Shown here: positions 1 to 36,563 of the stretch, in pieces
Numbering within the stretch: the stretch's first letter is position 1
Layout of the letters: each line of letters starts with the position of its first letter
DNA from: Deltaproteobacteria bacterium
GTDB taxonomy: Bacteria; Desulfobacterota; Binatia; UBA9968
Direction of reading: 5' to 3'
Length of the DNA: 36,563 bases
Assembly (NCBI GenBank): GCA_016193465.1
Contig: JACPSE010000187.1
Coordinates: forward strand, 1 to 36,563
Made by a program: the position numbers and the translations under genes
Notes under the pieces: generated by a model
What the model was told of the DNA's origin: nothing
The model's database searches: none
What the model saw: the letters and a program-made list of their open reading frames with translations, nothing else

Positions 1-44
1 GCTAAGAGCCGCATATTGCCCTTGATAACTTCGGAAGCCTCAAA
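1..44. other. Start of the spacer downstream of avd (expected to lead to the DGR template repeat)
   Basis: These 44 bases lie just after the avd stop codon in the direction of transcription (minus strand). In most DGRs the template repeat and reverse transcriptase follow avd, so they are expected past the window edge. I see no adenine-rich template-like sequence in these 44 bases. Confidence 0.4.
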
Positions 45-401
45 CTACCCTGTTCCAGGCAAGGTAACTTTCTTCCACCCACCCAGCAGCCGTCCGATCT
101 CGGCCACCATTTCGGCCACGTGGCGGTATTGCCCAGACGATAACCATCCCCAGCGCGCAGCCAGCCGCACATACAGTCTGACTCGGTCCAGGGACTCGTC
201 GGCAGCGCGAAGTCGAGCCAACCTTTCCCGGCCCTGCCTGATGTTCGCAGCTTCCAGACACTCGCGAAGATCAAAGGCTGCGTCGAGGAGGCGGCGGCTG
301 AAGGTGTGCCGGTGGGCGCGTGGAAAGTTGTTGGTGGCTGGCAGAAGCCACGTCAAAAAATCAAAAGTCCGAGTGAAGATAGGCATTTCGGCGTTACTCA
401 T
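45..401 (-). CDS. avd: DGR accessory variability determinant (Avd-like four-helix bundle protein)
   Basis: This 118-residue protein matches the bAvd / 23S-rRNA-intervening-sequence four-helix-bundle family. Family hallmarks visible are an N-terminal FLTWLLP followed by FPRAHRHTFSRRL, an LRAADESLDRVRLYVRLA helix near residues 65-82, and a C-terminal EIGRLLGGWKK near residues 103-113. In characterised DGRs, Avd forms a ring that binds the reverse transcriptase and template RNA and is needed for mutagenic retrohoming. The ATG at 401 is preceded by a strong AGGAGG Shine-Dalgarno sequence about 7 nt upstream. The gene lies 65 nt downstream of the NACHT-FGE target gene on the same strand, the usual target-avd-TR-RT order. 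The family alone could be a stand-alone four-helix protein; the neighbouring variable region makes a DGR role much more likely. Confidence 0.88.
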   Translation of the reverse strand: MSNAEMPIFTRTFDFLTWLLPATNNFPRAHRHTFSRRLLDAAFDLRECLEAANIRQGRERLARLRAADESLDRVRLYVRLAARWGWLSSGQYRHVAEMVAEIGRLLGGWKKVTLPGTG

Positions 402-430
402 AGCGGCCCCTCCTAAAATGATTCACTAAG

Positions 431-475
431 GAACTTCAGAGATCCAGAGACCAGAGAACTCAGAGTTCAGAGTAA
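431..475. repeat. Short-word repeat tract between target gene and avd
   Basis: The intergenic stretch is built from repeated 'cagaga', 'ccagaga' and 'cagag' words (GATCCAGAGA, CCAGAGAA, CAGAGTTCAGAG). It overlaps the stop of the NACHT-FGE gene and contains the small hairpin listed separately. It resembles other word-repeat tracts at gene junctions in this window, although the word differs. Confidence 0.5.
456..468. other. Small inverted repeat directly after the DGR variable region
   Basis: GAACT-CAG-AGTTC forms a perfect 5-bp stem with a 3-nt loop. It overlaps the target gene's stop codon (467-469). Some DGRs need a short DNA hairpin or cruciform a few bases downstream of the variable region for efficient retrohoming. 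The position fits, but a 5-bp stem in a repetitive tract can also arise by chance. Confidence 0.4.
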
Positions 476-3400
476 GAACGGAGACGCCACTACCCGAAAA
501 CCGATGAGCCTGAGCCAGTAGTACGGGAAGTACCAGTAGCGATACGCACAGCGGGCGAACCAGCGATTGAAGCCAAAGGAGCCGCCCCGCAACACGCGGG
601 CCACTTCGTTCGGAGCATCCAGAGCCTCCCGGCGGCGATCCTCAGGATCATACGGGTACGGAAATTCGGATTTGCCCCACTCTTTTCCCCACAGGCTTCG
701 TGTCCACTCCCAGACGTTTCCGCTCATATCCAGTATACCGTACGGGCTGTGTCCCTCGGGGAAGCAACCGACTGCGCTGGTGGTTCCAATTTTCGCTTCA
801 TCCGTGTTGGCTTTATTCGGATCAAATTCATCACCCCAGGGGTAGATCCGACCTGGATTGGGGTTGTCCATCCCATCCGGGAGTTGTATTCCGCCGCGGG
901 CGGCCTTCTCCCATTGTGCCTCACTCGGCAGCGTGATCCGCCAGCCCTCATTTCTCAGCGGATTAGCCAGTGGCTCGGGAGTCCCAGCGGAATTTCTCAA
1001 CTCATCGGTCAACCACTTGCAGTAGGCGATGGCATCATGCCAACTGACATTGACAACAGGATGATTGGGCAAGCCGCGAAGACTGTCTTCGTCTCGCGGT
1101 TTGTACTTAGTCTTCTCCACGAAGAAGCGGAACTGAGCCACGGTTACTGGATAGCGAGCTATGTAGTAGCGCGGCAGGGTGACTGGATGCTGTTCCTGCT
1201 TGTCCTCAGACGCCTCTTTATCATGCTCCGGATCGCTGCCCATCAGGAAGGGTCCCTCGGGCATCTCGACAAAGCCGAGCAGATCTTCTTTAGGCAGGTG
1301 CCAGGCTTCCGGATCAAAGCGCGGGTCGCCTAGCAGGGCAAGGGCTGCACCTGCATCTGCCCGTTCAGGCGCACTCAGGTCACTTTTTAGCAGTGAAACA
1401 AGGTTAGGAATCAACCGGTCTTCGAGGAAAGCCCGACCTCCACTGGGACTATCAGTGTCGCGCTCTATTGATTCCCGCCCGGCAAGTACTGACATCTTTC
1501 CCGCCCAAAGGAGCGCACGCCGGGCCTGCGTGGAGGTGGAATCGTTGGGGTACAAAGAATAAGCCAAATCCATTAAGGAATTGAGACCACGCCGGTTGTA
1601 AAGCAGTTCCTCTGTGCCAAGCTCAGCAGCGAATTGCCAGTGGTCTCTCTCACCTGCCCGCGCAAAAAACTCGCGACTCAAATCGCGTTGGGAGAGCATG
1701 CAGCACCCAGCCAAATATTCCTGAAACGTGCGATGTGGAAAACTGTAGCCTGTTGGACGGCCCGGCTCTCCACCCTTTCCTACCAGTATACCTGCCCGTT
1801 GATCCACATAATCCAAAAACTCAGCCGCTAAACCAGCACTACCGCAATACCGGGGATCTTCCAGCCAAGTCAGAATCTCGCCCCGCGACAGCAGGCCAGC
1901 CGTTTCTTTCCCTAACCGCCCGATGCGGTGAGATTCATAAGCCAGTTTCTCCATTACACCCCATAGTCGCAGGTTATCGTTTAGAAATGATGTCAGACCC
2001 GTCGAAGGCGCCATGCTAGACTCACCGGTCTTCCGCTTCTGCCATCGGTGTAGGAGCAGCTCGACCGCCAGTTTGTAAAGGCGCACCCTTTCCTTTGGAA
2101 GCCCAATATCCCGCTGGTGGATGCCAGCCATCGCAGTAAGCAACATTGGGTTTTCCGATAGCTCCCGCAGTTCTCCCGACAGGGCAACCGTTGCAAGGTC
2201 GTCAGCTCTCTTCTTCGCTTGGTCTGCGTGTACTCTGCCCAATTGCTTCTGGGCATTGTACCAGGCAGACGTGAACTTACGTACTTTGTCTTCATCAAAA
2301 GGAGCTAAAGTATGGGCTTCAAAGCCAGGTAGTATGGCACTACCAAAGTAGGATCGAATGCGACAGGTGATAATGATGCGCTCGGGCCGATAGATCGTAA
2401 CCGCTCCGATGGTCGCCTGATGAACAAGATTGCGAAGATCAGGCGGCACTTCATCTAAGCCGTCGAGAACAAGCAGGCAACGGCCTTGACCCAGTGCCTC
2501 GCGCAGGCATTCCTCGAAAGCACTGGCACCAAAACGGGCAAGGACTTCCGCTACATAAACATGTAGTAGTTCCGCTAACTTTTTGCGTGCGTCGTCTAGC
2601 GCCATTTCCTCGACTTTAACGCCGACTAGCTTCGGGTAGAGGCCAAGTAATTCCACGAACACTGGCAAAAGTTCCCTAGAGATTCCTGGAATTGGCTTCT
2701 CATTATCTAGCTGAGCGGTGGCCTGCCATGAGATCAATTTCTTGACAAAGGTACTCTTGCCTCCACCAGGGTCACCTAGTAGCACCAGCCGCGAACATTT
2801 ACCCGCGGCCTCCAATGCGGTGAGATGACGCATCTCTTTATCTCGACCAAAAGAGAGAGCATCCCTTCCCCGGACTCCCTTCTCCTTTTCCGTCAATGAC
2901 ACCGGCGTGGTTGTATCAAGATCAGTGTAAACCTGGTCTAGGCTAACGTCCTGTTCTGTGGCCTCATCTATTCCGACGGTGCCTAGAGGTAACACTTGGC
3001 AGGCCCGGCGAAGATGTGCGAGATAGTTCCGACGTGCCCCTTCTGCTTTTCTTTGGTTAACCCCAGGACGGTTAACTATGTCGCCGACGTGGATCGTGCT
3101 CTTACTGATTTTCCCCGCAACCACCGAACGCTTGATATGCGCCCTCGCGCCCCTCCCCTGCGCAATCGTCATGGAACCACCCAAGTGCGCTTTAAACTTG
3201 TTCAAGTTGCCTATTTGCCGCAATTCCTTTTGAAGTGTTTCCTCAAACCAAACGCGGTCTTTTCCCTGCAGGCTCTCGCCTGCTAGATCTACCGCGCCAA
3301 GTTTTTCCAGGACTGTGTCAAGCTGTTCACGAGTTTGTCGATCCTTCGTGGCCTTGGCCAGCTTACTTGCGCCGTCGGCCTCGTCCTTCCACTCTTTAAG

Positions 3401-3622
3401 CTGGTTTGCCCACATACTAGCCGCCGTGCTGCTGGCCAGCAGAGTTCCGAGCGTAGCTAGGGCTGTCTCATTGCCTTGGCGCAACGCTTCTGCTACCGGC
3501 CATAGCGCCGTGGCGGACATAAAGCAGTACGCGGAGTCGACCGTAGCCTTCTGCATGCGGCCCTTCCAGTTTCGGAACCCGTTCTTGGCTTTCCTGATCC
3601 AGGTCCTAACGTTGAAGTCCAT
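467..3622 (-). CDS. NLR-like NACHT ATPase with C-terminal FGE/SUMF1 (C-lectin fold) domain; DGR target protein
   Basis: The 1051-residue protein has several parts. Residues 1-200 are an unrecognised, partly helical region. Around residue 200 the motif YLAHLRRACQVLPL is typical of the segment before bacterial NACHT domains. The NACHT ATPase shows Walker A GDPGGGKST (283-291), Walker B CLLVLDGLDEVP (382-393) and a sensor-like IIITCRIRSY (417-426). A helical region contains FPHRTFQEYLAG. From about residue 785 there is a formylglycine-generating-enzyme-like domain (EGPFLMGSD, YPVTVAQF, LPSEAQWEKAARGG, DMSGNVWEWT). The last 45 residues keep the scaffold RVLRGGSF...ARCAYR...IGFRVVAS, with aromatic residues filling the positions between. 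That is the layout of a DGR variable region on a C-type-lectin fold, so the FGE-like domain is probably a binding surface rather than an enzyme. By analogy with bacterial NACHT proteins, the role is likely ligand sensing coupled to ATPase-driven signalling or defence. The ATG at 3622 has no clear Shine-Dalgarno sequence. Confidence 0.88.
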   Translation of the reverse strand: MDFNVRTWIRKAKNGFRNWKGRMQKATVDSAYCFMSATALWPVAEALRQGNETALATLGTLLASSTAASMWANQLKEWKDEADGASKLAKATKDRQTREQLDTVLEKLGAVDLAGESLQGKDRVWFEETLQKELRQIGNLNKFKAHLGGSMTIAQGRGARAHIKRSVVAGKISKSTIHVGDIVNRPGVNQRKAEGARRNYLAHLRRACQVLPLGTVGIDEATEQDVSLDQVYTDLDTTTPVSLTEKEKGVRGRDALSFGRDKEMRHLTALEAAGKCSRLVLLGDPGGGKSTFVKKLISWQATAQLDNEKPIPGISRELLPVFVELLGLYPKLVGVKVEEMALDDARKKLAELLHVYVAEVLARFGASAFEECLREALGQGRCLLVLDGLDEVPPDLRNLVHQATIGAVTIYRPERIIITCRIRSYFGSAILPGFEAHTLAPFDEDKVRKFTSAWYNAQKQLGRVHADQAKKRADDLATVALSGELRELSENPMLLTAMAGIHQRDIGLPKERVRLYKLAVELLLHRWQKRKTGESSMAPSTGLTSFLNDNLRLWGVMEKLAYESHRIGRLGKETAGLLSRGEILTWLEDPRYCGSAGLAAEFLDYVDQRAGILVGKGGEPGRPTGYSFPHRTFQEYLAGCCMLSQRDLSREFFARAGERDHWQFAAELGTEELLYNRRGLNSLMDLAYSLYPNDSTSTQARRALLWAGKMSVLAGRESIERDTDSPSGGRAFLEDRLIPNLVSLLKSDLSAPERADAGAALALLGDPRFDPEAWHLPKEDLLGFVEMPEGPFLMGSDPEHDKEASEDKQEQHPVTLPRYYIARYPVTVAQFRFFVEKTKYKPRDEDSLRGLPNHPVVNVSWHDAIAYCKWLTDELRNSAGTPEPLANPLRNEGWRITLPSEAQWEKAARGGIQLPDGMDNPNPGRIYPWGDEFDPNKANTDEAKIGTTSAVGCFPEGHSPYGILDMSGNVWEWTRSLWGKEWGKSEFPYPYDPEDRRREALDAPNEVARVLRGGSFGFNRWFARCAYRYWYFPYYWLRLIGFRVVASPFLL
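470..600 (-). other. Putative DGR variable region (VR)
   Basis: The 3' end of the NACHT-FGE gene encodes RVLRGGSF, then 23 codons (506-574), then IGFRVVAS. Eleven of the 23 residues are aromatic. Most variable-looking codons are TAC, TTC, CTC or GGC, which is what adenine mutagenesis of AAC codons in a template repeat would give; TGG codons could derive from AGG or AAG. The interleaved ARCAYR scaffold is unmutated-looking. The proof would be a matching template repeat differing only at adenines, which is outside the window. Confidence 0.75.
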
Positions 3623-3692
3623 AAATCAGAATGCGAGGAAATTCACCCAGCCTCATTGGCCTTAACTGGTGACCTGAAGCGTTATGCCAGGC

Positions 3693-3719
3693 AGGTTTCG
3701 GCCTGTCACGCCGAAGCCT
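3693..3719. other. Hairpin across the stop of the small downstream gene
   Basis: A 10-base stem with one imperfect pair (AGGTTTCGGC / GCCGAAGCCT) and a 7-nt loop covers the TGA of the 79-residue gene (3706-3708). No T-run follows in the direction of transcription, so it is not a standard intrinsic terminator. It could protect the mRNA 3' end or partly terminate. Confidence 0.35.
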
Positions 3720-3945
3720 TTAGTAAGGCCTTCTCAAGGGGTCGAGGCACTTCAAGGCGAAAGAAGCGGTCCGCCGCATATCCGTAGTCCTCACCGCTCT
3801 CATCAATAACACGTATATACCCGTGTGATTCCGCCTTTACGTCGGGGATGATCCGGTACAGCTTTCCAGCTTCGAGGGAGGCCTCGTACCCCTTATTGTT
3901 AATGCACACGGCAAAATGCGCCTCTTGCTTGGTTTGTTTCTTCAT
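3706..3945 (-). CDS. Conserved small protein of unknown function, second gene of a pair
   Basis: The protein has 79 residues with no signal peptide or membrane segment. The pattern FAVCINNKGYEASLEAGKLY, followed by VIDESGEDYGYAADRFFRLE, resembles a widespread uncharacterised small family in deltaproteobacteria, Nitrospirae and other groups that I recall as predicted beta-rich proteins. The ATG at 3945 is only 2 nt after the stop of the 78-residue gene, so the two are probably co-transcribed and translationally coupled; I see no strong Shine-Dalgarno sequence. The small size and pairing could suggest a toxin-antitoxin pair, but nothing in the sequence establishes that. Confidence 0.7.
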   Translation of the reverse strand: MKKQTKQEAHFAVCINNKGYEASLEAGKLYRIIPDVKAESHGYIRVIDESGEDYGYAADRFFRLEVPRPLEKALLKASA

Positions 3946-3947
3946 AG

Positions 3948-4184
3948 CTAATCTAATAAAGGAAATTTAATCTTCATCTCTCTTCTCCCAATACCATGGG
4001 CTTCATACCAATGCACTTCTGCTGTATGAACGGTGTCGTCTCGGAGGCGTACAGTTGCGACTCCTTTTAACTTTCTCCACCGACCTCGACCATAGCGCTT
4101 GCGCAATCGTACCACCTCCCGAACCGCTCGCCCAACTGCAATCGTCTCAATATCCCTAATCTGGCCGATGATTTCAAAATCCAT
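3948..4184 (-). CDS. Conserved small basic protein of unknown function, first gene of a pair
   Basis: This is a 78-residue basic protein. The central KRYGRGRWRKLKGVATVRL and C-terminal AEVHWYEAHGIGRREMKIK are strongly patterned. I recall near-identical strings in many small hypothetical proteins of environmental bacteria, so this is a real conserved family rather than a chance reading frame. No catalytic motif is evident. The gene is followed 2 nt later by the 79-residue gene, and xerD ends 169 nt upstream. The start at 4184 is uncertain because no good ribosome-binding site precedes it. A toxin-antitoxin or accessory DGR role is possible but unsupported. Confidence 0.7.
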   Translation of the reverse strand: MDFEIIGQIRDIETIAVGRAVREVVRLRKRYGRGRWRKLKGVATVRLRDDTVHTAEVHWYEAHGIGRREMKIKFPLLD

Positions 4185-4353
4185 CGACCCGACATCAAAT
4201 CATCCTTTCACCGAAAATTCCAGCTTCTGTTTAACTACTAACTCAACTGCTTCGACTCTTACAGACTATCCCGATATCAACCCGTAGTCTATCCAGACAC
4301 AAAACCCCACGCAATCCAGAGACAATCGGCGGGAGGGTCACGCTAGCGGAAAG
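4185..4353. other. Intergenic region between xerD and the small gene pair
   Basis: This 169-nt region is relatively AT-rich compared with its neighbours. I found no tRNA, clear terminator or strong promoter. AGACTA...TAGTCT forms a 6-bp inverted repeat with a 16-nt loop around 4262-4289, too weak to assign. Confidence 0.3.
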
Positions 4354-5268
4354 CTATTTCCCTGCGCCTCTCTCCCGTGGATGATATTTGCGATGGACCT
4401 GTTTAAGACGCGAGCTGTCCACGTGAGTGTAGATCTGCGTCGTCGAGATGTCAGCGTGCCCCAGCATGGACTGGACAGAGCGCAGATCGGCGCCGCCTTC
4501 TAAAAGATGAGTGGCGAAGGAGTGGCGCAAGGTATGCGGCGTCACTCTCTTCTCAATCCCAGCGGCCAGGGCGTAGCGTCGGGTCAATTTCCAAAAGCCC
4601 TGGCGAGTAAGGGCCTTGCCGGATCGCGTAAGAAAAAGAAAGGGGCTCGTGCGGCCTCGGGAGAGCCTCGGTCTAATCTCCCGGAGATAACGGAGCAGCA
4701 GTTCTCTCGCCCATTTTCCGAAAGGAACCACGCGTACCTTGGCCCCCTTCCCCCTGACCGTAAGGTAGTCTCCTTCGAGGTTTGCCTGATGCGTTTGCAG
4801 AGAGACCAACTCCGAGACCCGCAGACCGGTAGCGTACAGGAGCTCGATCATCGCCTTGTCGCGCAACCCTAGCGGCGTGCTTGAATCGGGCTGGTTTAAC
4901 AGACCCTGCACCTCATCCCGACTCAAGGTGTGCGGCAGCTTTCTGGAGGCCCGCTGCAGCAAAAAAGCCGGCACCGGGCTCTCCGAGATCGTCTCCTCTT
5001 TCTCCAAAAAACGGTAGAACTGGCGAAGCGCGACCACATTGCGCGCAATGGAGCGGGCGCTCAGGCCTCGACCCCGCAGCCAGGAAAGGTAATGACGCAA
5101 GTGGACGGCCTGGCTCTCTTTCCACGAACGAATGCCGCGACCCTTTAAAAAATTTACCAGTCGGCTGAGGTCCCGACTGTAGGCCTCCAGGGTATTGCGC
5201 GCGAGCCCTTTCTCAACCGTGAGCGTATTGAGAAAAGAGTCAATATAAAGATCAAGCGACTCCTTCAC
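4354..5268 (-). CDS. xerD: Site-specific tyrosine recombinase XerD
   Basis: The 304-residue protein has an N-terminal SAM-like core-binding domain (about 1-90) and a C-terminal tyrosine recombinase domain. All catalytic residues are visible: R150 in ATGLRVSE, K174 in RGKGAK, H245 and R248 in HTLRHS, H271 in GHADIST, and nucleophile Y280 in TTQIYTHV. LPHTLSRDEV and GGADLRSVQSMLGHADISTTQ are typical of XerD rather than phage integrases. With XerC it would resolve chromosome dimers at dif during division. It starts 13 nt after the glnD stop, in a mutS-amidase-glnD-xerD order that I recall from deltaproteobacteria, so it is a housekeeping gene and not evidence of an integrated element. XerC cannot be fully excluded without a tree. 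Confidence 0.9.
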   Translation of the reverse strand: MKESLDLYIDSFLNTLTVEKGLARNTLEAYSRDLSRLVNFLKGRGIRSWKESQAVHLRHYLSWLRGRGLSARSIARNVVALRQFYRFLEKEETISESPVPAFLLQRASRKLPHTLSRDEVQGLLNQPDSSTPLGLRDKAMIELLYATGLRVSELVSLQTHQANLEGDYLTVRGKGAKVRVVPFGKWARELLLRYLREIRPRLSRGRTSPFLFLTRSGKALTRQGFWKLTRRYALAAGIEKRVTPHTLRHSFATHLLEGGADLRSVQSMLGHADISTTQIYTHVDSSRLKQVHRKYHPRERGAGK

Positions 5269-5281
5269 CTTTTAGTCCGGC

Positions 5282-7984
5282 CTACGAAGGGATTTCCTCA
5301 ACATCCTCGGACACTAAATTTGCATAGAGCGTTTGGCGGATCATCTCCAAGCTTTCCGGGTCACGAATCTTCCTCCCCTCCTCGTCGGTTACGTAAAAGA
5401 CGTCTGCGACTTGATCCACATTGGTCGATATCTTCGCCAGGTGGATAGAGATACCCAGTTGGTGCATGCCGTAGGTAATGGTGAACAGAACTCCAATACG
5501 GTCTTGGGTGTATATCTCCACGATGGTAAAGTCGTCTGAAGCCTCGTTGTCAATCTGAATAACTGTCGGGACTTTAGCCCGCCGCCTTTTGAACAGCGAC
5601 GGACGTCCCGACTCCTCGACGAGACGGGCGACATCAATAGACCCTGCAAGGACCTGTTCCAGAAGAGCGCGGACTCTCTCCCACTTTTGCGCATCTATGA
5701 CCACCTCGGGCCGCCCCGCGTGCGAGATCCAGAAGGCATCCAGGATGAGCCCGTCTTTTGAAGTCGTGATACGCGCGTTCAGGATGTCTAATCCTAGAGC
5801 GGCAAAAACTCCGGTAATGCGCGCGAAAAGTCCGGGCCGGTCTTGGGCGCAAATGACCATCTCGCTATAGTCTCTTTCAAGAAAGTGACGCACCGAGCTG
5901 ACAAAACCCTCCCCGCTGAACTGATTCATGAGTTCCAGGTGAGAAGGCATATCGTCTTCAGGTGTCGTGAGAAAATACCTTTCAGGCATGGATTCTAGGA
6001 AGCGCTGGAGCCTCTCAGCGCCGTATTTCGCGGAGAAGCGGCGCCGCAGGCGGGCCCGAATCCGCCGGCATCTCGACCGGCGGTCTTCTCTGCGAAACTC
6101 TCCTTTTTCCTGACTTTCCAGAATGCCCGCGGCCTGCAGGTAGAGATTTTCCAAAAGCGCAGCCTTCCAGTTATTCCACACTTCCGGGCCCACCGCACGC
6201 ATGTCAGCATAGGTGAGCATATACAACATCTTAAGGTTGCTTACATTGCCCATCACCCGGGCGAAATCCAAGATAGTTTTTTCGTCCTCAAGATCCCTGC
6301 GGAGGGCTATATTGGCCATGAGAAGGTGGTGCCGGACAAGAAACTCCAGTTGGGAGGAGTCATCGACATTAAGCCGCATCCGCCGCGCTATATTCCTCGC
6401 CATCTCGCTGCCGATCTCCGAGTGACCTCCCCCATATCCCTTGCCAATGTCGTGAAAAAGGAGGGCAAGGTAGAGAATCTCGGTTCTCTCGACCTCGCGG
6501 GCCAATTGGGTAAGCAACGGCAACGACTCCCGAAAAGCCCCGGCCCTAAGGCACTCAATCTCCATAATCAACCGAAGCGAATGCTGGTCAACCGTGTAAA
6601 TGTGGTACAGATCATGCAGCGCCATACAGAGCAGCCGGCCGAATTCAGGAATAAAAGCCCCCAGCACACCGCAGCGGTGCATCTCGACAAGCGTCTCGTA
6701 AACCCGCTCCTTCCACTTGAGAATCTCAAAAAAAGATAGATCCGCCGTCACAGAGCGGCGCAGCTTCTCGTCTATCAACTCGAGGTGGTTGCGTATCAAC
6801 TCGCGGGCATCCTCGCCAATCCCTACCTTGTGTTTCTGAATTTCGCCGAAGATGCTGATCAGGTTTTCGGGCTGCGAGGTCAAGATAGACGGATCCGAGA
6901 TCCGTAGATAATTTTTGGAGACGTAAACGCCCTCCCTGATTTTTCTGCCGACACCATACTTCTTCCTATCCAAGCCGTCTCCGTGTTCCGTGACTCGATG
7001 TAGGACCAAAGAAGCGATACGACTGACCGCCGACGCGTGCAGGTAGTAGCTTCGCATAAACACTTCCACCGCCTTGAGCTTCCTCTCTCCTTCGAAGCCC
7101 AGCGCCCGACTCACGCGCTCCTGTTCTTCGAAGGTAAGCTGGTCTTGATGCTTTGCCGAGCCGAAATGGAGCTCGTTTCTCACCCGCAAGAGAAAGTCCT
7201 GCGCTGCCTTGAGCTCGGCAAGGTCCTTCGCCTGGATGATCCCGTGATCCACCAGGCCATCGAGCTCCTTTATCGGATGCCTCACCTTGGAGATCCAGAG
7301 GGCCGTATGGATATCTCTCAAACCGCCCTCTCCTTCTTTCACGTCAGGCTCCAGGAGATAGACCGATTCCCCGTAACGTTCCCGGCGCAGCCGATTCTCC
7401 TCCAGCTTTTCTTTAACGAAGCGATCTTCATTCTTCCGTAGAAGCTGTTGCTCGACAGCCTTAGAAAAGTCCCCGTAAAGACCCTGATCGCCGCACAAAT
7501 AGCGCGCGTCGATCAGGGCCGTCTTAACCTTTATATCCTTGTTGGCAAGCCGGACGCACTCCGCAACGCTCCTGGTGGCATGCCCTACCTCAAGACCTGC
7601 GTCCCAGAGGGTGTAGAGGACCTTTTCCGCCACAGACTCCACATAGGGAGTCACCTTCCAGGTGTAAACAAAGAGAAGGTCAATATCCGAGTGGGGGTTC
7701 AACTCGCCACGACCGTACCCGCCCTGGGCGATGAGAGCGCAGCGGGCGGTGAGACTGGGATAGCGCCGAATATATTCCCGGCTCGCCACTTCAAAGAGGT
7801 GGCGGACCAAGTGGTCTACCATCGTCGTGTAGGCCGACACGATCTCAAAGCCTCCGGCGCCCGCACGATGGCCCTCGAACAACAGAGTGTGACCCTTTTG
7901 CAGATAGGCCCGCGCGCCGCGGGCGAGATCGGCCTCGACCCGGCTCTCCTCCAAAAGGGACCGCAACAGCGCTAGCGCATCCAT
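5282..7984 (-). CDS. glnD: Bifunctional [protein-PII] uridylyltransferase/uridylyl-removing enzyme
   Basis: The 900-residue length and domain order match GlnD. A nucleotidyltransferase domain has GGYGRGELNPHSDIDLLFVY at about 88-107. A GlnD-linker helical region follows (EGGLRDIHT near 220). An HD phosphohydrolase domain has LFHDIGKGYGGGHSEIG with H511-D512. Two C-terminal ACT domains start near 710 (ICAQDRPGLFARITG) and 825 (EIYTQDRIGVLFTIT). It senses glutamine through the ACT domains and adds or removes UMP on PII proteins, controlling nitrogen assimilation. The ATG at 7984 is 12 nt after the amidase stop, and xerD follows after 13 nt, so it sits inside an operon. No truncation or missing active-site residue is evident. 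Confidence 0.96.
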   Translation of the reverse strand: MDALALLRSLLEESRVEADLARGARAYLQKGHTLLFEGHRAGAGGFEIVSAYTTMVDHLVRHLFEVASREYIRRYPSLTARCALIAQGGYGRGELNPHSDIDLLFVYTWKVTPYVESVAEKVLYTLWDAGLEVGHATRSVAECVRLANKDIKVKTALIDARYLCGDQGLYGDFSKAVEQQLLRKNEDRFVKEKLEENRLRRERYGESVYLLEPDVKEGEGGLRDIHTALWISKVRHPIKELDGLVDHGIIQAKDLAELKAAQDFLLRVRNELHFGSAKHQDQLTFEEQERVSRALGFEGERKLKAVEVFMRSYYLHASAVSRIASLVLHRVTEHGDGLDRKKYGVGRKIREGVYVSKNYLRISDPSILTSQPENLISIFGEIQKHKVGIGEDARELIRNHLELIDEKLRRSVTADLSFFEILKWKERVYETLVEMHRCGVLGAFIPEFGRLLCMALHDLYHIYTVDQHSLRLIMEIECLRAGAFRESLPLLTQLAREVERTEILYLALLFHDIGKGYGGGHSEIGSEMARNIARRMRLNVDDSSQLEFLVRHHLLMANIALRRDLEDEKTILDFARVMGNVSNLKMLYMLTYADMRAVGPEVWNNWKAALLENLYLQAAGILESQEKGEFRREDRRSRCRRIRARLRRRFSAKYGAERLQRFLESMPERYFLTTPEDDMPSHLELMNQFSGEGFVSSVRHFLERDYSEMVICAQDRPGLFARITGVFAALGLDILNARITTSKDGLILDAFWISHAGRPEVVIDAQKWERVRALLEQVLAGSIDVARLVEESGRPSLFKRRRAKVPTVIQIDNEASDDFTIVEIYTQDRIGVLFTITYGMHQLGISIHLAKISTNVDQVADVFYVTDEEGRKIRDPESLEMIRQTLYANLVSEDVEEIPS

Positions 7985-7996
7985 GAGGATTCCTGA

Positions 7997-9790
7997 CTAG
8001 AGGTTTTTGACTACCTGGGCGCTCTCTTGATACTTCTTGATCCCCGCAAGTAGAGCTTCCACCAAAGCGTCCTGATAGGCCTGCCGGGTCAGCGAGCGCC
8101 CCTCCGTCTTGTTCGTGATGAAAAACATCTCCACGAGAACGCTCGGCATGCGGGCTCCTACGAGGACATAAAAGAGCGCCTTTTTGACCCCGAGGTCTCT
8201 GATGTCACCATATCTGTGCCCCATATGGGAAACAACGGAGGATTGGAGGCGATGGGCGAAGGTGATAGAGTCTTCCAGTTTTGAGTTTTGCGTCAGGTCA
8301 CTCAAGATGAATTGGAGATCCGAAATGCCTTTGCGCGAAGTCCCGTTCTCCCTCGCAGCCAGGCGGACAGACGCTTCATCGTTGGTATTGTCAAGGTAGT
8401 AGGTCTCAATGCCTCTAGCCTTACCGTTGGGGCTAGCGTTTACATGAAGCGAGATAAAAAGATCGGCGTCTTCCGCGTTGGCAATCGCGGTTCTGTCTTC
8501 CAGAGGAATAAAGGTGTCATCCCGGCGGGTGAGAACTACATCGATTCCCATCTCGGCCTTTAGCTTTTTCGCCAATTTCTTGGCAACGGCGAGGACGACG
8601 TCCTTTTCCGCGACGCCGTTTATTCCAATCGCCCCTGGATCTTTCCCCCCGTGGCCCGGATCCAAAACGATTTTGCGCAGGCCCGAGCTTATTGGCTTCA
8701 CTCCCTTCCGCGACGATGACAGCTCTCTTTCCTTTTCCAGGGCGGCCAGCTTGTCTCGGTCCTTACTGCCTTGAATATCTATTACCAGGCGATACGGGTC
8801 AGGAAGCAAAAACGCTTGATGACCGGCAAGACTGCTCATATCGAGCACGACGCGCACCACATCCGGGCTAAACTGGCCAACGCGGACTTGGCGGAGCAGT
8901 CGGTCCTGGACCATAATCGGTTGACTCCCATCCATGCCGAGGCGGGCCCCCACGAGATCTACATAGATCCTGGGCGGGAGCTCTTTGGATGGCTCCGCTT
9001 TCAAAACATGGGTTTCGAAGCGGATCTCCGTTGACAGATCCATAGTTATTCTTGTGTAGGTCTGAGACGAGGTATGCCGGATCTGCGTCAGAAGGGCCCG
9101 GCCGCCCGGCTGAGCGCTTGACAAGCGGGACTGCTCTTTTTTTTCCTCTTCTACGCGCCGCATAGCGTCGAGTCTCTTCTGCGCCTTCGCCGCCCATTCC
9201 GCACGGGGATATTTCTCGACGAGCGTCTGGTAATGCGCGCGCGCCTCCGTAGCTTCACCCTTCCCCTCCTCAAAACTCAATCCCAGCCAGTAGCGGGCCT
9301 CCGGCGCCAGTGGGCTCTTGGAATAGCGGGAAACCAGCGCCTGCCAATTTTTTATGGCCAGATCCAGCGTGCTATCCTTTTGATTAAGACGGTAGAGCTC
9401 CTGATAGCTCTTGCCCGCGTAAAAAAGCGCGTCGTCCGTGTCAGGGCTGCGGGGAAATTCGCGCGCAAATTTCTGAAAACGCCCGGCCAGGGTTTCCCAG
9501 CGGCGGCTGTTCCTGCCTGCGACCGCGCTCTTTTTCAGGAGGTCGTATTCCTTCTTGGCTGAAAGAAAGAGATCCTTGTCCCGCTGCCCCCCCCAACCCA
9601 CGCTCCCTGCAAGGAGGAGACTCAAGGCCAGGATAAAGGCGGTCAAAAAGCTAGCGCAGCAGTGTGCCGGGCCAAGTAACGAGCATAACGAGGCGCGAGC
9701 CCCGAGCCGACTGAGGCGTACCGCGGATGTACGCCGCAGGGAGAGCGAGGGGCGATAAACGAGGTTAGGCGAAGTTAATTGGACCGGCAC
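7997..9790 (-). CDS. amiC: N-acetylmuramoyl-L-alanine amidase with TPR and AMIN domains
   Basis: The 597-residue protein has a hydrophobic export signal near residues 46-64 and TPR-like repeats at about 85-215. An AMIN peptidoglycan-targeting domain lies at about 235-345. An Amidase_3 zinc hydrolase domain from about 372 has VLDPGHGGKDPGAIG with H380, E395 and H449, and a catalytic Glu in LVEMFF. It would cleave the amide bond between MurNAc and the stem peptide in the periplasm during daughter-cell separation. The GTG start overlaps the mutS TAG (TAGTG) and has AAGGAGG upstream, inside mutS. The first roughly 42 codons come from a 127-bp inverted-repeat element, which leaves the signal peptide unusually far from the start. 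A weaker TTG at 9646 would give a normal signal peptide but has no ribosome-binding site. Confidence 0.9.
   Translation of the reverse strand: MPVQLTSPNLVYRPSLSLRRTSAVRLSRLGARASLCSLLGPAHCCASFLTAFILALSLLLAGSVGWGGQRDKDLFLSAKKEYDLLKKSAVAGRNSRRWETLAGRFQKFAREFPRSPDTDDALFYAGKSYQELYRLNQKDSTLDLAIKNWQALVSRYSKSPLAPEARYWLGLSFEEGKGEATEARAHYQTLVEKYPRAEWAAKAQKRLDAMRRVEEEKKEQSRLSSAQPGGRALLTQIRHTSSQTYTRITMDLSTEIRFETHVLKAEPSKELPPRIYVDLVGARLGMDGSQPIMVQDRLLRQVRVGQFSPDVVRVVLDMSSLAGHQAFLLPDPYRLVIDIQGSKDRDKLAALEKERELSSSRKGVKPISSGLRKIVLDPGHGGKDPGAIGINGVAEKDVVLAVAKKLAKKLKAEMGIDVVLTRRDDTFIPLEDRTAIANAEDADLFISLHVNASPNGKARGIETYYLDNTNDEASVRLAARENGTSRKGISDLQFILSDLTQNSKLEDSITFAHRLQSSVVSHMGHRYGDIRDLGVKKALFYVLVGARMPSVLVEMFFITNKTEGRSLTRQAYQDALVEALLAGIKKYQESAQVVKNL
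9664..9790. repeat. Inverted-repeat (MITE/REP-like) element at the mutS/amidase junction
   Basis: The ends are imperfect 17-bp inverted repeats matching at 15 of 17 positions: GTGCCGGGCCAAGTAAC at 9664-9680 and the reverse complement of GTGCCGGTCCAATTAAC at 9774-9790. In the centre is a second palindrome, GCGTAC-CGCGGAT-GTACGC. Arms between them pair partially, so the whole unit can fold into a long hairpin. There is no transposase. The outer right end coincides with the GTG start of the amidase. Similar GTACGCC-centred hairpin repeats occur in deltaproteobacteria as far as I recall. Confidence 0.65.
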
Positions 9791-12387
9791 TAGCCCTCCT
9801 TCTTCGCCTGCTCCGCGAGGAAGTGGAGAATATTCAGCGCCTCCAGGGGAGTAAGGACTGAGACATCGATCTTCTTCAGCTCCTCGCTAAGCCTGCGATC
9901 GGCGCCGCTAAAGAGCGCCATCTGCGCCGGCCCTTCGGCCTGATGCCCGCGGGCGAGTCTGGGCCGGCCCTTCTCGTCCAGTTCCTCTCCCTCAAGGTTT
10001 CTAAGAATCTCCTTGGCCCGCTGCACAACCGAAGCCGGAAGCCCGGCAAGGCGGGCAACATGGATGCCGTAACTCCGACTCGCAGCCCCTTCCATAAGCG
10101 TGCGCAAAAAAATAACCTCACCCTTCCATTCCTTGACGGCGAAGTTGAAATTCTTCACCCGCTCGTTGGTAAGCGCGAGATCCGTGAGTTCGTGGTAATG
10201 CGTTGCAAAGAGAGTCCGAGGACGCTTAGGGGTATCGTGTAAATATTCAGCCACGGACCACGCGATAGAGATGCCATCGAAAGTGCTGGTTCCCCGGCCT
10301 ACTTCGTCCAAAAGGATCAGGCTCCGGGAAGTCGCATGGCGCAGGATATGGGCCGTCTCCTTCATCTCTACCATGAAAGTCGATTCTCCCCGCGCGAGCG
10401 AGTCTGCGGCGCCGATGCGCGTAAAGATGCGGTCCACCAGCCCTATGCGCGCTTCAGTGGCAGGAACGAAACTGCCCATTTGGGCGAGCATCACAATCAG
10501 GGCGACCTGACGCATATAGGTGGATTTTCCAGCCATGTTGGGTCCTGTGAGCATGAGGATCTGCTGCGACTCAGGATCCAGACGGCAATCGTTGGGAACG
10601 AAGGCGCCCCGGCCTAGCGCCGCCTCGACTACAGGGTGACGGCCTTCCCGGATAGAGATGACGAGGTCGGAATCAACACTGGGACGGACAAAGTGATGCG
10701 ATGCGGCCGCGTGAGCAAGGGAGAGCAGCGCATCCAGCGTCGCCAGGGCGTCGGCGGTCTCTCTCATCTCGGCATAATAGCAGGCAACCCTCTCCCTCAC
10801 CTCGGCGAAAAGCGAAAGCTCCAGCCTGAGGATTTCCTCCTCGGAACTTAGGACCTTGGCCTCATATTCTTTCAGTTCGGGCGTGATGTAGCGCTCCCCA
10901 TTTACCAGAGTCTGTTTGCGGATGTAATCCGATGGCACCAACTTCAGATTGGCTTTCGTGACCTCGATGTAATAGCCGAAAACTCGGTTGTACCTTACCT
11001 TGAGAGAGTTGATTCCTGTCCGTTTCCGCTCGCCGCTCTCGAATCTGGCAATCCATTCTTTGGCGTTTTTTTGCAGCGACCTAATTTCATCCAGCTCCGC
11101 GTGATAACCCTGACGGATCACCCCGCCGTCTTTCACCGTCACCGGCGGATCATCAACGATCGCCCGCTCAACGTGTTCTACGACCTCAGGCAGATCCCGC
11201 AATTTCTCTTTGACGGAGGCAAAAACCTCCGCGCGCCATTCGTTGCATTTTTCCTTTAACGGCCCAATCAGGCATAGGCCCTCTTTGACAGCCACGAGAT
11301 CTCGGGCGTGGGCGCTGCCGCAAGCAATCCTGCCAGCCAGCCGCTCGAGGTCCTGCACCCTTTCGAGGCCCGCTCTGAGCTGCTCGCGTCCTTGGTAATT
11401 CTCCACCAGCTCCTCAACGCCATCGTGGCGCTGCCGGATCAGCTTCTCATCCAAAAGCGGGTAGAGAAGCCACTGGCGCATCCTTCTCGCCCCCATAGCC
11501 GTCAGGGTGTAATCCAGGAGCCCCAATAAGGCGCCCTTCCTCCGCCCCTGAAAATCGCGCAGCAGCTCCAGGTTTCGTCTGGTTGTTTCGTCGAGGATCA
11601 AGTACTGGCCCGTGCTGTAGGGTTGGAGATCCCTCAACGCCTTAAGGACTTCCGGCAAGTTCTCTTCCAGAAAGGAGACGATAGCCGCCGCCGCAAAAAT
11701 GCCCTGCTGCCATTCTTCGTCTGCTTCACCTGTCCAAAGATTGAGGTTGCGGAGACGCTCCGTCTCTGACGGAGAAAAACGCAGCGCGCCAATGGGGCTC
11801 AGATGAACATTGGGAAAAGCGCTCTGGAGCTGCTCCCATAACGGCTCCTCTCCTTCCGCGAAGATGATCTCGCGCGGGCGCACACGGCCGATCTCATCCA
11901 CCAGCGCGCCATAATCCCCTACCTGCGTGAAGCGAAACTCCCCGGTGGTCACATCCGTCAATGCCAGACCAAAGCTTCCCTCCCCTACGGAGACAGCGAC
12001 GAGAAAATTGTTGTCCCTCGAATCGAGGGCTTCCCCCTCCGTGACCGTGCCCGGAGTTATAACGCGGACCACCTGCCGTTGGATCACCCCGCGCGCCGCC
12101 TGGGGGTCTTCCATCTGCTCGCAGATGGCCACCTTATACCCGGCGTCGAGGAGCTTCCCGATATAGGGCGCGGCCGCGTGATAAGGCACGCCGCACAGCG
12201 GCACTGCCGAGTCCTCGCTTCGATTGCGTGAGGTCAGGGCGATGTCCAGAATCTTGGAGGCCTTTTCCGCGTCCTCAAAAAACATCTCGTAGAAATCCCC
12301 CAGGCGGAAGAATAGAATAGCGTCCCGGTGCCTCTCCTTCATCTGGAGGTACTGCCGGATCATGGGGGTGAGTTTAGCCGCCTCCAT
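9790..12387 (-). CDS. mutS: DNA mismatch repair protein MutS
   Basis: The 865-residue protein has full-length MutS1 features. The mismatch-binding F-Y-E triad is in GDFYEMF (F32, Y33, E34). A connector and lever/clamp region includes TRRNLELL near 269. The ABC-type ATPase has Walker A TGPNMAGKST (614-623) and Walker B LILLDEVGRGTSTFDG (690-705), followed by LFATHYHELTDL. It recognises mispaired bases and recruits MutL. It starts 5 nt after the stop of the MerR-type regulator gene, and its TAG overlaps the GTG start of the amidase gene. The 3' end carries AAGGAGG, which serves as ribosome-binding site for the amidase. No MutL is present in the window. Confidence 0.97.
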   Translation of the reverse strand: MEAAKLTPMIRQYLQMKERHRDAILFFRLGDFYEMFFEDAEKASKILDIALTSRNRSEDSAVPLCGVPYHAAAPYIGKLLDAGYKVAICEQMEDPQAARGVIQRQVVRVITPGTVTEGEALDSRDNNFLVAVSVGEGSFGLALTDVTTGEFRFTQVGDYGALVDEIGRVRPREIIFAEGEEPLWEQLQSAFPNVHLSPIGALRFSPSETERLRNLNLWTGEADEEWQQGIFAAAAIVSFLEENLPEVLKALRDLQPYSTGQYLILDETTRRNLELLRDFQGRRKGALLGLLDYTLTAMGARRMRQWLLYPLLDEKLIRQRHDGVEELVENYQGREQLRAGLERVQDLERLAGRIACGSAHARDLVAVKEGLCLIGPLKEKCNEWRAEVFASVKEKLRDLPEVVEHVERAIVDDPPVTVKDGGVIRQGYHAELDEIRSLQKNAKEWIARFESGERKRTGINSLKVRYNRVFGYYIEVTKANLKLVPSDYIRKQTLVNGERYITPELKEYEAKVLSSEEEILRLELSLFAEVRERVACYYAEMRETADALATLDALLSLAHAAASHHFVRPSVDSDLVISIREGRHPVVEAALGRGAFVPNDCRLDPESQQILMLTGPNMAGKSTYMRQVALIVMLAQMGSFVPATEARIGLVDRIFTRIGAADSLARGESTFMVEMKETAHILRHATSRSLILLDEVGRGTSTFDGISIAWSVAEYLHDTPKRPRTLFATHYHELTDLALTNERVKNFNFAVKEWKGEVIFLRTLMEGAASRSYGIHVARLAGLPASVVQRAKEILRNLEGEELDEKGRPRLARGHQAEGPAQMALFSGADRRLSEELKKIDVSVLTPLEALNILHFLAEQAKKEG
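9794..9801 (-). promoter_or_regulatory. Ribosome-binding site for the amidase inside mutS
   Basis: The minus strand reads AAGGAGGGCTAGTG: a near-perfect Shine-Dalgarno sequence within the last codons of mutS, placed 3-4 nt before the GTG that overlaps the mutS stop. It supports start at 9790 and coupling to mutS translation. Confidence 0.7.
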
Positions 12388-12392
12388 AGTAA

Positions 12393-12875
12393 CTAAGCGG
12401 ATGCCGTCCTTTTGCCCTCTCCCCTACGGGGTACCCTGGACAAGTGCTTATCCGTGCGGCCAGCGAGGCGGCGCACCTCTCCATTGAGCTCCCGCACCAG
12501 GTTGCCAATTCCAAGCGAGAAAACGAACTGGCGGTCCATCACGTCGAGGATCTTGTTCTTGTCGCTCGTCAAAACGAATAGTTTTTCGCCGTCAGTAAGG
12601 TATCTAAGCGAACTGAGTGGCTCCGCCGCCTCTGGGAAGAAGCGTCTGAGGTAGTGGAGACAACGGCGGATCTTCTGCAGGCTGAGACCATAGTCCGTGA
12701 GATCCTTGACTACCTTCAGTTGAACCAGGTCGGAAAAAGAGTAGAGGCGCTTGGTCCCGCGCCCCTCCGCCAGCCTGACCGAGGGCTGGATAAAGCCCTG
12801 CTCATCCCAGTACTGGATTTGCCGGAGACTCACCCCGACGATCCGGCTCACCATCTTGCTATTAAAGGCATCCAT
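12393..12875 (-). CDS. MerR-family transcriptional regulator
   Basis: The 160-residue protein begins with a MerR winged-helix domain: KMVSRIVGVSLRQIQYWDEQG (residues 7-27) and the wing with GTKRLYSFSDLVQLKVVKDL. The C-terminal part (90-160) is not a recognised metal- or drug-binding domain. The sequence has no conserved metal-binding cysteines, so it is more like the MlrA/HspR-like stand-alone MerR group. ATG at 12875 has GGAGG 5 nt upstream. It lies 5 nt before mutS and is divergent from galT, separated by 150 nt with TTGACA elements on both strands. It probably controls its own operon and perhaps galT; the signal it senses cannot be told from sequence. Confidence 0.85.
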   Translation of the reverse strand: MDAFNSKMVSRIVGVSLRQIQYWDEQGFIQPSVRLAEGRGTKRLYSFSDLVQLKVVKDLTDYGLSLQKIRRCLHYLRRFFPEAAEPLSSLRYLTDGEKLFVLTSDKNKILDVMDRQFVFSLGIGNLVRELNGEVRRLAGRTDKHLSRVPRRGEGKRTASA

Positions 12876-12940
12876 CCCAACCTCCAGAAAATGAAAACAC
12901 GAATGTTTTTATTTATAAGGGTAAAAGGGAAAAGAAAGAA

Positions 12941-12996
12941 TGTCAAGGAAAACTCTTTACCTCGGCTTGACACTGTCAAGGGCAAAGTTCTATTTT
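12941..12996. promoter_or_regulatory. Divergent promoter region between the MerR-type gene and galT, with palindrome
   Basis: On the plus strand TTGACA (12967-12972), an 18-nt spacer and TATTTT (12991-12996) form a sigma70-like promoter about 30 nt before the galT ATG. CTTGACA-C-TGTCAAG (12966-12980) is a perfect 15-bp palindrome covering its -35 element. A further TGTCAAG at 12941-12947 reads as TTGACA on the minus strand and could be the -35 of the regulator gene, although its -10 is poor. The palindrome is a plausible operator for the adjacent MerR-family protein, but TTGACA is itself a promoter word, so the symmetry may be partly coincidental. Confidence 0.5.
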
Positions 12997-13025
12997 GGGC
13001 GCAGCTCCAGGGAAACGCCCAAGCC

Positions 13026-14021
13026 ATGCCTGAGCTGCGCCAGAACATTATCACACGCCACTGGGTGATCATCGCGACTGAGAGGGCGCGCCGGCCCCAC
13101 GAGTTCAGCCGCAAAGAGGAGCGCACACCGCTTCCGCAGCATGTACCCACCTGCCCTTTCTGCCCCGGCAACGAGGAGAAGACCCCGCAGGAGACCCTGA
13201 GGCTTCCCAACGAAGGGACATGGCGCGTCCGGGTCTTCCCGAACAGGTTCCCCGCCCTGGCTGCAACCGGAGAGATCGTGCGCACACAATCCGGCATCAA
13301 GCGAGCGATCAGTGCGGTGGGCATTCACGAGGTCGTGGTTGAGACCCCAGATCACAACCAAACCCTTTCCACGATGGGCGATAGAGAGGTGGAGCAGGTG
13401 GTCGAGGCCTATCTGCAGAGGCACCGGGCCGCGCTTTCCGCATCAATCATCGAGCATGTGACGATTTTCAAAAACCACGGCGCCGCTGCCGGCACCTCCC
13501 TGGAGCACCCCCACTCCCAACTCATCGCCACGCCGATCATTCCCAGCGAGGTTCGCGAGCGGCTCGAAAGCGCGCTCCAGTTTTACGACGACAACGGGCA
13601 GTGTATCTTTTGCTTCACATTGGAGCAGGAGGCCCTCGAAGGGGTGAGGGTGGTCGAGCAGAACCCTCACTTCCTCGCCTTCATACCCTACGCCGCACTC
13701 TCCCCCTACCACCTTTGGATCTTCCCCAAGCGCCACTGCGCCTCTTTCGGCTGCATCGACGACGAGGAAAAGATCGCCCTGGCGCAAATCCTGCGGCGTC
13801 TTCTCGTGAAGCTCGACAGGGGGCTCAATCACCCCGACTACAACTTTGTCATCCGCACCGCCCCAAAAGAGTCGGAGACGGTGCGCTATTACCATTGGTA
13901 TATCGCCGTGGTCCCCCGGCTGAGTCAGACGGCTGGATTCGAATTGGGCTCAGGGATGTTCATCAACTCAGCCTTACCTGAGGAATCGGCCCGATTCCTG
14001 GGCGAGGTGAAGGCGGATTAA
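13026..14021 (+). CDS. galT: Galactose-1-phosphate uridylyltransferase (GalT)
   Basis: The 331-residue protein, starting at MPELRQNIITRHWVII, matches GalT of the HIT superfamily. It has a zinc-type CPFC (43-46), FPNRFPAL, the nucleophile triad HPH within SLEHPHSQ (161-163), a second CIFC (193-196), and a C-terminal YHWYIAVVPRL. It transfers UMP between UDP-glucose and galactose-1-phosphate in the Leloir pathway; some homologues act on other hexose phosphates or ADP-glucose. The open frame extends upstream to 12654, but that part overlaps the regulator gene on the other strand and lacks homology, so 13026 is preferred even though its Shine-Dalgarno is weak. It is the only plus-strand gene in the window and has no other Leloir genes beside it. 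Confidence 0.93.
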   Translation: MPELRQNIITRHWVIIATERARRPHEFSRKEERTPLPQHVPTCPFCPGNEEKTPQETLRLPNEGTWRVRVFPNRFPALAATGEIVRTQSGIKRAISAVGIHEVVVETPDHNQTLSTMGDREVEQVVEAYLQRHRAALSASIIEHVTIFKNHGAAAGTSLEHPHSQLIATPIIPSEVRERLESALQFYDDNGQCIFCFTLEQEALEGVRVVEQNPHFLAFIPYAALSPYHLWIFPKRHCASFGCIDDEEKIALAQILRRLLVKLDRGLNHPDYNFVIRTAPKESETVRYYHWYIAVVPRLSQTAGFELGSGMFINSALPEESARFLGEVKAD

Positions 14022-14060
14022 CGGCGCTTCAACCCTTGGCCGAGCCAGAAAGTCCTGTTT

Positions 14061-15653
14061 TTAGATCTTTTTTCTTCTGCGTGAGATGTAATCGACAAGC
14101 AGGTATTCGCCTAGGCGGTCTGGACGGGTATAAAAGGCGCGGCCCCGGTTGATCCGCGTCATCTCATCAACAAAGCCCCTGAGAACCGGGCTGTCATCCA
14201 GCATGAAAGTATTGATGGTAATCCCTCTCCGGGTAACCCGTTCGGCTTCTCGCAGCGTCTCCTCCGCCGCCCTCTGGCTGATGCCTCCGAAGCTCAACGG
14301 CCACTCGCAATAGAGCCGCCCCTGGCGGCAGTAGGCGGTAGGCTGTCCATCGGTAATGACGATCATCTGCTGATTCCGGCTCGGCCTTCTCTCCAAAAGC
14401 TCGGTGGCCAGGTGCAGACCGTCCTGCAGGTTAGTAAAAGGATCTCCCATGTTCCACGTCGCCTCCGGCAGATCCTTCGGCTTCAGTTCGACCGCGCGGG
14501 TGAAGAAGCCGACGATGCCGAAGTAGTCGCGCGGGTGCAGAGAGCGGACCAGGCTCTCCATCGCAAGCGCAACCTTCTTGGCCGCAGCGAAACGCCCTTC
14601 CCAGCTCATGGACCAGCTCATATCCAACAGCAGCACGGTCGCCGCGCGCGTCGTGTGTTCAGAATCGTAGACCGCAAAGTCGCTCGGCCGGAGTTTTATA
14701 GGCAACCCGCCCTCGTTCATCAGCGCATTCTTCAAAGTCTGAATCATATTCAGATGGAGAGAGTCGCCTTGTACATAAGGCCGACTCTCTTCGGTTACGA
14801 GTTCTTGGGCGCCCCGGTAGCGAACCGGATGGCGCCCGATCGCATCGCGCTTCAACTGTCGATAGATATCCCGTAGCGCTAGCTGGCCGATCCGTCTCAC
14901 TCCACGCGCCGTCAGCTCGAAGTGGTCCCCGTAATTGGCGAGATAACCGCCCTCTTCCAGAAGGGACTCCATACGCACGATGCCATTGAATTCTCGCAGG
15001 GCATCTTCCCCCAGCAGCTCCTGCAGCAGATCCCGGTCCACATCTTCCAATCGCAAGCCCGACATCTGCCCTTCGAGGCGACGCAAGGCCTCAATCTGGT
15101 CCAGTACCTCCTGCGCCTTTTCGAAATCCAGCGGAGTAGAGCCGCGAAAAAGGTTCCCCTCCCTGCGAATGGAGTTCTCCAGCCGTCGGATCTCCTCTAA
15201 CCGCGAAAGAAGCTTTTGAAACTCTTCAGACGCCGCGCGATCTTCAAAGCTATAGGAGGCGAGCTTTTCGATGGCCTCACTGGACTTGCTCGGCAGATGA
15301 TCCAAAAACTCCTTCTTCACTTCCAGGTCGGGCTTGCGTTCCCCGATCGCTTCGAGGGTCTGCCGCTCTTGATTAACGATCGCTTGAAGTTTTTTCTCTA
15401 TCTGGTGCAGGGCAGACTGGATTTGATAGCGCTCGTAGAGCCGCCGCAATTCGCGCGCAACCCGAGCCATCAGGTCCTCAAGACCTCCTATTTGCTTATC
15501 CTCCTGTTTCAAGCCTCGCTGCTTGAGGCGACGCATGGCCTGCTGGAGGTCTCCTGTATCATTCATGTAGTCGTTGAGCTGGTCAAAGACGCTCTCGGCT
15601 CCAACCGACTCGGCAGAATGACCACTCCAGCGACTGTATCGAATCCGACGCAT
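14061..15653 (-). CDS. VWA-domain protein, partner of the adjacent MoxR-like ATPase
   Basis: This is a protein of about 530 residues. The N-terminal two thirds are charged and helical with coiled-coil character (for example around residues 60-210). The C-terminal von Willebrand A domain shows the metal-ion-dependent adhesion site DMSWSMS (near 344-350 from this start), the conserved threonine region in GDPFTNLQDGL, and VITDGQPTA. Such VWA proteins work with MoxR/Mg-chelatase-type AAA+ ATPases as metal-insertion or chaperone-like complexes, and the ATPase gene is directly upstream. ATG 15653 is chosen because MRRIRYSRW looks like the conserved beginning; an in-frame ATG at 15677 adds 8 residues. 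Neither has a strong ribosome-binding site. The gene faces galT with a 39-nt gap and no clear terminator. Confidence 0.87.
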   Translation of the reverse strand: MRRIRYSRWSGHSAESVGAESVFDQLNDYMNDTGDLQQAMRRLKQRGLKQEDKQIGGLEDLMARVARELRRLYERYQIQSALHQIEKKLQAIVNQERQTLEAIGERKPDLEVKKEFLDHLPSKSSEAIEKLASYSFEDRAASEEFQKLLSRLEEIRRLENSIRREGNLFRGSTPLDFEKAQEVLDQIEALRRLEGQMSGLRLEDVDRDLLQELLGEDALREFNGIVRMESLLEEGGYLANYGDHFELTARGVRRIGQLALRDIYRQLKRDAIGRHPVRYRGAQELVTEESRPYVQGDSLHLNMIQTLKNALMNEGGLPIKLRPSDFAVYDSEHTTRAATVLLLDMSWSMSWEGRFAAAKKVALAMESLVRSLHPRDYFGIVGFFTRAVELKPKDLPEATWNMGDPFTNLQDGLHLATELLERRPSRNQQMIVITDGQPTAYCRQGRLYCEWPLSFGGISQRAAEETLREAERVTRRGITINTFMLDDSPVLRGFVDEMTRINRGRAFYTRPDRLGEYLLVDYISRRRKKI

Positions 15654-15666
15654 ATGCAGGCGCGAG

Positions 15667-15731
15667 GCGAGAGGCATTAGGCAATAGCAAGAGCCGAACT
15701 TACTAACTACTGCCTGTTGCCTACTGCCTGT
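15667..15731. repeat. Short-word repeat tract between the ATPase and VWA genes
   Basis: The junction contains CTACTGCCTGTTG and CTACTGCCTGTTC in tandem (about 15707-15733), preceded by a looser ATTAGGCAATAGC. The repeated word on the minus strand is AACAGGCAGTAGGC. It runs into the ATPase stop codon. Its function is unknown. Confidence 0.5.
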
Positions 15732-17129
15732 TCACTTTCCGTAGGTGATTCTCCCCCCTTCCACCTCTTTATTCAATTTTTGATGCAGGTGCAGCCCCTC
15801 CAGGATAAACTCTGTCGCTGCGGCCATCAAGGCAGGAGACTCGAGCGTGCCCAGAGAACGGATCGCGTCTTTAAGCCCTGGGATCTCTTTGATGCCCTCC
15901 ATATAATCCTCCGAGAGCATGGCATCCGAGACCTCGACACCCCAGCCGGAGTTGAAATAGTCCACCACTTTCTGCAGGGAGTTGACGCTAAAATACTGGT
16001 CGAAGACCTTTGAGATGGCCCGGTTCAAGAGCTTTTCCACCAACTCCTCCTCCTTCTTCTCCTCCCCGACATATTCCATCTCTATCTTTCCGCCGGTTGA
16101 AGCCAAAACGGAGTGCAAGTCGCTGATGCGCGGGACCACTTCCCCTTCTTTGAGACGCAGCGCTCTTTTCTCGGCGTTACTGATCATGCTCTCATAGTTA
16201 CTGATGGTCACGCGCACGCTCACACCCGAGGCCTGGTTGATGTCGCTCGACTTTCTCGCCTCAAAGGTCATGTGCGCGAGGATCTCCTTCATGAATTCAG
16301 GGACCCGGACCGGTTGGCTGCGCTGGCTCGCCGGACCAGCCTCCTGCTCCATAATGGCGATCTCGTCCTGGATAGTCCGGGGATAGTGGGTGCGGATCTG
16401 GACATCGAAACGATCCTTCAGCGGAGTAATGATCCGCCCGCGGCTGGTATAATCTTCCGGATTGGCGCTCGCCATGATAACGATGTCCAGCGGCAGACGG
16501 ATCTTGTACCCCTTGATCTGCACGTCCTTCTCTTCCATCAGATTGAAGAGCCCTACTTGAACCTTTTCCGTCAGATCGGGAAGCTCGTTGATAGCAAAGA
16601 TGCCGCGGTTGGTCCTCGGGGTCAGGCCGTAATGAATGGTCTCCTCGTCTGCCAGATATCTCCCCTCCGCCACTTTGATCGGATCGATCTCTCCGATGAG
16701 GTCCGCAATGGAGACATCGGGCGTCGCCAGCTTCTCCCCGTATCTCTGCTCTCTCCCGATCCACTCAATAGGCAACGCATCCCCCTCCTTTTCCAGGCGG
16801 CGCCGGCAGGAACGGCAAATAGGGGCAAAAGGATTATCATTGATCTCGCACCCCTGGATAATAGGGATCCGTTCATCCAGCAGGGAAACCAGGCCCCGGA
16901 TGATGCGAGATTTCGCTTGCCCGCGCTCTCCCAGAAAAACCATATGGTGGCCGGAAAGGATCGCATTCTCGATATCCGGGATGACCGTATCATCATAACC
17001 GACGATCCCTGGCAAAATCCGATTTCCCGTCTCCAGATAGCGAACCAGGTTCTTGCGCATCTCTGCGCGCACCGTGAGAACCGGGCTGCCGCTTTTCTTT
17101 AACTCTCCCAGAACTTTCGCTTCTTTCAC
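15732..17129 (-). CDS. MoxR / magnesium-chelatase-like AAA+ ATPase
   Basis: Starting at GTG 17129 this gives 465 residues. The choice rests on GGGAGG about 9 nt upstream and on placement after the lapA stop; the open frame extends further but overlaps lapA. A Walker A of the MoxR type, GERGQAKS, is at 67-74, and PFAPICRSCRRR (100-111) carries a CxxC pair. The Walker B segment is FAINELPDL (178-186), with Asn where Asp is usual. Sensor 1 lies in IVIMASANPEDYTSRGR, followed by DRFDVQIRTHYP. It probably acts with the downstream VWA protein as a two-part remodelling complex on an unknown substrate. It is not a photosynthetic chelatase by context: no BchD/H or porphyrin genes are present. Confidence 0.87.
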   Translation of the reverse strand: MKEAKVLGELKKSGSPVLTVRAEMRKNLVRYLETGNRILPGIVGYDDTVIPDIENAILSGHHMVFLGERGQAKSRIIRGLVSLLDERIPIIQGCEINDNPFAPICRSCRRRLEKEGDALPIEWIGREQRYGEKLATPDVSIADLIGEIDPIKVAEGRYLADEETIHYGLTPRTNRGIFAINELPDLTEKVQVGLFNLMEEKDVQIKGYKIRLPLDIVIMASANPEDYTSRGRIITPLKDRFDVQIRTHYPRTIQDEIAIMEQEAGPASQRSQPVRVPEFMKEILAHMTFEARKSSDINQASGVSVRVTISNYESMISNAEKRALRLKEGEVVPRISDLHSVLASTGGKIEMEYVGEEKKEEELVEKLLNRAISKVFDQYFSVNSLQKVVDYFNSGWGVEVSDAMLSEDYMEGIKEIPGLKDAIRSLGTLESPALMAAATEFILEGLHLHQKLNKEVEGGRITYGK

Positions 17130-17155
17130 GCTCGATTGCCTCCCTCTAACAAATT

Positions 17156-17470
17156 TTACGCTTTCGTCGCCGTCCCGGCCACAGTGCGCTCCCGTTCTCG
17201 ATAGAGCTGAAGCTCCTTTTCCAACGACGCGATTTCCCGCTCTTTCTCCCGCAGGGCTTTTCTCAAAGACCATTCATCGACGATAAAAGCGACTCCCGTC
17301 AAGATAACTCCCAACAACACCGAAAAGAGCACAAGAAGAAAAATCGGCACCGGCGGGCTCTCGAGCCCGAAGTAATACCTAAGGACAATCCAGCCCGTGT
17401 TCTCCATGGCGAAGGTGATCCCCAAGATGAAAAGGAGAGTGAAAAAAATCGTTTTGGCAACCTTAAGCAT
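17156..17470 (-). CDS. lapA: LapA-family (DUF1049) inner-membrane protein
   Basis: The 104-residue protein has two transmembrane helices, at about residues 6-22 (TIFFTLLFILGITFAMEN) and 41-63 (PVPIFLLVLFSVLLGVIL), then a cytoplasmic coiled-coil tail (LREKEREIASLEKELQLYRERE). This layout is typical of LapA/YciS proteins, which in enterobacteria act with LapB in controlling lipopolysaccharide assembly. The ATG at 17470 overlaps the end of the HIT gene by 8 nt, so translation is probably coupled. No LapB is in the window. It suggests a Gram-negative envelope, although LapA-like proteins also occur elsewhere. Confidence 0.82.
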   Translation of the reverse strand: MLKVAKTIFFTLLFILGITFAMENTGWIVLRYYFGLESPPVPIFLLVLFSVLLGVILTGVAFIVDEWSLRKALREKEREIASLEKELQLYRERERTVAGTATKA

Positions 17471-17966
17471 GCCTTGGAACCAAAAACTCCCTGAAGAAAG
17501 GACTGAGCCGATCGTAGCTTTCCAGGAGATGTTGAGAGATCACGCGCACCTCTCCAACCACCGGCATGAAGTTTGTGTCTCCTTCCCAGCGGGGCACGAC
17601 ATGCCAGTGAAGATGGTCCTTGACCCCAGCCCCGGCGCACCGCCCCAGATTCATTCCCAGATTAACGCCCCCTGGCTTCAGGACCTTGAGGACGACATCC
17701 ACCGATGATCGGAGCGAATCGCAAAGATCGTCATACTCCTCGCGCAATAGATCCGAGAGCCGGTCCGTATGCCGTTTAGGCGCCAGCAGCAGATGGCCGG
17801 AATTGTAAGGATACTTGTTCAGCATGACCAGCGAATGGGCCGTTTGCGTGAGAAGGAGGCTCGACCGCGCATCCGTCGCTTTCAGCTTTTCACAGAAGAT
17901 ACACCCAGACTGCTCGGATCCCTCCTCAACATAGGCCATCCTCCATGGCGCCCAGATCGGCTTCAT
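17463..17966 (-). CDS. HIT-family nucleotide hydrolase/transferase (Ap4A-type)
   Basis: The 167-residue protein carries the histidine triad HLHWHVV (H118, H120, H122) and an N-terminal zinc-type CIFC (22-25). WAPWRMAYV at the start is characteristic of the bacterial/archaeal HIT group related to Ap4A phosphorylase. NKYPYNSGHLLLAPKRH fits the nucleotide-binding fold. It likely hydrolyses or phosphorolyses dinucleoside polyphosphates or AMP-linked compounds; the exact substrate is unknown. It begins 8 nt after ihfB stops and overlaps lapA by 8 nt, placing it inside the long operon. Confidence 0.9.
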   Translation of the reverse strand: MKPIWAPWRMAYVEEGSEQSGCIFCEKLKATDARSSLLLTQTAHSLVMLNKYPYNSGHLLLAPKRHTDRLSDLLREEYDDLCDSLRSSVDVVLKVLKPGGVNLGMNLGRCAGAGVKDHLHWHVVPRWEGDTNFMPVVGEVRVISQHLLESYDRLSPFFREFLVPRHA

Positions 17967-17974
17967 CGACGTCT

Positions 17975-18268
17975 CTATTCGGAAGATCCCTTTCCGTCCA
18001 CCCTCAACCTCAGTTCTTTGCCCACCTTGAAGAATGGCACTCTCTTAGCCGCCACAGAAACCACAGTGCCGCTCTTGGGGTTCCTGCCTTCCCTTGCGCG
18101 GCGGTGCTTGATCACAAAGCTCCCGAATCCCCGAATCTCGATTCTCTCTCCGTGACCCATCGCGTCGACCATCGAATCGAAAACCGAGTTGATAATGATC
18201 TCGGCATCTCGGCGTGAGAGGCGAGGAAACTTCCTGTTGACCTCTTCAATTAAGTCTCTCTTTGTCAT
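17975..18268 (-). CDS. ihfB: Integration host factor beta-type DNA-binding protein
   Basis: Starting at ATG 18268, which has GGGAGGT 4-5 nt upstream, the protein has 97 residues. MTKRDLIEEV, the central GERIEIRGFGSFVIKHR and ARNP-like REGRNPKSG (beta-arm, DNA-bending proline) are diagnostic of the HU/IHF family; GFGSF and the position after sppA favour IHF beta. It bends DNA in the minor groove and organises promoters, replication and recombination complexes. An upstream in-frame start would add 23 unlikely residues. Its place after rpsA and sppA is the common proteobacterial order. Confidence 0.92.
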   Translation of the reverse strand: MTKRDLIEEVNRKFPRLSRRDAEIIINSVFDSMVDAMGHGERIEIRGFGSFVIKHRRAREGRNPKSGTVVSVAAKRVPFFKVGKELRLRVDGKGSSE

Positions 18269-18346
18269 AATACCTCCCGCAAAACAGACGTTGGCGCTTC
18301 CAGGGAGAACCACGCGTTCTCCCCCTTTGCTCGTCACGTGCCGTTG

Positions 18347-19246
18347 TCACTGGATAAAGGAAGGGGACCATTCGTATCTCAATCCCCAGCTCTCACCCCT
18401 GCCCCACTGGCCGCCCAAGAAAGAAGAGAACAGTCTTTCCCACCAACCCTTATCCTCCCCCCGCGAGTGAATGACTTGAGGAGCCCCTTTGATCCCCCCG
18501 CGCTTGGCGGCAAGGTCAATGGCGTCCTCCATATTTCCTAGGAGGTCCACCAAACCTAACCCCTTCGCCTGTTCCCCCGAATAAACCCTGCCGTCTGCAA
18601 GCGCTCGCACTTTGTCCTCAGACATCCGCCTCCCTTTCGCCACGGCCCTAATGAATTGACCGTGCACATTGTCCACCAACGACTGGAGAATAGCCTTTTC
18701 CTCTGCCGAGAGGGGTCGCAGCGGCGAGCCGATGTCCTTGTGAGGGCCGCTTTTGATGTTGTAGCCCTTAAGCCCGATCTTCCGTAGCAACTCCTCCATA
18801 TTCCCCAGTTCCATGATGACCCCGATGGAACCCGTTAGGGTTCCAGGATTGGCAACCACCTGGCTGCAGGCGCTGGCGATGTAATAACCTCCTGATGTCG
18901 CCATGCCACCCAGGGAGGCAATAACAGGCTTGTTCTTTTTTACTTTCTCAATCTCTTCAAAGATCTCTTGCGTCGGAGCCACTCCTCCACCGGGAGAATT
19001 GATGCGCACTACCACCGCCTTGATCCCGTTCGTTTCTCCAAACTGCTTCAGATTTCGAATGGCCTCTTGGGAGTCATTGATCGAGCCCGCGATCTCGAGC
19101 ACTCCAACGCCCTCTCCCCCAAGGAGGGAAAGAACCTGAACCTCCCCTCCCGTCAGGTAAGCATAAAAAAAGATCGCAACAAAAAAAACCAGGATAGACA
19201 GGAAAAGAATGCCCAGTCCCTTTAGCAGTGAACGCCCTCTAGCCAC
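18347..19246 (-). CDS. sppA: Signal peptide peptidase SppA (family S49)
   Basis: The 299-residue short-form SppA has one N-terminal membrane anchor (residues 10-32, ending YAYLTGG) and a single S49 protease domain. Catalytic Ser118 lies in GGMATSGGYYIA and the general base Lys170 in SGPHKDIGSP; RINSPGGGV forms the oxyanion region. It degrades leftover signal peptides in the membrane. The GTG at 19246 has only a weak GGCGG upstream. The C-terminal tail after about residue 270 is rich in Trp, Gly and Ser and is not conserved in the family as I know it. It lies between rpsA and ihfB in a standard cluster. Confidence 0.92.
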   Translation of the reverse strand: MARGRSLLKGLGILFLSILVFFVAIFFYAYLTGGEVQVLSLLGGEGVGVLEIAGSINDSQEAIRNLKQFGETNGIKAVVVRINSPGGGVAPTQEIFEEIEKVKKNKPVIASLGGMATSGGYYIASACSQVVANPGTLTGSIGVIMELGNMEELLRKIGLKGYNIKSGPHKDIGSPLRPLSAEEKAILQSLVDNVHGQFIRAVAKGRRMSEDKVRALADGRVYSGEQAKGLGLVDLLGNMEDAIDLAAKRGGIKGAPQVIHSRGEDKGWWERLFSSFLGGQWGRGESWGLRYEWSPSFIQ

Positions 19247-19261
19247 AGATCCGCCAAATTT

Positions 19262-19314
19262 GCGATTTTAGATTTTCGATTTTAGATTGAATCCAAAATC
19301 CGCAATCCGAAATT
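19262..19314. repeat. Short-word repeat tract between rpsA and sppA
   Basis: The 69-nt gap consists largely of GATTTTAGATTTTCGATTTT followed by AGATTGAATCC, then AAAATCCGCAATCCGAAATT. The words GATTTT/AATCC recur about six times. Such tracts are scattered through intergenic regions of several uncultured bacterial genomes; no function is known to me. Confidence 0.6.
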
Positions 19315-19315
19315 A

Positions 19316-21058
19316 TCATGGATTGCCTCCCTTGCCCTTCTCTCCCGGTTGGGTCTCTTCATCCCGATCCAACCGAAGCTCCTCGTTTAGAATACTCTCG
19401 AAGGAAAATCTTCCCGCCTCTTTTTCCTTCTTTAAGTAGCTTTCCATCTCCTGGCGTTCCTCGGTTTTTTTCAATGCGCGGATGCTAAGCCCTATTTTCC
19501 TCTCATGGGGCTCCACATGGATCACTTCCGCCTCAACGGAATCCCCTACTTTGAACAAAGACGAGGGTTTGTCCACACGTTCTGTGCTGAGCTGAGAGAT
19601 ATGGATCAGCCCCTCCACCCCCTCCTCTAAACGCACAAAAACGCCGAAATCAGGAAGGCTGGTGACTTCCCCTTTAACCTTGCTACCCGCTGGATACCGC
19701 TCCGCGATCACTTTCCAAGGATCGGTGTTTAGTTGCTTAATCCCTAAGGAGAAGCGCTCGTTTTCGACATCCACCCCCAGGACTTTGGCCTCTACCATGT
19801 CCCCTTTCTTATACAGCTCCGAAGGGTGTTTTATCTTTTTTGTCCAATGGAGGTCAGAGACATGCACCAGACCGTCGATGCCTTCCTCTACTCCGACAAA
19901 AATACCAAAGTCTGTCACGTTACGCACGGCTCCCTGGATCACGCTCCCTGCGGGATACTTTTCCTTCACCTGTTCCCATGGATTCGGCAGCACCTGTTTC
20001 AACCCCAGAGAAATGCGGCGGTGGTTCGGGTCCACATTGAGAATCATAACCTCCACTGTCTCCCCGACCTGCACCACCTTGGACGGATGCGGGATCTTTT
20101 TAGTCCAGGACATCTCCGAAATATGGATCAAGCCTTCCACGCCCCTCTCTAACTCCACAAAGGCGCCGTAGTCCATGAGGCTCAGGACTTTACCCGGAAC
20201 GCGACCGCCAACGGGATATTTCTCCCCCACAGTGTTCCAAGGATCCGGAGTGATCTGCTTCATTCCCAGCGAAATCCGCTCCCGCTCCGCATCAAACTTG
20301 AGAACCGCTACCCTGATGCGATCTCCAACCTTGACCACCTCCGAAGGATGATTGATCCGTCCCCACGACATATCACTGATGTGAAGGATGCCGTCGATGC
20401 CCCCCAAATCCACAAAGGCGCCGTAACTGGTAATATTTTTCACCACCCCTTCCAAGATGACCCCTTCCTCCAACACCTTGAGGATTTCTTTTTTGAGCGA
20501 TTCGCGTTCCTTTTCCAGTAGAACCCTGCGGGAAACAACCACGTTGCCGCGCGGGCGATTGTATTTGAGAACGGCAAACTTATCCCTCCTGCCAACAAAC
20601 TTGTCCAGATTCCGCGTGGGCCGGATATCCACGTGCGAGCCGGGAAGGAATCCGGGCACGCCTACGTCCACCTTGAATCCCCCTTTGACCTTGGCCAGAA
20701 TGACACCCTCCACTCCCAGACCCTCCCGGTAGGCTTTCTCAATATCCTCCCAGACTTTGATATTCTCCGCCCGCTCGCGGGAAAGGACAATGCCGCCATT
20801 TTCCCCTTCAGAAGAATCGAAGAAAACGTCCACCTCATTCCCGACCTTGACCTGGAGCTTTCCGTCACGATCCAAAAACTCCTGCAGGGGAATCTGCCCC
20901 TCTGACTTGTACCCCACGTCGATCATCACATGGGTAGCTGTAATGCCGACAACTCTCCCTTTGACTATCCCTCCGGGCTTGACCGAGCGCATACTCTCCT
21001 CAAAGAGGGTTTGAAAATCGTCGCCGGCCTGGCTTTTACCTTCTTCGTTTTGGGCCAT
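19316..21058 (-). CDS. rpsA: 30S ribosomal protein S1
   Basis: The 580-residue protein has six S1 OB-fold repeats starting near residues 28, 113, 203, 288, 375 and 462. The last four carry clear signature blocks such as SYGAFVDLGGIDGILHISDMSW, given here only as the motif family GAFV-x-L...G-(L/I)-(I/V)-H-(I/V)-S. The repeat count and length match proteobacterial S1. It binds mRNA leaders and brings them to the 30S subunit. ATG 21058 follows cmk by 18 nt, and an AAGGGA lies about 11 nt upstream. An ispH gene often found between cmk and rpsA in related clusters is absent here. The C-terminus (EKGKGGNP) is charged and flexible. Confidence 0.96.
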   Translation of the reverse strand: MAQNEEGKSQAGDDFQTLFEESMRSVKPGGIVKGRVVGITATHVMIDVGYKSEGQIPLQEFLDRDGKLQVKVGNEVDVFFDSSEGENGGIVLSRERAENIKVWEDIEKAYREGLGVEGVILAKVKGGFKVDVGVPGFLPGSHVDIRPTRNLDKFVGRRDKFAVLKYNRPRGNVVVSRRVLLEKERESLKKEILKVLEEGVILEGVVKNITSYGAFVDLGGIDGILHISDMSWGRINHPSEVVKVGDRIRVAVLKFDAERERISLGMKQITPDPWNTVGEKYPVGGRVPGKVLSLMDYGAFVELERGVEGLIHISEMSWTKKIPHPSKVVQVGETVEVMILNVDPNHRRISLGLKQVLPNPWEQVKEKYPAGSVIQGAVRNVTDFGIFVGVEEGIDGLVHVSDLHWTKKIKHPSELYKKGDMVEAKVLGVDVENERFSLGIKQLNTDPWKVIAERYPAGSKVKGEVTSLPDFGVFVRLEEGVEGLIHISQLSTERVDKPSSLFKVGDSVEAEVIHVEPHERKIGLSIRALKKTEERQEMESYLKKEKEAGRFSFESILNEELRLDRDEETQPGEKGKGGNP

Positions 21059-21076
21059 GAATTGTTATTTCCCTTC

Positions 21077-21772
21077 TCAATGATTTGCCGAAATTTTCTT
21101 GTTGACCTCTTGCATAATCCGCGCCACGACTCCATCGACGCCCATATGGGTGGAATCGATCACCACAGCATCCTCCGCCTTGCGCAGCGGAGCTATCTCC
21201 CGCTCTTTATCCCGCCGGTCCCTTTCTTCCATCTCCTCGAGAGTTGCTTCCATGGTTACCTGGTTGCCCTCGTCCTTGAGCTCATCAAAGCGACGTCGAG
21301 CGCGTTCCTGAGAGGAAGCATCCAGATATATCTTGACCTCGGCATGGGGAAAAACAACCGTGCCGATGTCCCTTCCCTCCGCCACCACCCCGCCCCGAGA
21401 GCCCATATCCCTCTGCAACTCGACCATCCTCTGCCGCACAATTTTGCTGGTGGAGACCCGCGACGCCCATTGGCTCACTTCGGGAGCACGGATCCGATCG
21501 GTGGCATCAACCCCATCGAGGAGGATACTGAGGCGTCCATCCTGCTCCACCAGCGCGATGTTAGTATCCCGAAGAAGTTTCCTCAACCCTTTCTCGTCCT
21601 CAAGATTTGCTCCTTCCTCCATCACCCTGCAGGCAAAGGCACGGTACATCGCCCCGGTATCCATGTAAGTATAACCTAACTCTTTTGCCAGACGCTTTGC
21701 CACCGTACTTTTACCTGCGCCAGCCGGACCATCAATAGCGACAATCAGTTTCCTCACCCGCTTGGCGCGCAC
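21077..21772 (-). CDS. cmk: Cytidylate kinase
   Basis: The 231-residue P-loop kinase has IDGPAGAGKSTVAKRLAKELG (cut here to its core GPAGAGKST, near residues 14-22), YMDTGAMYRA in the NMP-binding part, and EGRDIGTVVFPHAEVKIYL, all typical of Cmk. It phosphorylates CMP and dCMP with ATP. The GTG start at 21772 overlaps the aroA TAG (TAGTG), so translation is coupled. The position between aroA and rpsA is conserved in many proteobacteria. Confidence 0.95.
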   Translation of the reverse strand: MRAKRVRKLIVAIDGPAGAGKSTVAKRLAKELGYTYMDTGAMYRAFACRVMEEGANLEDEKGLRKLLRDTNIALVEQDGRLSILLDGVDATDRIRAPEVSQWASRVSTSKIVRQRMVELQRDMGSRGGVVAEGRDIGTVVFPHAEVKIYLDASSQERARRRFDELKDEGNQVTMEATLEEMEERDRRDKEREIAPLRKAEDAVVIDSTHMGVDGVVARIMQEVNKKISANH

Positions 21773-23082
21773 TACGAAGCGCGAATCCCTTCCAGTAGAT
21801 CGAAAAACCGGGGAAACGAGATATCCGCGCAGGCGCTGTCGTCAATTTCAACTCCCCCCTCGGCAGAGAGCCCCGCTACCGCCAGCGCCATGGCGACCCG
21901 GTGGTCCCCGTAACTACTGACACATCCCCCTCGCAGCCGCTTCCTGCCTTCGATCTTCATCCCGTCCTCCCGTTCTTCCGCCTGCACGCCCAGCTTTCGC
22001 AATTCACTTGCCATGGTGGCAATTCGATCCGACTCTTTGTACCGGAGCTCTTTCGCCCCAGATATCGTCGTGACGCCTTCCGCCAGAGCTGCCGCGACCG
22101 CGAGAACAGGATATTCATCAATCGTCCGGGCAACCATCTCAGGACCCATCTCGACACCTTGGAGTCTCTTTCCAATAATCCGCAAGTCTGCTACTAACTC
22201 CCCGGCCTCCTCTCGCTGGCGCATCAGTTCTATGGCCGCCCCCATCCGCTTCAGAACTTGAATGACTCCAGCCCTGGTAGGATTACACCCCACCTCCCGG
22301 ATGATAACATCAGACCCTGGAATCGTCGCAGCAGCTACTAAAAAGAAGGCCGCTGAGGAGAGATCGCCGGGGACCCGCACCTCCCTTGCACAAAGACGCT
22401 GTCGCCCTTCCAGCACAACAGAACACGCGCCTTCAACCTTCAGCTTCACCCCAAAGGCTTGGGCCATGATCTCCGTATGGTCTCTCGATTGTTGCGGCTC
22501 CTGCACTACGGTAACCCCTTCGGCCTGAAGTCCTGCCAAGATAATCGCTGATTTTACCTGCGCGCTGGCAATCGGCAAGAGATAACGAATCCCGCGAAGT
22601 TTTCCTCCCCGGATCTCCAGAGGGGCCAGACCCTTGCCATTTTGACTCAAAATCTGAGCGCCCATCCGCCCGAGCGGATCGATGACCCGCTGCATCGGCC
22701 TTCGGCGAAGAGAGGCATCCCCATCCAGGGTGGTTCCGAAAGGGCGACCCGCCAACACGCCCGAAAGGAGGCGCATGGTCGTTCCCGAATTACCGCAATC
22801 AATGACCTTGGCCGACGGACAAAGCCCATCCCAGCCTTTGCCTTCCACGCACAATGCCTCACCTTCAACCTGAATGTTCACACCCAGGTCTTTGAAGGCC
22901 TGAACAGTTCGAAGGTTATCCTCTCCACCAGAGAGATTAAAGATCCGGCTCTTCCCGTGGGCAGCGCTGGTAAAAATAACCGCCCTGTGGCCAATGGATT
23001 TGTCCCCAGGAACGGTTAAATCGCCCTGCAGTGGACGCTTTACCTCCTCGACCTTCTTCATTTTGCACTTTACACTTTGCAT
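21772..23082 (-). CDS. aroA: 3-phosphoshikimate 1-carboxyvinyltransferase (EPSP synthase)
   Basis: The protein has 436 residues from ATG 23082, or 429 from ATG 23061 (MKKVEEVKRPL), which better matches homologues. Motifs are GDKSIGHRA, GNSGTTMRLLSG, QSRDHTE, DLSSAAFFLVAA and KELRYKESDRI. It makes EPSP from shikimate-3-phosphate and PEP, the sixth step of the shikimate pathway. GNSGTTMRLL and the missing class I pattern GNAGTAMRPL suggest the class II type, inferred by eye only. It starts 11 nt after tyrA, and the first codons lie in a repetitive A-rich tract. No catalytic residue appears lost. Confidence 0.95.
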   Translation of the reverse strand: MQSVKCKMKKVEEVKRPLQGDLTVPGDKSIGHRAVIFTSAAHGKSRIFNLSGGEDNLRTVQAFKDLGVNIQVEGEALCVEGKGWDGLCPSAKVIDCGNSGTTMRLLSGVLAGRPFGTTLDGDASLRRRPMQRVIDPLGRMGAQILSQNGKGLAPLEIRGGKLRGIRYLLPIASAQVKSAIILAGLQAEGVTVVQEPQQSRDHTEIMAQAFGVKLKVEGACSVVLEGRQRLCAREVRVPGDLSSAAFFLVAAATIPGSDVIIREVGCNPTRAGVIQVLKRMGAAIELMRQREEAGELVADLRIIGKRLQGVEMGPEMVARTIDEYPVLAVAAALAEGVTTISGAKELRYKESDRIATMASELRKLGVQAEEREDGMKIEGRKRLRGGCVSSYGDHRVAMALAVAGLSAEGGVEIDDSACADISFPRFFDLLEGIRAS

Positions 23083-23090
23083 TTTGCCCT
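23061..23090. repeat. Short-word repeat tract at the 5' end of aroA
   Basis: The minus strand reads GGCAAAATGCAAAGTG then TAAAGTGCAAAATG: words GCAAAATG and AAAGTG each occur twice. The tract creates two in-frame ATG codons (23082 and 23061), which makes the aroA start ambiguous. Confidence 0.5.
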
Positions 23091-23093
23091 AAT

Positions 23094-23957
23094 CTATGGA
23101 ATCTGCCTCCTCGCTTCATTTGCCAAAGCAAACTCCCGCTCCAGCAACTCCCCTTTCTCGTCCCGAATCAGCCTTCTCAAACGCTCCAAACGCTTGATGT
23201 AATCGTGTAGACTTCTACCGATTGCCCGGCGATTGACCAGGCAGATGTCCCGCCAAATCTCTGGACGGCTGGAGGCAATACGGGTGAAGTCCTTGAATCC
23301 TCCGCCGCAATAGGCCTTCAAGTCCACGGAGTCTATCTTTGTCCGGCTCAGCGTATTCACCAGCGCGTATACCAACACGTGTGGCAGATGGCTAACCACC
23401 CCTAAAATTCTATCATGGAGCTGAGGATCCATGATCTCCACCCTTGCCCCCACTTTGCGCCAAAAACAACCCATTTTCTCAAGTGCGTCACCGTCGGTTT
23501 TCCGCGTCGGAGTCAGGATGCATCTGTGACCCGCAAAAAGATCGGCAACCGCCGCCTGGACGCCCCATTGCTCGCCGCCAGCTATGGGATGACCACCGAC
23601 AAAAGCGATCCCGTGCGGCAGGAGTTTTTCCATGTCGCGCACGATCCTTGCCTTCACGCTCCCCACGTCGCTGATCAAGCAGCCCTGCTCAAGTCCGGGC
23701 AGAAATGATGCGGCCAGAGAGACAGTGGCCTGAACAGGCGTGCCCAAAATCAGGAGGTCAACTCCGCCCGGGATTTCATCGGGAATGGAGAAATAGCGGT
23801 CTATGATGCCCCTGCTCTGAGCCCAGCGAAGATTCTCTTGACTCCGTCCACAGCCGATGATCTCTCGAGCCAGGCCGTGCTGTCGAGCCGACAACGCCAG
23901 GGAGCCACCGATCAATCCCACACCGGCAACCACCATCCTATGAAACATAAAAGCCAC
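23094..23957 (-). CDS. tyrA: Prephenate dehydrogenase
   Basis: The 287-residue protein has a Rossmann NAD(P)-binding start, VVAGVGLIGGSLALSARQHG, within the first 30 residues. It then has GTPVQATVSLAASFLPGLEQG, SDVGSVKARIV, and the substrate-binding HPIAGGEQWG, followed by the helical C-terminal dimerisation domain (AYCGGGFKDFTRIASSRPE). It oxidatively decarboxylates prephenate (or arogenate) for tyrosine synthesis. There is no fused chorismate mutase or ACT domain. The GTG at 23957 overlaps the aroF TAG; an ATG three codons later is an alternative start. Confidence 0.94.
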   Translation of the reverse strand: MAFMFHRMVVAGVGLIGGSLALSARQHGLAREIIGCGRSQENLRWAQSRGIIDRYFSIPDEIPGGVDLLILGTPVQATVSLAASFLPGLEQGCLISDVGSVKARIVRDMEKLLPHGIAFVGGHPIAGGEQWGVQAAVADLFAGHRCILTPTRKTDGDALEKMGCFWRKVGARVEIMDPQLHDRILGVVSHLPHVLVYALVNTLSRTKIDSVDLKAYCGGGFKDFTRIASSRPEIWRDICLVNRRAIGRSLHDYIKRLERLRRLIRDEKGELLEREFALANEARRQIP

Positions 23958-24970
23958 TAGATCTCCCTCCCGACCGCCTCGGCCACTCTCTTAAGATCCT
24001 TCATAAGGCCGGCGAACTTGTCCGGCTTCAATGACTGCGGACCGTCACTCAAGGCCACCTCCGGATGGGAGTGGACTTCAATCAAGAGCCCGTCCGCGCC
24101 AGCGGCGATTCCGGCCAGGGCCATAGGCGCCACCATATCCCATCTGCCCGTCCCGTGGCTTGGGTCGACAAAGACCGGAAGATGGGAGAGTTGTTTGAGC
24201 ACGGGAACGGCGCTCAAGTCCAGAGTATTTCTGGTTTCAGTCTCGTAGGTACGGATTCCACGCTCGCAGAGGATAATCCTCCGGTTTCCCTCCGAGGCAA
24301 TGTACTCTGCCGAAAGGAGAAACTCCTGGATGGTCGCGCTCATCCCACGCTTGAGCATGACCGGCTTGTTGACCTTACCTGCTTCGGTCAGCAGTTTGAA
24401 GTTCTGCATGTTTCTTGCGCCGATCTGGAGTATATCCGCGTAGCGGCAAACCACATCCAAATCGCGCGGATCAAGAACTTCGGTAATGATCGGGAGGCCT
24501 GTTATCTCCCGAGCATGAGCTAAATAGCTTAAGCCCTCTTCTCCAAGCCCCTGAAAGCTGTAGGGCGAGGTCCTGGGCTTGAAAGCCCCGCCGCGCAGAA
24601 ATGTCGCGCCCGCTTCCCTGACAGGGATTGCGGCCTCTAAAACCTGGTCCTTGGACTCCACAGAACAAGGGCCTGCCATCACATGAATTTTTTTTCCCCC
24701 GATCTTGCGACCGTTGATTTCGATAACAGTGTTGACCCGTTGAAATTCCCGACTCACTAGCTTGTAGGGCTTTAAGATCGGTAGAACCTTCTCTACGCCG
24801 GGAAATGATTCGAGGCTCTGATCGGCCAGGAGCCGCTCATCCCCTATGGCCCCGATGATTGTCCTCTCCTTGCCCTCGGACAAATGCGCTCTCAGGCCAA
24901 AACTTTCGATCCTCTCCACTACCTTCTGGATCTCGTCCTGAGTTAACCCTGGTTTTAAAACTACGATCAT
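23957..24970 (-). CDS. aroF: 3-deoxy-7-phosphoheptulonate synthase (DAHP synthase), with N-terminal regulatory domain
   Basis: The 337-residue protein has a ferredoxin-like/ACT-like N-terminal domain (residues 1-70) joined to the KDPG-aldolase-superfamily barrel. Motifs include the metal/substrate-site [60 protein letters not shown] and [10 protein letters not shown]. It condenses PEP with erythrose-4-phosphate, the first step of the shikimate pathway. The N-terminal domain is of the Thermotoga/Bacillus AroF type, which gives tyrosine or phenylalanine feedback control in studied members. ATG 24970 is 21 nt after the hisC stop. Confidence 0.95.
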
Positions 24971-24991
24971 TAGGCCTCCGTTAATCTCTCA

Positions 24992-25558
24992 TTACTCTTT
25001 AATTATAGCTCTTAACTCGCTTATGAATCTACTGTTTTCTTCCGATGTCCCAATCGTCACCCGGATATGCTCAGAAAAATCATAGGCCCCCATTGGCCGC
25101 ACAATCACTCCCCGCCTGAGAAGCTCATGGTAAACCCTCTCGCCATCACCGACCCGGACAAGAATGAAATTGGCCTGGCTGGAAACCTGCTCCAGTCCCA
25201 GTTTGGCAATCTCCTTCTTGAGATAGTCCATCCCTTCGCGGTTCACTGCAAGGCTACGCTTCACATGGTCGCGATCCCCGATCGCCGCCAAAGCGGCCCA
25301 CTGGGCCGCAGCATTGACGTTAAAGGGCTGACGCACCCGATGCATGAGATCGATTAGCCCCTTAGGGCCAATGCCGTAGCCAATCCTCAGGCCCGCCAGG
25401 CCATATAGCTTCGAAAAAGTACGCAACGTCAGAAGCGCTCTCGCTTCTCTGGAATAAGAGAGGGAATCAGGGTAATCGGCATCGGTAACGTACTCGAAAT
25501 AGGCCTCGTCCACGACGAGCAGGATCTCCGGGGTGATCCGTCCGAGAAACTTTTCCAC
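24992..25558 (-). pseudogene. hisC: Histidinol-phosphate/aromatic aminotransferase, C-terminal part after frameshift
   Basis: This open frame of 188 residues holds the second half of a HisC-type PLP aminotransferase: LLVVDEAYFEYV (PLP-binding Asp and Tyr), LRTFSKLYGLAGLRIGYG with the PLP lysine in FSK, and the C-terminal small domain ending GVIVRPMGAY...IRVTIGTSEEN. It continues directly, in the -1 frame, from the N-terminal fragment ending around 25559. Joined with one added base, the gene from 26085 would be 365 codons, the normal length. The apparent GTG at 25558 is only the fragment's first possible start, not a real one. A sequencing or assembly error is as likely as a true mutation. Confidence 0.85.
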
Positions 25559-26085
25559 TCTTCCCTGCGATAGATGGTCCCTGTTGGATTATTGGGATTG
25601 GCCAAAAAGACTATTCTTGTCCTGCGGGTGATTGCCGCGGCCATCATCTCTAGATCATGCGTGAAATTTCTAAGCGGAACTATCCTGCACGAGCCGCCGG
25701 CAGCCTGCACAACAAGGCGATATATCACAAAGGCCTGGTTGGCCATCACCGCTTCGTCTCCCGGGCGCATAAAGGTCCTGACTGCCAGCTCGATGAGTTC
25801 ATTGGAGCCGTTGCCAAAGATCAACTGGTCCGGCGACACTCCAAGCTTTGCTGCTAGCCCCTGTCTGAGGTAAAAGCAATCCCCATCCGGATAGAGATGG
25901 AGCTGGTGCAACCTCTCTTGCAGCGCCTGGATTGCGCGGGGAGAAGGGCCAAGAGGATTTTCATTAGAAGCGAGTTTAACCGAACCCACGATGCCATACT
26001 CCCGCTCCACCTCCTCGATCGGCTTGCCGGGAGCATAGGGAATCAAGGAGCGGATATAGTCCGGAACCTGGTCAATAATAGTCAT
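25559..26085 (-). pseudogene. hisC: Histidinol-phosphate/aromatic aminotransferase, N-terminal part before frameshift
   Basis: The true start is ATG 26085, which overlaps the pheA stop as ATGA. Residues 1-175 match HisC: PDYIRSLIPYAPGKPIEEVE, KLASNENPLGPSP, YPDGDCFYLRQGLA, FGNGSNELIEL and VFLANPNNPTGTIY. After REEW the frame continues for about 40 meaningless residues to a stop at 25429, while homology resumes in the -1 frame at EKFLGRI. In an aromatic-amino-acid operon the enzyme probably transaminates phenylpyruvate and 4-hydroxyphenylpyruvate as well as, or instead of, imidazole-acetol phosphate. Confidence 0.85.
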
Positions 26086-27158
26086 ACGCCGCGGGGATAA
26101 GAGCCGAGGACCTTGATAAACAAACATCTCCGCTCGAGCTTTTTGATTGCCCTTTGAATTCTTGGCTCTTCTATATGTCCTTCCAGGTCCAAAAAAAAGA
26201 GGTACTCCCAAGGCTTGTGCTTGAGAGGGCGCGATTCAATCTTGGTCAGGTTGATGCGGTTTTTGGCAAACGGTTCCAACATGCGGTGCAAAATGCCTAC
26301 CTCGTCCTTTACAGAAAAAACGATTGCGGTCTTGTCATCCCCGCTCGCTCGAGGCTGCTGGTCACCAATAACAAGAAAACGAGTGATATTATTTGTGTGG
26401 TCTTCTATCTTGTCCTCGATCACCTGCAACCCATAAAGCTCCCCCGCCAAGCTGCTAGCGACCGCAGCCAGGCTGCCATCCGCAGCCGCCATCTGAGCCG
26501 CTTGCGCGGTGCTCGCCACCTCTTCTACCTTGACCGTGGGGAAATGGTTCGATATCCAGCGTCGACACTGGGCGAGAGCCTGGGGATGCGAGACGATTCG
26601 CCGGATATCCTCGGCCCGCGCGCAGCGAGACAAGAGATATAGATGAATCTCTAGAGAGGCTTCCGCACAAATCCTGACATCAGCCTCCACCAGCATATCC
26701 AGGGTATGCGTCACGACACCTTCTGTAGAATTTTCGATCGGCACAACGCCGTAGTCCGCCCTCCCCTGACTCACCTCCTGGAAGACGTCCGGTATGCTGG
26801 CCGCTGGAATAAAGGTCGCCGACGAGCCGAATTTCTCACGCGCGGCCATATGCGTGAAGGTTGCTTCAGGACCAAAATAGGCGATCTTAACGGCAGCCTC
26901 TAGAGAGCGAGAGGCGGAAAGAATTTCCCGGTAGATGGAGTGAAGGGCCTGTTTGGGCAAGGGTCCCCGGTTCAAATCAGAAACCCTGTGAAAGATCTCC
27001 TTTTCACGGCTGGGAACGTAGACTTCCTCTTCCCTCAGGCTTTTTTGTCGCCCGATCTTTCGAGCAAGAGAGGCCCTTTCGTTAAGAAGCTCTACGATTT
27101 TCTCATCAAGTTGATCGATTTTTTTCCTGAGCGCATCGACCGACTCTTTACGGCTCAA
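26082..27158 (-). CDS. pheA: Bifunctional chorismate mutase/prephenate dehydratase (P-protein)
   Basis: Three domains are visible in a protein of about 358 residues. An AroQ chorismate mutase starts with VDALRKKIDQLDEKIVELL (from residue 7). The prephenate dehydratase has YFGPEATFTHMAA, DYGVVPIENSTEGVV and the catalytic TRR-like segment VASTAQAAQMAA. A C-terminal ACT domain has KDEVGILHRMLEPF and the phenylalanine-binding ESRP. It converts chorismate to phenylpyruvate and is probably feedback-inhibited by phenylalanine. I prefer TTG 27158 because GAGG lies about 6 nt upstream; GTG 27170 and TTG 27212 are in-frame alternatives. It is the first gene of the aromatic/rpsA operon. Confidence 0.92.
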   Translation of the reverse strand: MSRKESVDALRKKIDQLDEKIVELLNERASLARKIGRQKSLREEEVYVPSREKEIFHRVSDLNRGPLPKQALHSIYREILSASRSLEAAVKIAYFGPEATFTHMAAREKFGSSATFIPAASIPDVFQEVSQGRADYGVVPIENSTEGVVTHTLDMLVEADVRICAEASLEIHLYLLSRCARAEDIRRIVSHPQALAQCRRWISNHFPTVKVEEVASTAQAAQMAAADGSLAAVASSLAGELYGLQVIEDKIEDHTNNITRFLVIGDQQPRASGDDKTAIVFSVKDEVGILHRMLEPFAKNRINLTKIESRPLKHKPWEYLFFLDLEGHIEEPRIQRAIKKLERRCLFIKVLGSYPRGV

Positions 27159-27219
27159 TGAAAACCTCACCCAGGCGCACCCATCTTGTCTTTTACCATA
27201 ACACCGCGCCAAATGACCG

Positions 27220-27248
27220 AAGTTATCTTAATTTCTAGGGAATTGCAA
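27220..27248 (-). promoter_or_regulatory. pheA: Possible promoter of the pheA-led operon
   Basis: On the minus strand TTGCAA (27248-27243), a 17-nt spacer and TAACTT (27225-27220) give a weak sigma70-like arrangement in the only sizeable gap upstream of pheA. The -10 matches the consensus at only about half of its positions. I saw no attenuator or leader peptide with Phe or Tyr codon runs in 27159-27397, and no intrinsic terminator after the DUF499 gene. Confidence 0.3.
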
Positions 27249-27397
27249 ATCTATGTTTGTCACAGGAGACGAGGATCTGTGCAGGCAAGGTTCTCTCGTA
27301 CAATCAGACCAAGTCCGGCAGGTGTTGCGCAAGAACGGAGCATGCAAAGGCTGATGGGTAGGGACAGACTGGTCTTTAGTCAGTCGTCACTTATCTC

Positions 27398-30193
27398 TCA
27401 TTGTTTCTTGTCGTCGATCAGATTCGCTTCCTCTAGCGGCTCAAGGACTCCGTTGCGTAGTTTACTTTGGTCAAAGCCTTTCTCAGATTCAGCCTTGACT
27501 GTAACTGAAACGCTCCCCGCGAGATCCGCCAGATTGGCGACGGCGTTCCAGGCTGTAAACAACTGGTTTCTGTCTGCCATAAATGTAATCTCAACGACCT
27601 TCTCGCTGGACTCCAGAGGAAGTTCCTGTGGAGTTGGACCGGGCGGAGTTGGCCCTGAGCCAGGCCCGGGGCCTGGTGGTGTGGGCCCAGGTGGGATAGG
27701 CTCTACTCCAGCAGCCTGGGGGATCGTCTGCGGCATCATTAGGAAGCCGGTTTCGAGATCAATTTCGTCGTCTGACGCCTGCGGAGGGCCAAAACGAATC
27801 TTGTTGACTGTGACTTGATACTTGCCGTCAGGCCCAAGGCTGGGCACTGAACCTGCCGTATAACCGAACGCTCCATTCGCAGCACCTTCGGCTATGCCCT
27901 TCCGGATCGCGTTCGCGGAGATCAGCCGAGTAAAGCCAAGAAATGAGTAGAAGCCGTCTGCAATGTCGCTGGTACGAACTCCAAGCACAGGCGGCTTACC
28001 TTCGCCGAGCTTAAAGAGTTCAACCATTTTCGACGCCTTCACCGAGGAGAAAACCCGTGGCTGAACCTGGGTAATTAGTTCGATAATCCTCCCGTGCTCG
28101 ATACCCAACCCTCCTCCGTCTACCCTAGGAAGCCAAACTTCGGTGTAGAGCTTTAGAAGAGCAGACTCGCCTTCGGCTTGCCGCGTCGCCTCCTGTTCGC
28201 GGAGTTGGCTTTTTTGCTCATCCGTGAGGTTAAGCTGTTTTGCCTTAGCTTTTACCTGCTCGGCGGCCATCAGATAACGGACGGACCGCCGCAAGATCTC
28301 GATTTGATCCGGGGCCGGGATGGCAAGCCCTAAACCGTTTCGGTACTGCCGGGGCTTATCTCCGCATTTCTCCAACAACTCCTTCGCCGCCGCTTCCTGA
28401 TCGGCTTTTGGCTTCCCACTAAATTCCAGTGGCAAATATCCAATCAGAAACGACGGGTCCCGATCGGAAATCTCTCCGGATTTTTCAGGCCAGATGATCG
28501 CTTCACGGTGGCCAGCCAGCCGCTCTTCGAGCATCTCTTTAATCCGATCCCGCACCCGCTTTTCGTCCCTTCCGACCGCATCGGCCTCCTGCTCGATCAG
28601 AAGAGTAACGTTCGGGTCTTTCTTAAAGCAGAAGCGCACTCCATCGAAATGGAGGTAGAGACACTGCTCCTTGAGTTCTTTCAGGCAAGCAAGTGCCGTT
28701 GTGCTATCCAGATCCGGCCCGACACAGATCGAAAGCAGCTCAGGCTCGGTTATCCCCGGCGGAAGCAAGTCTCCCTCTTTGCCCCCTTCCCGCCGGAGGC
28801 CGCCAAAGGAATACATAAGGATGGCTGTGGCAATGCGCATCGCAGGCTTCCGCAGAGCTTCGGCGGAGTTCTCTTTTGCACGGCGTTCATCGATGCGCCG
28901 TGCGCGCGCGTTAGCCCCGACGAAATCGTGCTCAAAGACAGCCTGGTAGTCCGCCTGCTGGCCGACCTCTTTGAAGAAAGCAAGACGGACTTCCGCGTCG
29001 TGAATCGCTACATCGCCAGGGCCGAGCACCGCGCGGCTCTTGCCCTCACGATGAGCGGCTCTGAGGCAAGCAGCAAGAAAGCGTAACGCGCCACGTGTTC
29101 GCTGGAAATCCGGAATCGCCGCCCAACGCTCCCGCATCAGATCTATAAGAGCCGGGTGAAATGGATATGCTGCTCGCACCCGATCCCGTAAGACAATTCC
29201 TTCTTCTTCGGCCTGCTGCCGTTCGGAAGCGCTCTGCGCGTACGCCCGGCGCATTTGAGTCACCACCTCCTGATACGCTCCAGCCGCAGGCATCGCATCC
29301 TCGGCTTCAGGCAGCTTTCCCAACAGCCTCCGCTGGATGACGGCGAGGACCTCATTTCCTTCCACTGGCTCGCGGCGCTGGTCCTTCCGTGCAGCAAGGT
29401 GATCGACCGTTTGAAGAAGATTAATGTACTCTAAGGATTCTCGTTTGCTCGATTGAAGAGAGAACACGAGCGCGGTGTTGTCCGTGTTTCCAACCGCGAC
29501 CGTAAGACGCTGCAGAAAGGTCAGAGTCTCATCACGCAAAGTTGTCTGCTCTACCTTCACGCCTCCCGCGCTAATAAGATAGTTTAGAACTTCATCCAGC
29601 AATATAAGGTTTGGCCCCTCCGCGAGCAGCGCAAGGATCTCGTCTCCCCCAGGGGCAACCCTCGCCTCATCCTGCGCACGTAAAACTTCATAGCCCTTCT
29701 TTCCCCCAAGCGACCAGGCAACCCATCCCCACATTGTCCGAGCACGAAATGTCTCGCCTGGGATTGTTTTTCCCTTTGTCGCGTCAAAAAATTGTCCGTC
29801 AAAAACCGCCGTTCTAACTTCTTTCTTTGGTCGTGGCAGCCCCTTGCCTTCGGGAATAACGTCGAGAGCCTTGCGGTTCTTCGCGGCGTGTAGGAGAGAC
29901 GCCAGCGTGTGCGACTTGCCACCGCCGAAAGGAGTCATAAGCTTTAGCACCCGGCTGCCCTCCCCACCTTCGAGACGAGACAGAGCATCATGAAGCAGCG
30001 AGCGAAGCCCGGAGGTGATGTACGATGCGCGGAAGAAATGCTCCGGATCACGATATACCGCAGGCACCTTGGGGTTGCCATCGGCCAACGGACCAAGGTC
30101 GAGCGCGAAGATGTCTTCAGAGAAGTTTTCCGACAACACATCGGGGTGAAGGGATACCACCTCCACCCACGGCCTGATCGCTGTCTTGCTCAT
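27398..30193 (-). CDS. DUF499-family P-loop ATPase of a defence-type gene cluster
   Basis: From ATG 30193 the protein has 931 residues. Shine-Dalgarno AAGGAG lies about 6 nt upstream. RPWVEVVSLHPDVL opens the DUF499 domain. Walker A is TPFGGGKSHT (87-96), and a Walker B candidate is LILLDEVLNYL near 195-205. Residues about 850-880 are a Pro-Gly linker (PPGPTPPGPGPGSGPTPPGP), then a small C-terminal domain of about 65 residues. DUF499 proteins recur beside DUF1156 methyltransferases and helicases in antiphage islands; the ATPase presumably acts on DNA in that complex, but its mechanism is not settled. The open frame extends 14 codons further upstream into a duplicated sequence that is not part of the gene. 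Confidence 0.88.
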   Translation of the reverse strand: MSKTAIRPWVEVVSLHPDVLSENFSEDIFALDLGPLADGNPKVPAVYRDPEHFFRASYITSGLRSLLHDALSRLEGGEGSRVLKLMTPFGGGKSHTLASLLHAAKNRKALDVIPEGKGLPRPKKEVRTAVFDGQFFDATKGKTIPGETFRARTMWGWVAWSLGGKKGYEVLRAQDEARVAPGGDEILALLAEGPNLILLDEVLNYLISAGGVKVEQTTLRDETLTFLQRLTVAVGNTDNTALVFSLQSSKRESLEYINLLQTVDHLAARKDQRREPVEGNEVLAVIQRRLLGKLPEAEDAMPAAGAYQEVVTQMRRAYAQSASERQQAEEEGIVLRDRVRAAYPFHPALIDLMRERWAAIPDFQRTRGALRFLAACLRAAHREGKSRAVLGPGDVAIHDAEVRLAFFKEVGQQADYQAVFEHDFVGANARARRIDERRAKENSAEALRKPAMRIATAILMYSFGGLRREGGKEGDLLPPGITEPELLSICVGPDLDSTTALACLKELKEQCLYLHFDGVRFCFKKDPNVTLLIEQEADAVGRDEKRVRDRIKEMLEERLAGHREAIIWPEKSGEISDRDPSFLIGYLPLEFSGKPKADQEAAAKELLEKCGDKPRQYRNGLGLAIPAPDQIEILRRSVRYLMAAEQVKAKAKQLNLTDEQKSQLREQEATRQAEGESALLKLYTEVWLPRVDGGGLGIEHGRIIELITQVQPRVFSSVKASKMVELFKLGEGKPPVLGVRTSDIADGFYSFLGFTRLISANAIRKGIAEGAANGAFGYTAGSVPSLGPDGKYQVTVNKIRFGPPQASDDEIDLETGFLMMPQTIPQAAGVEPIPPGPTPPGPGPGSGPTPPGPTPQELPLESSEKVVEITFMADRNQLFTAWNAVANLADLAGSVSVTVKAESEKGFDQSKLRNGVLEPLEEANLIDDKKQ

Positions 30194-30269
30194 TTCCAGC
30201 TCCTTCGGACAACACATCGGGATGAAGGGATACAACCTCCACCCACGGTCTGATCGCTGCCTTACTCAT
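30117..30269 (-). CDS. Short leader reading frame made by duplication of the DUF499 gene start
   Basis: ATG 30269 has its own AAGGAG 6 nt upstream and encodes MSKAAIRPWVEVVSLHPDVL, nearly identical to the first 22 residues of the DUF499 protein, then shifts frame and stops at TGA 30117-30119 (50 codons). It overlaps the first 77 nt of the DUF499 gene in another frame. It may be translated and may couple or dampen DUF499 translation, or it may be a recombination scar. Confidence 0.45.
   Translation of the reverse strand: MSKAAIRPWVEVVSLHPDVLSEGAGNEQDSDQAVGGGGIPSPRCVVGKLL
30132..30269. repeat. 76-bp tandem near-duplication at the start of the DUF499 gene
   Basis: Bases 30132-30193 and 30208-30269 match with 5 differences over 62 aligned bases (period 76). 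The repeated part covers start codon plus the first 20 codons; a Shine-Dalgarno sequence precedes each copy. All but one difference (Thr/Ala at codon 4) are synonymous, so both copies look as if they were once under coding selection. Confidence 0.85.
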
Positions 30270-30281
30270 CTGCGACTCCTT

Positions 30282-33266
30282 CTACCTAAAGAGCGGTAAC
30301 ATCCGATCTTCGATCACACTGCGCCAGTTGGCAGTTAGCTTTGCAAGCGCCGCCATTTCATCCGACGGCGACACATCCGCAAGCTCGCCTCCCTTTAAAG
30401 CTGGGCCAGCTAAGGCTTGCGCCACAAGCCGCATCTGCTCCCGGTCCGGTTGGGCGTCCTGTAAGAACTTAGCCAATTGCGCAGGACGATTCTCCATTAG
30501 CCATAGTGTTCGATGGAGAGCGTCGACCAGTGAAGCGGAACGACCATTGTCATCCGGCAGCCCAAGTTTGTCGTCATCACCCCGCTCGGTGTAATCCAGA
30601 AGGCGATACTTCCCCTTTTTCTTTTCGACCAGAGCCCGCCCTCCTACCGAGAGACCTCCCGACCCATCCAATTCCACGTGCGCTCCGTTGGCAAAGATTA
30701 TCGCTTCACCTGCGTCCAATTCAGCTCCTCGATAAGTGTAACGCCAAAGAATGTAAAACCTCGTCGCCGCATCCAGGCCGGCAAGGCTATACCCACCTTT
30801 ACTCCCAACTTCCTTCGACAAACGAGCCAGGATAGTTTCGAGCACGACAGTTTCAACCTCGCCAAGAAACCGTCCTGCCGGGACCTCTTCGCCATTAGCG
30901 TATTCGACCCGTCCAAATCGGGTAAATGGACGCAACCCCGCCCCCACAGAAGCAATGACCAAGTCTGCACCGGCAACGCCCATGTCCCAAAGAGTCTCTA
31001 CTCGCTCACGCACAGTCTCCACTAACTCCGCACGCACATTCTCCTCGTAGTTCGCTGTACCAGTTCCAGCCCGTTTACGAGCAACCAAGAAGATACTAGA
31101 CGCCAACGCTGCCGTTTCCTGTGCCATCAATCGCCCCGATTTCTCTGTATCTAAAGGCCACGCCTCTACAACAGTCATACCCGACTGTCGGAGAGCATCT
31201 ACAAGAGTTGCCCATCCAAGAGTTGTCTTGTGAGCGTATACGACTACAAACTCTCCAGAGTTTTTTAGGGAACGGCTCGCTCTGTGGAAGGCTTCAAGCA
31301 TCATGGTCTCATAGAAGTTCCGTGCCTTCTGCTTGTTTCCACTGTGGAGTGCCGGATCAGCAACAGCTTCCGCCTTTTTTGGGCTTAAGACGCTTGAAAA
31401 ATGTTCAGGAAAAAGGTCTCCGATGCTTCGTTTGAGCCAAACGTAGAAGAAGTCTGCAAGAACTGCGTACCCGATGTTGTCGTAGTAAGGCGGATCAGTA
31501 ATGACTGCGTCAAAGTGGTCAACTGGCCACTCGGTGGAAGCCGCAGAACCTCGCATCACTTGAGCAGCAATGGAAGAATCTGCATCTCTTAATCCTGCCG
31601 GGAGGTCTTCGATGCCCGATATCCAGCTTGCGCCTTCTGGATTGAACACGTTTGTTTCGGCAAAATCCCAAACCATTGGAAGAGCCTGCCTCCCAAAGGT
31701 GTGAACGACCCCTCTACCTCCAGTATAGTTAAAGAGACAAAGGCTCGAGTTGAAATCGGCTAGACGGTCCAGCAACGCCGCAAGAAAAACACTGAGCGCC
31801 TTTGCTCGATCTGCCTCAATTCCCAGGTTGACTGCCTCTTTATGAGCACGACGAATGGATATACAGAACGTGAGTAGCGATAGAAGCTGCCTTGCGGTAA
31901 ACAAGGATGACCACGTGTGAAATCCATACGGCTGGCAGTTTCCACCACCACCAACCACATGGTCTGGAGTAGGCTCATCAGGAACAGTGATACCTGAGAC
32001 CTGAGATAGTTCAGAAAGCCTCTTGGCGATTAACACCTCGTCCGGAATATGCGCAAGAACATCGTCCGCAGAGATATAAATCTTACCCTGATCCCCTCTG
32101 CGACTAGCCGCAACCGCCATTAACTGTCGCCCCAACCGTTGCCCGATACCTTCGGCTTTGACGTAATCGTTGTCGTTTACAGCACCGCAGAACGGGCATG
32201 CAGCATTTCCCGCGCTGGAAAAGCCTGCCGGATCGAAGCCCAGTTCCCTCTCAGAACGCGCCTCGACGACTTCGAACCGGACACGTTTCTGGTTCTTTAG
32301 CTTAACTAGCTTCATTGCAGCGTATCGGCCTTTCTTCTTGCAAAGCCAGGTTTGTCGCACCAGTGGCACAATTGCACCGCAGGCCGGATTTTTACAGCGC
32401 ACAGTCCGCGTCCACAGGTAGGCCACCGGCATTAGGTACCCTTGAGGCGCGTCGTCGGAATCCTGTTTCTTGAGCCAATCGGTTTGATCCTCTTTTCGCT
32501 TTCCCTTGAACTCAGGGTCAGGGATAACCGGATATAAGTCTCCGATCTCTGCTTTAGCTTTCTTTAGAACCCAGTTACCCCAGTAGCGCACCTCATTTGC
32601 TAGCCCGTCCCAAGTTGTTTCACCCTTGCCGTTCTTTGGGCCTGTCATGCCTCTAGCGTTTGGATCTGGCTTTCCATACTTCTGCGGATAGACGAGCGTG
32701 CAAAGCTCAATGATGTATGCGACGGGGTTAAGGTCCATCGCGTACGCTTCGCAGCCAAGCCGGAGGGCCTCAAGCGGAATAGCACCGCCCCCTGCAAACA
32801 TATCGAGCACTCGTGGTCGGGGAGCACGACCTGCTGTGATGTCCTCCACGGTCACGCGCTCGCCATCAAACTTGAACTCGTCAGCCCAGGCAGGTCGGCG
32901 CCCTCCCACTTTCCCTTCTGCGAGTTCTGTGGTGAGCCGCTCGGCGTGAGCTTCTAGAATATGGCGTTGGGCCTCGGCGATTGTGCTGCGATCTCCTGGA
33001 TACTTACAGAGACGATCCACAAACTTGGCCGCATTCGCTCTCGTCAAGCTGGCACGTTTTTCCTCCGGGCCGTTTTTCGGAGCAAAGCGGGAGGCTGGCA
33101 CCAGCGCGCCATAAACCGCAGCTCGGCAAGCGACAAGTGGCCGCCGTGCCCAGAGATGCAACGTGGAAATGTGGCCTTTGCGAACCGACTTCTCCCTCGA
33201 TGCTTCTTTGCTGATGGCTTCGATGGGAAGGTAGTCTTCGATGAGGCGTTTGTCGTTTCCGGTCAT
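30282..33266 (-). CDS. DUF1156 DNA methyltransferase (adenine-type motifs)
   Basis: This 994-residue protein begins with a DUF1156 domain (DYLPIEAISKEASREKSVRK, HISTLHLWARRPLVACRAA). Motif I for S-adenosylmethionine is VLDMFAGGGAIPLEALRLG (about 153-171). Cysteines that may bind zinc are C291, C296 and C309, and C357/C360 in CPFC. Catalytic motif IV is DPPYYD (591-596), the DPPY type used for N6-adenine or N4-cytosine methylation. Residues 750-994 form a large C-terminal region without a recognised domain. By association it would mark host DNA so that the linked helicase/nuclease unit attacks unmodified phage DNA. It is followed 12 nt later by the DUF499 leader. Its 106-nt upstream gap contains a copied fragment of the preceding gene. 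Confidence 0.9.
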   Translation of the reverse strand: MTGNDKRLIEDYLPIEAISKEASREKSVRKGHISTLHLWARRPLVACRAAVYGALVPASRFAPKNGPEEKRASLTRANAAKFVDRLCKYPGDRSTIAEAQRHILEAHAERLTTELAEGKVGGRRPAWADEFKFDGERVTVEDITAGRAPRPRVLDMFAGGGAIPLEALRLGCEAYAMDLNPVAYIIELCTLVYPQKYGKPDPNARGMTGPKNGKGETTWDGLANEVRYWGNWVLKKAKAEIGDLYPVIPDPEFKGKRKEDQTDWLKKQDSDDAPQGYLMPVAYLWTRTVRCKNPACGAIVPLVRQTWLCKKKGRYAAMKLVKLKNQKRVRFEVVEARSERELGFDPAGFSSAGNAACPFCGAVNDNDYVKAEGIGQRLGRQLMAVAASRRGDQGKIYISADDVLAHIPDEVLIAKRLSELSQVSGITVPDEPTPDHVVGGGGNCQPYGFHTWSSLFTARQLLSLLTFCISIRRAHKEAVNLGIEADRAKALSVFLAALLDRLADFNSSLCLFNYTGGRGVVHTFGRQALPMVWDFAETNVFNPEGASWISGIEDLPAGLRDADSSIAAQVMRGSAASTEWPVDHFDAVITDPPYYDNIGYAVLADFFYVWLKRSIGDLFPEHFSSVLSPKKAEAVADPALHSGNKQKARNFYETMMLEAFHRASRSLKNSGEFVVVYAHKTTLGWATLVDALRQSGMTVVEAWPLDTEKSGRLMAQETAALASSIFLVARKRAGTGTANYEENVRAELVETVRERVETLWDMGVAGADLVIASVGAGLRPFTRFGRVEYANGEEVPAGRFLGEVETVVLETILARLSKEVGSKGGYSLAGLDAATRFYILWRYTYRGAELDAGEAIIFANGAHVELDGSGGLSVGGRALVEKKKGKYRLLDYTERGDDDKLGLPDDNGRSASLVDALHRTLWLMENRPAQLAKFLQDAQPDREQMRLVAQALAGPALKGGELADVSPSDEMAALAKLTANWRSVIEDRMLPLFR

Positions 33267-33330
33267 ATTATTGCTTCTTGTCGCCTTTGCCGGGTTTCCG
33301 GACCCGCCCCTTTACGGCCCGTTTCCTTGG

Positions 33331-33404
33331 ATTGCCCCTTTTGCCCCTTTGGTGCCCCTTCGCGAACTCTATTCATTGCCCCTTTTGCCCCTTTGGTGCC
33401 CCTT
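33331..33404. repeat. 30-bp direct repeat at the end of the DUF4062 gene
   Basis: Two identical 30-bp copies (33331-33360 and 33375-33404) are separated by 14 bp. Each is made of GCCCCTTT(T/G)-like words. The second copy encodes the last residues (KGAPKGQKGQ) of the DUF4062 protein and touches its stop; the first lies just downstream. Only two copies and a very short spacer exclude a CRISPR. Confidence 0.85.
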
Positions 33405-34842
33405 TGGCTAACCGGTACTGAACACCTTTGCCAGTGGTTCCGGTCTTTTCGAGAAGCCCCGCAGCAACTAATGCAGCCAAGTCAAGAGACGCCGTTCTCT
33501 TGGCGACCGAGAACTTCTGTTGGTACTGCGAGTTTGTAATTTGGAAATCAACCTTCAGGTAGTCGATAAGCTTCCGCTGCCGCTCGTTCAAAGGGAACCT
33601 AGACAACGCCTCGATGGTCAGCCAGTCGCGCCAGAGGGTGACCACAAACTGGCCTGCCCGCTGTTCGAAATCGGGCTCCGGGAGGTTCGCCTCGCGGCAC
33701 CGCTCTATCATGTCGAGTGTTCCGGTTCCTGCTTTTTCGATGTAGCGAGCCAGGAAGAGGGGTTCGCTTATGAGCGGGTTCCGCGGGATCGAAGCGTGCT
33801 CCTGCCGCAACTGCTCGGGCGTGAGATTCGGCGGCAGTTCGCCTGGGTTCCACACCTCCAGCCGGTCGATGAAGAGCATCACCTGTACGCTCGCATTGCT
33901 GGTGTAGTCGCGATGGGCAACAGCGTTGACGATGGCCTCTGTGACGGCCTCTTCAGGAAGGTCGTATCGCACCGGCGCTTGGGGGCCGCGCTCGCGCGTG
34001 CCCACGGAACGAGCCAGCTTCGACATCACAAAGTCCACGGCTTGGTCCACCAGGTCGAACGCCGTGCCTTTGTGGATCTGATAAGAAGGGATCGGTTTGC
34101 GGACTTCCGTGCCGTGGAAGTGCATGCACTTGACTTCCGAAGTGGGCAAAAACCGCTGCGGCTCCCGGCCGAAAAGGAGGACGGCGGCGTGGGTTGGACG
34201 CCGACGCCCGTGATCGTGGCCCAGGAGGTTTAGGTGCGCCAGCGCCTTCTCCGCAGGGGTATTCGCGGCGAGCGCGTACCGTCGCTCCCGCCGCGCCGCA
34301 TCCAGGAACCATTTCAGCTTCTCAGCCGAGATATCCGCCAACGTTGCGCGAGGACAGGACGCGGCGTCGAAGGGGGCAGTTTGGAGCGCGCCCTTGCGCT
34401 CAAGCTCGTCGACTAGACTGGCGTACAAGGCGGCTGTGAGCTCTGGAATGTCCACGAAACGCCTGCGGATAAGTTGTGACCCAGCCTTTCGCATGAGAGT
34501 GCGCATTTTGGGATGCCTGATCTTATCTTCCCTCCCTTTAACGAAGATCAGGCGGACCTTGCCCTTTGAGGTTGCCCGGTCAAACTCACGCTCGGTAGGT
34601 GAAAGGCCATTACTGTCCTCGCTTCCGTACTGATTTCCAAATAGGCCAAGGTAGATAGCGCATTTGTCCACTTCCTCCAAATATACCGCGTCGGCACGCT
34701 TGTCCGACGCCGGCAGCTCTTCGAACAAGAACACTTCGAAGAAACGACGCAGGAGCGGGTCTCCGTGAACATACTCCTTGATAGCGCGGCGCTCCTCCGC
34801 GAGCTCCTTCTGAACGCTGCTGATGAAGATGGTGGCTTTCAT
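33373..34842 (-). CDS. DUF4062 / GHKL-ATPase (HATPase_c_4) / winged-helix regulator-like protein
   Basis: Three parts are visible in 489 residues. An N-terminal DUF4062 domain has TIFISSVQKELAEERRAI, the acidic CAIYLGLFGNQYG and LSPTEREFDRA (residues 4-95). A central GHKL-type ATP-binding fold of the HATPase_c_4 group has EEAVTEAIVNAVAHRDY (297-313) and LEVWNPGELPPNL (328-340). A C-terminal winged helix lies at about 415-480 (QQKFSVAKRTASLDLAALVAAGLLEK). DUF4062 has been proposed to be TIR-like and also begins STAND-type immune ATPases; HATPase_c_4/wHTH proteins are usually treated as regulators. ATG 34842 overlaps the helicase stop as ATGA, so it belongs to the same operon. It could be an infection sensor or a repressor of the unit. 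Confidence 0.85.
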   Translation of the reverse strand: MKATIFISSVQKELAEERRAIKEYVHGDPLLRRFFEVFLFEELPASDKRADAVYLEEVDKCAIYLGLFGNQYGSEDSNGLSPTEREFDRATSKGKVRLIFVKGREDKIRHPKMRTLMRKAGSQLIRRRFVDIPELTAALYASLVDELERKGALQTAPFDAASCPRATLADISAEKLKWFLDAARRERRYALAANTPAEKALAHLNLLGHDHGRRRPTHAAVLLFGREPQRFLPTSEVKCMHFHGTEVRKPIPSYQIHKGTAFDLVDQAVDFVMSKLARSVGTRERGPQAPVRYDLPEEAVTEAIVNAVAHRDYTSNASVQVMLFIDRLEVWNPGELPPNLTPEQLRQEHASIPRNPLISEPLFLARYIEKAGTGTLDMIERCREANLPEPDFEQRAGQFVVTLWRDWLTIEALSRFPLNERQRKLIDYLKVDFQITNSQYQQKFSVAKRTASLDLAALVAAGLLEKTGTTGKGVQYRLAKGAPKGQKGQ

Positions 34843-36563
34843 GCCGATCCCCCATGCGCCTTGGCGGCATTGAGAATCGCATCAGCGGGAATGTCGAAGT
34901 ATCTCACGACTTCCCGCTTGGCGTGATCGAGATGTTTGACTGGGTTGCAAATTCTCAGCGGCTCGGGTTCGGGGTTGTCCAGGGGATTCCAGACAACGTA
35001 GAGCCAATAACTGTCACCCAACTGCGCTGCTTTGTACCACTCGTTCGTCGTCAAACGGATGGTATGTCCGCGTGTCCGGCCTTTGACTTCGATGCGGCGG
35101 ATGCCGATCACCGGGTCGCGATAGCCGGTTTGCGAGTCAGCAGGACCAAGGCTCCGAACGTCAAAACCAATTTTCAAGTGACCCACTCTCTCACACTCCC
35201 ATCCCCGTCCGGTCTCGTATGCCACAACCAAATCTTCAGCAGCCTTCTCGGAACGCTGCCGCAACAGAGGATCGATGTCCTCGGGCGCCATAGCCGCCGA
35301 TTTGGCCTCGACTCCCTTCGGGAAGACCAGGGCCGTCCCTAGATACCGCACTGGTCCATGGCGCACAACGGTCAGCCGGTCCAGTCCCGCCAGACGCTCG
35401 CGGTGGGTACGCTCAAGATCCGCAAGATCGTTTTCCGCGCGTTGGCGCGCCAGACCAACTTCAGGAGAAGAACTTTCACGAGCGCGCAATGCCATCACAC
35501 GGTCTTGTGCCGACCGGCGCCTCGTCTCAAAGGATTGTTCAAGATAGTTGCGGCTGACCTCGACAAAGTGGCGGCGTTCTTCCATGCAACGAGCGCGTAA
35601 ATCCATCTGCCAAGTGCTCTTCACAAAGTCGGCGGCGGCACTTGAATCGACGGGATCAATAGAAGCAGGCGGTTTGGGATGTGCCGGAAGGTCGATAAGA
35701 CAGTCGGCTGGCACAACTGCGAATCGCTCCGATGATCCAACCGGCGCGGTTAGATCTTCACGCACGATCACCAGCTCGCCCTGCAATGTTTGTGGTTGTC
35801 CCTTTGTGTTTTGCCCTCGGATTCCGATCTCGAAAAAGTGTAGACGATAAGCTGACTCTGTTGTTTCGTCTACATAGGCCGCGACCCCACCGACGGCATC
35901 CGCCAAAAGTTCGTTTATCCGCTCATCCACTGCCGAATAAAGTGGATGGCCGGGTCCGATAAGCACAGCATCCAAGTGCTGGTCCATGTTCACGTGCTCT
36001 TTGTGAAAGGTAAGCTTTCGATAAGCCGGCTCCGCTTTCCCGAGCCGCCGCACTGCTTGCAGGCGATCTGACCGAAGATCGGCCAACACGTGCTCAATCC
36101 GCCACAGGCCGTCGGCGCGAGGCTCGATCCGTAACCCGATCTCTTTGCTCGCCTTAAGGAACTGTTCTTCGACGTAGCGGGGCATGAGACGCCGCTCTTC
36201 CGCCTCGGCATTAGCCTGCTGGAATCCGGAGAAGTCGACATTGGCGCGCGCGAGAGCGATCCCGGTCGCCTGCTCGTACTGCTGGAGCTTCTTAGGATCG
36301 ATGCGCTCGATCTGGTCCAGGTAGTCATCGAGCCGCCTAGGATCGAAGGCCGCCTCCCGAAGCATTTCCGGAAGATTCACGTTGTTCAGCGAAAGCACCT
36401 CTCCGATCACATCAAAGACACGATCATCGAGCACGGCCCGCATCTGCTCGAGTTTCTGGAGAAGGCGCTGGAGGATACAGCCTTCGACTATGGGTTGTCC
36501 TTCTTCGGAGTCCGTCGCGACGAAATTGAAAGCATGAACATCGCGCTTTTGACCGATCCGGTG
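34839..36563 (-). CDS. SNF2-family helicase with C-terminal DUF3883 domain (5' end beyond window)
   Basis: The frame stays open to the right edge, so only the last 574 residues are seen. The first visible residues, HRIGQKRDVHAFNFVATD, are helicase motif VI of the SNF2/DEAD superfamily 2, so the ATPase core lies outside. A long helical middle follows, with coiled-coil-like RRRSAQDRVMALR and RQRAENDLADLERTHRERL. The C-terminus has YRDPVIGIRRIEVKGRT followed by LTTNEWYKAAQLGDSYWLYVVWN, the DUF3883 (NO VEIN C-terminal) pattern, thought to be PD-(D/E)XK-nuclease-like; the E-V-K here would be the active-site pair. It ends 4 nt into the DUF4062 gene. It is probably the translocase/effector of the defence unit. 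The ATG at 36441-36443 is internal, not a start. Confidence 0.88.
   Translation of the reverse strand, partial: HRIGQKRDVHAFNFVATDSEEGQPIVEGCILQRLLQKLEQMRAVLDDRVFDVIGEVLSLNNVNLPEMLREAAFDPRRLDDYLDQIERIDPKKLQQYEQATGIALARANVDFSGFQQANAEAEERRLMPRYVEEQFLKASKEIGLRIEPRADGLWRIEHVLADLRSDRLQAVRRLGKAEPAYRKLTFHKEHVNMDQHLDAVLIGPGHPLYSAVDERINELLADAVGGVAAYVDETTESAYRLHFFEIGIRGQNTKGQPQTLQGELVIVREDLTAPVGSSERFAVVPADCLIDLPAHPKPPASIDPVDSSAAADFVKSTWQMDLRARCMEERRHFVEVSRNYLEQSFETRRRSAQDRVMALRARESSSPEVGLARQRAENDLADLERTHRERLAGLDRLTVVRHGPVRYLGTALVFPKGVEAKSAAMAPEDIDPLLRQRSEKAAEDLVVAYETGRGWECERVGHLKIGFDVRSLGPADSQTGYRDPVIGIRRIEVKGRTRGHTIRLTTNEWYKAAQLGDSYWLYVVWNPLDNPEPEPLRICNPVKHLDHAKREVVRYFDIPADAILNAAKAHGGSA

What the first reader, a model, noticed from the sequence alone, without database searches (positions are those of the whole stretch)
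1..601. Diversity-generating retroelement cut by the left window edge
An avd gene lies directly downstream of a gene with a C-terminal variable-region signature (GGSF...ARCAYR...IGFRVVAS). This is the standard target-avd arrangement. The template repeat and reverse transcriptase are expected immediately beyond position 1 on the minus strand.
Basis: partly seen in the sequence, partly recalled or inferred. Interest (0 to 1): 0.85.

Follow-up and report, generated by a model that had tools for sequence, protein, structure and literature searches.

The report
Complete hypermutation cassette targeting immune-like protein
The window edge cuts a complete genetic device that rewrites one end of an immune-sensor-like protein with random changes; the device is of a known kind, but the DNA just behind its target carries a short phased repeat, shared with dozens of relatives, that I could not find described.

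Summary
The window (G000:C161) overlaps contig C193 by 119 identical bases, and C193 supplies the missing half of a diversity-generating retroelement (DGR). The template repeat starts 28 bp beyond window position 1 and the DGR-type reverse transcriptase starts 370 bp beyond it. In the 126-bp template/variable pair, 21 of 23 mismatches fall on template adenines (P about 2e-14). The target is a 1051-aa STAND-like NTPase with a C-type-lectin/FGE sensor domain, followed by avd. Two same-genus genomes show the empty site (xerD directly beside the M50 protease gene); the nearest RTs are mostly Chloroflexota, so the cassette was probably acquired horizontally. This is a new member of a known kind (FGE-bearing STAND targets of cellular DGRs).

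One thing may be new. The variable repeat is followed by a phased array of five CTCTG units (7-9 nt apart, window 437-472). The same kind of array follows most of 52 variable repeats from related DGRs (CTCTG 121 times, against 0 behind their templates). Its core variant tracks the RT lineage (CTCTG versus TTCTG: one change on the tree). Some phage and cyanobacterial DGRs have variants. I propose it is a cis-acting recipient mark. Function is untested, and one key survey (Wu 2018) could not be read.

The parts
467..3622 (-). DGR target (variable protein), 1051 aa: uncharacterised N-terminus, STAND/NACHT-like NTPase (Walker A GDPGGGKST at residue 283, Walker B LLVLDGLDE at 383), C-terminal FGE/C-type-lectin domain
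   Evidence: of 31 aligned targets (this one and relatives) all have the FGE domain and 24 NACHT
488..1273 (-). FGE-sulfatase / C-type-lectin fold domain (residues 784-1045) that carries the variable region
   Evidence: Pfam PF03781 171 bits; AlphaFold2 mean pLDDT 88, pTM 0.90; Foldseek hits to FGE, ToxD, CalU17 and the Treponema DGR variable protein 2y3c
474..599 (-). Variable repeat (VR), codons 1008-1050 of the target
   Evidence: 82% identical to C193:147-272; 21 of 23 mismatches at template A
482..499 (-). Invariant 3' block TTTCGGGTAGTGGCGTCT shared by VR and TR (IMH-like position)
   Evidence: direct sequence comparison
437..472 (-). Phased array of five CTCTG units (437-441, 445-449, 452-456, 461-465, 468-472; spacings 7, 9, 7, 8), starting next to the VR 3' end and spanning the target's stop codon; proposed recipient-site element
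   Evidence: present behind most of 52 related VRs, absent behind TRs
45..401 (-). avd, accessory variability determinant, 118 aa
   Evidence: NF033474 and PF22296 above curated cut-offs; the only bAvd match over the cut-off in the genome
1..119 (.). Exact 119-bp overlap with G000:C193:1-119 (reverse complement); beyond it on C193 lie TR (147-272) and RT (489-1538)
3706..4184 (-). Two small ORFs (79 and 78 aa) between xerD and the target; part of the inserted segment, no recognisable relatives in the loci held
4354..5268 (-). xerD (housekeeping recombinase): boundary of the insertion; in two same-genus genomes it abuts the M50 protease gene
   Evidence: TIGR02225 365 bits; synteny

Best explanation
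It is a complete, apparently intact diversity-generating retroelement in the order target - avd - TR - RT, split by a contig break. Expected mechanism: the RT-Avd complex copies the transcribed TR into cDNA while misreading adenines, and the cDNA replaces the VR, re-randomising about 20 codons of the C-type-lectin sensor of a STAND-like NTPase. By analogy with other STAND sensors, the protein would recognise a changing ligand (phage or competitor) and signal through its NTPase. Shown: all parts, adenine-specific divergence, intact frames, a patchy distribution and an empty site in relatives. Inferred: that it is active now, that the target is a defence sensor, and that the CTCTG array behind the VR marks the recipient.
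For: TR/VR with 21 of 23 mismatches at A. DGR RT motif and YVDD in an open 349-aa frame. avd over curated cut-offs. FGE/CLec fold. Same order VR-avd-TR-RT in 10 other loci, plus 5 with an additional VR. Adenine-specific TR/VR pairs in most relatives of this RT. Target architecture matches the FGE-bearing STAND targets of cellular DGRs in PMC10907252. Contig join supported by overlap and gene order.
Against: No read-level variation was available, so activity is not shown. NACHT and AAA_16 scores of the target itself are just under Pfam cut-offs (23.7 vs 26.7; 26.9 vs 32.6). No GC-rich stem-loop of the BPP-1 kind lies within 130 nt of this VR. Two mismatches are not at A.
Confidence: 0.93

Rival explanations
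1. The DGR is a decaying relic: components are present but no longer active.
For: No BPP-1-like stem-loop near the VR; a neighbouring SprT-like gene has an in-frame stop; no close RT in same-genus genomes.
Against: RT, avd and target frames are all open and the motifs intact; only 2 of 23 mismatches are off-adenine, so VR and TR have not drifted apart at other bases.
Confidence: 0.12
2. The CTCTG array behind the VR is not a DGR element but one copy of a dispersed intergenic repeat or a microsatellite.
For: Many genomes carry dispersed CTCTGTGNN-type repeats matching the same triplet pattern, and some arrays are plain 7-nt tandem repeats away from any target gene.
Against: In the window's own genome the only other hit is one TC-rich repeat. 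Spacers are near random (identity 0.31-0.42) while the two bases before CTG are kept (0.81, 0.67). The array is absent behind TRs. The core variant segregates with the RT lineage in one change, against 6.3 expected. An array hit on another contig proved to be a remote VR matching its TR with 1 non-A mismatch.
Confidence: 0.2
3. The array is a by-product of retrohoming (slippage or repeated 3' junction repair), not a signal.
For: It starts within a few bases of the VR end, where cDNA integration occurs.
Against: Slippage would duplicate spacers with the core; spacers are divergent and the core conserved. Different lineages hold different but internally uniform cores.
Confidence: 0.1
4. The array is a transcription or translation signal between target and next gene.
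For: It overlaps the stop codon and lies upstream of avd in this locus; GC-rich hairpins follow it in 34 of 53 related loci, which could be terminators.
Against: It follows VRs whether the next gene is avd, RT or something unrelated, including second targets downstream of the RT and on other contigs.
Confidence: 0.12

Closest known systems
Cellular DGRs with STAND-NTPase targets (clade 5D in Dore et al. 2024, PMC10907252; e.g. Thiohalocapsa PB-PSB1 DGR 3 and DGR 6)
   Same: DGR RT, TR/VR, and a STAND/NACHT NTPase fused to a C-terminal FGE/CLec variable domain; sporadic distribution across phyla
   Different: One target here, not two; nearest named RTs are Chloroflexota (74% or less identity); whether this RT falls in clade 5D was not tested against their tree
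Bordetella phage BPP-1 DGR
   Same: Order target - avd - TR - RT, adenine mutagenesis, IMH-like 3' block
   Different: RT only 34% identical; phage tail target; a GAAA-loop hairpin 4 bp after the VR, whereas here a CTCTG array occupies that place and no hairpin was found
VMAP/ternary conflict systems with DGR-diversified FGS domains (Kaur et al. 2020, PMC7159879)
   Same: FGE-type CLec domain diversified by a DGR in a putative conflict system
   Different: Here the NTPase is fused to the sensor; in those systems the vWA component is fused to the FGS domain and works with a MoxR ATPase, and no such genes were recognised beside this locus

Membership tests
Diversity-generating retroelement | Reverse transcriptase with (I/V/L)GxxxSQ motif and YxDD | tested here: met
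   PIGNLTSQ and YVDD in the 349-aa frame at C193:489-1538; motif definition from PMC3521204
Diversity-generating retroelement | TR/VR pair differing almost only at TR adenines | tested here: met
   21 of 23 mismatches at A, P about 2e-14
Diversity-generating retroelement | Accessory protein Avd (most but not all DGRs) | tested here: met
   NF033474 89.3 bits vs cut-off 80
Diversity-generating retroelement | VR in the C-type-lectin fold at the target's C-terminus | tested here: met
   PF03781, AlphaFold2 and Foldseek incl. 2y3c; VR at codons 1008-1050 of 1051
Diversity-generating retroelement | IMH/IMH* at the 3' ends of VR and TR | tested here: met
   18 identical bases followed by small differences; function inferred from position
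Diversity-generating retroelement | GC-rich hairpin/cruciform with GRNA tetraloop downstream of VR (phage-type DGRs) | tested here: not met
   No stem of 7 bp or more within 130 nt of this VR; PMC3521204 calls it required in a subset of DGRs only, so not decisive
Diversity-generating retroelement | Observed mutagenic homing | not testable with these tools
   No reads or second strain with the same locus
STAND/NACHT NTPase sensor | NACHT/STAND NTPase domain | tested here: inconclusive
   Walker A and B present but NACHT 23.7 bits vs cut-off 26.7; 24 of 31 aligned targets match NACHT at E<=0.001
STAND/NACHT NTPase sensor | Anti-phage activity | not testable with these tools
   Only analogy with characterised STAND proteins (PMC10907252)
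Formylglycine-generating enzyme (catalytic) | Catalytic cysteine pair | tested here: inconclusive
   Only one Cys in the aligned C-terminal segment (ARCAYR); the stretch aligned to FGE's CHESYC has none; suggests a non-catalytic sensor, not tested further

The most novel reading that the evidence does not exclude
DGR recipient sites carry a second, previously undescribed cis-element: a phased array (7-9 nt period, mostly 4-7 units) of a lineage-specific pentamer (CTCTG, TTCTG, ATCTG, CACTG; CTTT-type in cyanobacteria) placed between the end of the VR and, where present, the downstream hairpin. It is absent behind the TR and its sequence tracks the RT lineage, so it would be the mark by which the DGR ribonucleoprotein, or a factor it recruits, tells recipient from template.
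Probability: 0.45. Interest if true: 0.75.

Novelty: new member of a known kind. Interest (0 to 1): 0.5.

Why it matters
The DGR itself adds one more immune-sensor-like target to a known class, with unusually clean evidence of horizontal insertion. The array matters more if it holds up. How a DGR sends cDNA to VR and never back to TR is understood only in part, and mainly for phage-type elements with a hairpin next to the VR. A lineage-specific array would give a testable recognition code, a way to find remote targets (one was found here) and a handle for retargeting DGRs in laboratory use.

Tried and rejected
Hairpin in the 50 nt right after the VR: no enrichment across 53 VRs; GC-rich hairpins appear further down in 34 of 53, but not here. 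Second VR or second TR in this genome: none. Other bAvd matches in the genome are below the cut-off. Viral origin: no viral contig encodes a relative of this RT under the patterns used; the phage RTs listed are about 38% identical or less. Array as stop codons in all frames: many units lack TGA. Array pairing with a complementary CAGAG near the TR: only 2 CAGAG in all TR flanks.

Full report
OBSERVATION. The ORF at window 45-401(-) is a true avd (NF033474 89.3 bits, cut-off 80; bAvd 68.5, cut-off 40). It lies 65 bp downstream of a 1051-aa ORF, 467-3622(-), whose last 270 residues are an FGE/C-type-lectin domain. The quoted C-terminal signature is there.

THE MISSING HALF. The window is contig C161 of a 4.5-Mb genome. 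Its first 119 bases equal the first 119 of contig C193 in reverse complement. C193 holds a template repeat at 147-272 and a 349-aa reverse transcriptase at 489-1538, 28 and 370 bp past window position 1. The RT carries PIGNLTSQ and YVDD, is the only RVT_1 match in the genome, and its best PDB match is 8ub7. Against VR 474-599(-) the TR differs at 23 of 126 positions, 21 of them template A (31 A in TR), hypergeometric P 2e-14. TR reads DNNRRNARCANRNRNNPNNRNRN and VR reads GFNRWFARCAYRYWYFPYYWLRL: mostly AAY-to-aromatic changes. No other VR was found in the genome.

THE JOIN AND THE INSERTION. In same-genus genomes G003 and G002, mutS-amiC-glnD-xerD is followed directly by M50-trpS-scpA-scpB-rluB, with less than 100 bp between the xerD and M50 matches. 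In the window genome the first block is on C161 and the second on C193, with a DGR segment of about 6 kb between them. This supports the join independently of the overlap and shows an empty site. Some family members hold other cargo between xerD and M50. None of the 24 other same-genus or same-family genomes searched has a close RT match (26-34% identity at best, probably other RT types). The named relatives are mostly Chloroflexota MAGs at about 60-74% identity, with scattered Pseudomonadota and others (a few partial matches are higher). In the tree this RT sits inside a mainly Chloroflexota group, next to L032 and L049 at modest support (85/59). Horizontal acquisition is the natural reading.

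TARGET. It has Walker A GDPGGGKST and Walker B LLVLDGLDE, with NACHT and AAA_16 just under the Pfam cut-offs. Of 31 aligned targets (this one and relatives), all have FGE and 24 NACHT; a few have TIR, EAD7/8, kinase or KAP. AlphaFold2 of the C-terminal domain (pLDDT 88, pTM 0.90) matches FGE-fold proteins and the Treponema DGR variable protein 2y3c. This is the architecture described for cellular DGRs that diversify putative antigen sensors (PMC10907252). That it senses phage is analogy, not shown.

RELATED LOCI. An ungapped search for adenine-specific repeats found TR/VR pairs in most loci fetched by this RT. Order VR-avd-TR-RT, as here, was seen in 10 other loci, plus 5 with an additional VR; other lineages use VR-RT-avd-TR or VR-TR-(avd reversed)-RT.

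THE ARRAY. Right after the VR, spanning the target's stop, come five CTCTG units at spacings 7, 9, 7, 8 (437-472). In the 60 nt behind 52 non-redundant VRs, CTCTG occurs 121 times against 0 behind the TRs, 42-fold over the same loci; neighbouring CTG cores are spaced 7 (91 cases), 8 (50) or 9 (26). A motif-blind test (longest chain of any 4-mer at 6-10 nt, dinucleotide shuffles) gives p<0.01 for 21 of 52 VR flanks and 1 of 47 TR flanks. Within 36 arrays the two bases before CTG agree (0.81, 0.67) while spacers do not (0.31-0.42); the CTG itself was used for alignment. TTCTG and CTCTG arrays, both within Chloroflexota, separate with one change on the RT tree; 300 label shuffles gave 6.3 on average and never fewer than 4. 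Phages BalMu-1 and Lagaffe have three ATCTG units between VR and hairpin, and cyanobacterial plasmid DGRs have CTTT/CCCT chains, of mixed significance. BPP-1 and ANMV-1 show no significant array. Two FGE paralogues of the window genome that could be read lack CTCTG behind the stop.

ARRAY CAVEATS. The pattern was noticed by eye and then counted. Genome-wide, CTCTG triplets also occur in a dispersed CTCTGTGNN repeat family and in microsatellites. From those hits I picked non-TG arrays by hand. Of 12 loci not already known, 7 lay directly behind an FGE-type C-terminus and 5 did not. One of the 7 (L200) matches the TR of its genome's DGR with 1 non-A and 18 A mismatches, so the array can find a remote target. 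About ten of the 52 related VRs show no clear array. The papers read do not mention it, but Wu et al. 2018 was not available and supplements were not read.

MECHANISM OF THE ARRAY (inferred). BPP-1 needs a hairpin 4 bp after the VR for efficient homing, and its distance from the VR matters (PMC3240598). In these DGRs the place next to the VR is taken by the array, and a GC-rich hairpin, when present, lies behind it (34 of 53, expected 1.6); this locus has none. The best guess is a binding array for the RT-Avd ribonucleoprotein or a recruited host factor that marks the recipient. Lineage-specific cores within one host phylum favour a DGR-encoded reader.

VERDICT. The DGR is a new member of a known kind; the array is the part worth following.

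Noticed in passing
window 27398-36443(-): Candidate Hma-type defence system at the right edge: HmaC-like ATPase (27398-30235), HmaB-like methylase (30282-33266), a protein with weak pAgo/Aga-model hits (33373-34842), and an HmaA-like protein (34839-36443) matching only the C-terminal half of the model, so the helicase part may be split or cut by the window edge.
   Followed up: partly
window 474-599 (VR): Adenine substitutions are strongly biased to T (17 of 21) against 42% in related VRs (single-test P 3e-4; highest of about 53), giving an aromatic-rich variable face; selection or RT bias not separated.
   Followed up: partly
L005 (G000:C193) 1554-2048(+): SprT-like (HExxH) gene next to the M50 protease gene has one in-frame stop here; an intact relative exists in another genome of the family (L111).
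   Followed up: no
window 3706-4184(-): Two small ORFs of 79 and 78 aa inside the inserted segment with no relatives in the loci held; the second has a weak CarD-like hit.
   Followed up: no
many genomes, e.g. G021, G015, G061: A dispersed intergenic CTCTGTGNN-type repeat resembles the DGR array core but has different spacers; relation unknown.
   Followed up: no
L083 and L084: Identical RT in MAGs assigned to two different phyla, most likely cross-binning.
   Followed up: no
L188, L205 (G037): CTCTG arrays behind two FGE-type genes in a same-class genome; not matched to a TR, possible further DGR targets.
   Followed up: partly
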